Source: a bacterium
Lineage (GTDB): Bacteria; Planctomycetota; Planctomycetia; Isosphaerales; Isosphaeraceae
Direction of reading: 5' to 3'
Length of the DNA: 64,000 nt
Assembly: GCA_016125085.1 (NCBI GenBank)
Contig: WGMM01000004.1
Location: forward strand, 151,074-215,073
Of the stretch, positions 1-64,000 are shown piece after piece (position 1 is the stretch's first letter; each line of letters opens with the position of its first letter). The notes beneath the pieces were generated by a model. That model did no database searches, was not told the DNA's origin, and worked only from the letters and a program-made list of their open reading frames with translations. Both the position numbers and the translations under genes were made by a program.

Positions 1-2
1 CA

Positions 3-32
3 GGCCCGAAGCGTCGCGACGCTCCGGGCCTT
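3..32. terminator. GC-rich inverted repeat, possible terminator 3' of the minus-strand acetyltransferase
   Basis: GGCCCGAAGCG-TCGCGA-CGCTCCGGGCC stem-loop just beyond the end of the ORF ending at 57 on the minus strand. Confidence 0.55.
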
Positions 33-56
33 CGTTCCAAAGCAACCGGTATGAAG

Positions 57-599
57 TTAGACGCCGATGGTGACGGCGGCGGACTGATCGATTTCGGCCG
101 TGATCGAAGCAGGCTGCGAAGAGCGGATCAGGGCGACTTCGTTACAGTTCGGGAACAGCGGGCAACGGACGCATTCGTTCCAGATCTTGTGCGGCAGATC
201 GCTTTTTTCGATCTGGACATAGCCGCACTTTTCGAAGAAGTCGGGAACGTAGGTCAGCGTGAAGACCGATTTGATGTCGAGATCACCGGCCGATTTCCAG
301 CAGGCGTCGACCAGGGCCCGCCCGACACCCCGCCCCTGGGCGGCCTCGGACACAGCCAGGCACTTCAATTCGGCCAGGTCTTCCCAAAACACATGAAGAG
401 CGGCACAGCCGATGATTCGGCCGTCGTCTTCCACGGCGACGTAAAATTCGCGGATCGATTCGTAGAGTTCGCCGAGCGTTCGGCGGATCATCAGCTTGCG
501 GTCTGCGAAGGTCTTGATCAAGTCGCAAATTGCGGGAACATCACTGACGCGTGCCGGGCGTATGTTCAACCGAGGAGCCTCCAAACCCCGGACTTCCAC
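57..599 (-). CDS. GNAT-family N-acetyltransferase, similar to short ArgA-type N-acetylglutamate synthases
   Basis: 180 aa ORF; GNAT signature 'LKCLAVSEAAQGRGVGRALVDACW'; 'FFEKCGYVQIEKSDLPHKIWNECVRCPLFPNCNEVAL' resembles the C-terminus of short ArgA-like acetyltransferases. Confidence 0.8.
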   Translation of the reverse strand: MEVRGLEAPRLNIRPARVSDVPAICDLIKTFADRKLMIRRTLGELYESIREFYVAVEDDGRIIGCAALHVFWEDLAELKCLAVSEAAQGRGVGRALVDACWKSAGDLDIKSVFTLTYVPDFFEKCGYVQIEKSDLPHKIWNECVRCPLFPNCNEVALIRSSQPASITAEIDQSAAVTIGV

Positions 600-960
600 C
601 GGGAGATTTCAGGAATGGTGTCGCAACGGACTACCGGGCCCTTCGCACACTTGCAGGACGGTCTCGCAAGATCGGCTGCAAGTCTTGTCGCCCCACAGGG
701 CATGCGTCGGAATATTCCATCGTATTTTATCTACGACAGGATGCAATACCAATTCGACAGAAACGCGCGTTTTGTTCACGGATTTTCGATCGAATTCGAC
801 CCGGGTTCCGCACCGCTCCAAGACACCAATTTTGCGGCGAATTCATGACTTGCCTGGCGGGACGCGGTTATAATCGGGTGATACGGCTTGCTGACGCCTC
901 TCCTGAGATGATTCGCGTCGGCTCCTCATAAGCGAAATTCGCAGCAAGAGCATCCCGAAA

Positions 961-1893
961 GTGTACGAGCCCTGGTCCGAACCCCTGTCGAATTATCCAC
1001 GCACCAGCGGCAAGGTGCGCGAGATTTTCGTCCTCCCCGACGACACTCTCCTGTTCGTCGCCACGGACCGGATCTCGGCCTACGACTGGATCCTGCCCAC
1101 GCCGATCCCCGACAAAGGCCGCGTGCTCTCCGGGCTTTCGGATCACTGGTTCGATCATCTCGGCATCGCACATCACCGGATCACAAGCCGAATCGACGAC
1201 ATCGCCGATCGCATTCCAGCCCTTCAGCGTGACGCCGACGCGCGTGCCTCGCTCGAAGGCCGGGCCATGCTGGTGCGAAAGCTGCATATCGTGCCGTTCG
1301 AATGTGTCGTCCGCGGCTATCTTTCCGGCAGCGGCTGGCGAGAATACAAGGCCGGCGGCAACGTCTGCGGGGTCGATTTGCCGCAGAGGCTCGTCGAAAG
1401 CGACCGGCTGCCCGAGCCGATCTTCACGCCCGCCACCAAGGCAGCCAGCGGGCATGACGAAAACGTGCCCTTCGAACGCATGGCTGCCGACCTCGGGCAG
1501 GATCTAGCCGGACGGTTGCGCAAGGCCAGCCTGGCCATTTACGAAAAAGCCGCGGCCATGGCCCTGAAGCAGGGGCTGATTCTGGCCGATACCAAGTTCG
1601 AATGGGGGCTGGATGTGAGCGGCGACATCGTCCTGGCGGACGAAGTCCTCACGCCCGACAGTTCGCGATACTGGGACGCCGCAGCCTATCGCCCCGGTGG
1701 CCCGCAGCCTTCGTACGACAAGCAGTTCGTGCGTGACTGGCTGGACGCCAGCGGCTGGGATCACGCCAGCCATCCCCCCTCGCTGCCGGCGGAAATCGTG
1801 CAGCGAACGCGACAGAAGTATGTCGACGCCTACCGGCTCATCACGGGCCGTGAATTCCCGTGGGGCGATGCGAAGCACACGCATCCTGCCTGA
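961..1893 (+). CDS. purC: phosphoribosylaminoimidazole-succinocarboxamide synthase
   Basis: 310 aa; 'SGKVREIFVLPDDTLLFVATDRISAYDWILPTPIPDKGRVL', 'PFECVVRGYLSGSGWREY', 'ILADTKFEWG', 'LADEVLTPDSSRYWD' are characteristic SAICAR synthetase motifs. Confidence 0.95.
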   Translation: MYEPWSEPLSNYPRTSGKVREIFVLPDDTLLFVATDRISAYDWILPTPIPDKGRVLSGLSDHWFDHLGIAHHRITSRIDDIADRIPALQRDADARASLEGRAMLVRKLHIVPFECVVRGYLSGSGWREYKAGGNVCGVDLPQRLVESDRLPEPIFTPATKAASGHDENVPFERMAADLGQDLAGRLRKASLAIYEKAAAMALKQGLILADTKFEWGLDVSGDIVLADEVLTPDSSRYWDAAAYRPGGPQPSYDKQFVRDWLDASGWDHASHPPSLPAEIVQRTRQKYVDAYRLITGREFPWGDAKHTHPA

Positions 1894-1946
1894 AGCATGA
1901 GCCGGTTTCGAGTGATCGTTCGATTCGTCATCAAGGTCGGTTCCCG

Positions 1947-3203
1947 ATGAGTTTACGCTACCTGACAGCCGGCGAGAGCCATGGCGCGGCACTGACGGCC
2001 ATCGTCGACGGCTTCCCTTCCGGTCTCCCGGTCGATTTCGAAGCGATCGACTTCGAGCTCAAACGCCGCCAGGGGGGCTATGGCCGCGGCAAGCGCCAGC
2101 AGCTCGAAACCGACAAGATCTCGATCGAATCGGGCATCTATCGGGGCGTCACCACAGGCGCGCCGATCACGCTCCGGCTGATCAATCGCGACGCCAAGCT
2201 CGAAAAACTGGCCGAGCCGGAAGCCCCGCGCGGCGGGCATATCGACCTGGCCGGTTCGCTGTCACACGAAACCGGCATTCGCCAGGTACTCGAACGGGCC
2301 AGTGCCCGCGAAACGGCCATTCGCGTCGCTGTCGGTGCTCTGGCCAGCCAGATGCTGGGGCATCTCGGCATCGGTGTCATCGGGTACGTCGTCGAACTCG
2401 GGGGCGTAAAGGCCGATGCGCTCGCGATCGACCAGTCCGTGCGTGACGCCAGCGCGGTCTACACGCTCAATCCGCAGGCCGATGCCGCGATCGTCGCCGC
2501 GATCGATGCCGCCCGTGCCGCGGGCGATACGCTCGGCGGAATTCTCGAAACGATCGTCACCGGCTGCCCGATCGGCCTGGGTTCGCACACGCAATATGAC
2601 CGCAAGCTCGATGCCCGCCTGGCCGCGGCTGTGATGAGCATTCAGGCGGTCAAGGCGGTCGAGTTCGGTCTGGGCTGCGAAGTCGCTCGCCGGCCGGGGT
2701 CGAAAGTCATGGATCCGATCCGGTACGACCCCGACCACGACCCGTCGGATCGCAGGTTCGGTTTCCGTCGGCCGTCGAACAATGCCGGCGGGATCGAAGG
2801 AGGCACATCGAACGGCGAACCCATCGTCGTCCGTGCGTACAAAAAGCCGATCAGCACCCTTGCCGCGCGCGGGCCGAGCATCAAAATGGCGACGAAGACC
2901 GAGTCGCCGGCAAGTTACGAGCGATCCGACGTCTGTGCCGTTCCGGCGGCTTCGGTGATTATGCAGAATGTCGTCGCCTTCGAAATCGCGGCGGCTGTCG
3001 TCGAAAAATATGGCTCAGGCAGCCTTGGGGCACTTCAGGAGGCCGTGGCCACGGCCCACGAACGTACGAAACGCCATCTGACGGAATGGCCCCCGGCTCG
3101 CAACCAGGCGGCGAATTCGGCCCAGGGCGATGCCGTTCAGCAGCCCTCCGGGCGCTCTTCGGCCGTGCTCTCCCAGGCGCGAAAAAGCCCTGAGTCGACC
3201 TGA
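1947..3203 (+). CDS. aroC: chorismate synthase
   Basis: ATG at 1947 inside ORF 1860..3203; 'MSLRYLTAGESHGAAL', 'RRQGGYGRGKRQQLETDKISIESGIYRGVTTGAPI', 'GFRRPSNNAGGIEGGTSNGEPIVVRAYKKPI'; roughly 40 aa C-terminal tail beyond the conserved core. Confidence 0.95.
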   Translation: MSLRYLTAGESHGAALTAIVDGFPSGLPVDFEAIDFELKRRQGGYGRGKRQQLETDKISIESGIYRGVTTGAPITLRLINRDAKLEKLAEPEAPRGGHIDLAGSLSHETGIRQVLERASARETAIRVAVGALASQMLGHLGIGVIGYVVELGGVKADALAIDQSVRDASAVYTLNPQADAAIVAAIDAARAAGDTLGGILETIVTGCPIGLGSHTQYDRKLDARLAAAVMSIQAVKAVEFGLGCEVARRPGSKVMDPIRYDPDHDPSDRRFGFRRPSNNAGGIEGGTSNGEPIVVRAYKKPISTLAARGPSIKMATKTESPASYERSDVCAVPAASVIMQNVVAFEIAAAVVEKYGSGSLGALQEAVATAHERTKRHLTEWPPARNQAANSAQGDAVQQPSGRSSAVLSQARKSPEST

Positions 3204-3283
3204 CCGAATCCGTGGTTCTTGCGTCGACGATCCGTATCTGCAAAAATGGCAGTCGCCTGATCAGGCCTGGCGATCGGCCCGGG

Positions 3284-3296
3284 TGTCAATTTGACA
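3284..3296. promoter_or_regulatory. palindrome TGTCAATTTGACA, possible activator/enhancer site upstream of dnaK
   Basis: Perfect 13-bp inverted repeat about 90 bp upstream of the -24/-12 element; related TGTCATTGAC at 3329-3338. Confidence 0.35.
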
Positions 3297-3383
3297 GCCG
3301 CAGGGTTCAAGGTTGGCCGGATCGATTTGTGTCATTGACGGCAAATCAAGTAACGGAAGCAATTTAGATGAATCTGTCCGTAA

Positions 3384-3400
3384 TTGGCACGCCTCTTGCA
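3384..3400 (+). promoter_or_regulatory. sigma-54 (RpoN) -24/-12 promoter upstream of dnaK
   Basis: TTGGCACGCCTCTTGCA; matches the established RpoN consensus (TTGGCACG-N4-TTGCW); GG (3386) to GC (3398) offset is the canonical 12 bp. Confidence 0.75.
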
Positions 3401-3542
3401 TAATTGCGTGGCATCCTCCGAATAGGCGATCGGGCGAAGGCCGGCGGGGCGAAGGGAACCGAAGCGGAATCAGCCGACGAAAGCTTGAGCGGAAAACCAG
3501 TCGTAGCGGAATAAGAACAGGGCGAAGAAAGGGGAGCGAGAC

Positions 3543-5462
3543 ATGGCAGAAGGCGAAAAGATCATCGGGATTGACCTGGGCACGACGAACTCGGTCGTAG
3601 CGGTGATGGAAGGTGGCGAGCCGAAGGTGATCGCCAATCAGGAGGGGGCGTATCTGACCCCGTCCGTGGTGGCGTTCACGAACAAGGGCGACACGCTGGT
3701 GGGCGAGCCGGCGAAGCGTCAGGCCGTGACGAACCCGACAGGCACGATCTATTCGATCAAGCGGTTCATGGGCCGGCGCGTCGGTGAAGTCTCCGACGAG
3801 CAGAAGATGGTGCCCTACAAGATCGTCGGCAGCACGAGCGATCCGGTGAAGGTCGAAGTCGGGGGCAAAGAGTACAGCCCGCCCGAAATCTCGGCCATCA
3901 TCCTGCGCAAGCTGAAGGAAGCGGCCGAAAGCTATCTTGGTCATAAGGTCAAGAAGGCCGTGATCACGGTGCCGGCCTACTTCAACGATGCCCAGCGGCA
4001 GGCGACGAAGGACGCCGGTCAGATCGCGGGCCTGGAAGTGGCCCGGATCATCAACGAGCCGACGGCCGCGGCGCTGGCCTATGGCCTGGACAAGAAGAAG
4101 AACGAAAAGATCGCCGTGTTCGACCTCGGCGGCGGCACGTTCGACATTTCGATCCTGGACGTGACGGACGGTCTGTTCGAAGTGCTTTCGACCAACGGCG
4201 ACACCCACCTGGGTGGCGACGACTGGGACGAAGCCCTGATCAACCACATCGCCGACGAGTTCAAGAAGAACGAAGGCATCGACCTGCGTAAGGATCAGAT
4301 GGCTCTGCAGCGGCTCAAGGAAGCCGCCGAAAAGGCCAAGAAGGAACTGTCGTTCCAGGCTCAGGCCGAAGTGAACCTGCCGTTCATCACGGCCGATGCC
4401 TCCGGGCCGAAGCACCTGATGATGACGATCACCCGCAGCCAGTTCGAACGTATGACCGACAAACTGGTCGAACGCTGCAAGATCCCGGTCCTGAAGGCTC
4501 TGGAAGACGCCAAGCTGAAGGCTGGTCAGGTCGACGAAGTGGTTCTGGTCGGCGGTTCCACCCGGATGCCGCGGATTCAGGAAATGGTCAAGGAAATCTT
4601 CGGCCGAGAGCCCCACAAGGGCGTCAATCCGGACGAAGTCGTGGCCGTCGGTGCCGCGATTCAGGGTGCCGTGCTCACGGGCGAAGTCAAAGACCTGCTG
4701 CTGCTGGACGTGACTCCGCTTTCGCTGGGTCTGGAAACCAAGGGCGGCGTCATGACCGTTCTGGTGCCGCGCAACACGACGATTCCGACCGAGAAGAAGG
4801 AAACCTTCACCACCGCCGAAGACAACCAGACGGCTGTGACGATCAAGGTCTATCAGGGCGAGCGGCCGATGGCGTCGGATAACCGGCTCCTCGGCGAGTT
4901 CAACCTGGAAGGCATTCCGCCAGCCCGGATGGGCGTGCCCCAGATCGAGGTGGCCTTCAACCTGGACGCCAACGGCATCCTTTCCGTCAAGGCCCGTGAC
5001 AAGGCCAGCGGTAAGGAGCAGACGATCCGGATCGAAGCCTCAGGCGGTCTTTCCAAGGACGAAATCGATAAGATGCAGCGTGACGCCGAAAGCCACGCCG
5101 CCGAAGACAAACGCAAGCGTGACCTGGCGGAAGCGCGCAACTCGGCCGAACAACGTGTCTACCAGGTCGAAAAGACCCTGGAAGACAACAAGGAAAAGCT
5201 GACCGAAGGCGACAAATCGGCGATCGCGTCGCTTGTCGAAAAGGTCAACAAGGCGAAGGAAGGCACCGACGTGGCCGCGATTCAATCCGCCACCGACGAG
5301 CTGATGAAAGCCGTTCAGGCCATGGCCGAGAAGCTTTATGCCGCAGGCCCCGAAGCTTCGGCCCCTGGTGGCGATGCCCCTACAGGTTCGCCCGAAGCCG
5401 GCGAATCGGCTGGCGGCAGCAAGCCGGACGACGTGATCGACGTCGAATTCGAGCAGAAGTGA
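3543..5462 (+). CDS. dnaK: molecular chaperone DnaK (Hsp70)
   Basis: 639 aa; '[19 protein letters not shown]', '[15 protein letters not shown]', '[22 protein letters not shown]', C-terminal '[11 protein letters not shown]'. Confidence 0.98.
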
Positions 5463-5506
5463 TTCGGCAGGTGACGCAAAACCGGACCGAATGACCCTGA
5501 GATCTC

Positions 5507-5540
5507 GGGGGGATGTGCCGAGCGGCCATCCCCCTTTTTT
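5507..5540 (+). terminator. Rho-independent terminator after dnaK
   Basis: GGGGGATG-tgccgagcgg-CCATCCCCC followed by TTTTTT. Confidence 0.85.
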
Positions 5541-5601
5541 CATAGGGTTTCCTGGCTCCGGGCCGGCGCTGAAACCTGATTCGTTCTTCAGGAATCGAGC
5601 G

Positions 5602-6027
5602 ATGACCGCCGCTGAGAATCGACCGAACCGTCCGCCTGGCTTCGAAACCCTGATGCGTCAGGCCTGGCCCGTGCTCTGGGAAGCGATTCGCCAGGGGCGA
5701 ACGGTCAGCTATACGGAACTGGCAGGTCGCGGCGGCCGGCCGCTGCATCACCGGCAACTGGCCCGGCAACTGCTGCGGGAAATGTCGCTTCGGTGCAAGC
5801 AGGCTGGTTTGCCCGATCTGGCGGCGCTTGTCGTGCGGCGCGATACCGGAAAGCCTGGCACCGGCTGGTGGGATCTCAACCCCGGGCGGGTTCGCGGGCC
5901 GGAAGACCCCGAGGAATCCTGGGAAGAGGCTCTGGTCATGTGCCTGAGCCACCCGTGGAAATCGACCGACGTCGACCTGCTCACCGGGGGCGGTAAAAAG
6001 TCGCCGAAAATCGGCCCGAATTCCTGA
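5602..6027 (+). CDS. small uncharacterised protein between dnaK and clpB, possible winged-helix-like domain
   Basis: ATG at 5602 within ORF 5491..6027; 'VLWEAIRQGRTVSYTELAGRGG...HHRQLARQLLREMSLRCKQAGLPDLAALVVRRDTGKPGTGWWDLN'; ORF sits between two chaperone genes. Confidence 0.65.
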   Translation: MTAAENRPNRPPGFETLMRQAWPVLWEAIRQGRTVSYTELAGRGGRPLHHRQLARQLLREMSLRCKQAGLPDLAALVVRRDTGKPGTGWWDLNPGRVRGPEDPEESWEEALVMCLSHPWKSTDVDLLTGGGKKSPKIGPNS

Positions 6028-6081
6028 ACGAAACGCCACTGCCGAACGTAAGAAAAGACAAGAAAAGGGGGAATCGACACA

Positions 6082-8733
6082 ATGGCATTCCGATTCGAAC
6101 AGCTTACGCACAAAGCTCAGGAAGCGGTCCAGCGCACGCAGGAAATGGCCCGCGAGAGCGGTAATCAGCGGTTGGAGCCTATGCACCTGCTGGCCGCCCT
6201 GCTGGAACCGGCTCCGTCCGTCACGCGCGCCATTCTGGAGAAGCTGGGGATAAACCCGGCCCAGATTCAGAAAGCCGCCAGTGAGGGCATCAAGGCCCTG
6301 CCGAAAGTCAGCGGCGGCGAGCAGACGCTCGGGCCCGACCTTTCGAAAGTCCTCGACACCGCTTCCGACGAAGCCAAGACGATGGGCGACGACTTCGTCT
6401 CGATCGAACACCTGCTGCTGGCTTTGACGAAAGTTCCCGGCAAGGCGCAGGGCGTCCTGAACGCGTTGGGCGTCAACGACAAGGCCATCATGGGTGCCCT
6501 GAAGGACGTGCGCGGCAGCCAGCGGGTGACGGACCAGAGCCCTGAGGAAAAGTATCAGGCCCTGGAAAAGTACGGCCGCGATCTCGTCGAGCTGGCCCGC
6601 AAGGGCAAGATCGACCCGGTGATCGGCCGCGACAGCGAAATTCGCCGCGTCGTTCAGGTGCTCTCGCGCCGGACGAAGAACAACCCGGTGCTCATCGGCG
6701 AACCGGGCGTCGGCAAGACGGCCATCGCCGAAGGGCTGGCCCAGCGGATCGTCTCGGGTGACGTGCCCGAATCGCTCAAGGGCCGCAAGCTGATCGCGCT
6801 GGACATGGGCGCGCTCGTCGCCGGGGCCAAATACCGGGGCGAATTCGAAGAACGCCTCAAGGCCGTTCTCAAGGAAGTGACCGACTCGGGCGGGCGGATC
6901 ATTCTGTTCATCGACGAACTGCACCTGGTCGTCGGCGCGGGCAAGAGCGACGGCGCCATGGACGCCGCCAACCTGCTCAAGCCGGCCCTGGCCCGGGGCG
7001 AGCTGCGGTGCGTCGGCGCGACGACGCTCGACGAATATCGCGAGCACATCGAAAAGGACCCGGCCCTGGAACGGCGGTTCCAGCCGGTGATGGTCGAGGA
7101 GCCGTCGATCGAAGACACGATCGCCATCCTGCGGGGCATCAAGGAAAAGTACGAAGTGCACCATAAGGTGACGATTCGCGATTCGGCACTGGTGGCCGCC
7201 GCGAAGCTTTCCACCCGCTACATCACCGACAGGCAGCTGCCCGACAAGGCCATCGACCTTGTCGACGAAGCCGCCAGCCGCCTGAGCATGGAGCTGCAAT
7301 CCGTTCCGACCGAGATCGACGTCATCCAGCGCCGGCTGCTGCAATTGCAGCTGGCCCAGCGGATGCTCCAGAACGAAACCGAGGAGCACGCCCAGGAACG
7401 GCTGGCCGAGATCGAGGAAGAGATCGCCAGGCTGGAAAAGGACCTGCAGGATCTGCGCACGCAGTGGGAGTTCGAAAAATCGGGCTTGGGCGACGTGCAG
7501 AAGGTGCGGGAAGAGTACGACAAGGTGAAGATCGAATACGCCCGGCAATATGAGGAGATCAACCTCATGATGCAGCGCGGCGAGCGGCCGGACGAAAACG
7601 TCTTCCGCAAGCTGGCCGAGATCGAAGCCCGCAAGAAGTCGCTGGAAACGCAGATCGCCAGCGCCGAAGCCGCCCAGCCCGCCGCCGAAAAGTCGGAAGC
7701 GAAGGGCAAGGACGGCCGTGTTCTGCTCAAGAAAGAGGTCGACTCGGAAGAGATCGCCGAAGTCGTGAGCCAGTGGACGGGCATCCCGGTTTCGAAGATG
7801 CTCACCACCGAGCGCGAAAAGCTGCTGCACCTGGAAAACCAGATCCACCTGCGTATGGTCAACCAGAACGACGCCGTTCGGGCCGTGGCCGATGCCGTGC
7901 GCCGCAGCCGTGCGGGCCTGCAGGATCCGAATCGGCCGATCGGTTCGTTCCTGTTCCTCGGGCCGACGGGCGTGGGCAAGACGGAGCTGGCGAAGGCGCT
8001 GGCCGAGTTCCTGTTCGACGACGAAAACGCCATGGTGCGCATCGACATGTCCGAATACGGCGAGCGGCATAACGTCAGCCGCCTGATCGGCGCGCCTCCC
8101 GGCTATGTCGGTTACGAGGAAGGGGGCCGGCTCACGGAAGCCGTCCGCCGCAGGCCTTATTCGGTCGTCCTGCTGGACGAAATGGAAAAGGCTCACCGCG
8201 ACGTCTTCAACGTGCTGCTGCAGGTGCTCGATGACGGCCGCCTGACAGACGGGCAGGGGCGCACGGTCGACTTCAAGAACGCCGTGATCATCATGACTTC
8301 GAATATCGGCAGCCAGGTCATCAGCGAGATGGCCGACAACGGCGACGAAGCCGCGATGCGCAACGCCATCGAGGAAATCCTGCGGAAGAACTTCCTGCCG
8401 GAATTCCTGAACCGGATCGACGAGAAAATCATCTTCCACCCGCTGGGCTACTTCGAGCTGCGGAAGATCGTGGACATCCAGCTCAAGCGGATGATGGCCC
8501 AGATGACCGAAGCCGGCCTGGTTCTGGAAATGACCGACAAGGCCAAGGAGCAGATCGCCGAAGAAGGCTACGACCCGGCCTATGGTGCCCGGCCGCTGAA
8601 GCGGGTGCTGCAGCAGCGCGTGGCCAATCCGCTGGCCTCGGCGATCCTGGCCGGCAAGTTCCCACCGGGGGCGACGATCCTGATCGACTGGAATGCGGAC
8701 GAAAGCCGGTTCGATTTCGAGCCGAAATCCTAA
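6082..8733 (+). CDS. clpB: ATP-dependent disaggregase ClpB (Hsp100)
   Basis: 883 aa; two AAA+ modules ('[20 protein letters not shown]', '[21 protein letters not shown]'), ClpB middle coiled-coil, Clp N domain. Confidence 0.98.
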
Positions 8734-8765
8734 GCCGCGGTCTGGTCAAACGGACGAAACGAAGC

Positions 8766-8799
8766 GACGGAGCCCGGCATCGGGCTCCGTCGTGTTTTG
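8766..8799 (+). terminator. Rho-independent terminator after clpB
   Basis: GACGGAGCCCG-GCAT-CGGGCTCCGTC then GTGTTTTG. Confidence 0.8.
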
Positions 8800-8820
8800 T
8801 TCGAACTGTTACCAATCGAA

Positions 8821-9342
8821 TTATGGCCTGCGTTCGCGGGCTCTGTCACCTTCGCGGACGACCACGTCGTCCTTGACGATCAGCATGAGCGTCGTTTTGA
8901 AGGCCAGTTCGCCGTCGGCGGTTTTCGCGGCGATGTCCCATTCGTGGATGCCCGGGTCTTTCGTAGCCTCGGGCTGTACGTCGATCGTCACGGGCATCGA
9001 TTCGGAAGAGTCGATGGAAAACGTGGCCGGTGCGACGCTCAGGCCTGGCCGGGCGATGTCGTAGCCGGTGACCGAGATCTCTTTCGAAGTCGGATTCTTC
9101 ACCGAGAGCAGCAGTTCCATTTTGCCATTGAGCGGCAGCGTGCCGAGATCGAGCCTGCGAACGACCGTCAGCACGCCTTCCGGCTTTGCCTTACGAGCGG
9201 CTTTGAGATCTTCCACTCCAGGAGTGCTTCCCTCATTCCGGCAGCCTTGCGCTGGGACGAGAAACGCCAGCATCGCCGGGATCGCAACGATCCGGATGTA
9301 GCGTTCATGCCGATTGCATGGACAATTCGAAATGGGGGACAT
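8821..9342 (-). CDS. putative lipoprotein with DUF1573-like immunoglobulin-type fold
   Basis: 173 aa; hydrophobic N-terminus with lipobox-like 'LVPAQGC'; 'LDLGTLPLNGKMELLLSVKNPTSKEISVTGY' resembles DUF1573/ASPM-SPD-2-Hydin-type domains. Confidence 0.6.
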   Translation of the reverse strand: MSPISNCPCNRHERYIRIVAIPAMLAFLVPAQGCRNEGSTPGVEDLKAARKAKPEGVLTVVRRLDLGTLPLNGKMELLLSVKNPTSKEISVTGYDIARPGLSVAPATFSIDSSESMPVTIDVQPEATKDPGIHEWDIAAKTADGELAFKTTLMLIVKDDVVVREGDRARERRP

Positions 9343-9493
9343 GGGGGACCTCGTAAAGTGTAGCGATCAGGTTGGCTTTGCCGGCCTCGTGTGGTAGATT
9401 CTCTTGGAGATCGTCCAATATGCGGAGGGGCCGTCGTCGCCGTCAATTGACGAGTTCATTTCGGTCGGTACCTGCGCTGTAAAACTGCACCTC

Positions 9494-10471
9494 ATGAGGA
9501 ATACGACGATGTTTACAGGATTGACCGCCCGCGTCCGGTTCGCTCTGGCTGGCGTAACCGCTCTCGGCGCCTTCGGTGCCACGGCCGAAGCTTGTCACTG
9601 CGGCAAGACACCTTGTGCCAATCCGGCGCCCGCCATGGTGGCCGTTCCCACCACGACCTATCAGACCGTCACCCAGACGGTCTACGAGCAGCAGCCCCGC
9701 GTGGTGACGCAGACACGTTATCGCACGGAAATGGCCACGGAACAAGTGCCGATCACCCGGACGATCATGGAACCGGTCATGACCACGAAGATGGTCAAGC
9801 AGCCCTACACGGTTTGCGAGCAGGTTCCCGCGACGATCTACACGCCAGTGTGCGAGACCCAGATCGTCAATAAGACCATCACCCGCATGGTGCCGACGCA
9901 AGTCACCGAGCAAGTGCCCGTGACCCGCTACCATAAGGTCATGGAAACCCAGGGAATGTACGTCACCCGCAAGGTGCCGGTCGTTCAGAACGTCGTCCAG
10001 TGCGGCCATCACGGCGGCTGCGGCTGCGGTCACGGCAAGGTCCGCCCGGTCGTCACCGGCTATCAGTGCGTGCAGGACTATGTCGAGAAGCCGGTCTGCC
10101 GCACCGTGACCTCCACCGAGTACCGCACCGTCTGCCGCACGAAGATGGTTCCCGTTCAGGAAACCGTCGCCGTTCAGCAGGTCGTCAAGAAGATGGTGCC
10201 CCAGCAGGTCATGCGTAACGTGACCCGCGTCGCTTACAACGAAGTGCCTGTTCAGGTCTGCGAAATGCGGCCCCGTCAGGTTCAGGAAGTCGTTTCCCGG
10301 ACCGTCTGCCGCAAGGTGCCTGAGCAAGTTCAGATGACCGTCATGGAATGCGTGGCCAAACAGGTGCAGACCCAGGTCCCCGTGACCACCTGCGTCCTGG
10401 TTCCGGCTGCCGCTCCTGCTCCGGTCGCCGTGGCCCCGGCCGCTGCCCCTCAGGCTTCCGGTCAGAACTGA
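9494..10471 (+). CDS. secreted YTV-type repeat protein (planctomycete Val/Thr/Tyr/Cys-rich repeat protein)
   Basis: ATG at 9494 in ORF 9404..10471; signal peptide 'FALAGVTALGAFGATAEA'; repeated 'YQTVTQTVYEQQPRVVTQTRYRTEMATEQVP', 'VCRTVTSTEYRTVCRTKMVPVQETV' segments; His/Gly/Cys cluster 'QCGHHGGCGCGHGK'. Confidence 0.75.
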   Translation: MRNTTMFTGLTARVRFALAGVTALGAFGATAEACHCGKTPCANPAPAMVAVPTTTYQTVTQTVYEQQPRVVTQTRYRTEMATEQVPITRTIMEPVMTTKMVKQPYTVCEQVPATIYTPVCETQIVNKTITRMVPTQVTEQVPVTRYHKVMETQGMYVTRKVPVVQNVVQCGHHGGCGCGHGKVRPVVTGYQCVQDYVEKPVCRTVTSTEYRTVCRTKMVPVQETVAVQQVVKKMVPQQVMRNVTRVAYNEVPVQVCEMRPRQVQEVVSRTVCRKVPEQVQMTVMECVAKQVQTQVPVTTCVLVPAAAPAPVAVAPAAAPQASGQN

Positions 10472-10508
10472 TCGGTTCCGAAGTCAAAGCCCCCTTTGAT
10501 GCATCGAA

Positions 10509-10542
10509 AGAATCCCGCGGTCGCAAGATCGCGGGATTCTTC
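10509..10542 (+). terminator. Rho-independent-like hairpin after the YTV-type gene
   Basis: AGAATCCCGCG-gtcgcaagat-CGCGGGATTCTT. Confidence 0.7.
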
Positions 10543-10587
10543 GTGCGCAGGGCGATTTCCGACGGGCAAAGTCAGATGGATTCCGGA

Positions 10588-11343
10588 TCAGAATTCGGCG
10601 AGAGCGGCTCTCAGGCAGGCGACAAGCCCGGCATCCGTGCGTCGGTGCTGGGTCTCAGGCGGCAGTTCGGGCAGGCCGAAGCGGATCTCCGGATGCAGTC
10701 GGGCCGAACGGTCCTGAGCCGTAGCCCGGCACGAGGCATGGATTTGCTTCAGGCCCGTGTTGCGGACGATATCCGCGACATTCTCCAGCCGGATTCCGCC
10801 GCCGCCGAGTATCTCGATTCGCCCGCTGGCCGCTTCGACGAGTTTCCGGATCGCGTCCGAACCTTCGGGCGCAGCGGGTTTGCCGCCGCTGGTGAGAATG
10901 CGCGTGACTTTTCGATCGATCAAAAGTTCCAGCGATCGACCGGCATCGCCGACCAGGTCGAAGGCCCGGTGAAACACCGTTTCGACATGCTCGGGAATCC
11001 CTTCGAGAAAGCGGCCGAGCCGTGTTTCGTCGATGGCGCCGTCGTTGTCGAGAAAGCCGAAGACCAGGCCGGCGGCACCGTTTTCGATCAGCAGGTCGCG
11101 GTCGCGAAGCATCACGGCGAAGTCTTTGTCGCCGTATCGGCAGCCACCGGAACGTGGCCGGACCATGGCCATGACCGGCAGGGGGGATTCTTCACGGATC
11201 GCCCGCAGGACGCCGATCGAGGGAGTCAGCCCGCCGACTTCCAGCGCTGCGCACAATTCCAGCCGGTCCGCCCCGCCTCGTGTCGCAGCCAGGGCGTCGT
11301 CGAGCGTTTCCACGGGAACTTCGATGAGGATTTTGCCGTTCAT
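10588..11343 (-). CDS. cutC: copper homeostasis protein CutC family
   Basis: 'MNGKILIEVPVETLDDALAATRGGADRLELCAALEVGGLTPSIGVL', 'VMAMVRPRSGGCRY', 'RILTSGGKPAAPEGSDAIRKL', 'ILGGGGIRLENV'; ATG at 11343 within ORF ..11388. Confidence 0.93.
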   Translation of the reverse strand: MNGKILIEVPVETLDDALAATRGGADRLELCAALEVGGLTPSIGVLRAIREESPLPVMAMVRPRSGGCRYGDKDFAVMLRDRDLLIENGAAGLVFGFLDNDGAIDETRLGRFLEGIPEHVETVFHRAFDLVGDAGRSLELLIDRKVTRILTSGGKPAAPEGSDAIRKLVEAASGRIEILGGGGIRLENVADIVRNTGLKQIHASCRATAQDRSARLHPEIRFGLPELPPETQHRRTDAGLVACLRAALAEF

Positions 11344-11384
11344 GTCTTTGGTTTCATGGGTGTTATCGGTCATCGATCGGAAAT

Positions 11385-12944
11385 TCACTTCGGCCCGGTT
11401 TCGACCGTCGACCGTGGCCCGAAGCGGATGTGGAGCGAAGCATGCCCGGCGAACTCGTCACCGAAAATGCCCCTGATGACGCAGAAATTGAGGACGATGC
11501 CGACGAGCGTGGCCGCCACCGAGAACTGGACGAGCCTGCGCCAGCGATCGTCGGGGCCCGTGTTATCCTCCTCGCTCGACTCGATCGCGACCAGCCGCTT
11601 CGGTTCCGCCAGCAGCAGAATCGTGGTGCACACCAGGGCGTTCAGGAAAATGACACCTTCGGTGATCAGCCTCTGTTCGTGGAATTTCACCTGCGCCCGG
11701 TCAAAATTGCCTATGACGATCCACCACAGGAAGATCAGATAGATCCACTGGCCTTTCCCGGTCGAGCTGGCTGGCACCAGTGCCAGTGGCTTGCGGGCGT
11801 TGCGGACAAGCGCGACGACGAGAACGATCGCGAGGCCGGCGTAGGCGACATAAAGCCAGTCAAGCACGCGGATTCCGTAGAGCCGCTCAGCCATCGCGCC
11901 TTGTTTGGTCCACTCCTCGGCGTTTTTCCACAGATTCAGAAACGTCACGAGGATCCAGACGAAGACCACGCACCAGCCTTGCCAGAAGGGCGCGATCGGC
12001 TCGCGGGCTTCGGGACGTTTCGCCTCGAAGCTTCGATACGCGATCGCCAGGGCCCAGGCCACGCCGATGCCGTTCATCAGCCCCGTGAGCTGCTCCATCA
12101 CGCTGTGCCAGTTCGTGTCCCGGCCCGTGGCCACGGCCAGCGAGAGCTTGATCATCGGTGCCGCCGAAAAACTCAGCCCGCCCACCAGGCCGCAGGCGAA
12201 AGTCGTCAGCTTCGGCAGCGTTTCGTTTTCACGAGCGGCCCACACGAAAATTCCGGCGATCATGCCCACGCAGCCGGCCCAGTTATCGCCCCGGGGCGGT
12301 GTCATCCGCATGCCGAGCACGTTCACGAGAATCAGAAAACCGGCCCACCAGCCGAGCGTCATCGCCCATCCCAGGCGTGTCGCGGCATTGCGGTGGCTTT
12401 TCGGGATCGACCACACCACGAGCACGGCCAGCGCCACGGCCGCGGCGATCCAGTCGGTGTCATACCAATACGTCAACTCGCGGTAGCGTTCGCGGCTGAC
12501 ACTCCCGGCCAGTCGTGGCAGGATGACCCAGCCCTGTACGAACCAGGCCGCGAAGACCACCGTGATGAGCTTGAGCAAGTCCGCGATGCGGGCTGCGGGC
12601 CAGCTTGCCGCGATGCCCACGCCGGTGCCCCCCGGCGCGCCCCAGCAAAAGCCAATGACGAACAGTGCCGCGAAGCCGTAAAGCTGGCTGGGCCAGTGGC
12701 CTGAGTGGGTATAGGCCACCACCTGCATATAGCTGATGCTGCCGCCGAACGACCAGCCGATTGCACCCAGCACGGCGAAAACGGCCGCGCGGCGGTGCCA
12801 CGCGGGCCTGTCCGTCAGAAGCACGGCCCCCAGAGTGCCCAGCACGCCCGCCAGCATCGCGCCGGTTTCATGTCCGAAGTTGCCGCGAATGCCCCAGCCG
12901 ATCGAGTGTCCCAGCGTGGCCAGAATCCAGGTCCAGATTGTCAT
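11385..12944 (-). CDS. polytopic membrane protein of unknown function
   Basis: 519 aa; multiple hydrophobic segments, Gly/Trp-rich N-terminus 'WILATLGHSIGWGIRGNFGHETGAMLAGVLGTLGAVLL'. Confidence 0.75.
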   Translation of the reverse strand: MTIWTWILATLGHSIGWGIRGNFGHETGAMLAGVLGTLGAVLLTDRPAWHRRAAVFAVLGAIGWSFGGSISYMQVVAYTHSGHWPSQLYGFAALFVIGFCWGAPGGTGVGIAASWPAARIADLLKLITVVFAAWFVQGWVILPRLAGSVSRERYRELTYWYDTDWIAAAVALAVLVVWSIPKSHRNAATRLGWAMTLGWWAGFLILVNVLGMRMTPPRGDNWAGCVGMIAGIFVWAARENETLPKLTTFACGLVGGLSFSAAPMIKLSLAVATGRDTNWHSVMEQLTGLMNGIGVAWALAIAYRSFEAKRPEAREPIAPFWQGWCVVFVWILVTFLNLWKNAEEWTKQGAMAERLYGIRVLDWLYVAYAGLAIVLVVALVRNARKPLALVPASSTGKGQWIYLIFLWWIVIGNFDRAQVKFHEQRLITEGVIFLNALVCTTILLLAEPKRLVAIESSEEDNTGPDDRWRRLVQFSVAATLVGIVLNFCVIRGIFGDEFAGHASLHIRFGPRSTVETGPK

Positions 12945-13006
12945 GCTGTGTGCGATTCTTGCCGAAGTTGAGCGTGCCGCAACCGGCTTGCACTTCCAAG
13001 CCGGAA

Positions 13007-14401
13007 TCAGCGACGCATCATCCCGGATTGGTGCGTCGCGGGCAAGACTGCGGCCCGATCGGGATCGGTGGCCGGCATGGGCAGATATCGCTGAAACGCG
13101 TGCGATTCACGTGTCGTCGGTACCAGAAGTTCGGTCTGGGCGAGATTCACGGGGAAGAGGGTCTTGATCAGCCCTCGCACGTTCGCTTCCTGAGTCGGGG
13201 CGGCCATGATCGGAGTCGGCCGGGCTGCCGATGAAACGGCGACGATATCCGGGGCGAAATCAGGCCCGCAGGCACCGGCGAAGCGAATCCGGCCGTCGTC
13301 CGTCAGGTGAAAGCTCAGGCCCAGCGATCCGAATTCGATCTCCTGGCCCGGTTCCACCGATTTGTGCAGCGAATTGGCCAGGCGGAAGCGCATCTGCTGC
13401 CCCATGCCCAGAAGCAGCCCGTGGCTGGCCTTGCCGGGCCCTGCGGTCAGGTCGCCTTCGATCTCACGCCAACCGGGGCCCTGTCCAGGCCGGTTCGCCC
13501 AATGTGCCGTGCGCACCTGCAATTGCCCGGTTCCAGCCAGTCGATGCAGGCCGAAGCGGCCGTTGACCATCGAAGCCAGATCGACCTGGCTCAGGCTGCC
13601 GGAAAACTGTGCCTGCCACGGTTCGCTCTCCACGCGTGTCAGCTCAAGCGTGCCTTGCACTTTCGCCCTGTCGCCGAACCAGCCTGTGGCGTCGAAGACC
13701 GGTTCGAGCAATGTCGCCGGCAGAGCCGGGCCTTCCATCGTGGCAATCTGGATTCGGGTCTCAGCTTTTTCGCCTTGCCGCCGCCGGGTCATGAGGATTT
13801 CGCACCGCGTTCGGTCATCGCCCGAATGCGACCAGCCAGCCGCTTTGACGACAATCTGATCCGCACCCAGTTCGGCCGTTCCGGCGAGGCCACGCCAGTT
13901 CTGACGGACAGGCTGATCGGTCGCACCTGAATCGAGCGTGAAAACGCACTTTTCGGCGACAAAATTGACCTGACGGACTGAGGCATGATCCAGCGAGACT
14001 TTTTTCAGCAGCCGTTCGAACTGATCCACAGCCGCTTCGGAATTTTCCGAAACGATTTCGAGTTCAGGCGTTTCGACTCTCAGTGCGCCGTTTTCCTCTT
14101 CGTGAATCGCCAGCGATTTCGCCCTGGCCACTTCGCGAAACACCCGGCCGCGTGGCTCTTCCTGGCGGAACACCACGCCGGTCAGCTCCATTTCGCCAGG
14201 CCGCGGATAGATCACGCTTTCCAGGCCGATCTGCATGCCCAGCGTGCTTGACAGCGAAACTTCGACCTCACGCACGTGCCCCGGCCGGTTCACCGACCAC
14301 GCCCACCAGAATGTCGAAAGTGTCGGCAGGATCATCGCCACAACGACCACGAACGTGGCCAGCGCCTGACGAACCGGGCGGCTTACGCCAATTGTGTGCA
14401 T
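13007..14401 (-). CDS. uncharacterised single-TM-anchored extracytoplasmic protein
   Basis: 464 aa with N-terminal TM 'QALATFVVVVAMILPTLSTFWWAWSV' and long soluble region. Confidence 0.65.
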   Translation of the reverse strand: MHTIGVSRPVRQALATFVVVVAMILPTLSTFWWAWSVNRPGHVREVEVSLSSTLGMQIGLESVIYPRPGEMELTGVVFRQEEPRGRVFREVARAKSLAIHEEENGALRVETPELEIVSENSEAAVDQFERLLKKVSLDHASVRQVNFVAEKCVFTLDSGATDQPVRQNWRGLAGTAELGADQIVVKAAGWSHSGDDRTRCEILMTRRRQGEKAETRIQIATMEGPALPATLLEPVFDATGWFGDRAKVQGTLELTRVESEPWQAQFSGSLSQVDLASMVNGRFGLHRLAGTGQLQVRTAHWANRPGQGPGWREIEGDLTAGPGKASHGLLLGMGQQMRFRLANSLHKSVEPGQEIEFGSLGLSFHLTDDGRIRFAGACGPDFAPDIVAVSSAARPTPIMAAPTQEANVRGLIKTLFPVNLAQTELLVPTTRESHAFQRYLPMPATDPDRAAVLPATHQSGMMRR

Positions 14402-14655
14402 GGCTCACGACCCTCCCTGGCCAGGCCTTACGTGATTTCGCTCGCTCCCGTCATTCGGAGCTTGTCGCTGAATTTCCTTCGCCGAAATCACCTTTTCGTT
14501 TATCGGCTGAATCGCGGCTGACGCTTCAGTCCCGGCGCGACGACTTGCCGATCCGCCGGCCAGTGCTTGGAATTTCGGACCGTAAGGGCGATAATGCCGG
14601 GACCGATTGATGGCACGCACACCAACCACGCCGCGAACGACCACGAAACGATCCC

Positions 14656-15813
14656 ATGACCAGCGAACCGACCAAATCTGAACGCCCACCCGTGGAAGAA
14701 CTTGGGGATCTTCGTAAACGCATCGACGCACTTGACGAAACGCTCGTCGCCGAACTCAACAAGGTCGTCGAACTGCTCAACGACAGGGCCTCGGTCGCCG
14801 TCCGTATCGGTCAGGTGAAGGCCGCCCACAGCCTCGAAGTCTGGTCCCCATCGCGTGAGGAAGAAGTGCTGGCCCGGGCCGCCGGCCTGAGCAAGGGCCC
14901 GCTGCCGCAGGACAGCCTGCGCCTGATCTTCCGCGAACTCATGAGCGGCTCGCGCGCCACTCAGGAGGCGATCCGCGTCGCCAGCCTCGGGCCCAAGCAC
15001 AGCTACAGCCACATGGCCGCCATCGCCAAGTTCGGCAACTCGGTCGAGCACGTGCCCGGCGGCTCCATCGCGGCCGTGTTCGAGGAAGTTCACACCGGCC
15101 GCTGCCAGTTCGGTATCGTGCCACTCGAGAATTCGACCGACGGCCGCATCGCTGATACGCTCGACATGTTCGTGCGCCTGCCGAACGTCAAAATTCGTGC
15201 CGAAGTTCGCCTGCGTGTCCGCCACTGCCTGCTGGGCCGCTGCGAACGGGGCCAGGTGCGGCGGATCTATTCGCGCGTTCAGGCCCTTTCGCAATGCCGC
15301 CACTGGCTGGCGAAAAATCTGCCCCATGCCGAGCTGATCGAAACGACATCGACCGCCGCTGCCGCCGAACGTGCCCAGGCCGAGCCTGGTGCCGCAGCGA
15401 TCGCCGGCAAGCCCGCCGCCGATGCCTATCGGCTGGACATTCTCGCCACGGACATCGAAGATCATCCGCACAACGTCACCCGGTTCGCCGTTCTGGCCGT
15501 CTCGTGCGACAAGCCGACGGGCAACGACAAGACGACCCTGATGGTGCGCGTGCCGAACCGCTCCGGGGCCCTGCACACGGCCGTGACATCGCCCCTGTTC
15601 GAAGCGGGCAGGAACATGACGTGGATCGAGTCGTTCCCCGTGGCCGAACGACCCAGTTCGGACGACGTGAATCCGTCGTATCTCTTCTTCCTCGACATCG
15701 AAGGCCACACCGACGACACGGCCGTGAAGGAAGCCATCACCAAAATGCGTTCGATGGCCGAACGTGTCGACGTTCTGGGTTCCTACCCGAAATCGGCGAC
15801 GCTGGATCATTGA
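14656..15813 (+). CDS. pheA: bifunctional chorismate mutase / prephenate dehydratase (P-protein)
   Basis: N-terminal chorismate mutase 'LGDLRKRIDALDETLVAELNKVVELLNDRASVAVRIGQVKAA'; PDT 'VASLGPKHSYSHMAAIAKFG', 'GIVPLENSTDGRIADTLDMF'; ACT-like C-terminus. Confidence 0.93.
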   Translation: MTSEPTKSERPPVEELGDLRKRIDALDETLVAELNKVVELLNDRASVAVRIGQVKAAHSLEVWSPSREEEVLARAAGLSKGPLPQDSLRLIFRELMSGSRATQEAIRVASLGPKHSYSHMAAIAKFGNSVEHVPGGSIAAVFEEVHTGRCQFGIVPLENSTDGRIADTLDMFVRLPNVKIRAEVRLRVRHCLLGRCERGQVRRIYSRVQALSQCRHWLAKNLPHAELIETTSTAAAAERAQAEPGAAAIAGKPAADAYRLDILATDIEDHPHNVTRFAVLAVSCDKPTGNDKTTLMVRVPNRSGALHTAVTSPLFEAGRNMTWIESFPVAERPSSDDVNPSYLFFLDIEGHTDDTAVKEAITKMRSMAERVDVLGSYPKSATLDH

Positions 15814-16041
15814 TCCAGCCACAACGCCCGGTCGTTCTCTATCCTTCGTCGGGTCCTCCCTGGCCGGTTCGCACTCTTGTGTTTCGATCCGACCCCCTCG
15901 GCCCCGATCTCGGAATCAGGGTTCGATCTCTTTTCGAACCCGATTGTTCAAGTTATTTTGATCATTCACGCAAGTCGTCTTCTCGCCGTTCGTCTTGATA
16001 TTATCGCGATTCGTTCGCCCCTGTTTCGGAGCCATTCGGTC

Positions 16042-18888
16042 ATGAGTTCCGCCGCAAATGCTGACCGCAACCTGCTTTTCGGCATGTTCGCCCTGCAGAA
16101 CGATCACATCACGCAAGATCAGCTCATCGAAGCCTTTCAGGCCTGGATCCTGCGGAAGGATCGCCCGCTGGATGTGATCATCCACGAAAAGGGCTGGATG
16201 ACCGGCGAACAGATTGACTCGATCAATGCCCTTCTCGACCGTCGTGTCGAAAAGTACGGCAGTCAGCAGCGCTTGCTCGAAGCTATGCCGGACGATTGCG
16301 GAATTTTGCATTCGCTCGCTGTGGCGACACGCGATAACGACGTCCTCCGTTCCACAGCTACGGTTGAAGTGTTTTTTAATGGCTCCATCCGGCATGATGC
16401 CACAGGCGGCCGTAATGCCGCCGATTTTTTCGATCCGACCGAGACTGGGCTGGCCGCAGGGCCGGTTTCGTCCGAACCGCCGACGGTATTTCCCAATCCC
16501 CAGGTCATCCTGAGTGAATCCACCACTTCGCCCCTACTGACACCCAGAACTACGGGCGAAACGCGAGTCCGCTTCGAAACCGAATTCACCTTCACAGAGC
16601 CCGGCGACTTCCTCGGCCGAGGGGCTTTTGGCGAGGTCTTCCGCAGCGAAGACCGGGAATTCCAGCGTAAGGTCGCTCTCAAACGTCTGCAGGCGAAGCA
16701 CTTGGCCCAGGGCCTCACGCCCGTGAGCTTTCTGCTGGAAGCCGAAATCAACGGTAAGCTCGACCACCCTGGCGTGCTACCCATGTACGGCCTGGGCAAA
16801 ACCCCCGCCGGCGTGCCGTTTTACGTCATGAAAGCGATCGAGGCCCCGAACTTCGGCCAGGTCATCGACGAATTCCACGCCGCCGAGGCCAGCAAGTCTC
16901 GCGATCCGGGCGAATCCAACCAACAGTTCCGCAAGCTGCTCGACCATTTGCGCTCCGTCTGCATGACGATGCAGTACGCCCACGACCGGGGCGTGCTGCA
17001 CTGCGACCTGAAACCGGCCAACATCATGACCGGCAGTTATGGCGAGACTTACGTGGTCGATTGGGGCCTGGCCCTGCTCATCACCCCCCCGCTGGAAGAC
17101 GATTGGGACAAAACCCGCGACTACGCACCGGTGAACCACCCGCTGGGAGAAATTCACCCCGACCGCCGCGCCGCCCTGCACGACAGCCAGGGGGGCAGCC
17201 GTGGTTTCATCGGTGGCACTTACGCTTACATGTCGCCCGAGCATCACCGCGCGCATGAAGACACCGAAAAAACCAGCCTGAAAGCGATGACCCCGGCGTG
17301 CGACGTGTTCGCCCTGGGTGTGATCCTCTACCAGATCCTCACTGGCAAGTTGCCCTGCACGGCCGTGGAATGCGAAGACAAAGCCCGCCAGGCCGACCGT
17401 GCCCGCACGGCTGATTACGTACCCCCCTTGTCCGTCAAACCGAACGTGCCGAAAGCCCTCAGCGCGATTTGCATGAAGGCACTGGCCCCGGAGCCGAAAA
17501 AACGATACAGATCCGCAGCCGCCCTGGAGGACGACCTCGAGAAATGGCTGGCCGACGAGCCGGTTTCGGCCTATCGGGAGAATCATTCTGAGCGGTCGCG
17601 ACGGTGGATACGCAAAAACCGGGGCAAGGCTGCGACGATTGCAGCATCTCTTGTATTCGCCACACTGATGAGCACCTTAGGACTGATCCTGCAGTCGATC
17701 TACGCGAACGAAATCAAGGCGGAACGAGATCGGTCCCAAGCGAATGAGCGACGTGCCCTTGCCAGCGAACAGGCCGAACGTCAACAAAGGTCGCTCGCTC
17801 AAGCGAATGCGGATGAAGCGATTAAAGCAAAGAATCTTTTGCAAATTACAGTGAACTCCATGTTTAAACTCTACGAATCGGCATCGAAAAATGACCAAAT
17901 CGGTGACAACTCGACAATGCAAAAATTACGTCAAGACTTGCTGAATAAAAACAAAAGCGTCGCATACCCTAATGGATCCATTGTATTCCCTACAAGTTCG
18001 ATATTAAGTTTCGATAATAAAATGCCTGTGCCTTTCGAACCTGTCAAAGATCAAGGACAGGCGAGGAAAAAAGAATTAACGCCGCTCAATGAGCCGAGAC
18101 TTGAAGTATTCGTTCCGGAATCAGAACCACGTCTTGAAGTTATTCCTCCGGTTTCTGCGAATCCAAATGACTCAAAGATTTCACCCGATTTCCTGAAGCA
18201 AATTAATGATAAACCCTCAATACCGTTACCAGAATTGCCACTACCAGAATTGCCACCCGACTTTCCTCTAGCCTCATCGAATCGATCATTGACTGTTCCA
18301 CCTCCCTCACCTGTAATTGCAGCTCCTCTCGTTGAAGACTTACCTCCATTACCTCTTGAAATTTTACCCCCTGATGCAGCCGCGACTGAACTGAAATCTA
18401 AAGTGTCGCCGAAGGAACTATATGTCCGTAATGAGAGCTATTTGAGCAAGTTGTTCGATGCATTCAATGATTGTGCATGGTTCCTTGCGGCTGAAGCCGC
18501 GGGCGAACCCGAAGATTACTCGATCGCATTCACCCTGGCCCAAAAAGCCATCGAAATTGCCCCTGGGCGTGGAACCGTACTGAATACACTTGGAATAGCC
18601 CAATATCGGGTGGAAACATACGCCGAAGCTGCCGCCAACCTAGCGAAATCGACCGAATTGAACAGGCAAGCCGCCAAGGGAATCGAACATCCCTACGACC
18701 TCGCCTTTCTTGCCATGGCCCAATGGAAGCTCGGGCGAAAGACCGAAGCCGAAGCAACATTCGCCCGGCTGACCGAAAGCATGAAACGCCCCAGGTTTGC
18801 CGGAGATCGCATAGCCCGCCAGTTCTTCCGCGAGGCGTCGAACCTGATCCGCCCGATGTCGCTGCCGGATGATCCGTTCCAGCCCTGA
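16042..18888 (+). CDS. membrane-anchored Ser/Thr protein kinase with C-terminal TPR region
   Basis: ATG at 16042 within ORF 15877..18888; kinase motifs 'LGRGAFGEVFRSEDREFQRKVALKRL', 'VLHCDLKPANIMTGSYGETYVVDWGLAL', 'YMSPEH'; TM 'AATIAASLVFATLMSTLGLIL'; C-terminal TPR-like 'GTVLNTLGIAQYRVETYAEAAANLAKSTELN'. Confidence 0.88.
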   Translation: MSSAANADRNLLFGMFALQNDHITQDQLIEAFQAWILRKDRPLDVIIHEKGWMTGEQIDSINALLDRRVEKYGSQQRLLEAMPDDCGILHSLAVATRDNDVLRSTATVEVFFNGSIRHDATGGRNAADFFDPTETGLAAGPVSSEPPTVFPNPQVILSESTTSPLLTPRTTGETRVRFETEFTFTEPGDFLGRGAFGEVFRSEDREFQRKVALKRLQAKHLAQGLTPVSFLLEAEINGKLDHPGVLPMYGLGKTPAGVPFYVMKAIEAPNFGQVIDEFHAAEASKSRDPGESNQQFRKLLDHLRSVCMTMQYAHDRGVLHCDLKPANIMTGSYGETYVVDWGLALLITPPLEDDWDKTRDYAPVNHPLGEIHPDRRAALHDSQGGSRGFIGGTYAYMSPEHHRAHEDTEKTSLKAMTPACDVFALGVILYQILTGKLPCTAVECEDKARQADRARTADYVPPLSVKPNVPKALSAICMKALAPEPKKRYRSAAALEDDLEKWLADEPVSAYRENHSERSRRWIRKNRGKAATIAASLVFATLMSTLGLILQSIYANEIKAERDRSQANERRALASEQAERQQRSLAQANADEAIKAKNLLQITVNSMFKLYESASKNDQIGDNSTMQKLRQDLLNKNKSVAYPNGSIVFPTSSILSFDNKMPVPFEPVKDQGQARKKELTPLNEPRLEVFVPESEPRLEVIPPVSANPNDSKISPDFLKQINDKPSIPLPELPLPELPPDFPLASSNRSLTVPPPSPVIAAPLVEDLPPLPLEILPPDAAATELKSKVSPKELYVRNESYLSKLFDAFNDCAWFLAAEAAGEPEDYSIAFTLAQKAIEIAPGRGTVLNTLGIAQYRVETYAEAAANLAKSTELNRQAAKGIEHPYDLAFLAMAQWKLGRKTEAEATFARLTESMKRPRFAGDRIARQFFREASNLIRPMSLPDDPFQP
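18227..18256 (+). repeat. tandem duplication of a 15-mer inside the kinase linker
   Basis: TACCAGAATTGCCAC TACCAGAATTGCCAC, exact tandem, encoding LPELPLPELP. Confidence 0.95.
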
Positions 18889-19155
18889 GCATTCAACCGA
18901 ACCCTCCCTGGACGAGCTGATGCGTGAGCGACGGAATGGATGCGGAGGCGGTCGGACGAATGTGCTGTAAGGTGTTGTTCTGATGGATATTCTGTTGCTT
19001 GCAATTCCGTTGCGTATCCGTTTGCCTGGATCGGGAATCGGGCCTTGCGAATCGGATCTTTTTGCCCTTGCCCGTTTGGGTGATCTGTGGCAGATTCCTG
19101 GCAAGAGTCCGGAGACTCGACAAATTCCCGATCACGCGTAAGGAGTCACGCGACG

Positions 19156-21129
19156 ATGGCGACAGCACACGGACGACGCCGGTGGATCCGCATGGCAGGC
19201 TCGCTGGGCACGGTGGCCGGCGCTCTTGTGGCGGCCGGAACGGCCAGGGCGCAGGATCCGCAGGAAATCCTCAAGAGTTTCAAGCCGACCCAGGCGACTT
19301 CGGCCGAATACGACACGCCCGCGACGCCTGAAGAACTGGCCAAGTGCAAGCTCGAGAAAGTCACCAAGCCCAACGGCTGGGTGGTTCGCGACGGCCAGGG
19401 CCGGATTCTCCGCAAGTTCGTCGACTCGCGCGGCACCGGCAAGCTGAACCAGTGGAGCTACTATCAGGACGGCTTCGAGGTCTATCGCGAAAGTGACACC
19501 GACGGCGACCAGAAGCTCGACGAAGCCCGCTGGCTGAACTCAGGCGGCTCGCGCATCGCCCTGGTGCGCGGTAACCGCATCGTCGGCTGGAAGCGGCTTT
19601 CCGCCGAAGAAGCCAGCCACGTGCTGGTGAAAGCGCTGGTGACGAAAGATCTGCCGCTGCTCGAGTCGGTCATGGTCCGGCCCGAAGATCTGGCTGCCGT
19701 GGGAATTCCGGCCGAATCGACGAAAAAGATCGCCGAAGCTTCGGCCAATCGTGCCGCCGGTGTGGACGCGCTCGTCAAGCAGCTCGTCGGCTGGAACGAC
19801 AAGACCACCTGGCTGCGGTTCGACGGCCACATGCCGTTCGTGATTCCGGCCGATGCCGGCGGGCTTTCCGACGACCTGCTGACCTACGAGAACGGTGTCG
19901 TGTTCGTCAATGGCGGCGACGGTGCTTCCGACCCGACCAAGACGAGCTATCTGCAAGTGCCCGAGATGATCCGGGTGGCCGATACCTGGAAGTTCGTGTC
20001 GCTGCCCCGCGTGATCAATCCTGGCGGTGCCGAACAGCCCGCCGCGGCTGAGACCGAGTCGATCCGGTCGATCGTTTACCGCAATTCGGCCGCTCCGGGC
20101 GGCAACGGTGCCGATCCGGCACTGGACGCTGCACTCAAGGCCCTGGCCGATTACGACACGAAGAACGCCGCTTCGCTCAGTTCGGGCAATCGGCAGGATA
20201 TCGCCCGGTATCATGTGTCACGTGTGCCGGTTTTGAAGACGGTGATGCAGTCTGCCCCTGAGGCGGACAAGATCGTCTATCTGCGGCAGATCGTGGACAG
20301 CCTCGCCGCCGCTTCGCAGACGGGTGCCTATGAAGACGGCTTCAAGGTGCTCGACAAGCTGGCCAGCGAGGATCCTTCGATCGCCTCCTACGTGGCCTTC
20401 CGCAAGATCGCGGCCGAATTCGCCCTGGCCAACGAAGAGCCGGGCGCGAACCTGATCAAGGTCCAGCGCGACTGGATGGCCAACCTGGAGAAATTCCTGA
20501 CCGATTATCCGAAGGCCGCTGAAGCTCCTGAGGCTCTGCAGCAGCTGGCATCGATCAACGAATTCAACGCCGACGAAGACAAGGCCAAAGTCTACTACAA
20601 GCGTCTCGTGGAGCAATTCCCCGAAACCGAGTCGGGCAAGAAGGCCGGCGGGGCTCTGAAGCGTCTTGAGATCGTCGGCCAGCAGCTTTCGCTCAAGGGC
20701 AAGACGACGACGGGCCAGACGGTCGATCTTTCGCGTGCTTCCGGCAAGCATGTGGCCGTCGTGTTCTGGGCGAGCTGGGCTGAGCCTGCCCGCAAGGACC
20801 TGGCGGAACTGACGAAGCTGGCGGCTTCGCGTTCGGGCGACCTGGAAGTGGTCACCGTCAGCCTGGACAACTCGGCCGAAGATCTTCAGGCTTTCCTGAA
20901 GGCCAATCCGGTCTCGCTGCCGATCGTGTTCGAACCGGGCGGTATGGAAGGTCGTCTGGCGACCGAATTCGGCATCATCAGCCTGCCGACGGTGTTCCTG
21001 ATCGACCCTTCCGGCAAGGTTTCGAATCGTCTGGTGCGGACATCGGCCGAAATCGCCAAACAGCTTGACCGTGAGGACGATCCGAAGTCGCGTGGGGTAG
21101 CCACCGGCGAAGCCCAGCCGAAGCGCTGA
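19156..21129 (+). CDS. secreted thioredoxin-fold (TlpA/AhpC-like) protein with large N-terminal extension
   Basis: ATG at 19156; signal-like N-terminus ending 'TARAQ'; C-terminal 'GKTTTGQTVDLSRASGKHVAVVFWASWAEPARKDLAELTKLAA...GIISLPTVFLIDPSGKV' (no CxxC; WASWAEPAR in its place). Confidence 0.8.
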   Translation: MATAHGRRRWIRMAGSLGTVAGALVAAGTARAQDPQEILKSFKPTQATSAEYDTPATPEELAKCKLEKVTKPNGWVVRDGQGRILRKFVDSRGTGKLNQWSYYQDGFEVYRESDTDGDQKLDEARWLNSGGSRIALVRGNRIVGWKRLSAEEASHVLVKALVTKDLPLLESVMVRPEDLAAVGIPAESTKKIAEASANRAAGVDALVKQLVGWNDKTTWLRFDGHMPFVIPADAGGLSDDLLTYENGVVFVNGGDGASDPTKTSYLQVPEMIRVADTWKFVSLPRVINPGGAEQPAAAETESIRSIVYRNSAAPGGNGADPALDAALKALADYDTKNAASLSSGNRQDIARYHVSRVPVLKTVMQSAPEADKIVYLRQIVDSLAAASQTGAYEDGFKVLDKLASEDPSIASYVAFRKIAAEFALANEEPGANLIKVQRDWMANLEKFLTDYPKAAEAPEALQQLASINEFNADEDKAKVYYKRLVEQFPETESGKKAGGALKRLEIVGQQLSLKGKTTTGQTVDLSRASGKHVAVVFWASWAEPARKDLAELTKLAASRSGDLEVVTVSLDNSAEDLQAFLKANPVSLPIVFEPGGMEGRLATEFGIISLPTVFLIDPSGKVSNRLVRTSAEIAKQLDREDDPKSRGVATGEAQPKR

Positions 21130-21157
21130 GTTTCGAAAACTTCGTCCGATCAATCAT

Positions 21158-21193
21158 CGAGGTGGCTGGACCGATCGTTGTCCGGCCACCTCG
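21158..21193 (+). terminator. hairpin 3' of the TlpA-like gene
   Basis: CGAGGTGGCTGGAC-cgatcgtt-GTCCGGCCACCTCG. Confidence 0.55.
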
Positions 21194-21322
21194 ATCGCAT
21201 TCACGCTCCGCTCTCCATTTGCCCTCCCGTTTCGCGGCTGGGGCGATCCTGATAACATGATCGTTCTGACGATGTCGCCCGATGCTTCGAGAATTCTTCC
21301 CGTTTCGCGAGATCTCCGTACC

Positions 21323-22219
21323 ATGATCCCTGAATTGCCCAAGGCATCCTCACTGGTCTGTCTCAATGGCGAATTTCTGCCTGCCGATCAGGCCAAGGTG
21401 TCGGTCTGGGATCGTGGATTCATCTTCGGCGACGCGGTTTACGAAGTCTGCCGGCTCTATCGAGGCCGCCCCTGGCTTGAAGAAGAACACTTCGCCCGGC
21501 TGGAGCGCAGCCTGGGCGAACTCGAAATCCGCGGGATCGATCTGTCGCTTCTCAAAAAGCGGATGTATCGCCTGATCGGCAAGTCGCAAGTCAGTGAGGG
21601 ACTGGCGTATGTCCAGATTACGCGCGGCGTTGCGCCACGTGCCCATGCTTTTCCGGAACCTCCCGTACCGCCGACCGAATTCATCGCCATCAAGCCTTAC
21701 GACGATGCGAAAACGCAGGCGAGCAGGGTGTCGGGCGTGAAGATAATCTCGCACCCGGATCAGCGCTGGGGGCGGTGCGATATCAAGAGCACGAACCTGC
21801 TGGCGAATTGCCTGGCTCTGGAGCACGTGAAGCGGCAGGGCGGTTTCGAAGCGGCTCTGTTCGACAAGCAGGGCCTGATCACTGAGGCGACGCACAGCTC
21901 GATTCTCTGGGTTATAGGCGGCCGGATTTTCGGCACACCGGGCGAAGACAACATCCTGCCCGGCTGCACGCGGCTACTTGCCGGGCAACTGGCCGACCGT
22001 TTGGGCAAGAAGATCGAAGACTCCAAGATCTCGCTGGAAAACCTGAAAAAGGTCGACGAGGTGCTGCTGATGGGCACCAGCATCGAGGTGATGCCCGTCG
22101 TCACAGTGGACGAAACCACGATCGGGTCCGGCAAGCCGGGGCCCATCGGCACCGAACTTCAGGCCGCGTACCGAGAGTCCGTGCGTGAGTGGCTGGACCG
22201 CACTGTGGTGATTTCCTGA
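21323..22219 (+). CDS. class IV PLP-dependent aminotransferase (D-amino-acid transaminase / branched-chain aminotransferase-like)
   Basis: ATG at 21323; 'VWDRGFIFGDAVYEVCRLYRGRP', 'RWGRCDIKSTNLLANCLA', 'ITEATHSSILWVIGGRIFGTP' typical of the Dat/IlvE fold-type IV family. Confidence 0.88.
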   Translation: MIPELPKASSLVCLNGEFLPADQAKVSVWDRGFIFGDAVYEVCRLYRGRPWLEEEHFARLERSLGELEIRGIDLSLLKKRMYRLIGKSQVSEGLAYVQITRGVAPRAHAFPEPPVPPTEFIAIKPYDDAKTQASRVSGVKIISHPDQRWGRCDIKSTNLLANCLALEHVKRQGGFEAALFDKQGLITEATHSSILWVIGGRIFGTPGEDNILPGCTRLLAGQLADRLGKKIEDSKISLENLKKVDEVLLMGTSIEVMPVVTVDETTIGSGKPGPIGTELQAAYRESVREWLDRTVVIS

Positions 22220-22230
22220 ACGGGCCCGCG

Positions 22231-23022
22231 ATGGAAGCCACGAACACAGCCCCCGAAGCCCCCGAAGAAGTCGACGCCTGGACTGCGCGGTTCGCGCGTG
22301 TCCCCGTGGGGCAGGTCCCGATCGACGTGCTGTGCCTGACGGAACCGGGCTCGGCCGGTATCGTGGAATCCGCTTCCGTCATCGAGACGGTGCGGCGCAA
22401 AGGCCGGCTCGGCAAGATCATACCGGTCTTCCCCGATTCGGAATCACCGTCATGGGGCGATGCCATAACGCTGGCGCTTGCCGAGGTGTCGGCGCCGCTG
22501 GTCGTCATTTCCGAAGCCCGTGCCGAATGGAACCGCGACATTCTGGAGCGGCTGCTCAAGACGATCGACATGTGCGATGTGGCTCTTGGGGCCCGGCCAT
22601 GTCCTTCGCGTGCGGCGCGCATCGCGAGAACGCTGGCGTCCATGGGCCGGGGGCTTTTCTGGGGGGCCGGGGTTTATGACCCGCTCACACCTTACAAACT
22701 CGCCAGAACGGAAATCCTGCGAAAGTTCCCGATTCAGTCGACCAGTCGATTCGCGGAAGTGGAATTCATCGCCAAGGCGAATTTTCTGGACGCGCTGATC
22801 CACGAAGAAGTGCTGCCGGTGGCCGAATCCTGGACGAAGCTCCGCTTCGGCGCGGGTGCCAGGGCCGATCGACGCAATCTGTTCAAGAGTCCGGTCTTCT
22901 GTCATGCCGAACGGCATTCGGGCGAAGATGAACCGAACGAAATCAGCTCAACGGATTCCGGTACGCCAGAGCGGCTCTCAGATGTTCGAACGCTCGGCAG
23001 CGATGGCTCAACTGATGCTTGA
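22231..23022 (+). CDS. putative glycosyltransferase family 2-like protein
   Basis: ORF 22189..23022, likely ATG 22231; 'VIETVRRKGRLGKIIPVFPDSESPSWGDAITLALAEVSAPLVVISEARAEWNRDILERLLKTID'; GTA-type order but weak motifs. Confidence 0.5.
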   Translation: MEATNTAPEAPEEVDAWTARFARVPVGQVPIDVLCLTEPGSAGIVESASVIETVRRKGRLGKIIPVFPDSESPSWGDAITLALAEVSAPLVVISEARAEWNRDILERLLKTIDMCDVALGARPCPSRAARIARTLASMGRGLFWGAGVYDPLTPYKLARTEILRKFPIQSTSRFAEVEFIAKANFLDALIHEEVLPVAESWTKLRFGAGARADRRNLFKSPVFCHAERHSGEDEPNEISSTDSGTPERLSDVRTLGSDGSTDA

Positions 23023-23575
23023 CGATCGCCGGAAGTTCGCCGAACGTCTTGTGATATTCGGGGATAAGGAAGAGCGGGTCGTAACCGAAACCACCACCGC
23101 CCCGGATGTCGTCGACGATCCGGCCGCGACACTGGCCTGAAGCTTCGAGACGAATCGTTCCGGACGGATCGGCCACGGCGAGCCGGCAGACGAAGGCCGC
23201 CCCTCGACGGTCCGGCGGCACGTGGCGGAGTGATTCGATCAATTTGGCGTTGTTGGCATCGTCGTCGCCGTGGGTGCCGGCGAAGCGTGCGGAAAGGACG
23301 CCGGGGGCACCCCCGAGAGCGTCTACCGTCAGGCCGGAATCGTCGGCCAGAACCCATTCGCCGATCGCCTGGGCGAACTCGCTCGCCTTGATTCGGGCGT
23401 TTTCTTCGAACGTTTCGCCGGTTTCGTCGGGTTCCGGGGCGTCGGGGAAAAGTTCCAGGCCGACGATCTCCCAGCCTTCGAGCACGGGCCGAAGTTCCCA
23501 GGAGGGGCGGATCAGCGCCCGCATTTCCTTCACCTTCTTCGCGTTCCTTGAACCGATGACGAGCCGCTGAGTCAT
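22943..23575 (-). CDS. rdgB: RdgB/HAM1-family non-canonical purine NTP pyrophosphatase
   Basis: 'LVIGSRNAKKVKEMRALI', 'TFEENARIKASEFAQAIGEWVLADDSGLTVDALGGAPGVLSARFAG', 'GGGGFGYDPLFLIPEYHKTFGEL'. Confidence 0.95.
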   Translation of the reverse strand: MTQRLVIGSRNAKKVKEMRALIRPSWELRPVLEGWEIVGLELFPDAPEPDETGETFEENARIKASEFAQAIGEWVLADDSGLTVDALGGAPGVLSARFAGTHGDDDANNAKLIESLRHVPPDRRGAAFVCRLAVADPSGTIRLEASGQCRGRIVDDIRGGGGFGYDPLFLIPEYHKTFGELPAIVKHQLSHRCRAFEHLRAALAYRNPLS

Positions 23576-23628
23576 TTTCTTCCTGGTGCTCCGGCGAAAT
23601 CCGATGTGCGACGTTCGCCAAAGTATAA

Positions 23629-23659
23629 ACGGACCGCTCCCGGCTGGGGAACGGTCCGT
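23629..23659 (-). terminator. hairpin between rdgB and the upstream minus-strand gene
   Basis: ACGGACCG-ctcccggctgggga-ACGGTCCGT stem-loop at the 3' end of the 23698..25014 gene. Confidence 0.55.
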
Positions 23660-23697
23660 GAAGTTTCGGATGTGCCGGTCTTTTTGCCGCAGCGTGA

Positions 23698-25014
23698 TTA
23701 TTGCTGAAAGAAGCCGGCGGTCGACTTTTGCTGTTGCACGCGCTGGGGCACGGCCATGACGTCCGTCGGCGTCAGGGGCGACTGGAACTTGCCGGTGCTC
23801 AGGTATTGCTGGTTGAGTTTGTCCAGGTGCTGACGGATGGACTGGACTTTCTGGTTCTTCGGCAGGTCTTGTGCTTCGATCTTCTCGGGGAAAGAGCCGA
23901 GCGTCACGACGCTCTTTTTGCGGTCGTGATAGACGTAAGCCTCAAGCCCGACCTTCTTCAGCATCGGGTCTTTGTTCAGCTCGGCGGCCAGCAGTTCGGC
24001 TTCGTCCGTGGCCGAGGCCAGGGGGCTGGTCTTGAGGTTCGAATCCTTGAGGAATTCGGCGTCGGGCTCGCCGAACGTGGATCGGCCAGCGAATCGGGCG
24101 ACGACCAGCGTATAAGGGCCCGGGTTGTTGTAGATCGTATGCGGGCCGCGGTTCATGCGGTCGACCAGCGGATCGGCTTCGCGGGCGAAAAGCTGCTGGG
24201 CCGGTATCAGCGGGTTGGCCGTGACGACAGCGTTCTTCAGCCCCGCGCCCTTGCGCCAGGGGAAAATCGACGGCACGTTCTCAAGCACGGCGGGTTTGAC
24301 TTTCTTGACGACTTTCAGGATCGCCTCGGCGTCCTTGAGGGTCGCCGCATCGCCCACGAGCACGGCGGCTTCATCATAGATCCGGTAGACCTCCGGCTCG
24401 GAAATCCGGCCATCTCCGTCCGCCGGTGTCGAAGTCGGCGGCACGCCACGGACGTTCGAATTCATCGGCTTGATCTTCTTGAAGTAGATATAGGCCGCAA
24501 GCTGATGGGCCGATCGGAGTTCCATGGCCAGGGCCTGGGCGTATCGGACAGAATCGGGCCCGCGGAACGTGTGGGCCACGACCATGAACGGGCCGCATTC
24601 CTTGGTCAGGAGATATGGCTCAACTGGCTCGGTGGGCAGCTGAATCGTCGGCTGCTGCAGTTCATCGACAGGCGTGAGTGCCGGAAGAACGCCATTGGTC
24701 GGGATCGCCTGCGAATCTCGCCTGGCGTCTTTCGAAGCGGAACTGGTCGAAGCCTGTTTGACGGCAGGGTCCGACGTCGGTCGAGCGGCACTGGTACCGG
24801 TGCGTGGCTGGCCGCTGGCGGGCTGTTGCGCCGTCGTACCCGGCGAACCCGTTCGGGGCTGGGCCGCCGATGTGCCGGGCGTGCCGGGGGCAGCCGTCTT
24901 GTTTCTGGAGAAAGGGTTGCGGAACGGGCTTTGTGACTGGGCCTGAGCCCATGAGCCGACGGTCGTAACGACCAGGAGCCCTGCGCCGATTCGAAGACGA
25001 AGCGTATCGTTCAT
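23698..25014 (-). CDS. secreted protein of unknown function with Pro/Thr/Gly-rich N-terminal region
   Basis: ATG at 25014 (in ORF ..25158); signal peptide 'LRIGAGLLVVTTVGSWAQAQ'; low-complexity 'TAAPGTPGTSAAQPRTGSPGTTAQQPASGQPRTGTSAARPT'. Confidence 0.7.
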   Translation of the reverse strand: MNDTLRLRIGAGLLVVTTVGSWAQAQSQSPFRNPFSRNKTAAPGTPGTSAAQPRTGSPGTTAQQPASGQPRTGTSAARPTSDPAVKQASTSSASKDARRDSQAIPTNGVLPALTPVDELQQPTIQLPTEPVEPYLLTKECGPFMVVAHTFRGPDSVRYAQALAMELRSAHQLAAYIYFKKIKPMNSNVRGVPPTSTPADGDGRISEPEVYRIYDEAAVLVGDAATLKDAEAILKVVKKVKPAVLENVPSIFPWRKGAGLKNAVVTANPLIPAQQLFAREADPLVDRMNRGPHTIYNNPGPYTLVVARFAGRSTFGEPDAEFLKDSNLKTSPLASATDEAELLAAELNKDPMLKKVGLEAYVYHDRKKSVVTLGSFPEKIEAQDLPKNQKVQSIRQHLDKLNQQYLSTGKFQSPLTPTDVMAVPQRVQQQKSTAGFFQQ

Positions 25015-25207
25015 CGGTGATCCCCCATCCTTGCGGGATGTCCGAAAGCGTCTGAACATGCAGAATCCCGGCGGTCTGACGTCTGGCTTCGTTCGAAGAA
25101 GCCGCGTGATCTCCGGGGCGACTGCCCTCAAGAATACCTGATCGCCGAATTCTGCCAAGGCGAGTCCGGAAGGAAAGTCATTCGATCATTCGAGAATCGC
25201 GTCTCGT

Positions 25208-26572
25208 TCATTTCCTGTATTGAAGCAGCGATATCAGGCCCAGGCCGACATCCGTGGACGGCAGCGGCAAGCGGCGGGCCACAGCGGCCAGCTTTTGCCA
25301 CAGTCGGGGGCCGAGGCAATCGGGGTCTTCCTGAATGAGCAGGGCAGCGACGCCGGAACACAAGGGTGCGGCCATGCTGGTGCCCGAGAACCGGCCGTAA
25401 GGTGAAGGCCCGATGCTCGTCGTGAAAACGTCCACACCGGGGGCGACTGCGTCGATCTGACCCTTGCCGAACGGCGTCGACCCGTTCGTGAACGACGCCA
25501 GCCGGAGTTGCCTGTCAACAGCCCCGACGGCGAAAATCGACGGGCAGTTCGCGGGCCTGCTGACGGGCCGGATCACGTTCGGACGGGCGCTGTCGTTGCC
25601 GGCCGCGGCGACGAAAAGCACGCCCGACTTCAAACACCGGCGTCCGACGAGTTCGTACACGGGATCCGGGTCGAGCACGTTCGACTGTACGCCGACGGAG
25701 AGATTGAGGATCTGGCACCCCTGGCCCATGGCCCAGTCGATCCCGGCCAGAATGACCGAATCCTTGCCGCAACCGTCTTTTTCGAGGACTTTTGCGACAA
25801 ACAGGTCGGCTCCGGGAGCCGCGGCGAAACGGGGTACTTCCCTGTCGACCGGCTGACCCGCCGCAAGGCCTGAACACTGGGTGCCGTGGCCGTGAAAGTC
25901 CTGGGGAGTTTCGTCGACGAAGCTGCGGTGGCGGATCTGCCGATCATGCCAGTCGGGGTGCGTCAGATCGATGCCCGTATCGAGTATGGCGATCTTCGCA
26001 CCCTGGCCCGTCCAGCGGTTGCTGATGCCACAGGCCTGAATCGCCCAGCTTTGACGTCGGTTGTCTTCGAAGCCACGTGTTTTCGCCTGCGCCGCACGCA
26101 GGGGTGGCGATTCCGCGTGGTTACCGTGGTCGGTTTCGCCGGATTTCCCGCGGGGCGGAGGGTCGTCATTCGACAGAATCGTACATGGAGGTTCAGGGGC
26201 GACTGTCCAGTTCGACGACGAGTCAGACCTGAGTATCCGGTAATCGGGCGAATGCTTCAGACGCCGGCGGAGTTCGTCCAGCTTGTCGGGATCGTCGACT
26301 CGCAAAAGGCCGATGCCGAGATTGTCGTAGACGAAAAGTTCGGCGGATTCCGTATTGTCGGCGATTCGCTGGCTGGTTCGGAAATCCTGCGTATGTGCGA
26401 CCTGAACGACGTCGAAGGCCTTTTTCAGGCGGGACTGCGAACGGGGCCCGCAATCGTTCCGGAACGCAACGATCCGGCTCGGAAACGGGGCGGAGCCGTT
26501 ACGCGTCGATCGGCGTTCGAACCCCCGGCGGGAAGGGACCGGTGTTCCAGGAACTGGCGGTGTCAGGCTCAT
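25208..26572 (-). CDS. subtilisin-like (S8) serine protease with N-terminal extension
   Basis: Catalytic motifs 'IAILDTGIDLTHPDW', 'DFHGHGTQCSGLAAG', 'VAAAGNDSARP', 'FSGTSMAAPLCSGVAALL'; likely ATG 26572 within ORF ..26629. Confidence 0.9.
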   Translation of the reverse strand: MSLTPPVPGTPVPSRRGFERRSTRNGSAPFPSRIVAFRNDCGPRSQSRLKKAFDVVQVAHTQDFRTSQRIADNTESAELFVYDNLGIGLLRVDDPDKLDELRRRLKHSPDYRILRSDSSSNWTVAPEPPCTILSNDDPPPRGKSGETDHGNHAESPPLRAAQAKTRGFEDNRRQSWAIQACGISNRWTGQGAKIAILDTGIDLTHPDWHDRQIRHRSFVDETPQDFHGHGTQCSGLAAGQPVDREVPRFAAAPGADLFVAKVLEKDGCGKDSVILAGIDWAMGQGCQILNLSVGVQSNVLDPDPVYELVGRRCLKSGVLFVAAAGNDSARPNVIRPVSRPANCPSIFAVGAVDRQLRLASFTNGSTPFGKGQIDAVAPGVDVFTTSIGPSPYGRFSGTSMAAPLCSGVAALLIQEDPDCLGPRLWQKLAAVARRLPLPSTDVGLGLISLLQYRK

Positions 26573-26649
26573 GGTGGGAGGGCTTCTTGAATAATCGGAC
26601 AGTGGCATCCGGAGGCGAAAGAAATTCAATGGGAATTCATAAGTAACAT

Positions 26650-26686
26650 CACCGCCCCGATCGATTCGGAATCGATCAGGGCGGTG
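26650..26686 (-). terminator. strong stem-loop 3' of argC
   Basis: CACCGCCCCGATCGATT-CGG-AATCGATCAGGGCGGTG, 17-bp arms with one mismatch. Confidence 0.65.
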
Positions 26687-26800
26687 CGAATTCGGGGAAA
26701 TCAGGCTGAAGCGAGACGCGATCCTTGCGACCGGTTCAATTTGCCGAAATAGCCAGGTCGACTGGCGAACGGAGATCGATCGCGGGCTGAAATCGAAAGG

Positions 26801-27820
26801 TTAAACCAGCCCGAGGGTTTCGTCCTGACCGATCATCAGGTTGAAGTTCTGGACGGCCACGCCTGATGCGCCTTTCAGGAGATTGTCGAGGCAGGCGACG
26901 ATCAGGATTCGCCCGCGCACGACACGCAGCGTCATGTCGAAGAAATTGGTGTAGGCCGAATCCTTCGTGCCTGGAAGGCCTTCGCACAGCCGCACGAAGG
27001 GGCTGTCCTTATAGAATTCGCTGTAAAGGTCTTTCAGATCCCGCTCACTGACTTCACGCTTCGGTTCGGCGTAGATCGTGGCGAGAATGCCGCGGTCCAT
27101 CGGCACGAGATGGGGCGTGAACAGGACTTCGACCGGCTCGCCCGTGAGCCTGCCGACATCCGAAAGGACCTGGTCAATCTCAGGCGTGTGGCGATGGCGG
27201 CCGACCCCGTAGGCCGAGAAGTTCTCGTTGCACTCGGGGTAGTGCGTCGTCAGTTTGGGCGACCGGCCCGCGCCGGAGACACCGCTTTTTGCGTCGATGA
27301 TGATCGACTTGCGTTCGATAAGGTCTTCGGCGATCAGCGGGGCCAGCGACAGGATCGACGTGCTGGTGTAACAGCCGGGGTTGGCGGTCAGGTTGGCGTT
27401 CGGAATCCGGTCGCGATAGATTTCGGGAAGGCCGTAAACGGCTTCCGCGAGCCCGCCAGGGTCGCTGTGCTCATGCGAGTACCAGTCGGCGTAAACGACC
27501 GGATCCTTCAGGCGATAATCGGCCGAAAGATCGATGACGCGCACGCCACGTTCACGCAATGCCGGCGTGACGTCGAGACTGGCCGCGTGCGGCAAAGCCA
27601 GAAACGCGAACCGGGCCGTTTCGGCCACACGGTCGGCGTCGAACGGAACGCAGGTGAGATCGACGATTCTGCGCAAAGAAGGATGAAGCGAGTCGACCGT
27701 CGGCGATTCGTCCGCCCGGCTCGTGGCCATCACCAGTTCGGCATACGGATGCCGGGCAAGGATCCCCATCAGTTCACGGGCCGCATATCCCGAGGCACCC
27801 ACCACCGCGACCGGTATCAT
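26801..27820 (-). CDS. argC: N-acetyl-gamma-glutamyl-phosphate reductase
   Basis: 'VAVVGASGYAARELMGILARHPYAELVMATSR', 'NPGCYTSTSILSLAPLI', 'KSGVSGAGRSPKLTTHYPECNENFSAYGVGRHRHTPEI', 'NLLKGASGVAVQNFNLM'. Confidence 0.97.
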   Translation of the reverse strand: MIPVAVVGASGYAARELMGILARHPYAELVMATSRADESPTVDSLHPSLRRIVDLTCVPFDADRVAETARFAFLALPHAASLDVTPALRERGVRVIDLSADYRLKDPVVYADWYSHEHSDPGGLAEAVYGLPEIYRDRIPNANLTANPGCYTSTSILSLAPLIAEDLIERKSIIIDAKSGVSGAGRSPKLTTHYPECNENFSAYGVGRHRHTPEIDQVLSDVGRLTGEPVEVLFTPHLVPMDRGILATIYAEPKREVSERDLKDLYSEFYKDSPFVRLCEGLPGTKDSAYTNFFDMTLRVVRGRILIVACLDNLLKGASGVAVQNFNLMIGQDETLGLV

Positions 27821-27974
27821 CTCTGGCGTATCCTCTTCTGCGAAGTTCTCAGCATGCGTTAACGGACGAATTCGAATCGTCGTCCGCTCGAATAGCTTAG
27901 CCGATCGAACGGTTGCCCGCGAGTGAACGTTTCGAACCGGAATTGCCGGGAACCGGAAAACTTGCCCTTGAGAC

Positions 27975-30521
27975 TCAATTCATGGCCGGGGCGATTGGCG
28001 CCGAAGGACGGCCCCGCAACTGCCCCCAGGCCAGAACCATCGCAAGGGCCAGCCAGCCCGCGGCGGAAATGGCCGCTCCTGCGTAAAAACTGGCGGGTTC
28101 GTAACGCATCGCCAGCTTCCATTGACCAGCCGAAGGAATCCGAACGCCCTGCCAGCCGCCATGCATCGGCAGGATTTCGACCGGAGATCCCTCACCGGAG
28201 CCGTTCGAAAGGGTCGCCCGCCAGTTCGGGTCAGCCCACTGGCTGACGATCCACAATTCAGGGCCTTCCGTTCGGCTTTCGATCGCGATTCGTTCAGGTC
28301 GGGCCCGCTCGACTTCAAGCGGCACGGCGGTTGCGGCGATGGCTTCCAGTCGATCGGGCCGTGTCGCATCAGAAAATTCGCTGACCCCCAGCGCATCCAG
28401 ATCCCGCTGAGCGACCCTCCATGCCCGCCCCAATTCACCGGGCAAATGCACCAGGGCGAAGGTCGAATTGCCACGCTGGGCCACTTGCGATGTCGTCAGC
28501 CAGCTCCAGAGTTCAGGGTCTTCGATCTCTTCGATTTCCGCTTCCGGCCGCCACTGGGCCCGCAGATTTCGCCAGGTCGGCGGGTCGATCAGCACATAGC
28601 CCAGCCCTGCCAGGCGTGCCGATTTTCTGTTCAACGCTTCGATGGGGTTGGAATAGACAGGATCGAGTGCCGGCATCACGGGCACGTCCAGAGTCCGGTA
28701 AGCCCGGATCGGCGAACCGCCTGCCGCCATCGGCAAGTTGCCCAGATCGCCGGCGATGGCAAGTGGCCAACTTCGTTTTCGAGAAAGTTCGCCGATGCGA
28801 GCGAGGACCGGGCTCTGATCCTTCACGCTTTTCACCGGGGCGAATTCGATAGGGCGATACTTCGCCTGAATCGCCCCGTCCGCGGCCATCAATGCGAATA
28901 GAAGGGCGACCATGCGTCGTTTCGATGCGCGAATCGCAAAGCTGCCTGCCAGGCCCGTGCAAATCAATAACAGCTGCGGGACGACTTCTTTTGCGTAGGC
29001 TTCTGTTCGATCGGTCGAAAATCGCTGCCGGTCCAGATTCGTATAAGGTTTGACATATGCCGGAATCGGTGCCGCCGGCGTCGCGGCGCTGCGGCGGACC
29101 CAATCCTGCCACGAGCCGACATCGTTCCAGCCCGGCATCGTCTGACGCCTGACGACGTCGACCTTGTCCAGAATCGGATTCGGTTCACCACGCGAGTTTT
29201 CGGCAAGGCGGATCAGGCCTTCCAGGCCTGCCACGGAAACGCTCGCAAGCACGAGCGTCAGCAGGAAAAACCTGCGAAGCGATCGCGCGGGAACTTCCTG
29301 ATTCGTCATGGCCGTATCCGACCCGCGAGCCGCGAGCATGGCCAGGGCGAGCGTGGCGGCCGCCGTCCAGCGGGCCGGGGCGCGAAAATACGAAAACCCG
29401 GGAAGACGAATCGCCAGCGAAAAACCAAAACCATACGGGCCGGCCGCCAGCAGCAGAGAAATGGCCAATGTGGCCGCGAGCGCCCGAGTGGCTGGGTCAG
29501 AGCGCCAGGTGCGTGTCACTCCGAAAACCGCGAGCCAGATCGGAACCAGGCCGACGTAGAAAAACAGCTCTTCCGGCGAAGTGTGGAACTGGTCCCAGAG
29601 CAGGGGCCGCCAGAACGGGAAACCACGGCCAAGGCCTGGCAGGATGAGCCCGAGCCAGTGCACTGGCGGTGCGGCGAAGCCAGAGAGATACTCCCAGTCG
29701 CGCTGATCGTTGGCCAGCTTCGCCAGCTCATAGGTGGGAATCACCTGGATTGCGGCCAGAATGGCCGCGACCGCCGAACCTGCGACGAGGGCGACGAGTT
29801 TCTTCGCACAAGTCGATGTCGACTTCCGATCTTCCGGCTCCATTCTTCTTTCGCTCATGGTGATTCCGGCGGCGAAGACGAAGCCGGTGACGAGGCTGAC
29901 GAAGCCCATCTGAAAGTGGCCGGTCAAAACGGGCATCGATGCGCACAGGCTCAATAAGGCGCATCTGGAAAGCAGGCCCGAATTCGCTTGTCGATCGGAC
30001 CGGACGACCTGAAGCATCGCCCACCAGATCCAGGGCAACCATGAAGTCGTCGGCCAGCCCCAGTGATGCGTTTCATGAACGAGGAAAAATCCGGAAAAGA
30101 CGAAAACGACGGAGCCCAGAAAGGATGCGGCGGCTGAGCGGCCAAGGACATTCGCGAGAACCCAGCACCCCAGCGCGGCCCAAAGGGCGTGGACGATGCG
30201 ATCGGCCGCATAGGCCCATTCGAGAGGAAGCAGGCCATACAGGATAAGGTGGGGTGGGTAAAATGCGCCGATCTGGCTTTCCGCGAGGGCCGGGAAGCCG
30301 TAGCCCCAGAGGGCGTTCCAGAGAGGCGGGCGAGTTTCGTGTGCTGAGCGGCCGAGTTCGCTCATGAGGCCCAGGCCGAAGCGGGTGGCATCGCCGCCGA
30401 CGGGCAAAAGCGAAACTCCGGAAGGCGAGATCCAGACCAGCGTGAGCACCAGAGTGAGAATGAGCCACAAGGTTCGACGGGCCAGAAGCTTGTGCACAGT
30501 CATTCCGGAAGCTTGAGACAT
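27975..30521 (-). CDS. large polytopic membrane protein, YfhO/GT-C glycosyltransferase-like
   Basis: 848 aa; many TM segments; 'WNALWGYGFPALAESQIGAFYPPHLILYGLLPLEWAY' and 'SGFFLVHETHHWGWPTTSWLPWIWWAM' resemble YfhO-type proteins. Confidence 0.65.
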   Translation of the reverse strand: MSQASGMTVHKLLARRTLWLILTLVLTLVWISPSGVSLLPVGGDATRFGLGLMSELGRSAHETRPPLWNALWGYGFPALAESQIGAFYPPHLILYGLLPLEWAYAADRIVHALWAALGCWVLANVLGRSAAASFLGSVVFVFSGFFLVHETHHWGWPTTSWLPWIWWAMLQVVRSDRQANSGLLSRCALLSLCASMPVLTGHFQMGFVSLVTGFVFAAGITMSERRMEPEDRKSTSTCAKKLVALVAGSAVAAILAAIQVIPTYELAKLANDQRDWEYLSGFAAPPVHWLGLILPGLGRGFPFWRPLLWDQFHTSPEELFFYVGLVPIWLAVFGVTRTWRSDPATRALAATLAISLLLAAGPYGFGFSLAIRLPGFSYFRAPARWTAAATLALAMLAARGSDTAMTNQEVPARSLRRFFLLTLVLASVSVAGLEGLIRLAENSRGEPNPILDKVDVVRRQTMPGWNDVGSWQDWVRRSAATPAAPIPAYVKPYTNLDRQRFSTDRTEAYAKEVVPQLLLICTGLAGSFAIRASKRRMVALLFALMAADGAIQAKYRPIEFAPVKSVKDQSPVLARIGELSRKRSWPLAIAGDLGNLPMAAGGSPIRAYRTLDVPVMPALDPVYSNPIEALNRKSARLAGLGYVLIDPPTWRNLRAQWRPEAEIEEIEDPELWSWLTTSQVAQRGNSTFALVHLPGELGRAWRVAQRDLDALGVSEFSDATRPDRLEAIAATAVPLEVERARPERIAIESRTEGPELWIVSQWADPNWRATLSNGSGEGSPVEILPMHGGWQGVRIPSAGQWKLAMRYEPASFYAGAAISAAGWLALAMVLAWGQLRGRPSAPIAPAMN

Positions 30522-30548
30522 TCTTGCAAATTCGCCGCTGTGATTACT

Positions 30549-30572
30549 TTTTTACAATCCGGCTTGTAAAAA
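30549..30572. promoter_or_regulatory. palindrome TTTTTACAA-N6-TTGTAAAAA in the AT-rich csrA upstream region
   Basis: Perfect 9-bp arms (TTTTTACAA/TTGTAAAAA); about 120-150 bp upstream of the csrA -24/-12 element. Confidence 0.4.
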
Positions 30573-30694
30573 GGTAAAGAAATCGTCGTCAAAATTACAA
30601 AATCGGCAAGGAATCGGGTGTCGTTCGGTAGATTTTTCCGAAATTGAGAGAATATTTTACGAAATCGCACAAAATTTGTGGCCTTTTGGAGAAA

Positions 30695-30711
30695 TTGGCA
30701 TTCCGGTTGCA
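30695..30711 (+). promoter_or_regulatory. sigma-54 (RpoN) -24/-12 promoter upstream of csrA
   Basis: TTGGCATTCCGGTTGCA; GG at 30697 and GC at 30709, canonical 12-bp offset. Confidence 0.7.
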
Positions 30712-30786
30712 ATTTTATCGACCGATGCCAAGGTGGGCATCCGGATTTGCGACGACAATTGACGTACGACTCAGCAACGCAGATTG

Positions 30787-30794
30787 ACAAGGAG
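30787..30794 (+). promoter_or_regulatory. possible CsrA-binding site overlapping the csrA Shine-Dalgarno
   Basis: ACAAGGAG 8 nt before the ATG; matches the core of the established RUACARGGAUGU CsrA consensus. Confidence 0.45.
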
Positions 30795-30802
30795 AGTGCA
30801 CC

Positions 30803-31009
30803 ATGTTGGTCCTGAGCAGGAGGCTCGGTCAACGGTTCCAGATTGGCGACGACGTGCGAATCACGATCGTGAAAGTCGACAGGAACTCCGTTCGCATCGG
30901 CATTGAGGCCCCGGCCGACGTGACCATTCGTCGTGAAGAGATTCTTGACGACCTCGAAATCGAAGAAGAGCCTCACGCTTCGCACCGGTTCAAGGCGGAC
31001 GCCGCCTGA
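30803..31009 (+). CDS. csrA: carbon storage regulator CsrA
   Basis: 68 aa 'MLVLSRRLGQRFQIGDDVRITIVKVDRNSVRIGIEAPADVTIRREEI'. Confidence 0.96.
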   Translation: MLVLSRRLGQRFQIGDDVRITIVKVDRNSVRIGIEAPADVTIRREEILDDLEIEEEPHASHRFKADAA

Positions 31010-31093
31010 GCCTGCAAGGCCGAAGTCAGGCACGCACGGCACGGCCGCCAGATCGCGGGTCGTGCCTCACTCTGAGAGAAAATCGCAAGCTTG

Positions 31094-31119
31094 ACGCCGA
31101 CGTCGATGGACGTCGGCGT
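31094..31119 (+). terminator. stem-loop downstream of csrA
   Basis: ACGCCGACGTC-GATG-GACGTCGGCGT perfect hairpin; no clear T-tract. Confidence 0.5.
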
Positions 31120-31186
31120 ATGCATGCGCCTGGCCGCGATCGACTTAGGTTACCGCAAGCCGTCGCAGTCGCGTGACACGCGGAAA

Positions 31187-31954
31187 TCATTTCCAGGCTT
31201 CTTCGATCGCATCGTGAAAAAGGCGGTCGAGCACGTAAGTGTCGCGGCTTCGGTCTTCGAAGTCGGGGATCGCCTTTGCCCGTTCGTTCAGTTCACGTTC
31301 CAGATACCGGCTGACCGGTTCGATCCGGGGCCCGCGGCCCAGTTCGCCGCTGGCCGCTTTTCGTTCCAGCAGGCGATCGATTTCGTTCCGCAGGTCATCC
31401 GGCAGATCGATCCGGGCCAGCATGTCCGCGAACCTCATCGGTACCGGCCCGAAGCCCTGTTCGATCCACATGACGGCAAACAGCGGCCGAAGGATGTAAA
31501 AATACTTCTTCAGGGCGATTTCGTCGCTCTTGTGCGAAACGCGGTAATTCGTGTTCGCCATGCTCAGGTAATGGTGCCATGCCGTGGTCGGCCGGAAGAG
31601 TTCCGGCACGAGCTCGCGGACGCGTGCGGCCGTCGATGTCGATTCGTGGTAGACGATCGGCGAATCGAGCCATTCGGTCGTCACCGGGTTCGATTTGCGG
31701 AATTGCCGCAGGAACTTGCGTAAATCCCAGCCGTTGATGTCCAGGTCGCCTTCGATCGGCCGTTCGATCACGTCCCGGGGTTCGTCCAGCCCCAGGTATT
31801 TCTCCCGGGACCGGACATAGACGAACCGGACGTCGTAATCGCTGTCCGTGGAGGCGAACCCCCACGCCCTGCTGCCCGACTCGCACGCGAAGAGGATGCG
31901 GACATCGTCCTCGCGTGCGATTTTTTCGAGCCGGTCGACAATCACCTCATGCAT
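31187..31954 (-). CDS. predicted nucleotidyltransferase (COG3541/YcgL-RlaP type)
   Basis: ATG at 31954; 'ILFACESGSRAWGFASTDSDYDVRFVYVRSREKYLGL' pol-beta NTase motif (GSxxxG...DxD). Confidence 0.85.
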   Translation of the reverse strand: MHEVIVDRLEKIAREDDVRILFACESGSRAWGFASTDSDYDVRFVYVRSREKYLGLDEPRDVIERPIEGDLDINGWDLRKFLRQFRKSNPVTTEWLDSPIVYHESTSTAARVRELVPELFRPTTAWHHYLSMANTNYRVSHKSDEIALKKYFYILRPLFAVMWIEQGFGPVPMRFADMLARIDLPDDLRNEIDRLLERKAASGELGRGPRIEPVSRYLERELNERAKAIPDFEDRSRDTYVLDRLFHDAIEEAWK

Positions 31955-31992
31955 CGCTTTCCGATTCTCCCGGCCATTGACGGGCCGAAACG

Positions 31993-34900
31993 TCACTTCA
32001 CCGACTCGACCTTCACGCCCTTCGAGCGGTTTTCGTTGTCGAACCGCTGTTCGAGACGTTCCATCTGCCGCTGGCTGTTCTGAAAGTTGAGGCCACGCAG
32101 GTTGCGGTCGAGCGCTTGACCACCCTCGGCGGCCTCTGGTCTCGCCAGCCCTGGCATCTGGGCGGGCGTTGCCGGTGCGAAGCCCTCAACCATCGTGCCA
32201 CCCAGAGGAGTCTTGCCGCGATAGAACGCGAACCGGCCTGCCGACTGACGGACGACGACGGTCACGAGCCCCTGGAGACTGTCCTGAACGAAAACGCCGC
32301 GCAGGTCGGTCGTACCGTCGCGGAAGCCCGGCGAATTGGTTGCCGATAGCTTCACCTGAAGGTTCGAAAGAGGCTTCGACGAACCGGCCTCGCGAGCCTC
32401 GACGCGGACACGCCCGGAGGCGGCGTCTTCCATCACTTTCAGGTCGATCGGCGTGGCCAGAACGATACCCGATGCGAACAGGTCGTCGGCCCGGGTCATG
32501 ACCAGATACGCCCCCTCGCCCGGCAGATCCAGGGCGATTTCACGTTTGCCATCGGCAAAATCCTTGCCGGTGCCAAGGTTTTCCTTCGATTCTTTCAGTG
32601 GACGGATGCCGGCCAGGTCGACGGCGTCGATCTTGTCCAGCGTCCGTTTCGACAGATACAGCCGGAGCAGGTCGACCGGATAGATCTTCAGCTCCATCGT
32701 GGCGACGTTTCTGTGGCTGACTTCAATCTTCGCCTTCACCGGCCCGCCGGCGGCTGTCGTCGGCACGACGGTCACTTCGGGCAGGCTCAGATGCTTCCGT
32801 TCCAGTGCCTTGATGGCCACTGCGGCGTCCGGGAATTCGCCGGAGACCTGGCGGTAGCTGTCGAGGGCTTTCGGGAAGTCGGCCCGTGCGTCGAAGATCT
32901 GGGCCATGATGTAAATGGCCTGGTTCCGGTTCGGGCTGGGGCGTTTCACTCCGCCCGGTTCTTCGTAAACCGTTTCCGAAATTTTCCGGGCGATCGCCAC
33001 GGCTTCGTCCATTTCGCCGAGGTCGAACCGGGCAAGTGCTTCGGCGAACTGGAAGCTGTCCAGGAACCGGCTCTTGGGGTAAAGCCGGGCGGCCCGCTGG
33101 GCGATGCTCACGACGGTCTTGTCGGCGTCCAGCGAAGCCAGGTCACCCAGGATCGCCAGGTTCGCCTCGTCGGCCAGGGGATCATCCGGCGTCAGCGTCA
33201 GGAACAGCTGAGTAAGGGCGACCGACTGCGCCAGAAGCTGCGAACGAGTTACGTTCGCTTTCAGAAGCCGCCGCCGCGTTTCGGCATTCGTGTTCGATTC
33301 GTCCGCAAGTTGGGAGAGCCAGCGGGAAAGGCCGAAGAAGTCGCTCTGCCGGCCCGCCGAATTCGGATAGGCTTTCCAGAGATCGAGCAGATAGGCCGCC
33401 GCTTCCAGGGGACGTTCGGTGCGGCGGAGGGTCTGGGCAAGCTGGACGTCTTCCAGATAGCCTGAGTCGATCATGGCCCGCCAGACCAGCAGGGCTCGTT
33501 CATGTTCGCCGATGGCGGCGTAGGCATCGCCGACGGCCTTGATCTTCTCTGTCGGGATCACGAGATCCGGGGCCTTCGACTTCAGAATTTCGAAGTCCTC
33601 GACGATCTTGCGTGGCTGTTTGCCGGCGATGTGAGCGTCCAGCAGCATGCGGGCCGCTTCGCGGGCCACGTGGTCCTGCATCGTGTATTTCGCGGTCAGG
33701 GCTTCGAGCGGACCCGCCGATTCGGCGATGCGGCCCTTTTCGAACAGCCGTTGCCCGCGGGCGAAAAGCTCGTCGGGCGTCGATTCGTAAGGGTCGGCCG
33801 ATTTCGTTCCGGCAGGCGGGATGGTCAGTGAGGCCTCGTTCGAAGCATGGGCCAGTTCGGGGTGGCTCAAACGATACACCCGGGCGGGGCGAATGCGTGA
33901 CTTGCCTTCGAACGCGCCGAAGATTTCGTAGGTGATCGTGGTATCGCCGTATTGATGCGGCGGCAGATAGAACCGCAGACGACCCCGGTCCTGCTCGGTG
34001 CGGAGGATGTCGCCGGAGACGGAGCCCTCCACCAGCCGAGCGCCGGAAGGCAGCGTGTCTTCGACCACGACCGGATCTTCAGCCGCTCCGGGCCTGATCT
34101 GATTCGGAACGGAATGCACGGTCAGGCTCAGCCTTGCCCGGCCACCGACCGGCACTTGGGTGACAAGGTTACGGAACTCTTTGGCGTTGATCACCGTGGA
34201 GAATCCGGTCGGCAATCGAATGCCTTCGAATTCAGGTTCAGCGGCCTGCCACTCCCGGTTCGCGATCGTCACGAACTTGCCTTCAGCCTTTTGCTCCGGC
34301 CCGTAATCGCGGGCAAATCCGGAAAGCTGCACGCCGTAGCCGAACCGGGCCCGGCCTTCGACATCGAAGCGGACGACATTCCTGCCCTGGCGCACCGCAT
34401 CGGCCGGAACGTTCCAGACACGCACAGGGGCCCCCTCAGCCCCGTCGACGGTGATGGTTTCGAGAGGTTTGTCGTTCACGGTGATCGTCATGCGGTAGCG
34501 GTCCTCCGCTCCCTGGGCCCGGCCGTACCAGGTGGAAAGAGCCGCCACGGCCGCGCCTTTGGCTTCGTACGGAATCCAGCCGGGGCCGAAGCGGCGAGAC
34601 ATCAGCCAGGCCACGCTCTCGGGAAGGGCTTCATCGCCTGGCCTGACGGAAGCCAGCGCCCACGATGCCCAGGCCGTGGTGATTTCCTGTCCAGCGACGC
34701 CCGCAGGCCAGTACCGGCGAACGGGTTTGCCGGGTTGGGCGGGCAGGGTGCGGCTACGGGCGATCAGGGTCGTCATGGCTTCGTCGGCGAGGTTGCGGCG
34801 TTCGATCTTGAGCCACGCCAGGACAAGTGCCGCGACTTCGACGGAGTCGAGCGATTGCCGGTCGCGGTGCAGGGTGTTGAGTTCCTCGAAACCGATCTTG

Positions 34901-37900
34901 CCCGTGAGAGCCAGGGCGATCGCCTTCCAGGGCCGGGCCATATCGCCGGAAGAGGCGACGTAGACAGCACCTTTTTCGAGCGATTCGCCGGGGTCAGCCA
35001 CGCCGGCGATTTTCGCCTGGGCCATGGCGATCACGACCTTGGCCGAGATGGCCGGTACGCTCACGGTTTGTTGAGGGTTGCGAGCCGCCTGGAGACGAAT
35101 CGGCCCCGGGGCCACGATCGGCCAGCCGCCGTCGGGGTTCTGGCGGGTCGTCAGTTCGGCTACGAGGCCGCGAATGCGGTCGACCAGCCTGGTTTGATCC
35201 AGAGCTGTCGCGGCGCCACCGACCTGTCGCAGATAGGTCAGTGCGGAAGTCGCGGCGAGAAGATCGGCGGCCCGGTCACTGGTCGTGTCGCCGATCGGCG
35301 GCATGATGCAGCTCCAGCGGTCGCGGGGCATCGGCCAGACTTCGGCACCCAGAGCAGCCTCAAGAACCTGACGCTGGAGCGTCGGCGAGAGGCTGACCAT
35401 CATCGAGAGATTCTCATAATTCCGCCCCGCAGGCAGTTCGACGAACACCGTCGCGTCGTCGCGGGCGGAACCGTTTTCGGACGCCAGCACCGGCGTGCCC
35501 CAGGGCTCGGCCGGCACGGTCACAGTTTCACGGTCCGTCGTTCCAGCCGCCGTGGCTGAGGCTTCGAAGCGGACTTCACGTGTCGCAGGCACGTCGAACT
35601 CATCGAAGACGATCGGCGTGACGCCGTCGCCTTCCAGCAGGATCGTCTTCGGCTCGCGCGTCGAACGGCCGTCGAGATAACGTTCCAGTGCGACAGTGAC
35701 TTCGCCCTTCACACCGACGTGGTGCAGCCGCGCCATGGGCCGGATGCGGTCGCCTTCGCTGAGGTGGCCCGGCAGGACGAGTTCGACGAAGAAGGGCTTG
35801 CGGATATCGAGGTCGGCCGTCGTCTGCCCCAGTAGCGTGTCGGCGGAAGTCACGCCGTAGGCAGCGAATTCGTATTCGCCCAGGGCATTCGGGGCATCGA
35901 ACCGTACCGTCGCCTTGCCGGCTTCGTCGGTGACGATCGAGGCGTTCCAGTAAGCCGTCTCGATCGCTCTTTGCCTTGCGGGTGCGGCTTCCGCCAGGCC
36001 GCCGCCACCCATGCCACCCATGTCGGCCATGGCGGCTCCCAGTGCGACATTCGCCTCGCCTGGTTTGCCGAACATCTGGTCTCTTTTGTCCTTCTCTTCG
36101 CCTGCCATCTGCTTCCGTGCCAGCGCTTCGGTTTGAGGGGCGTTTTCGCGTGCCGAGCTCCTTCCGCCAGCCATCCGGCCACGTAACCCGCCGGATGAGG
36201 CATCGGCCGAACCGCCCATGCCCATCATCGAGGTTCCGGCCTGGGCAGCCATCGGGGCAGCGGCGGCAGGCGCGACGCGTGCCGGAGCCTGATAGCCCAT
36301 CATTCCGCCAGCGCTTGACTGGGAATTCAACGTGACGGACCGTCGAGCTTCCTCGCGCCCTGCCGCGTTCGCAGCCTCGGCCAATTGCCGTTCGGATTCT
36401 TCGACCAGCGATTCCGGCACGGGTATCGTCGACGGACGATATTCGAACACGTTCGTCGAGACGGTCGAAAACGCACCCAGGCGGGTCTGGTCATAGAAAG
36501 TCCTGCTCAGGTTCGGCCGGTTTCGCTCGTCGGGGAACAGCCGCAGCAGGGCCTTGTCCACAAGTGCCATCGAAATCTCGGCCACGGCGGGCTTGTCGTT
36601 CTGGTCGGTGGCGAGCAGTTCAGCCTCGACCGGTTCGCCGGGCTTCACCTGACCGGCTTTCGGCTTGAGCGAGAGCTTCAGGCCACGGTCGACCGTGATG
36701 TCCAGCCGGGCCGAGTCCTGCTTGCGTTCACGCATCCGCGTGACGCTGACAGTCAGGTTCGGGAAGTGATCGTCGATGACCTTCCACGTCAGGCGGTTAT
36801 CGCCTTCTTTCACTTTCTCGATGCGATATCCGAGCATCCGGTCCGCCTCGAAGCAGACGAGCACCAGGCCGCCGGCATGACGTGCGTGCAAGTTCGCAGA
36901 GGCATCGGCTCCGAGCTTCCAGGTGGTCGAATCGGCGAGCAGCCTCAGGCCGTTGGGGTCTTCCAGGCCCGAGACTTCGACGGTCATTTCCGCCGTCACC
37001 GGACGTCCGTAAGTATCGGCACCGGTCAGCCGCAACACGTGAATGCCGCCCCGTTTGTCCTCGACCTTGACGTTGGCGACAGCTTTGCCGGTCGCCGCGT
37101 CGGTTTTGACGGTCGTGCGTGAGACTTCGTTCTCGACGGTCCGCCCGGCTTCCGTCGAACGCCGTGCCACCGTGAGGGTCAGCGACTGGCCCGTCGGCTT
37201 GCCCAGGGCGTCGTCGGTCGCGATGTTCACGGGGATCGTTTCTTCCGCAAGATAAGTGCCGCGAGTGGTCGAAAGCCGGGCCGAAAACGAAGCCCCGGGG
37301 ATGGCGAAGCGGGTCGTGGCGGCAAGCCCCTCTTCAGGCAACTGTGCGGTGACGGAATATTCCGCGTTCTCGTCGAGGTCTTCGGTATCGAATTCGAAGC
37401 TCGCCGCACCTGTTGCGTCCGTCACGAGATCCTGCGACCGGCCGCCCGGCAGCTCCAGCCGAATCGCCCGTGATGCCAGCGGAGTGCCATAGGAATATCT
37501 CGCCGCGACCTTGCCCTTGAGCTTTTCGCCCCGTTCCACGATCGGCTTGTCGAGATTCGCTTCCAGCACGACCTTGGGCAGTTCGTACGTTTCCACGGCG
37601 AACCGGCCCGTGAACGTCGACCCCCCGGGCTGGAACAGCCGCACGGCGTATTCGCCCAGCGGCGCGGCCGTGTCGAGCGGAATCTCGGCCGAGAACGTGC
37701 CGAAGCGTGAGATGGTCATCGGCCGGCTGTCGATCCGCCGGCCATTGCTGTCGACCACTTCCAGCGTGTAAACGGCTCCCTCACGGGTCTCGTATTTGCT
37801 TTTCGTGACTTCGCGGATGATCCCGCGCAGCTTCACGGACTGGCCGGGTTCGTACGCCGGACGGTCGGTCAGGATGATCCCCTTGGCCGAAAGCCCGCGG

Positions 37901-40197
37901 GCCGATTGAGGCGGCACGTTCGCCGTGTCGGAGACGGCGACATGGGGACCGTCGATGATCAGCAGCCGCTGATTGGCACCCGGAGAACGTGCCCCTGGCC
38001 AGTCTCGCAGTAGAACGCCATCGGCCCCGGTCTTGTCGTCGACGATCACGTTCGAGCCGTCGCTGACGAGCACCCTGGCTGCCGGCTTCGGCTCGCCCTT
38101 GACCATGTCCTGAACGAAGACGAGAAGCTGATCGCGTGAAGCTTTCACGATGGCGTCCAGGTCGCTGCCTATCACCATCGTTGTCGCCTGCAGGGACTTG
38201 TCGTCGGTGACTTTGACCACCCAGACCCCGGGCAGATCGACGAGCGGCATGGCGTATTCATGGTCGACAGGCTTGTAGCGGGCCTGGCCGGGCACTTCGG
38301 CAGTCCATTCGGCGTCGGGCTTCACCAGGCCGATGTCGAGCGATTCCACGGCCGAAAGCCGCTGCTTCTTCCGGAAATAGCTCTCCGGATCGATGCGGTA
38401 AGCCGTGAAGACGAGCTTTTCGATGTTGCGGGTGCTCACCTTCAGGGCCGCTTTTTCGCCAGATCGGTAAACTCTCGGCGTGATCACCGTCAGGCTCTTG
38501 TTTTCCATCAGGTGGATGCGAGCGTTCGCCTGCGTTTTCCATGGGTCGTTGCGAACGCTTCGATAGGTTTCGATCGCCAGGTTCGGGTCACCGAGCCGAA
38601 TCTCGTAGGCGTTGCCGATCAGGAAGCGGGCATTGTCGGCCTCGCCGTGGTCCGGGAAGCGCGCGGTAAGGAGCTTCCACGCATCGACGGCTTCGGCATA
38701 TTTCTTTTCACGTTCGAACGACTCCCCGACTTGCCTCAAGAGACTCGGCACGACAGGCTGAAGCGGATTGGCCGCAACGAACTTGCGGAGCGACTCCCGG
38801 AAGGCTTCTTCCTTTTTGTCGCGCCGAAGGGCATTTGCGCGATCGATTTCGATGTCGATCACGGCCTGCAGGGCCGCGGCGGAATCGGCTCCGTCGGGAT
38901 ACTTCGCGGCATATTCACGAAATGCCGTCTGGGCCTCGTCGAACTTTTCCAGCTGGCGCGCGGCCGTGGCCGATTTCAGCAGCGCCTGGGGTTCGAAAGT
39001 GGCCAGATCCTTGCGGGCGATGTCGGTTTCGGCCTTGAAGGCACGGTTGCCCAGAAAGCCATTCCAATAGGCAATCGCTTCAGCGGGCCGATTTTCGAGC
39101 AAAAGGCCGGTCGCGAAGGCCGTTCGAACTGCACGGGGGTCTGCGGGATCCGTCTCGATCGCCTTGCGGGCCGCGGCGATGGCGCGGGCCGACCGGGGGC
39201 CGAAGTCGATCGCCGGCAATGGCGTGACGGCTTTACGTTCGTTGTTTTCGAGTTCCCATGCGAAGGGAACGCCATACGCCAGGGCGACGGCATAAAGGCA
39301 ATCGTCACGCAGAGATTTCGCCTCGGCATCGGCCCCGGCGTCGGCTTCGAGCGACCGGGCCAGATCGGTCCACTCGCGGCGGGCTCTTTCCGGGTCGCCA
39401 CTGCGGTAAATCGCCAGCCCCAGGAGAAACTGCGTGAATCGTTTGCGAGCCTTGCGGGTTTCCTGCTTCGCGAGGGCTTCCAGCTCGGGCACGGCTTCCG
39501 CCGGAGCGCCTTGATCGAGAGCCGCCTGGGCGATCTGGAGCGTCAGATCGTCCTTCAGTTCGCGGCTCTGGGCGACTTCACGGGCGAGCGTCAGATAGGA
39601 TCTGGCTCCGGCATAATCCGAAGCGACGAGCGATTCGGCCGGATCGGATAGCTTTCGGGCGAAGCCGCGATAGACTTCCGCCAGGGCGTCCTTGCGCGGG
39701 CCTCCGAGCAGGATTTCGGCATCGGCACGCACGATCGACTGCGCATCGGCCTGTTTACCGGCCGCGAGCGATGCCGCGGCAAGTTCGCCACGCAGCTTGG
39801 TCGTCCACGTCGACTTCGGATCCCGTTTCAGCCTTGCCTCGATCAGCGTAATCGCTTCGCCGTGTTTGCCTTCCAGCCGCAGGCTGGCGGCACGGACGAG
39901 GTCATGGAAGGCCCGTGTGTCGGCGTCTTTGGGGGCGTTCGCCGCTTCGAGCCGGGCGATCGCCGCGCGGGCTTCGGCGTATTTCCTTTCCAGCAGCAGC
40001 CCGACGATCTCGCCAGGCCATTCCGGAACGATCGGCCGAACCGAGGCCGAAGCCGAGGGTAATTCGGTCACTCGCGGCTTTTCGTCCGCGAACCAGGCGA
40101 GACCGCGGCCGGCCGTGAACATCCCTGCAAGGCTGATCGAAAGCCCGATCGACAGTGCGAGACTCGAGCGTCGCATGGTGTGCATCCGTTTTCGCAT
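31993..40197 (-). CDS. giant alpha-2-macroglobulin-like protein with TPR regions
   Basis: 2734 aa; N-terminal signal/TM 'SLALSIGLSISLAGMFTAGRGLAWF'; TPR-like repeats; MG-domain motifs 'TDRPAYEPGQSVKLRGIIRE', 'GTYLAEETIPVNIATDDALGKP', 'WNASIVTDEAGKATVRFDAPNALGEYEFAAYGV', 'FFVELVLPGHLSEGDRIRPMARLHHVG'. Confidence 0.9.
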   Translation of the reverse strand: MRKRMHTMRRSSLALSIGLSISLAGMFTAGRGLAWFADEKPRVTELPSASASVRPIVPEWPGEIVGLLLERKYAEARAAIARLEAANAPKDADTRAFHDLVRAASLRLEGKHGEAITLIEARLKRDPKSTWTTKLRGELAAASLAAGKQADAQSIVRADAEILLGGPRKDALAEVYRGFARKLSDPAESLVASDYAGARSYLTLAREVAQSRELKDDLTLQIAQAALDQGAPAEAVPELEALAKQETRKARKRFTQFLLGLAIYRSGDPERARREWTDLARSLEADAGADAEAKSLRDDCLYAVALAYGVPFAWELENNERKAVTPLPAIDFGPRSARAIAAARKAIETDPADPRAVRTAFATGLLLENRPAEAIAYWNGFLGNRAFKAETDIARKDLATFEPQALLKSATAARQLEKFDEAQTAFREYAAKYPDGADSAAALQAVIDIEIDRANALRRDKKEEAFRESLRKFVAANPLQPVVPSLLRQVGESFEREKKYAEAVDAWKLLTARFPDHGEADNARFLIGNAYEIRLGDPNLAIETYRSVRNDPWKTQANARIHLMENKSLTVITPRVYRSGEKAALKVSTRNIEKLVFTAYRIDPESYFRKKQRLSAVESLDIGLVKPDAEWTAEVPGQARYKPVDHEYAMPLVDLPGVWVVKVTDDKSLQATTMVIGSDLDAIVKASRDQLLVFVQDMVKGEPKPAARVLVSDGSNVIVDDKTGADGVLLRDWPGARSPGANQRLLIIDGPHVAVSDTANVPPQSARGLSAKGIILTDRPAYEPGQSVKLRGIIREVTKSKYETREGAVYTLEVVDSNGRRIDSRPMTISRFGTFSAEIPLDTAAPLGEYAVRLFQPGGSTFTGRFAVETYELPKVVLEANLDKPIVERGEKLKGKVAARYSYGTPLASRAIRLELPGGRSQDLVTDATGAASFEFDTEDLDENAEYSVTAQLPEEGLAATTRFAIPGASFSARLSTTRGTYLAEETIPVNIATDDALGKPTGQSLTLTVARRSTEAGRTVENEVSRTTVKTDAATGKAVANVKVEDKRGGIHVLRLTGADTYGRPVTAEMTVEVSGLEDPNGLRLLADSTTWKLGADASANLHARHAGGLVLVCFEADRMLGYRIEKVKEGDNRLTWKVIDDHFPNLTVSVTRMRERKQDSARLDITVDRGLKLSLKPKAGQVKPGEPVEAELLATDQNDKPAVAEISMALVDKALLRLFPDERNRPNLSRTFYDQTRLGAFSTVSTNVFEYRPSTIPVPESLVEESERQLAEAANAAGREEARRSVTLNSQSSAGGMMGYQAPARVAPAAAAPMAAQAGTSMMGMGGSADASSGGLRGRMAGGRSSARENAPQTEALARKQMAGEEKDKRDQMFGKPGEANVALGAAMADMGGMGGGGLAEAAPARQRAIETAYWNASIVTDEAGKATVRFDAPNALGEYEFAAYGVTSADTLLGQTTADLDIRKPFFVELVLPGHLSEGDRIRPMARLHHVGVKGEVTVALERYLDGRSTREPKTILLEGDGVTPIVFDEFDVPATREVRFEASATAAGTTDRETVTVPAEPWGTPVLASENGSARDDATVFVELPAGRNYENLSMMVSLSPTLQRQVLEAALGAEVWPMPRDRWSCIMPPIGDTTSDRAADLLAATSALTYLRQVGGAATALDQTRLVDRIRGLVAELTTRQNPDGGWPIVAPGPIRLQAARNPQQTVSVPAISAKVVIAMAQAKIAGVADPGESLEKGAVYVASSGDMARPWKAIALALTGKIGFEELNTLHRDRQSLDSVEVAALVLAWLKIERRNLADEAMTTLIARSRTLPAQPGKPVRRYWPAGVAGQEITTAWASWALASVRPGDEALPESVAWLMSRRFGPGWIPYEAKGAAVAALSTWYGRAQGAEDRYRMTITVNDKPLETITVDGAEGAPVRVWNVPADAVRQGRNVVRFDVEGRARFGYGVQLSGFARDYGPEQKAEGKFVTIANREWQAAEPEFEGIRLPTGFSTVINAKEFRNLVTQVPVGGRARLSLTVHSVPNQIRPGAAEDPVVVEDTLPSGARLVEGSVSGDILRTEQDRGRLRFYLPPHQYGDTTITYEIFGAFEGKSRIRPARVYRLSHPELAHASNEASLTIPPAGTKSADPYESTPDELFARGQRLFEKGRIAESAGPLEALTAKYTMQDHVAREAARMLLDAHIAGKQPRKIVEDFEILKSKAPDLVIPTEKIKAVGDAYAAIGEHERALLVWRAMIDSGYLEDVQLAQTLRRTERPLEAAAYLLDLWKAYPNSAGRQSDFFGLSRWLSQLADESNTNAETRRRLLKANVTRSQLLAQSVALTQLFLTLTPDDPLADEANLAILGDLASLDADKTVVSIAQRAARLYPKSRFLDSFQFAEALARFDLGEMDEAVAIARKISETVYEEPGGVKRPSPNRNQAIYIMAQIFDARADFPKALDSYRQVSGEFPDAAVAIKALERKHLSLPEVTVVPTTAAGGPVKAKIEVSHRNVATMELKIYPVDLLRLYLSKRTLDKIDAVDLAGIRPLKESKENLGTGKDFADGKREIALDLPGEGAYLVMTRADDLFASGIVLATPIDLKVMEDAASGRVRVEAREAGSSKPLSNLQVKLSATNSPGFRDGTTDLRGVFVQDSLQGLVTVVVRQSAGRFAFYRGKTPLGGTMVEGFAPATPAQMPGLARPEAAEGGQALDRNLRGLNFQNSQRQMERLEQRFDNENRSKGVKVESVK

Positions 40198-40523
40198 AGA
40201 GGGGAACGTCGAATTCCGGCGCGGCGGTCAGCCCGCGGTAACGTTTTCATCATATCAAGACGTCCGAAAGCCAAAATCGTTCCGTACTTTTTTCGTGACG
40301 AATTCGCTCGATTCACGCAAGTCTCTTTTTCTAATTGGCTTGCGTTATTTCTGCTTTTGTCGTGTCGGCAAATCTTATGTGATCGTTCGACTTGGCTGGA
40401 ACCGATACCTTTGGTTAAATGGGCGAACCACAGTCCAATTTTGCCCAAACCAGAAATTCCGGACCCATCGGACGAACGCCCGGCACCCGGCGACAGGGGC
40501 GTTCGAGAAACGGAACGACACGC

Positions 40524-41813
40524 ATGCCATCGGTCCTGAGCCTGATTCTCGGCGGCGGACGGGGAACCCGTCTTTATCCACTCACGAAGACTCGGTCCAA
40601 GCCGGCGGTGCCGATCGCGGGTAAGTACCGCCTGATCGACATTCCGATCTCGAACTGCATTCACTCCGGACTGACCCAGATTTTCGTCCTCACCCAGTTC
40701 AACTCCGTCAGCCTGCACCGGCACATCGCGAATACCTACAAGTTCGATCCTTTCTCTGGCGGCTTCGTGGAGATTCTGGCAGCGCAGCAGACGATGCAGC
40801 ACGAAGGCTGGTATCAGGGCACGGCGGACGCCGTTCGGCGGAACATCGAATACGTGTCGTCCAAAAAATACGACATGGTCCTGATCCTTTCCGGCGACCA
40901 GCTTTACCGGATGAACTTTCAGGAGATGATCCGCACGCACCTGGTTTCCAAGGCGGACGTCACCATCGCGGCGCTCCCGGTCAACGAATTTCAGGCCCGC
41001 AGCCTGGGTGTCATGCACATCGACATGGGCGGACAGGTCACCAGCTTCGAAGAGAAACCCAAATCGCCCGAAGCCCTTGCACGCATGCGTGTCGAACCGC
41101 ACTGGATCGATCAGCAGGGAATACGTTCCAATGGGCGTAACTATTTGGCCAGCATGGGGATATATCTCTTCAGCCGGCAGACTCTCGTGGACATGCTCAC
41201 CTCGGACAACGCCACCGACTTCGGCCGGGAAGTCTTCCCCGCTGCGATTTCCAAACGCAAGGTGCAGGCACACCTGTTCGACGGTTACTGGGAAGACATC
41301 GGTACCGTCGGCGCGTTCCACCAGGCGAATATCGACCTGACGAAGCCGACTCCGCCTTTCGAATTCGTGGTCGAGGGCAACCCGGTCTTCACGCGGCCGC
41401 GTTATCTTCCCTGCTCAAGACTGGAAAAAGTCGAAATTACCAATAGCCTGATTTCCGATGGCTGCGTCATCGGCAAGGGCTGCGTGATCGAGAATTCGAT
41501 CATCGGCGTGCGTGCCGTGATCGGCGAAAACGTCACGATCCGCAACAGTTACATCATGGGCTCGGACGATTACGAGACGACGGTCGAATCGAACGCCGCG
41601 ATCGCGGCCGGCACCCCCCGCAAGGGTATCGGCAGCGGCTCCGTGATCGAAAACGCCATCATCGACAAGAATCCCCGAATCGGCCGGAATGTGCGAATTA
41701 CCAACGCCGCCGGGATCGTCGAGACGAGCGTCGAGGCACCGACCCACACGATCAGCGACAAGATCGTCGTAATTCCGCGCGGGGGTGTGATCAAGGACGG
41801 CTTCGAAGTCTGA
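40524..41813 (+). CDS. glgC: glucose-1-phosphate adenylyltransferase
   Basis: ATG at 40524 within ORF 40419..41813; 'LSLILGGGRGTRLYPLTKTRSKPAVPIAGKYRLIDIPISNCIHSGL', 'WYQGTADAVRRNI', 'LILSGDQLYRMNF'; C-terminal left-handed beta-helix. Confidence 0.96.
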   Translation: MPSVLSLILGGGRGTRLYPLTKTRSKPAVPIAGKYRLIDIPISNCIHSGLTQIFVLTQFNSVSLHRHIANTYKFDPFSGGFVEILAAQQTMQHEGWYQGTADAVRRNIEYVSSKKYDMVLILSGDQLYRMNFQEMIRTHLVSKADVTIAALPVNEFQARSLGVMHIDMGGQVTSFEEKPKSPEALARMRVEPHWIDQQGIRSNGRNYLASMGIYLFSRQTLVDMLTSDNATDFGREVFPAAISKRKVQAHLFDGYWEDIGTVGAFHQANIDLTKPTPPFEFVVEGNPVFTRPRYLPCSRLEKVEITNSLISDGCVIGKGCVIENSIIGVRAVIGENVTIRNSYIMGSDDYETTVESNAAIAAGTPRKGIGSGSVIENAIIDKNPRIGRNVRITNAAGIVETSVEAPTHTISDKIVVIPRGGVIKDGFEV

Positions 41814-41914
41814 GCCGGTTCTTGGTATGTTGATCTCACTGACGGATCGATCCGAAGGGCGCCGGACGCTTTTCCGGCCCCTCCATGGATCATCGTAACT
41901 TCAAGGATCAGCAT

Positions 41915-44752
41915 ATGATGAACCGATGCGGCTCGTTTCGGCGAATCGCCGTGGCGGCATTTCTGGCGATAAGCTTCATGGCCGTCCGGCCATCCGCGAA
42001 CGCCCAGGTACCCGACGTCGCGACGAAGGAATTCACCCTGGCCAATGGCCTCAAGGTCGTCCTGCATCAGGACAGGACCGTCCCCCGCGTCAACGTGATC
42101 GTCGCCTTTCACGTGGGCAGCAAGAACGAAAGCCCCGGCCGCACCGGCTTCGCCCACTTTTTCGAACACATGATGTTCCGCGGCACGAAGCACGTGCCCA
42201 ATTACGACAAGCCACTGCAGGAAGCCGGCGCCACTTCGAACGCGTTCACGACGGAAGATATGACCGTCTACTTCGAAACGGTGCCTTCGAACTTCCTCGA
42301 ACGGGCCCTGTATCTGGAAGCCGATCGTCTGGCCTGGCTGCCGACCGCGCTCGATCAGCAGAAGTTCGACACCGAACGCGAAGTCGTCAAGAACGAACGC
42401 CGCCAGTCCTACGAAAACGTGCCGTATGGCCTGGCTGAAGAAACGATCCTGGCCCACCTTTACCCGGCCGGCCACCCTTACCGGTGGTCCGTGATCGGTT
42501 CGATGGACGACTTGAACCGGTCGACGCTCGATGACCTGAAGGCCTTCTTCGCCGAGTTCTATCACCCGGCCAATGCGACTCTGTGCCTCACCGGTGACTT
42601 CGACCCGGCCGTCGCGGAGAAACTCATCCGGAAGTACTTTACATCGATTCCGGCAGGACCGGTGCCCAGGAAGGTCGCCGTGCCTGCAGTGCCGCCGGCC
42701 GCCGGCTCGGTTACGCTGGTCGACAAAGTCGCCCAGCCTCGCGTTTACTGGGTCTGGCACGCTGTCGATGAAGATCACCCGGATGCCGCTGCCCTGGAAC
42801 TGCTGGGCCAGATTCTCTCCGGAGGCGAAGCATCGAGGCTTTACGAAAGGCTCGTCATCAAGGACCAGTCTGCCACTTCCGTCGGCCTCGGCTTCAGCGG
42901 CTCCGAAGTGGACGGCTACGTGCAGCTTTCGGCCACCGTCGCACCGGGCCGGAAAGTGGAAGAAATCGAAAAGGCTGTCGCAGAGGAACTTGCGAAGATT
43001 CAGGCCGAAGCCCCCAGCGACCGTGAAATCGCCCGGATGAAGGCCCAGTACGAACTGGCCGCGTTCATGCCGCTGGAAGATCCGCAAAGCCTGGGCTTTA
43101 CGCTGGCCATAGGTTCGGCCCAGTATGGCGACTCCAGGAGGTTTCGTACCGAAATCGAACGAGTCGCGAAGGTTACGGCGGACCAGGTGCATGCCGCCGC
43201 GAAGAAGTATCTTTCCGAAGGCAAGCTGCGGCTTCTCGTGCGCCCTGCCGGTGAAGGAGAAGAAAAAACGCCGGCCGTGACGGGCGTGGGCCCTCTGGCC
43301 AGCGGTGCCGCTGAGTCCGCCCGCAAGTTCGTCGAACCCGCCGCCAGCGAAGTTGATTGGGCCGTCATGCCTGGGCCGGCCGATCGCCCGGCCTATGTGC
43401 CGCCCGAATACGCCGTGCGCAAATTATCGAACGGTATTGAGTTGTGGCATGTCCGCAAGGATAGCCCGCTGGTTCATCTGGAATTGTCGCTGGCGGGTGG
43501 CTCGCTTGACGACCCACTGGGTGCCGACGGCGTCGCAAGCCTGGCCGGCCGCATGCTCGACAAAGGCACCGCGACCAAAACGAACCGCGAACTGACCGAG
43601 GCGTTCGAGCTTTTGGGATCGACGCCATCCGTCGGCATCGGGGCCGATCGTTCCTCGATCGGCATCACGCTTCTGCCGCGGAATGTCGGCCCGGCTCTGG
43701 GGCTTATCTCTGAAGTGCTGCGGCAGCCGCGGATGGAACCCGAGGAATTCGAACGGCAGAAGAAACTGATGCTGGCGGCCCTCAAGCGGGGCCCGGATAA
43801 TCCAGGCTACCTGGCCGCAAGGGCTTTTGCTCATGTGCTTTATGGAAGTGACTCGCGATTCGGGCATCCGGCCGATGGCACCGTCGCTTCCCTCGAAGGC
43901 ATTACGCTTCAGCAGGTCAGCGGTTTCCTGCAACGCCTGACCGATTCTGCCCGCGCCCGCCTGTTCGTCGTGGGACCGCTTTCTGTCGACGATGCGGTCG
44001 CACTGATCGAAAAATCGCTGGGCGACTGGAAGTCCGACGATCTCAAGGAGCAGCCCGCCGGCGGCAGGCCGGCTGAAGCGGTTTCGGCCAAGCCAGGTGT
44101 CGTGTATCTGGTCGACAAGCCCGGGGCGGTTCAAAGCGTGATTCGCGTTGGCCGTCGCTGGAAGCCGCGTACCGACGCCGCCACTTACCTGCCGGGCCAG
44201 CTCGGCAATTACACGCTCGGTGGTGATTTCCTCAGCCGGCTCAATCAGAACCTTCGTGAGCGTAATGGATACAGCTACGGCGCCGGTTCCGGATTCGGCT
44301 ACGTTCCGGGCGGCGAACGCTGGGCCGTTTCGACATCCGTTCGTACTGACGCCACCGGCGCGGCCCTGCGGGAGATTTTCAACGAGCTGGACGGCCTGGC
44401 CCCCGGCGGCAAGGCCCCCCTCTCGGACGTCGACTACGAATTGGCCGTCGATGCCCTGGTCCAAAGCTTTCCTGAAGGGTTTTCCACCGCGGAAGATGTC
44501 CTGTCAGCCATGCAGAATCTGGCCGACTTCGGGCTCGACCGCACCGAGTGGACAACCTACATCGATCGAGTGACGTCCGTCGCGAAGCCGACGGTCAGCA
44601 AGGTCATGGGCGAGCTTGTCGCCCCTGGAGATCGTATCGTCGTCATCGCGGGCGACCGAAAGTCGGTCGAGCCGGCGCTGAAAAAGGCCGGGTTCGATGA
44701 GATTGTCGTCATTCCCGTTTCACAGCTGACCGACGCTGTTCCGGCGCCGTAA
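41915..44752 (+). CDS. M16 family zinc metalloprotease, two-domain insulinase type
   Basis: ATG 41915 or 41918; signal peptide; HxxEH in 'GFAHFFEHMMFRGT' plus downstream Glu region; second M16-like half without HxxEH. Confidence 0.92.
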   Translation: MMNRCGSFRRIAVAAFLAISFMAVRPSANAQVPDVATKEFTLANGLKVVLHQDRTVPRVNVIVAFHVGSKNESPGRTGFAHFFEHMMFRGTKHVPNYDKPLQEAGATSNAFTTEDMTVYFETVPSNFLERALYLEADRLAWLPTALDQQKFDTEREVVKNERRQSYENVPYGLAEETILAHLYPAGHPYRWSVIGSMDDLNRSTLDDLKAFFAEFYHPANATLCLTGDFDPAVAEKLIRKYFTSIPAGPVPRKVAVPAVPPAAGSVTLVDKVAQPRVYWVWHAVDEDHPDAAALELLGQILSGGEASRLYERLVIKDQSATSVGLGFSGSEVDGYVQLSATVAPGRKVEEIEKAVAEELAKIQAEAPSDREIARMKAQYELAAFMPLEDPQSLGFTLAIGSAQYGDSRRFRTEIERVAKVTADQVHAAAKKYLSEGKLRLLVRPAGEGEEKTPAVTGVGPLASGAAESARKFVEPAASEVDWAVMPGPADRPAYVPPEYAVRKLSNGIELWHVRKDSPLVHLELSLAGGSLDDPLGADGVASLAGRMLDKGTATKTNRELTEAFELLGSTPSVGIGADRSSIGITLLPRNVGPALGLISEVLRQPRMEPEEFERQKKLMLAALKRGPDNPGYLAARAFAHVLYGSDSRFGHPADGTVASLEGITLQQVSGFLQRLTDSARARLFVVGPLSVDDAVALIEKSLGDWKSDDLKEQPAGGRPAEAVSAKPGVVYLVDKPGAVQSVIRVGRRWKPRTDAATYLPGQLGNYTLGGDFLSRLNQNLRERNGYSYGAGSGFGYVPGGERWAVSTSVRTDATGAALREIFNELDGLAPGGKAPLSDVDYELAVDALVQSFPEGFSTAEDVLSAMQNLADFGLDRTEWTTYIDRVTSVAKPTVSKVMGELVAPGDRIVVIAGDRKSVEPALKKAGFDEIVVIPVSQLTDAVPAP

Positions 44753-44778
44753 TCGATTCGAAGCGAACCAATGAAAAA

Positions 44779-44818
44779 GCTTCCGGGTGCGATCGATCCC
44801 TGTCGTATCCGGAAGCGA
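44779..44818 (+). terminator. hairpin 3' of the M16 protease gene
   Basis: GCTTCCGG...CCGGAAGC followed by GATTCTTATTT. Confidence 0.5.
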
Positions 44819-45082
44819 TTCTTATTTCCGAATAGTTGATTCGATTACAGGATTGAGCAGCGGTCAGTGCTTTCTACGGCTCATTTCGTGATGTTCGTCG
44901 CTGGATTGCCGGTTTTGATCAACTTGCGGATATCGACGGCTCGATAAACGAAATGAAACAGCGCGCCAGACTATGCGCGGAAAGTACGGCGAGTATCCCG
45001 CGGCTATGCCTGATCCGGAGATCGGGCAACCGATCGCAGGATCGATTGCCGGAAGATATCGCTCCGGAAAGGGAGCATTCAC

Positions 45083-46426
45083 ATGAACCGACGGGAAATG
45101 ACGCGTTGGAGTATTCTCGGTGGCATGATGCTTCGCCCGGCGCTTCATGCGTTGGGAGACGATACCCCTGCGACGTCCGGCCACTCCGTTCCGATGGAGC
45201 CATTGCCGGAATTGGCGGCTCTCGAAACGCCTGTGTCACTGAAGGACGCGATCGCCCAGGGGCGTATCCGCGCGCAGTGGTCATCGAGGACATCGCAGCA
45301 GGTTCGCTTGTCGTTCACGAACACGTCTGACAAGCCGATTGCCCTTAAGTTCGATCCCGGAACGACTTTGACCGACGGTGCCCGGCGCTGGCTCGCAGGA
45401 GGGCCGAGCCGGTTCGAAGGTTCGTTCGGCGGCCATTTCGTTTTCGATTCGCTCACCGATCGACTCCGCTGGGCCGCCATCCCCGCACTCCCCGGCCGAG
45501 AGACATCTCTCACCGTTCCCGCGGTGCTCCTTACCCCATACGACAACACCGCAAAGTCGGTTCCCGATAAGCCTCTGACTGCGGAACCCCTCGAAAGCTG
45601 GTCGAAAGACGAAGCCCTCGTTTCCGCCCTTGAAGCGCTCGCGACACTGGGTTCCTCCGTGCCCGTCGCTCAGGGCATCGCCTGGCGTGCGGTCGAGGCG
45701 AAATCGTGGAAAACCCTTTCCGATCATGAAGTTCAGGGGCGTGTGCTCAACGAATTCGAAAAGCAGGCCTCGGATCGTTTCCTGGCCGAAATCGCCAGGA
45801 TCGGAGCGGTCGCGCCGGATGCCCTGAGTCAGGCCCTTCTGGGCAACCTTCTCGAAATCGTCGTTCGAAGCACACCCGGCAAAGGCGATGCCGCCAAGCG
45901 ACTTGCGGAAAGTCTGAAAGGGCGGTCGATTTTCGGCCTGCCGATCAAGGCCGTAATCACCGACCCGAGGCAGTCTGCATCAGAACATCCGATGCGTGCC
46001 GAATTCGCTGTCATCGAATCGTCATCGCAAGATCCGGGGCGGATGGTTCTGGATGCCACATTCTCTTCCCGATCGGATGCTCCCGGCGGCTCGATTCGCT
46101 GGGCCAGAACGAAAGCGTATTTCGGGGTCGAGAGTTCCGATCCCGCCGAGTCGGCCGATCGGTTTCTCGAAGATCTGACGGCTCGGTTCGCGGCTTCGCT
46201 CGTCCGAACCGAGCGTACCGGAACCGGGTCGATGTACTCCCGGTTCCGTGTCGAAAACCACTCGCCCTGGACGATTTCGGCGGTCGCTTTCCGAACCGAC
46301 AGCGGCACCGCGAATCCGGCGATCTGGCCTGTCGACGGGCTCGGACTTTCGCCTCGCGGACGAACGATCGTGCCCGTTCCGGCGGACAGGGCTCTCCCGT
46401 TCGATCTGCGCTGGTCACCGATCTGA
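45083..46426 (+). CDS. secreted protein of unknown function
   Basis: 447 aa; twin-arginine-like N-terminus 'MNRREMTRWSILGGMMLRPALHALG'; no recognised domain. Confidence 0.65.
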   Translation: MNRREMTRWSILGGMMLRPALHALGDDTPATSGHSVPMEPLPELAALETPVSLKDAIAQGRIRAQWSSRTSQQVRLSFTNTSDKPIALKFDPGTTLTDGARRWLAGGPSRFEGSFGGHFVFDSLTDRLRWAAIPALPGRETSLTVPAVLLTPYDNTAKSVPDKPLTAEPLESWSKDEALVSALEALATLGSSVPVAQGIAWRAVEAKSWKTLSDHEVQGRVLNEFEKQASDRFLAEIARIGAVAPDALSQALLGNLLEIVVRSTPGKGDAAKRLAESLKGRSIFGLPIKAVITDPRQSASEHPMRAEFAVIESSSQDPGRMVLDATFSSRSDAPGGSIRWARTKAYFGVESSDPAESADRFLEDLTARFAASLVRTERTGTGSMYSRFRVENHSPWTISAVAFRTDSGTANPAIWPVDGLGLSPRGRTIVPVPADRALPFDLRWSPI

Positions 46427-46607
46427 GCCGGATTCGAGCGCAGCGACGAGTCGGAATCGAAATTTCGGGGCCGCTCCGATCGTATTCAGGATTTTGACGT
46501 TTCGCCTCCGCTTCACGGATTCTACTCCCATGATTTTGCGTTAACGGGTAAAATCCGAAGTCCGATCAGGCTTGCCAGCAGATTCGCGATCCGAGGAGCC
46601 CACCTGA

Positions 46608-47996
46608 ATGTTCGAATTCACTCGTCGAGCCCTTACTGCCGGAATTCCGATTCTACTGGCTTTCGGTTTCCTGCTGAGTTCCGGATCGATATCGGCACAC
46701 GACGGCCCGCATAAGGTCGCTGAAGCGGAAATTCACAAGCCGACGCCCATTCCCGACCGGATCAATCTGTGCATCACCGCGAAGCCGGCCACCAGCATGG
46801 CTGTGGCCTGGCGAACCGACACCAGTGTCGCGCAGGGTTTCGTCGAGGTGGCCGCGGCGGAGGCCGGGCCGATGTTCATCCGGTCGCCGAAGCGCATGCC
46901 GGCTGCACATGAGGACTTGAAGTCCGACCTTTCCGAAGCGCGCTATCATTCGGCCGTGATGGACGATCTCAAGCCCGACACGCCTTACGCTTACCGGGTC
47001 GGCGACGGCGCGAACTGGTCGGAGTGGTTTCAGTTCCGCACGGCGGCCGCTGGCCCGAAACCGATCAGCTTCATCTATTTCGGCGATGCCCAGAACGACG
47101 TCAAAAGCATGTGGTCGCGGGTGATCCGCTCGGCGTTTCAGGACGCCCCCCGGGCATCGCTTTTGATCCATGCCGGTGACCTCATCAATTCCGCCAATCG
47201 CGATGCCGAATGGGGCGGCTGGTTCGAAGCCGCGGGATTCATCAACGGCATGACGCCCATCATGCCCACTCCCGGCAACCACGAATATTCCAAAAGTACC
47301 AATGGGCCAGTGCTTTCCGCGCACTGGCGGCCCCAGTTCGCACTGCCGGCCAACGGCCCCGCGGGGCTGGAAGAGACTTGCTATTACGTCGATCATTCCG
47401 GAGTGCGGTTCGTGGCCATGAACTCGAACGTCCGCCATGAAGATCAGGCGGCCTGGCTCGATTCGATCATGGCTGACAACCCGAACCGCTGGACGATCCT
47501 GACGTTCCACCACCCGATCTATTCCCCCGCGAAGGGGCGGGATAACACGAAGCTGCGCGATCTCTGGCAACCGGTTTTCGACAAGTATAAAGTCGACCTG
47601 GTGCTGACGGGGCACGACCACACATACGCCCGGTCCGGCATGCGAATCCACGACAACGTGCCCACCGGCGGTACGGCTCGTGACCCGCAATCGGGCACGG
47701 TTTACGTCGTTTCCGTGAGCGGACCGAAAATGTATCGCGTGGAAAAGCAACCCTGGATGAAGCGGGCTGCCGAAAACACCCAGCTTTATCAGGTGATCCG
47801 TATCGACGGAGACCGGCTCCTGTTCGAATCGCGCACTGCCATCGGCGAGCTTTATGACAGCTTCGAGCTGATCAAGCGGCCTGGCGGCGGCCCGAACGAG
47901 ATGATCGAGAAAATCCCCGACACGCCGGAACGTCTGGGCGAAGAAGTCAAAACGACCAGGTCTCGTACGATGGAAGCCGGCACATACCTTCGCTGA
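46608..47996 (+). CDS. purple acid phosphatase-like metallophosphoesterase
   Basis: 'YFGDAQND', 'HAGDLINS', 'PGNHEYSK', 'TFHHPIYSPAKG', 'LTGHDHTYARSG' metallophosphoesterase blocks; N-terminal Fn3-like domain; signal peptide. Confidence 0.9.
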   Translation: MFEFTRRALTAGIPILLAFGFLLSSGSISAHDGPHKVAEAEIHKPTPIPDRINLCITAKPATSMAVAWRTDTSVAQGFVEVAAAEAGPMFIRSPKRMPAAHEDLKSDLSEARYHSAVMDDLKPDTPYAYRVGDGANWSEWFQFRTAAAGPKPISFIYFGDAQNDVKSMWSRVIRSAFQDAPRASLLIHAGDLINSANRDAEWGGWFEAAGFINGMTPIMPTPGNHEYSKSTNGPVLSAHWRPQFALPANGPAGLEETCYYVDHSGVRFVAMNSNVRHEDQAAWLDSIMADNPNRWTILTFHHPIYSPAKGRDNTKLRDLWQPVFDKYKVDLVLTGHDHTYARSGMRIHDNVPTGGTARDPQSGTVYVVSVSGPKMYRVEKQPWMKRAAENTQLYQVIRIDGDRLLFESRTAIGELYDSFELIKRPGGGPNEMIEKIPDTPERLGEEVKTTRSRTMEAGTYLR

Positions 47997-48011
47997 TCGG
48001 ACGACCGTCCC

Positions 48012-48980
48012 ATGCCCGTCCCGCATTACTGGGCCGGTATCGACGAAGCCGGCTACGGCCCGAATCTCGGGCCTCTTGTCGTTACCGCCGTCGTCGCGCG
48101 GGGCTCTTCGCGCCGGCCTGACATGTGGGGCGACCTGCCGTACGTTCGCCGCGTCGGCGATTTTCAGGCCGAAGGCCTTTGCGTGGACGACAGCAAGCGG
48201 GTCATGAGCCGTCACGACGGACTGGCGATCTTCCACTCTGCCTTCAGTGCACTGGCTGATTCGCTTTTGCCTGTCGATGAAGCCGCGGGATCCAGGGGCA
48301 GGGGCCGGATTGACTGGAACCGGTTCGGGCCGGAAGTCTGGGGAGGCGAAGAACTTGCCCGCTGGTCAGAGCCTGGCGATGCAGGACTGACCTGGATTGA
48401 CGCTCGTCCGAAGTCAATTGGTCGCAAGCGTTTCGTGTGCCGCCGGTGGCGTGTGGCCGGGGCAAGGATCGCCCTGATCGGCCCGGAACGGTTCAACCGT
48501 CTGTTGAAAGAAACCGGCAACAAAAGCGAAGTGAACGGCCTGGCGTTTCTGGAATTGATCGCCTGGCTGAAATCGGCTGTTCCGCCCGGGGCCGTCGTGC
48601 ATGTTACGACGGACCGGCATGGCGGCCGGCATTTTTATGGCCCGTTATTGTCGCTGGCATTTCCGGGCCGCTGGATCGAGAAGATCGACGAAACGGCGCA
48701 AACGAGCCGTTATCGGATTGACGACAGCCGCAATGTTTATGACATCGCGTTCGTCGTGAAGGCCGATGATTCGGATGGCCTGGTAGCGCTTGCCAGTATG
48801 GTGGCGAAGCTTCTGCGTGAACGCTGGATGGAAAGGTTCAACGCCTGGTTCGCCCGCCGCGTGCCAGATTTACGGCCGACGGCGGGCTATCCTGTGGACG
48901 CGAAACGCTTCCTGGAAGACGTCCGCCATGTCATTCGGAGCGAGAGAATCGAGATCGATTCGATCTGGCGCCGCAAGTGA
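48012..48980 (+). CDS. divergent RNase HII-like protein
   Basis: 322 aa; 'YWAGIDEAGYGPNLGPLVVTAVV' (cf. GIDEAGRGPLAGPVV of RNase HII), 'CVDDSKRVM', 'VHVTTDRHGG', 'VVKADDSDGLVALASMVAKLLRERWM' (cf. KGDxxxxSIAAASIxAKVxRD), 'PTAGYPVDAKRFLEDV'. Confidence 0.65.
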   Translation: MPVPHYWAGIDEAGYGPNLGPLVVTAVVARGSSRRPDMWGDLPYVRRVGDFQAEGLCVDDSKRVMSRHDGLAIFHSAFSALADSLLPVDEAAGSRGRGRIDWNRFGPEVWGGEELARWSEPGDAGLTWIDARPKSIGRKRFVCRRWRVAGARIALIGPERFNRLLKETGNKSEVNGLAFLELIAWLKSAVPPGAVVHVTTDRHGGRHFYGPLLSLAFPGRWIEKIDETAQTSRYRIDDSRNVYDIAFVVKADDSDGLVALASMVAKLLRERWMERFNAWFARRVPDLRPTAGYPVDAKRFLEDVRHVIRSERIEIDSIWRRK

Positions 48981-49040
48981 CCGGTGAAGACATTACGGCG
49001 AAGGCGGGAGGAATGAAGCGGGTTTTCGGCGGGCGGTAAA

Positions 49041-49259
49041 TCAACGCTCGCGATAGACGATCCGGCCCTTGGACAGATCGTAGGGGGTGATTTCGACGGT
49101 CACGCGATCGCCAGGCACGATCCGGATGAAATTCTTGCGCATCTTTCCGGCGATGTGTGCAAGAACCTTGTGACCATTTTCGAGTTCGACCATAAACTGC
49201 GTATTCGGCAAGGATTCGACAATCTTGCCTTCCGTTCGCATCGGCTCTTCTTTCGCCAC
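49041..49259 (-). CDS. infA: translation initiation factor IF-1
   Basis: GTG start at 49259; '[72 protein letters not shown]'. Confidence 0.96.
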
Positions 49260-49440
49260 ACGGACCTCCACAAAACCGCGGCGCACGAACGACGAACCGG
49301 TACCGCACCGTTTCCTCGCACACGTCGACCGTGCTTTATCATACGCGACGGGGCTCATGAGGCAAAGTGCAATCTGTTGCGATTAAGCGGTCTTGCGGGT
49401 TTCGGCGGATCTCTTCTCAATCTCGTTCGGCGGATCGTCC

Positions 49441-49469
49441 TTGATCTTGATTCACTGTCATGATACAAT
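49441..49469 (+). promoter_or_regulatory. sigma-70-type promoter for rpsT
   Basis: TTGATC-17 bp-TACAAT about 77 bp upstream of the rpsT ATG. Confidence 0.6.
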
Positions 49470-49545
49470 TTGAGCAATCGATGGAATATGTCTGGCGACG
49501 CGTTGCGTCGTCGTTCACTTTTGGGATTCGCCCGGATCATCTCGC

Positions 49546-49821
49546 ATGCCAAATACGCCTTCGGCCATCAAGCGTCTCAAGCAAAGTCAGAAGCGCCGCC
49601 TTCACAACCGGATCGCCAAGAAGGTCATCAAGACCTACACGAAGCGAACCCTGGCAGCACTTGCGGACGGCGACATGGCCAAAGCCACCGTTGACTTCAA
49701 CGCAACGCTTTCCAAGATCGACAAGGCCGGTGCTCGCCGGGTGCTCCACCCGAACACCGCCGCACGCCGCAAGTCCCGTCTTGCCCGTGCCTTCCGCGAC
49801 GCCGCGAACAAAGCCTCCTGA
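49546..49821 (+). CDS. rpsT: 30S ribosomal protein S20
   Basis: 91 aa 'MPNTPSAIKRLKQSQKRRLHNRIAKKVIKTYTKRTL...AARRKSRLARAF'. Confidence 0.96.
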   Translation: MPNTPSAIKRLKQSQKRRLHNRIAKKVIKTYTKRTLAALADGDMAKATVDFNATLSKIDKAGARRVLHPNTAARRKSRLARAFRDAANKAS

Positions 49822-49852
49822 GGCTTCTGTCCACGTCGCTTGAGTGATAACG

Positions 49853-49890
49853 ATCGCCATGGATCCTCTGCGATTCATGGCGATTTTTCG
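49853..49890 (+). terminator. Rho-independent terminator of rpsT
   Basis: ATCGCCATG-gatcctctgcgatt-CATGGCGAT-TTTTCG. Confidence 0.8.
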
Positions 49891-50004
49891 TTGACTCGTT
49901 TTGTGCGTTGCTCCCAGGTCCGTTTCCGGATATTTTGGAATCGATCCGTTTCTCAAGCTTCCGATTTTGCCGCTACGTTCCATCGCCGCGAGGATTCGCC
50001 TGAA

Positions 50005-50994
50005 ATGCGCTCCCGTTCCTACGACCGACCGGTTTCGCGATGGTTCATGTCTGCATTCCTTTCGGCTGTTTTCATCACGGTGGCCGGAGCATTCCTGGCG
50101 AACGCGCAGGATGCGTCCCAATTCCGGCCGATCCGGGACGACGCAGAGCTGCGCCAGTGGCTCGTGAACATGCTCGTCTATCATCGTTTCTCACCTGAGG
50201 AAGCAGGGGATGTCCTGGGATATTCCGCAGATAAGGTGACTTATGAATCGAAACGCCTGGGGGTCGACAAGGAATCCATCAAAGTCCGAAGGCCATCCGA
50301 CCCGCTGACTCTGCTGCCCTATCCCGGCGGCCGGCATCCGCGAATCGGGTTTCTCGAAGGTGCCGTCGCGCCCCAGCGCGAAACGAAATTCAGCGTTTTC
50401 ACTCCCTGGGATCCTTCGAGTTACGTCGTTATGGACCTGCCGGAGGCGATCTTTTCGAATCTCGGGCTGACCTACCTGGCACATACCCACATTCCGACGA
50501 TCTTCGACAAGGAAGGCGTGAAGCTCGACCGCAAGGAATGGACCCGGAACGCCGACGGTTCGGTTTCGCTCGTCCGCAAATTGCCGAACGGTATCACGTA
50601 TCGAGCCTGGGCAAGGGCCTATCCGGGCGAAGTTCGTATGGAACTGGAACTGACCAACGGCACGAAAGAGCCTCTTTCAGGCCTGAAAGTTCAGCAGTGC
50701 CTGATGCTCAAGGGTGCGAAGGGGTTCGAGGCCCAGACCAGCGACAACAAACGGTTCGACTCGCCTTACGCCATCGTCCATGACACTTCGAAATCGCGCT
50801 GGATCGTACACGCCTGGTCCCGGCCTCAGCGGGTCTGGGGCAATCCGCCGTGCCCGTGCCTTCATTCCGACCCGCAGTTCCCCGACCTCAAGCCTGGCGA
50901 GTCCGCACGTCTTGTCGGCAGAATCTGGTTTCATGAAGGCCCGGAGATCGATTCTTTCCTCAATCGCATGAAAGTTTCCGGCTGGGATCGCTGA
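50005..50994 (+). CDS. secreted protein of unknown function
   Basis: ATG 50005 within ORF 49840..50994; signal peptide 'FMSAFLSAVFITVAGAFLANAQ'; beta-rich body 'RAWARAYPGEVRMELELTNGTKEPLSGLKVQQCLML'. Confidence 0.65.
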   Translation: MRSRSYDRPVSRWFMSAFLSAVFITVAGAFLANAQDASQFRPIRDDAELRQWLVNMLVYHRFSPEEAGDVLGYSADKVTYESKRLGVDKESIKVRRPSDPLTLLPYPGGRHPRIGFLEGAVAPQRETKFSVFTPWDPSSYVVMDLPEAIFSNLGLTYLAHTHIPTIFDKEGVKLDRKEWTRNADGSVSLVRKLPNGITYRAWARAYPGEVRMELELTNGTKEPLSGLKVQQCLMLKGAKGFEAQTSDNKRFDSPYAIVHDTSKSRWIVHAWSRPQRVWGNPPCPCLHSDPQFPDLKPGESARLVGRIWFHEGPEIDSFLNRMKVSGWDR

Positions 50995-51067
50995 TCCCGG
51001 CCCTGGTCGTCTCGTCTTGACCTGAACCATTCTTTATTCGTTCGTCCGTGAAATCGGAGCCGAAATC

Positions 51068-53317
51068 ATGATCGAAACGAGCTGCCCGGCTTGCGGCAAG
51101 GGCTATCGTCTGAAACCCGAGCTGGCGGGCCGAAAGGCAAGATGCCGCAATTGCTCGAACATGTTCCTCGTTCCGGATGAGGAAATCGACGATCTGGACA
51201 TGGAATCCGTCGCGATCGAATCGTTTCGTCCGCCCGTTCGGACGGAACGTCGCGTTTCACGTCCTGCGACGACTGCCGGGATCGATTTTTCCGCCGGGTC
51301 CGAAGCCGACGAGGACGAAGAAGACGAATCGGGTGCCGCGGATTTTCGCCCCCGGCCCGCGAATCGCCCGCCCGCCTGGAAAACCGCGAAGACACGGACA
51401 TCGCACGGCCCTCAGGTGCCCGTTTCGGTCATCGTCGGCGTTCCCGCGGTATTCGCCGTCCTGGCTCTGATCGTCTTTTTCGTCTTTCCGCTGATCAAGG
51501 GCCCCTCGATCGCCGAAATCACGGGGCTGGACGAAGCCGTCGTGGCCCAATTCGAAATGTCCGACGATCCTCCCATCGGTTCGCCGGCCCCTGCCGACAT
51601 GAAGCCGGTCGCAGGCCGGCCGGCTCGGGATATGTCCGGCTACCAGCTTGTTCTGGGGGATATCGTCGACCATTTCGAGGAAGTGCGCAAGACCCTTGCC
51701 CAGATTACGGATTTCGCCACGATGACAGTCGCGATGGACCGCATCGAAAAGGTCCTGGAACCGCGTTTCGCCGCTCTCGATGCGGAACTCGACAGGCTTC
51801 CCGATGATTTGACCAAAAAAGAAGAGTTCCTGGTGCGGGAATATTACGTCCGCTATGCCTTGGTCATCGGCAAGGTTCTCGAGGAGTATGACCGTCTTCG
51901 TGCCAATCCGGAAACGTCGAAATATTTTCAGGCGAATGAAGACATCGAAGGGTTGCGGAAGGTGAAAACCGGGATGGAGGAAGTGGTTGCGGAAATCCCG
52001 ACGGAAATGGACTCTCGGCCCGAGGGCGATCCGACGAAATACGCTGAGCTGCGCGTCATCGGCACCGACACGCCTGAGATGAAAGCCTGTTTCGAGGCCC
52101 GTCTGTTCACGCGCCACCCGATCAAATACATCAGGATTCACCAGAACGGCACCGCGCCGACACGCTACTCGGTCTGGCCGATCGACGACGTCTCTGATTT
52201 CTCTCGTGGGATCCTGGCCGGCAGAGTCGTGCATGTCACTGGCCGGGAGGTGTGGGTCGTCGTCGAGCCGCTCAGCGCCGCCGAAGCGGAGCAGGATCGG
52301 ATCAAATCGGTCGAATTCCGGAAGAAATACATCCTTTCGGAGGCAGATAAAATCCGCCAGTTACGGGAGTCTCAAGGGCGAATCCGTCAGGAAATCGCGA
52401 AATCCGTCGAAGACGCTTCACGTAACAAGCCGGAAGTTGCTGAGGCTCCACCGCTCCCCGCAAGAGCGGAAATGCCTCGGAACCTGCGATCGCAGCGATC
52501 CGCGGAAATCCGGGGGCAGATGATGGGCGGCTCGAGGCTGCCGGCGATTCCCGGCAACACCGGCGGAGCCTCGGCGGGCCTTCAGCCTGTGAATGACGCC
52601 GAAAATCGTGGCCGTCCGCTCGTCGGCGTCACGGTCGGAAGCGGCGACTCATCCGGGGGCAGCGATACTCTCGCGAAACAGGCCGATTCAGCCGAGGTGC
52701 AAAAAGTCGCGGGGCAGAAGGATGCCTTCGATATCGCCATGGAGCGGATCCGTGACCCTCACAGGCAGGAGGACTCGAAATACGGCATGGGGATTCTCTT
52801 GAAAATCGACCTGAAGGGGCGAGAAACGCAGCTGATCAAAGCCCTTGCCCCGTATTTGGATTCGCCGATCGTGGAGAACGCGGCCATGGCGCTTGTGGTT
52901 CTGGAACGGATCGACGATCCTCGCCGCGTCGATGAAGTGGTAAGCCGGTTGGGCAAGAACCGCCAGACCGACCCGATTTTCTGTAATGTGCTCGCGAAAT
53001 GGAAAGACCCGAGGGCGATCGAACCGCAGGCGAACCAGCTGGACGGATTCCCCTTGTGGAAGCACTTCGACAAGGCTCTGATCGACTTCGGTCCGAAAGC
53101 CGAAAAGGCCGTGATCGCGAAACTGGCTTCGCCCGAGAAAGACGCCAGGAAGCGTGCGTGCGAAATTCTGGGCCAAATCGGGGGTGATGAGTCGCTGAAG
53201 GTCTTCGCGAAGCTCAAGCCGGACCCTGATCCGTTCGTGCGCATAGCGGCCAATGCGGCGATCACCAGCATTCGGACCAGGCTGGGCATTCCCGCGGGCA
53301 AAAGAGCCGGGCGATGA
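51068..53317 (+). CDS. zinc-ribbon / TM / HEAT-like repeat protein (paralog 1)
   Basis: 'CPACGKGYRLKPELAGRKARCRNCSNMFLVPDEEI' MJ0042-type zinc ribbon; TM 'VSVIVGVPAVFAVLALIVFFVFPLI'; C-terminal HEAT-like repeats. Confidence 0.75.
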   Translation: MIETSCPACGKGYRLKPELAGRKARCRNCSNMFLVPDEEIDDLDMESVAIESFRPPVRTERRVSRPATTAGIDFSAGSEADEDEEDESGAADFRPRPANRPPAWKTAKTRTSHGPQVPVSVIVGVPAVFAVLALIVFFVFPLIKGPSIAEITGLDEAVVAQFEMSDDPPIGSPAPADMKPVAGRPARDMSGYQLVLGDIVDHFEEVRKTLAQITDFATMTVAMDRIEKVLEPRFAALDAELDRLPDDLTKKEEFLVREYYVRYALVIGKVLEEYDRLRANPETSKYFQANEDIEGLRKVKTGMEEVVAEIPTEMDSRPEGDPTKYAELRVIGTDTPEMKACFEARLFTRHPIKYIRIHQNGTAPTRYSVWPIDDVSDFSRGILAGRVVHVTGREVWVVVEPLSAAEAEQDRIKSVEFRKKYILSEADKIRQLRESQGRIRQEIAKSVEDASRNKPEVAEAPPLPARAEMPRNLRSQRSAEIRGQMMGGSRLPAIPGNTGGASAGLQPVNDAENRGRPLVGVTVGSGDSSGGSDTLAKQADSAEVQKVAGQKDAFDIAMERIRDPHRQEDSKYGMGILLKIDLKGRETQLIKALAPYLDSPIVENAAMALVVLERIDDPRRVDEVVSRLGKNRQTDPIFCNVLAKWKDPRAIEPQANQLDGFPLWKHFDKALIDFGPKAEKAVIAKLASPEKDARKRACEILGQIGGDESLKVFAKLKPDPDPFVRIAANAAITSIRTRLGIPAGKRAGR

Positions 53318-53469
53318 TCCGGTTCGGTTCAAGAGTTTCCGCGATCAGGAATGGATCTCAAAAACGTTCGAACGGATGTAGACAACAGCATTTTTCACCG
53401 CAAAAATAGAAGCACCCTGTTCGGGTGCCTCTCACCGAATCGTTCGTCCATCTTTGGGAATCGCTCACG

Positions 53470-55647
53470 ATGATGATCGACATGCGGTGTCCTCATTGCG
53501 GTACTTCGTATCGCCTGAAGCAGGAACTGGCTGGCCGACAGGTCAAATGCCGAGCCTGCCAGGGTGCGTTCACGGTCGAGGAACCCGAGATCGCCGACGA
53601 CGATCTCATGTCGATCCAGATGCCGCCGGTTCGTGAACCTTCGCGGGCATTCACGTCCGAACTGCCTTCGACGAAAGAATTTTCGTCGCCGAAGATCAAG
53701 ACCGCCGAAAATCCGCCCCGACCGCCTGCGAAACCGGTCAGAAAAGGGCCGAAAGTCGACGAGCTGGGCTTTCTCTTGCACGATGACGATGACGAGGATC
53801 ATCACACTTCTCAGCCTTTTCGATCGTCAGCGAAATCAGCCGAACCTGATCCTCATGATGAGGCCGAATTGCTGCGACAGGCGGCACGCAGGGGGGCCGA
53901 AGCGCTCTACGAACCTCGCAAGCCGAAACCCAGAAAGGCGGCAGCGAAACAGGGCCCTGGCGCGGCCACGGTTCTGATTCGTCTCGGGATTGGTGTCGGT
54001 GGTATCGCCGTCGCTGCGGGGTTGGTTTATTTCGGTGTGCGAATGCTGTCGTCGGCTGGAATCCGGGCGGCTCTGGCAGGGTTGCCTTACGAAATTCAGG
54101 CGGAATTCGAGCAATCGTCGGACACGCCGCTCGGCAGCCCGGCACCGCCCGAAGCGAAAATCGACCAATCTCTTCCCGTTCGTGACCTGAGTAAGCATCG
54201 CAAGTTGCTCAAGGACTTGATCTCGGACTTCGAAGCCATGGGCAATGCGATCGCCCAGATCAACGACGCTCAATCCGCCGAAGCGCAAAAGCCGAACATC
54301 GATCAGATTTCGCAAAGGCTTCAGGGCCTTCAAAGCCGTGTCAGGTCCGATAACATTTTCCAGCCGAACCCGAAAGAGGATCAGATTCTTTCGAAAGAGT
54401 TCGGCAAGCCTCTGCGTGCCGCAGGCGAAAAAATTCGCGACCAGCTGCGCCGGCTGCAGTCGGTTTCCAACTTCCCGCTGGCCATGAGCGGAGCCATGTC
54501 GCAGGTGAACTTCGGGCTCTCGCAGATGGAACGGCAATTCATATCGAAAGGCGAGTTGCCGCCTGGAGACAAGTACGCCGAAATTCGTGTCGGCGGCCTG
54601 AAAAGCGAGGAAGAACGGGAATACGTTCAGGATCTGATCACCGAACTGGCCAATCCGCGGGCTTCGCGCAAGAAAACGTCGAGCCTGGCTGCAACGCGTT
54701 ATGCCATCTGGCCGGTCGAGAGCCTTTCGCAGCTTTCCCGCAGCATCAACTTCGGTAAGGTGATCCGCACGTCCGGCAAGGAAATCTGGGTCGTCGCGGA
54801 CCCGATCTCGAAGGACACGCTGGCGGAACGTCGCGCCAAACGTGAAGCCGCGGTCGCCGAAACCAAAGCCCGGACCGAACAAGCGAAGAAAGAAAACGAA
54901 GAACGCGTGGCAGATGCTCGCCGCGCGAGCGGCGAAGTCGACATTCCCAAGGACGCCGACGACATCACTCGCGGGCTTCTGATGGCGACTCGTTCGACGA
55001 ATCCGCTGCAGAGACGTCAGGGCGTGGAGCTACTGAGCCGGGCCGCGCTTGGAGACAGAAAAGCCGAAGTCCTTGCGGCAATGGAGAATATGCTGGATGA
55101 ATCGGATCCCTTCGCCTTGCGAACGGTGGTCACGGTAATCAGCAAGTGCGATGTGCCAGGACAGCTTGACGTGCTTCATAAGGCATTGAAAAACCGTTCG
55201 ATCCGTGATGACGTCATCGGGGAACTGGCCGATCGGAAAAGTCCGGACTCCGTCAAGCCTCTCGTGATGGCCTTCGACCGGTTCGGAAATGAGCCGATCG
55301 TCAAGGCCCTGATCGCTTATGGTCCGTCGATCGAGTCGGAACTCATACCCTTCCTGGGCGATGCTCGCGAAGAGGTTCGCAAGGGAGTCTGTGAAGTCCT
55401 TGCCGGAATCGGGGGCGACGAAACTCTTGCCGCGATGAAAAAACTGCCGCCCGATTCTTCGTTCTTCGTGCGAAATGCCGCCGCGGAAACGATCACCCGC
55501 ATCCAGAGCAGGAAAGTGCTGACCGGCGACAAGGCCAAAGAGCCTGAGCCCAAAAAGTACGAAACCACCGGAACCGGCAAGATCGTGATTTCGCCGAACC
55601 GAAAATCGTCCGCAGGCTCAGGCAAAGCCAGTGGACCGCAACCCTGA
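53470..55647 (+). CDS. zinc-ribbon / TM / HEAT-like repeat protein (paralog 2)
   Basis: Likely ATG 53470; 'MRCPHCGTSYRLKQELAGRQVKCRACQGAFTVEEPEI'; TM 'TVLIRLGIGVGGIAVAAGLVYFGVRML'; same architecture as the preceding gene. Confidence 0.75.
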   Translation: MMIDMRCPHCGTSYRLKQELAGRQVKCRACQGAFTVEEPEIADDDLMSIQMPPVREPSRAFTSELPSTKEFSSPKIKTAENPPRPPAKPVRKGPKVDELGFLLHDDDDEDHHTSQPFRSSAKSAEPDPHDEAELLRQAARRGAEALYEPRKPKPRKAAAKQGPGAATVLIRLGIGVGGIAVAAGLVYFGVRMLSSAGIRAALAGLPYEIQAEFEQSSDTPLGSPAPPEAKIDQSLPVRDLSKHRKLLKDLISDFEAMGNAIAQINDAQSAEAQKPNIDQISQRLQGLQSRVRSDNIFQPNPKEDQILSKEFGKPLRAAGEKIRDQLRRLQSVSNFPLAMSGAMSQVNFGLSQMERQFISKGELPPGDKYAEIRVGGLKSEEEREYVQDLITELANPRASRKKTSSLAATRYAIWPVESLSQLSRSINFGKVIRTSGKEIWVVADPISKDTLAERRAKREAAVAETKARTEQAKKENEERVADARRASGEVDIPKDADDITRGLLMATRSTNPLQRRQGVELLSRAALGDRKAEVLAAMENMLDESDPFALRTVVTVISKCDVPGQLDVLHKALKNRSIRDDVIGELADRKSPDSVKPLVMAFDRFGNEPIVKALIAYGPSIESELIPFLGDAREEVRKGVCEVLAGIGGDETLAAMKKLPPDSSFFVRNAAAETITRIQSRKVLTGDKAKEPEPKKYETTGTGKIVISPNRKSSAGSGKASGPQP

Positions 55648-55681
55648 GATCCCGCGGGATCGATTGCCCGGAAACGAATAT

Positions 55682-56338
55682 ATGCCGCAGCGTCTCGTGA
55701 CCGTGCGATCCTACTTCGATCCGCTCGATGCCGAAATGGCCGTCAATCTGCTGCGATCGGAAGGAGTCGAGGCGACGCTCGCCGACGCCAAGCTCGTTTC
55801 GAATACCTGGCATCTCGCGAACGCCGTCCAGGGAATCAAGCTGCAAGTGCCTGAACAGGACTTGAACAAGGCAAGCTATTATCTCGGAGAAATCGATTCG
55901 GCACGCTCGGAAAGGCTTTCCGAAAATCGGGCCGAGTTCGCGGCTTCCTTCGAACACGACGGGACCGACGACGAAGACGATGATGAGGAAGCAGACTATG
56001 CGGACGAATCGGACGATGACTTCGACGAGACCGAATCGGATCATATTCTGCCCTGGACTGGCGGCTACGCGGCGACGGCGGATTCGGACGATCTCGAAGA
56101 TCCGCCCAATCGGGCCGAGGCCAACGCCGATCGTGCGTTCAAAGGTGCCGCCTTCGGGCTGATTTTCATTCCGCTGCAGTTTTACGTCACCCTGCTGTTG
56201 GCCAGGGTCTATTTCGGGGGCGAGAACCTCCGCCCCAGGTATCGCCGCCGGGCGATCCTCGCGGCCGTCGTGAACATGACATTCCTCGTGCTGATGATGT
56301 TCGCCTTTCTGCTGCCGTATTATCTGCTCCGATCCTGA
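55682..56338 (+). CDS. DUF2007-like membrane protein with acidic linker
   Basis: 'MPQRLVTVRSYFDPLDAEMAVNLLRSEGVEATLADAKLVSNTWHLANAVQGIKLQVPEQDLNKASYYL' DUF2007-like; acidic 'DGTDDEDDDEEADYADESDDDFDETESD'; two C-terminal TM segments. Confidence 0.7.
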   Translation: MPQRLVTVRSYFDPLDAEMAVNLLRSEGVEATLADAKLVSNTWHLANAVQGIKLQVPEQDLNKASYYLGEIDSARSERLSENRAEFAASFEHDGTDDEDDDEEADYADESDDDFDETESDHILPWTGGYAATADSDDLEDPPNRAEANADRAFKGAAFGLIFIPLQFYVTLLLARVYFGGENLRPRYRRRAILAAVVNMTFLVLMMFAFLLPYYLLRS

Positions 56339-56526
56339 CCCCTTTTTCGGGAACCCCCACTTTCACGGAACGGGAATTGAACGGCTCATGTCCGCTTGCG
56401 AATCGAACTGGCCAAGTTTATCGAATTGCGGTTATAATCCGTGGCGACCGTGGGCTCGATCGGCCTGCGGCCGGGTCGCGGCGCATCGGCCCGTCTTCCT
56501 GAGTCGTATCGAGGAATCCCTGACCC

Positions 56527-57552
56527 ATGTCCAGCCCTTCCATCCATCGCCTCGCATTCGAAGAACCGATCTTCGAAATGGAAAAACGGCTGGTGGATCT
56601 GGAAAGCCGATATGCTACGGCCCGGGCCGAACATGATCCGGCGACGGCCGATTTTCAGGAACAGATCCGCCGGATGAGGCGTGAACTTTCCGGCCTTTTG
56701 CGCAACATTTACTCGAATCTGGACAGTTGGCAGACGGTGCAGGTCTCGCGTCACCCGGACCGGCCTCAGACACGCGAATACCTGGGCCTGCTCTTCGACC
56801 GCTTCCTTGAACTCCATGGCGATCGTGCGATCGGCGACGACAAGGCGATCGTGACCGGATTCGCCCACCTGGGCGACCGCAAGGTGATGTTCGTCGGTCA
56901 GCAGAAGGGCAAGAATCTTGAAGAACGGATGGCGTGCCACTTCGGCTGTGCACATCCGGAAGGATACCGAAAAGCCATTCTCAAAATGAAAATGGCCGAA
57001 AAGCTCGGCCTGCCGATCATCTCGTTCATCGACACGCCGGGTGCCTATCCCGGGATCACGGCCGAAGAGCGGGGGCAGGCGGCGATCATCGCCGAAAACC
57101 TCATGGCGATGAGCATGATCCGCACCCCCATCATCTGCGTCGTCATCGGCGAAGGCGGCTCCGGCGGTGCCCTGGGCATCGGTATCGGTGACCGGATCGC
57201 CATGCTCGAACATGGCTATTATTCGGTGATCAGCCCCGAAGGCTGCGCCAGCATTCTCTGGAAATCGGCCGAACACGCTCCCAAGGCGGCCGAGGCGCTC
57301 AAGATGACGAGCAAGTACCTCAAAAGTTTCGGGATCATCGACGAAATCATCCCTGAACCACTTGGGGGCGCGCATCGTGACCATCGCGAAATGGCCGCCA
57401 CTCTCAAGAGCTTCCTGACTCGAAGCCTGAACGAACTGGCCCAGGTTCCTCTCGACCAGCTTCTGGACGAGCGGTACGCCAAGTTCCGAAGTATGGGGCT
57501 TTATCACGAAGGCGACGCCGCCCAGGCCGAAATTCCTTCGCAAGCCAGCTGA
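56527..57552 (+). CDS. accA: acetyl-CoA carboxylase carboxyltransferase subunit alpha
   Basis: 'FLELHGDRAIGDDKAIVTGFAHLGDRKVMFVGQQKG', 'NFGCAHPEGYRKA'-type block, 'FIDTPGAYPGITAEERGQAAIIAENL', 'GEGGSGGALGIGIGDRIAMLEHGYYSVISPEGCASILW'. Confidence 0.97.
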   Translation: MSSPSIHRLAFEEPIFEMEKRLVDLESRYATARAEHDPATADFQEQIRRMRRELSGLLRNIYSNLDSWQTVQVSRHPDRPQTREYLGLLFDRFLELHGDRAIGDDKAIVTGFAHLGDRKVMFVGQQKGKNLEERMACHFGCAHPEGYRKAILKMKMAEKLGLPIISFIDTPGAYPGITAEERGQAAIIAENLMAMSMIRTPIICVVIGEGGSGGALGIGIGDRIAMLEHGYYSVISPEGCASILWKSAEHAPKAAEALKMTSKYLKSFGIIDEIIPEPLGGAHRDHREMAATLKSFLTRSLNELAQVPLDQLLDERYAKFRSMGLYHEGDAAQAEIPSQAS

Positions 57553-57598
57553 TCTCTGCTGCCTCAGTCCTCTCCGATTCTCCGTCGAGTTCGCACCG

Positions 57599-59428
57599 AT
57601 GCGCTTAATCCTGCTGTGTCTGATGGGGATCGTCTGCCCATATTATTTGGGCCGTCCCGTGGAAGCCTCTGCCGGCCAGCCGAACTTCGTCGTCATTCTG
57701 GCCGACGATCTGGGCGCGATGGACCTGGGCTGTTACGGGTCGACTTTCCACCGCACGCCCCACCTCGATGAACTGGCTCGCAACGGAGTGCGATTCACGG
57801 CCGCTTACGCAGCCGCTCCGGTCTGTTCACCCTCACGCGCGGCCCTGCTGACAGGCCTGAGCCCTGCCCGGATCGGCTTGACCGACTGGCTTCCCGGCCG
57901 GGCGGACAGACCCGATCAGCCGCTCAAACGCCCGGAAATCCCGCAGCAACTGGCACTGGAATACGACACCCTGGCCGAATGCCTGGCCCGGGCCGGTTAC
58001 GCGACAGCCCATATCGGCAAGTGGCACCTGGGTGGCAAAGGGTTTTCGCCGCAGGATCAAGGCTTTGCGATGAATGTCGCCGGCGACGAAACCGGCACCC
58101 CGCTGAGCTACTTCGCCCCGTTTCGCAACGCAGCCGGGCGATACATGCCCGGGCTGGAAAACGCCCCCGACGGTCAATATCTCACGGACCGGCTTGCTGA
58201 CGAGGCCGTCGGCTTCGTTCGAGATCAGGCCAGGACGGGCATACCCTTCCTTCTTTACGTGCCCCATTACGCAGTGCATACGCCCATGAAGGCGCGGGAA
58301 GAACTCGTCAGGACGTATGACGCGTCCGGGGTCGCGCCCGGGCGTCAGCGTAACCCGATTTACGCGGCGATGCTCGAAAGTCTGGACGAAGCCGTCGGTC
58401 GAATCGTGAAAGCGATCGACGAGAACGGGCTCAAGGATGACACGTGGATCATCTTTACGTCCGACAATGGCGGACTGGCGACGCTCGAAGGCCCGAACAC
58501 CCCGGCAACCTCCAACGCACCTCTTCGCGAAGGCAAAGGCTGGCTTTACGAAGGCGGCCTGCGAGTGCCATTGATCGTTCGTGGCCCCGGGCTTGCATCG
58601 GCGGGCGGCACGATCGATACGCCCGTGATCGGGCAGGATATTCTCCCGACGATCCTGGCTCTCGTCCCCGGCTCGAAATCGAACGCTCCCGAACTCGATG
58701 GCCACGATCTTTCAGGGTTGTTGCTCAAGGGGCAGGAATTGCCGCGGCGATCGCTCTACTGGCACTATCCCCACTATCCCAATCAGGGGGCGCGACCGGG
58801 CGGAGCGGTGCGCAGCGATCAGTGGAAGCTCGTCGAATTCTTCGAAGAAGGACGAAAGGAGCTTTATGACCTGAAGAAGGACCCTTCGGAAACGCGGAAT
58901 CTCGCTGGCGAAAGGGCCGATATCGTCGAGAAGCTCGGAAAGGATCTGGCCGAATGGCGCACGAAAGTCGGCGCCAAAGTGCCATCGGCGAATCCCGATT
59001 TCGTACCCAGCCCCCAGGGCCGGGACGGGCAGATCGTCATGCCGGCTTCGAAGGCCATGGTTCGCGGCCTTCAGCTTCGTTTCGAGCCCCAGCCGCACAA
59101 AAACACGCTGGGGTATTGGACGCGAGCGGAAGATTATGCTGAGTGGGAATTTACGGTCGAAACGCCCGGCGAATTCGAAATCACGGCTCTCGTCGGTTGC
59201 GGCACAGGGCAGGAGGGCAGCCGGGTCGGATTCGCATTCGACGACACGGCGCCGATCACGCTCGATGTGCCTGATACAGGTGGCTTTCAGGCATTCCGGG
59301 CGATGCGGCTGGGCTTCGTCAAGTTCGATCGGCCTGGCCGTCACCGGCTTGTCGTCAAACCGATCGAAAAAGCGAAACAGGCCGTCATGGATCTGAGGGA
59401 AGTTCGGCTGCGTCCTCAGGCGCATTGA
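57599..59428 (+). CDS. Cys-type sulfatase (arylsulfatase family), secreted
   Basis: Signal peptide; 'NFVVILADDLGAMDLGCYGS', sulfatase signature 'CSPSRAALLTG', 'GKWHLGGKGFSP', 'FTSDNGG'. Confidence 0.93.
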   Translation: MRLILLCLMGIVCPYYLGRPVEASAGQPNFVVILADDLGAMDLGCYGSTFHRTPHLDELARNGVRFTAAYAAAPVCSPSRAALLTGLSPARIGLTDWLPGRADRPDQPLKRPEIPQQLALEYDTLAECLARAGYATAHIGKWHLGGKGFSPQDQGFAMNVAGDETGTPLSYFAPFRNAAGRYMPGLENAPDGQYLTDRLADEAVGFVRDQARTGIPFLLYVPHYAVHTPMKAREELVRTYDASGVAPGRQRNPIYAAMLESLDEAVGRIVKAIDENGLKDDTWIIFTSDNGGLATLEGPNTPATSNAPLREGKGWLYEGGLRVPLIVRGPGLASAGGTIDTPVIGQDILPTILALVPGSKSNAPELDGHDLSGLLLKGQELPRRSLYWHYPHYPNQGARPGGAVRSDQWKLVEFFEEGRKELYDLKKDPSETRNLAGERADIVEKLGKDLAEWRTKVGAKVPSANPDFVPSPQGRDGQIVMPASKAMVRGLQLRFEPQPHKNTLGYWTRAEDYAEWEFTVETPGEFEITALVGCGTGQEGSRVGFAFDDTAPITLDVPDTGGFQAFRAMRLGFVKFDRPGRHRLVVKPIEKAKQAVMDLREVRLRPQAH

Positions 59429-59475
59429 ACTTCCAGGATCCGACGGCCTGGAACGAATCGAAAATCCGGATTGGA

Positions 59476-60171
59476 TCAGGCTTTTCGCTTGCGGCGTCGG
59501 CCGATGCCGGCGAGCGTCACGACACCAACGGCTGCCAGTGCATACGTGCTCGGTTCAGGCACCACCTGGAACTCAGGCGAATTGAACGCGAAGTTCCGGA
59601 TATTGCCGCCGGTCAGAATGCCGATTCGAACCGAAGCGAAATCGGTCGTGGCGCTGTCGCTGCCGACGCCGATGAACAGAGCGGAGTCGTTCCCGAGATT
59701 GGTCGAAGTACCGGTGAAATTGAATGTCGCGAGGACACCGCCGACGTTGTTCAGAACGCTGACGTAAGCCGTGAATCGGCCATAGATGTCAGGCTGAATT
59801 TGCAGGCCGAAGGTTTTGAGTGCCGGGCCGGAGAAGTTCATCGTCACCGGGCCGCCGAACCGGGTCCAGAGCAGAGGTTCGTTCGGAGCGAAGTTGCCGT
59901 TCCAGCCCGCGCCCTGATTGACACGCTGGGATGCGGAAGCGAACTGGGTGAACGTGACAGGATCGCCAAGGCTCGTGCTGGTCGTGAACGGATTGGTCAT
60001 GATCGTGCCGTTCGAACCCAGAGCCGCGATCGAAATGTTCGCGTTGGCATTCAGGCCGGCTTGCGTGGTGATCGGATAATAGGCGGCATTCGCGCGATGG
60101 GAGAACTGTCCGGCTCCGACGGCGAATACGGCGAGAATCCAGCATTTCAAGGCAAAGCGGAGACGGTTCAT
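59476..60171 (-). CDS. PEP-CTERM sorting-signal protein
   Basis: N-terminal signal peptide; C-terminus 'VVPEPSTYALAAVGVVTLAGIGRRRKRKA' matches the PEP-CTERM tripartite signal. Confidence 0.88.
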   Translation of the reverse strand: MNRLRFALKCWILAVFAVGAGQFSHRANAAYYPITTQAGLNANANISIAALGSNGTIMTNPFTTSTSLGDPVTFTQFASASQRVNQGAGWNGNFAPNEPLLWTRFGGPVTMNFSGPALKTFGLQIQPDIYGRFTAYVSVLNNVGGVLATFNFTGTSTNLGNDSALFIGVGSDSATTDFASVRIGILTGGNIRNFAFNSPEFQVVPEPSTYALAAVGVVTLAGIGRRRKRKA

Positions 60172-60474
60172 GATTCACCCAGGGAGATGGCGCGGGGGCA
60201 CGAAAGCCCAAACGGAATTCGTTCTACCTTGTTAAAATCGGCTGACTATTCCGGGCACTTGAGTGAAGTTGGGAGGTTTTTTCGATTTTTTATGCAGGAG
60301 TGACGAAGGAATCCTGAGTCATATCTTTCGGTCGGCCGCGTTGCTCTTTCGGCCGGGTCGGACGTTTCATATGATGCCTTCGGTGTCGATAGCTGCCTTC
60401 GGGCGAAATGGCGGCCTCGCGAAGCCGCCTGTCGACATTTCGATCTGCCGCATTCGGGAAAGGAACCGGGAAAG

Positions 60475-61167
60475 ATGGGTGCCGTTCTGCCAGTCGAATT
60501 CGAAAGCGACGACGCTTTGGCGAATTGGGTCGCCGAGAACCTTTACACAGCAGTCGTGAGCGATGCCCTGGATGCCGCTGGCTATCGGCATCAGACGCTG
60601 GGAATCGATATCCGGCCCCTGGACGAAACCCTTGTGCTGGCAGGTCGGGCACGCACAGCGCAGTGGAAGCTTGTGGACCCGCACGCCCCCAAGCCGGCGA
60701 ATCCTTACGAGAAAGAGATCGAGTATCTGGATTCAGGCCGCCCTGGCGATGTGTTCGTGATGGCGGTGGGTCGTCACCCGGAAATCGTGCCCTGGGGCGA
60801 ACTGCTTTCGACGGCATGCCGCTGCCGTGGCGCGAGGGGCTTGCTGACGGATGGGCTGGTACGTGATTCGCGGCGGATTCAGGCCATGCGGCTGCCGGTC
60901 TTTTGTACGGGCCGCAGGCCGCTCGATTCGGCAGGGCGTGGCCAGGTGGTTTCGTACGATGAACCTGTCGTGATCGACGGCGTATCGATACGTACCGGCG
61001 ATTTCATCCTTGCGGATATCGATGGCGTGACGGTCGTCCCGCATGAGGTCGAAAAAGCCGTGCTTGCAGCGGCCTGGGCGAAAGTCGCAGGCGAGAATCG
61101 GACGCGAGACGCCTTGCTCGCTGGCCGGCTGCTTCGTGACGTTTATGAGGAATTTGGCGTGCTGTAG
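60475..61167 (+). CDS. RraA-like family protein (HMG aldolase / oxaloacetate decarboxylase-type fold)
   Basis: 'VVSDALDAAGYRHQTLGIDIRPLDETLVLAGRARTAQ', 'GARGLLTDGLVRDSRRIQAMRLPVFC', 'GDFILADIDGVTVVPHEV'. Confidence 0.88.
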   Translation: MGAVLPVEFESDDALANWVAENLYTAVVSDALDAAGYRHQTLGIDIRPLDETLVLAGRARTAQWKLVDPHAPKPANPYEKEIEYLDSGRPGDVFVMAVGRHPEIVPWGELLSTACRCRGARGLLTDGLVRDSRRIQAMRLPVFCTGRRPLDSAGRGQVVSYDEPVVIDGVSIRTGDFILADIDGVTVVPHEVEKAVLAAAWAKVAGENRTRDALLAGRLLRDVYEEFGVL

Positions 61168-61292
61168 CGTTCGCCGCGGCAAACTCTTCGACTGCGGCAC
61201 TGGTCCGGTTTCGCGGGGAAGTGGTATGATAAGACCAGAATTGGCCCCTGATGTTCAGGGCAATCGCGAACTTGCCCGATTGAGCGAATCGA

Positions 61293-61850
61293 ATGCGGCA
61301 TCTCTGGGCCCCGTGGCGAATGCGATACATCCTGGATTCGATCGAGGCTCGGAAGTCCGAGGTCAGAGGCGAATCCGGAAAAGTGTCAGCAAGTTCGGGC
61401 GAGGCCTGTTTCGTTTGCGACGCACTGGCTCAAGACCAGGGTCGTGACCCTGAAAACCAGGTCGTCTGGCGTGGTCCGTCCACGGTCGTGATGCTCAACC
61501 GCTATCCGTACAACAACGGCCACTTGCTGGTCATACCGAAAGCGCATCGTGGTTCACTGCTCGATTTCGAAGGTGTCGAATTGTCCGAACCGGTAGAAAC
61601 GATCAAGGTATGCATGCGCGTTCTGGACCGGATGATGGAACCACAGGGATACAACGTCGGTCTGAACCAGGGGCGCGTGGCTGGTGCAGGCCTGCCGGGG
61701 CACCTGCACTGGCATATCGTCCCTCGCTGGCTGGGCGACGTGAATTTCATGCCGACTTTGGCCGACACCAGGGTTATCGTCGAATGTCTCGATACGTTCT
61801 ACGAACGATTTCGCGTCGAATTCGAACAGGAACTGGCTTCGAACTCATGA
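61293..61850 (+). CDS. HIT family protein (AP4A phosphorylase-like)
   Basis: 'NRYPYNNGHLLVIPKAHRGSLLDFEG', 'VGLNQGRVAGAGLPGHLHWHIVPRWLGD' with HxHxH HIT motif. Confidence 0.9.
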   Translation: MRHLWAPWRMRYILDSIEARKSEVRGESGKVSASSGEACFVCDALAQDQGRDPENQVVWRGPSTVVMLNRYPYNNGHLLVIPKAHRGSLLDFEGVELSEPVETIKVCMRVLDRMMEPQGYNVGLNQGRVAGAGLPGHLHWHIVPRWLGDVNFMPTLADTRVIVECLDTFYERFRVEFEQELASNS

Positions 61851-61923
61851 CCGCGAGACCGGACGTGACATCCGAGTACTGGATCGATCCTCTTAAACTG
61901 CCACTTGCACGAGCTCGACCGGA

Positions 61924-62940
61924 ATGCTGATTTACTTCATACGTGCGGCCTTTCTGCTGATCGTCGGCGGCATCGCCGCCCGCGCTTCGCGAACGGTCGG
62001 CGAGCAGGTCAATCCCTGGCTCTTCTTCGTTGGGGTCATGGCTCTCGCCGTCGTGACGATGTTTTGGGACATCTTCACCGCCCGCAAGAAAATCCAGACC
62101 GTTTCGGCGATCTTCTTCGGGCTGATCGCGGGGCTAGTCTTGTCCGACCTGATCAGGTCGGCGATCGAGCCTACGCTCGTCGCATATATCAAGGAGGAGG
62201 TCGTCAAATCGATCAACGGCCTCGTCATCGTTTTCGTTTGCTACGCCTGCGTGACGACCCTGATGCAGACCAAGGACGATTTCAGGTTCGTCATACCCTA
62301 CGTGGAATTTTCGCGCGAAATCAAAGGCCCGCGGCCTCTCGTGCTGGATACCTCGGTGATCATCGACGGCCGCATCGCCGACGTGGCCGAGACTCGCGTG
62401 CTTGACCAGGCTTTCGTCGTGCCGAGATTCGTTCTGCAGGAATTGCAATCGATCGCCGACAGCTCGGACAAACTCAAGCGGAACAGAGGCAGACGTGGCC
62501 TCGACATCCTGAACCGGCTGCAGAAAATGCCGGATGTCGAAGTGATCATTCACGATGCCGACGTGCCGGAAGTGAACAAGCAGAAGGAAGTGGATCACCG
62601 GCTTGTCGCTCTCGCGGAACACCTGGGCGGCAAGGTTGTGACCAATGACTACAACCTGAACAAGATCGCCAAGCTTCAGGGCATCGAGGTCATCAACCTG
62701 AACGACATGGCCAACAGCCTGAAAACGGTCGTTCTGCCGGGCGAGCATCTGATGGTCCGGATCATCAAACGCGGCGAAGAGCCAGGGCAGGGGATCGGCT
62801 ATCTGGACGACGGCACAATGATCGTCGTGGAGCAGGGCGGGTCACACCTAAACGAACAAACCCGCGTGCAGGTCACATCCGTGCTTCAGAAGAGCGCGGG
62901 CCGGATGATCTTCGGCAAGATCGATCCCGAGCGGCGATGA
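61924..62940 (+). CDS. membrane-anchored PIN/TRAM domain protein (YacL-like)
   Basis: N-terminal TM helices; 'LVLDTSVIIDGRIADVAETRVLDQAFVVPRFVLQELQSIADSSDKLKRNRGRRGLDILNRLQ', 'KVVTNDYNLNKIAKLQGIEVINLNDMANSLK', C-terminal TRAM. Confidence 0.92.
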   Translation: MLIYFIRAAFLLIVGGIAARASRTVGEQVNPWLFFVGVMALAVVTMFWDIFTARKKIQTVSAIFFGLIAGLVLSDLIRSAIEPTLVAYIKEEVVKSINGLVIVFVCYACVTTLMQTKDDFRFVIPYVEFSREIKGPRPLVLDTSVIIDGRIADVAETRVLDQAFVVPRFVLQELQSIADSSDKLKRNRGRRGLDILNRLQKMPDVEVIIHDADVPEVNKQKEVDHRLVALAEHLGGKVVTNDYNLNKIAKLQGIEVINLNDMANSLKTVVLPGEHLMVRIIKRGEEPGQGIGYLDDGTMIVVEQGGSHLNEQTRVQVTSVLQKSAGRMIFGKIDPERR

Positions 62941-62981
62941 ACCGGGTCTTGATCGGTCGTTTCGAGCTTACGTGTGCGTGA

Positions 62982-63066
62982 TATCGCTGGTGGGACTCGA
63001 ACCCACACGAGACTTCCGTCCCATCAGATTTTAAGTCTGAAGCGTCTGCCATTCCGCCACAGCGAC
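62982..63066 (-). tRNA. tRNA-Leu (anticodon UAA)
   Basis: Minus strand GTCGCTGTGGCGGAATGGCAGACGC...TCAGA-CTTAAAA-TCTGA...GTGGGTTCGAGTCCCAC..CAGCGAT; cloverleaf with long variable arm; 3' CCA not encoded. Confidence 0.93.
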
Positions 63067-63203
63067 ATGCACGGTAGCCTAACATCGAAACCGCGGCCCC
63101 GCCAGTGCCGACTGTTCGATTCCGCGGGGTAAACGGATTCCTGAAGCTTTGCCGCATGATGAGAAATGATCGAAGTGCAGCATCCGGGCTGCGATCAAAA
63201 GGA

Positions 63204-63229
63204 AACGCGGACCGAAAAGGTCCGCGTTC
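63204..63229 (-). terminator. Rho-independent terminator of the HU-like gene
   Basis: Minus strand AACGCGGACC-TTTTC-GGTCCGCGTTTCCTTTT. Confidence 0.75.
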
Positions 63230-63271
63230 TTGATCGATCCGAAATTTCGTTGCACGAGATGCCGAAGCGTC

Positions 63272-63649
63272 TCAGGAAACGGCGTCCTTGAGGGACTTCA
63301 GCAGGCCAACCTTGATGGCGTTGCGGGCCGGCTTGGCCTTGATCGTCATCGGCTGCTTGGTGAAGGGGTTGATGCCCTGCTTGGCCTTGGTGGCGGGCTT
63401 CTTGTAAACCTTAAGCTTCATCATGTTCGGCAACACGAAGATGCCAGGGCCCTTCTTGCCCAGCTCATCCTGCACGAGCTTGTGCAGCGTGTCGAAGACC
63501 TTTTCCAGGTCCTTCTTGGTCAATTCGGTAGCCTTGGCCAGGTGGTCAAGGATTTCGGCCTTCGTCTTGGGCTTAGAGCCCGCGGCGGCCTTGGTTTCTT
63601 TCTTGGCGGCCGGCTTGGCGGCAGCCTTCGGAGCGGCTTTCTTAGCCAT
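63272..63649 (-). CDS. HU-like DNA-binding protein with Lys/Ala-rich N-terminal tail
   Basis: 125 aa; tail 'MAKKAAPKAAAKPAAKKETKAAAGSKPK', HU-like body 'TKAEILDHLAKATELTKKDLEKVFDTLHKLVQDELGKKGPGIFVLPNMMKLKVYKKPATKAKQGINPFTKQPMTIKAKPARNAIKVGLLKSLKDAV'. Confidence 0.85.
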   Translation of the reverse strand: MAKKAAPKAAAKPAAKKETKAAAGSKPKTKAEILDHLAKATELTKKDLEKVFDTLHKLVQDELGKKGPGIFVLPNMMKLKVYKKPATKAKQGINPFTKQPMTIKAKPARNAIKVGLLKSLKDAVS

Positions 63650-64000
63650 GGAATTCTATCTCCATCTATAAGAATCGCTCGGTTAACGGTCCCCGAACGA
63701 CTACGACTTGCGTTCGACTTGCCTTCACTGCTGCGGTTCGTAAGGGTTCTTACGCTCGCAACGCTTACATCAAATACGATGATCGTAATTTCTGCAACGG
63801 TATTTTTTCGGAAAAAACACGGTTTTTCTCGTACGAAACCCCGCCCCTGCCCCTGAAACACCTTGCGAGCGGGTTCCGTAAACGCATGCATTTTTATTTA
63901 TCTGTATATCATAAAATGATTTTAGACAAGGCTTTAGCGTTATTGGGGCTCTCGCTTTCAATCGCCTGAAGCGGCGCCTTCGCCGCGACGCTTGTCAGGA

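Follow-up and report, generated by a model that had tools for sequence, protein, structure and literature searches.

The window, by which we mean the whole 64-kb stretch of DNA analysed, carries dnaK between aroC and clpB. The genes and predicted regulatory features of the locus are as follows.

Up to 3203: aroC, the upstream neighbour of dnaK, scoring above its NCBIfam cut-off
3239..3251, unstranded: second, weaker putative enhancer TGCAAAAATGGCA, centred at about -166, 45 bp further upstream than the main one
3284..3296, unstranded: main putative enhancer TGTCAATTTGACA, consensus C-TGYCA-N3-TGRCA-G, centre at about -121 from the predicted start
3384..3400, plus strand: sigma-54 -24/-12 element TTGGCACGCCTCTTGCA, exact consensus, predicted start at about 3411
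3411..3542, plus strand: predicted dnaK 5' untranslated region, about 132 nt, deduced from the -12 position
3543..5462, plus strand: dnaK, 639 aa; NF001413 988 bits (cut-off 648), TIGR02350 950 bits (cut-off 823)
5602..6027, plus strand: small open reading frame between dnaK and clpB, matching no family, start codon uncertain
6082..8733, plus strand: clpB, 883 aa; TIGR03346 1288.7 bits (cut-off 1232.1)

The interval between the end of aroC (3203) and the dnaK ATG (3543) measured 339 nt, in agreement with the gap of about 340 bp given in the initial annotation of this DNA, and the 5' untranslated region of about 130 nt proposed there is close to our prediction. A scan from dnaK to clpB found nothing resembling a terminator or promoter on the plus strand in 5300-6200, so the small open reading frame possibly shares one transcript with dnaK and clpB, in which clpB would probably be the distal gene. 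The adjacency of dnaK and clpB was also found at two other loci (L276 and L277).

The initial annotation had placed a GG-N10-GC element at 3384-3400, and both its position and its spacing proved exact: GG at 3386-3387 is followed by ten bases and then by GC at 3398-3399. The 64-kb window holds a single match to TGGCAC-N5-TTGCW, where 0.02 would be expected from shuffled sequences. A relaxed -24/-12 search allowing two mismatches returned 20 sites in the window, which equals the chance expectation, and relaxed motif counting alone was discarded as useless as evidence. Conservation of the element upstream of related dnaK genes, a check that the annotation had named, was assessed at 56 main dnaK loci, comprising the window and other genomes of its class, and elements were called at a score of at least 20.5 of 24 on the sense strand within 300 bp of dnaK. 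The results showed a sense-strand element at 54 of the 56 loci and a reverse-strand element at none of them, with 1.4 expected from shuffled sequences. The genome encodes RpoN, including its DNA-binding domain, and nine strong enhancer-binding proteins (bEBPs), at least one of them with the Sigma54_activat domain and the GAFTGA loop.

Alignment of the dnaK upstream regions exposed a 13-bp palindrome, TGYCA-N3-TGRCA, mostly flanked by C and G and lying about 100 nt upstream of the -24/-12 element, which the initial annotation had overlooked. The main enhancer pattern matched once in the window (0.08 expected). An enhancer scoring 9 or more out of 10 was present at 50/56 dnaK loci, with about 0.75 expected from shuffled sequences, and 35/56 loci carried two or more such sites in the upstream interval. 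Enhancer-to-promoter distances clustered near 101, 112-113 and 122 nt and were helically phased at 10.5 bp (Rayleigh p ~1e-6, n = 154, the p value being indicative since the sequences are related and non-independent). This phasing fits DNA looping, because looping on one face of the DNA predicts it. Extra dnaK-like copies in five genomes (G011, G016, G020, G028 and G034) serve as an internal control for the association of promoter and enhancer: the promoter was found at 0/5 and the enhancer was missing in 4/5. The ingredients of a sigma-54-dependent promoter, namely a -24/-12 element, RpoN and bEBPs in the genome and a helically phased enhancer 80-200 bp upstream, were all found.

A weak inverted repeat, (C/T)AAGT-N15-ACTT(A/G), was observed 40-60 nt upstream of the -24 position, in the window (about 3300-3384) and in relatives. 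It occurred in 7 of 152 spacers against 0.9 expected, and ACTTAC occurred 22 times against 6. As a further conserved element of the spacer, TAAGT-N15-ACTTA has weak support; the repeat could conceivably mark a site for a bending protein or an extra regulator.

To follow the enhancer and promoter through other genomes, we defined a joint pattern, the enhancer with a sigma-54 element within 81-111 nt, and used the reversed pattern as control. Within the class, 112 of 199 genomes carried the joint pattern, and the control matched once in the whole set; across the phylum, 58 genomes out of 149 carried it, and the control matched three times. This genome contains two instances of the joint pattern and no more, one at dnaK and one ahead of an hsp20 gene (L070). 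Among 40 fetched loci, 36 of 41 promoters precede dnaK, groES/groEL, hsp20 or clpB, and htpG stands behind the joint pattern in two further genomes (L096 and L097). These findings indicate that the predicted enhancer/sigma-54 pair precedes dnaK, groES-groEL, hsp20, clpB and htpG throughout Planctomycetota. The canonical enhancer is missing from many genomes of one Pirellulaceae-like family (f3). In one genome, G184 (L072), an enhancer and a sigma-54 element lie before a gene for a 155-aa protein resembling a stand-alone receiver domain.

A blind scan of GTDB genomes returned at least 118 loci, tallied separately as 80 and 38 rows. Among 80 of the matches listed, 43 of 45 tallied Planctomycetota matches lie before chaperone genes; nine more chaperone matches come from KSB1, Verrucomicrobia, Puniceicoccales, Poribacteria, Gemmatimonadetes and two other bacteria, and 25 others, probably chance matches, lie away from chaperones. 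Among the remaining 38 rows listed, 25 are at chaperones. The pair stands directly before clpB in a Gemmatimonadetes MAG (L301), and before groES-groEL (L307 and L319) and hsp20 (L352) in Poribacteria MAGs. Since it is found in these two groups, the predicted system appears to extend beyond Planctomycetota. On contig CAMCFM010000025.1 (L290), dnaK is 90% identical to that of the window, and the label Candidatus Kuenenia stuttgartiensis may be wrong.

The best candidate for the activator, which we call A2, lies elsewhere in the genome.

G000:C33:104873-106219: A2, a response regulator with REC, Sigma54_activat and Fis HTH domains (REC-AAA+-Fis)

A2 has the features of an NtrC-type response-regulator bEBP: a REC domain whose aspartates, T and K are invariant, an AAA+ domain and a Fis-type HTH, whose recognition helix RTLYRKI is conserved. 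It was found through the phylum. The neighbouring kinase, a short and soluble histidine kinase, has 273 aa and consists of HisKA and HATPase_c domains only; a domain search detected no recognised sensor domain in it. The gene order is rpsO-pnp-kinase-A2 in this genome and in several other fetched genomes, and in the window's own class the pair is not adjacent to dnaK. Outside the class, kinase, A2 and dnaK are consecutive on one strand in six families (L258, L260, L274, L275, L282 and L283). The gaps between A2 and dnaK at these dnaK-linked loci hold enhancer-like palindromes; the full order of enhancer, -24/-12 element and dnaK is intact in L274 and L275 (the GTDB match L311 is on the same contig as L275), and the -12 GC is degenerate in L258, L282 and L283. 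In a phylogenetic tree, pnp-linked and dnaK-linked A2 proteins, including the A2 of this genome, formed one clade without intruders (support 0.995). Gene order is the strongest evidence for A2 as the presumptive activator.

Co-occurrence across genomes pointed the same way. The regulon pattern was commoner in genomes with a strong A2 (33/49 versus 25/100, p = 8e-7 by Fisher test over non-independent genomes, at the best of eight A2 thresholds, all with p < 0.003). The association is significant but loose, because A2 scores grade into those of paralogues: beyond the class, such scores are part of the basis for calling orthologues, and some pattern-carrying genomes have only weak A2 scores. In family f3 (L181 and L233), the A2 recognition helix reads RTLYRMI or RVI in place of RTLYRKI, and the protein has a second C-terminal HTH-like stretch. 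Another bEBP, near dnaK-clpB in G228 and G270 (the L236 family), was set aside; it looks PilSR-like because it lies on the opposite strand, with a kinase gene and a gene of type II/IV secretion-like character as neighbours.

With these components, we consider it quite probable that dnaK is transcribed from a sigma-54 promoter with distal enhancers, under the control of A2 and its neighbouring kinase, as part of a heat-shock regulon. The kinase encoded just upstream of A2 would autophosphorylate and then phosphorylate A2. A hexameric NtrC-type activator, most likely A2, would bind TGYCA-N3-TGRCA about 120 and 165 bp upstream of the start. Phosphorylated A2 would oligomerise on the enhancers, and a DNA loop would bring it to the sigma-54 polymerase at 3384-3400. 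There it would remodel the closed complex at the -24/-12 element, leading to transcription of dnaK and probably also of clpB. The predicted regulon would comprise dnaK, probably with clpB, and hsp20 in this genome, and also groES-groEL, clpB and htpG in relatives. The signal would be heat or misfolded protein, and we might guess that DnaK feeds back on the kinase. The suggestion of the initial annotation that the main Hsp70 is under sigma-54/bEBP control is supported at the level of sequence by the conserved element, the phased enhancer, the presence of RpoN and bEBPs, and a syntenic candidate bEBP.

Among the alternatives, the one that survives best, though we regard it as unlikely, is that something other than heat triggers the regulon, such as an envelope, metal or nutrient signal read in the manner of ZraSR, AtoSC or NtrBC, with the chaperones only as downstream effectors. 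The nearest NCBIfam models of the pair are indeed AtoS, ZraS, NtrC, AtoC and ZraR, and the lack of any recognised sensor domain in the kinase is compatible with such a signal. However, the pair scores below the equivalog cut-off of every one of these models, and the members of the regulon are the classic cytosolic heat-shock set. Moreover, heat induces dnaK, groEL, hsp20 and clpB in Rhodopirellula baltica (PMC2754498), which argues for heat as the signal.

A different activator is a less probable alternative, one to which we give little weight. The candidate, A1, is a class-specific bEBP that would act on the same promoter and enhancer in the manner of PspF, restrained by a partner protein, perhaps a chaperone.

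G000:C33:76359-77510 (L006 and L136): A1, a bEBP of about 350-400 aa with no receiver domain

A1 was the first activator candidate, being present as a single copy at 484 bits or more in 50/50 genomes of the class (Planctomycetia), where the next paralogue scores at most 387 bits, and its recognition helix GINRNTLHKK is conserved. We set it aside because, at that score, it is missing outside the class, where the enhancer and the regulon persist. In addition, no linkage of A1 to chaperone genes was seen, whereas six families have A2 next to dnaK. The sigma-54 loop of A1 varies, reading GSFTGA, GAFTNA or GAFTSA.

Bacterial heat-shock control is usually ascribed to sigma-32, HrcA/CIRCE, HspR or CtsR. 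Given how widespread HrcA/CIRCE and sigma-32 control is in other bacteria, one of these could be the main regulator here and the sigma-54 element a minor or relic promoter, yet the searches make this very improbable. No CIRCE was found in the 64-kb window with up to 3 mismatches, the best match upstream of dnaK reaching 11/18 positions, and exact CIRCE occurred at none of the 401 loci, a set that has dozens of dnaK and groESL promoters in it. The best match to the sigma-32 promoter CTTGAAA / CCCCATAT upstream of dnaK reached 10/15 positions, a value equalled by 58% of shuffles, and no sigma-70-type promoter was found in 3100-3700. A relic promoter would also not be kept throughout the phylum. 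For the HspR/HAIR site CTTGAGT-N7-ACTCAAG, the best match was 9/14 positions. The absence of CIRCE upstream of dnaK noted in the initial annotation therefore extends from the window to the 401 loci; of its proposal that sigma-54 acts instead of, or in addition to, HrcA or sigma-32, the 'instead of' is borne out at the promoter level only.

The last alternative, that the -24/-12 element fits a degenerate consensus by chance, as the 20 two-mismatch sites do, is refuted, because the exact element, with so low an expectation in the window, is conserved at the dnaK loci and linked to an enhancer.

Beyond control of dnaK by A2 and its kinase, a wider proposal, which we put forward tentatively and believe somewhat less than we doubt, is that Planctomycetota inherited from their ancestor a two-component, enhancer-dependent system dedicated to heat shock, which also exists in several further phyla. 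It would replace sigma-32/HrcA in their role, and its sensor-less kinase might read chaperone availability directly, for example via the DnaK encoded next to it. In R. baltica the chaperones are heat-induced, yet the sigma-factor genes, including rpoN, are not heat-regulated (PMC2754498). If control of dnaK by A2 is true, a phosphorelay to a sigma-54 enhancer would explain chaperone induction at a constant sigma-factor level. The reading singles out two genes, for the kinase and the activator, and one 13-bp site, and it prompts one to ask how protein damage could be detected by a kinase in which no sensor domain is recognised.

Studholme and Dixon reportedly carried out earlier in silico work on Pirellula in 2004. 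Part of the present picture is already known: sigma-54 promoters were predicted in 2025 at heat-shock COGs of Planctomycetia and Bacteroidota, and in the parts of that study available to us they are enriched at class level before the GroEL, GroES, IbpA, GrpE, DnaJ and DnaK genes in Planctomycetia (PLoS One 2025, PMC12316311). The same parts state that bEBP specificity was not available for every organism studied, and they give no enhancer motif, no assignment of a bEBP or kinase to these genes and no synteny, in contrast to the present analysis (PMC12316311). As far as the literature could be checked, three things are new: the enhancer itself, the assignment of a kinase/activator pair that is linked to dnaK in other families, and the occurrence beyond this phylum.

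Several known systems share features with the one proposed here. The hrcA-grpE-dnaK operon of Chlamydia trachomatis, also a PVC bacterium, likewise has sigma-54 at a heat-shock operon, with tandem sigma-66/sigma-54 promoters (PMC8762339), but its heat switch is HrcA/CIRCE, whereas CIRCE is lacking from the window and the 401 loci. ZraSR, AtoSC and NtrBC, the best NCBIfam models, have a common domain plan of a kinase and a REC-AAA+-Fis activator; they differ in their target genes, the kinase here has HisKA and HATPase_c domains only, and orthology is not indicated by the scores, which fall well short of the equivalog cut-offs (NtrC 428 of 558.6, AtoC 426 of 714 and ZraR 408 of 760). The nearest working analogue is the HsfBA phosphorelay of Myxococcus xanthus, likewise a two-component system whose NtrC-like activator directly regulates a heat-shock gene, lonD (PMC9109919). 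HsfB is a hybrid kinase with one Lon protease gene as its known heat target, whereas the system predicted here pairs a short, non-hybrid kinase with a general chaperone regulon.
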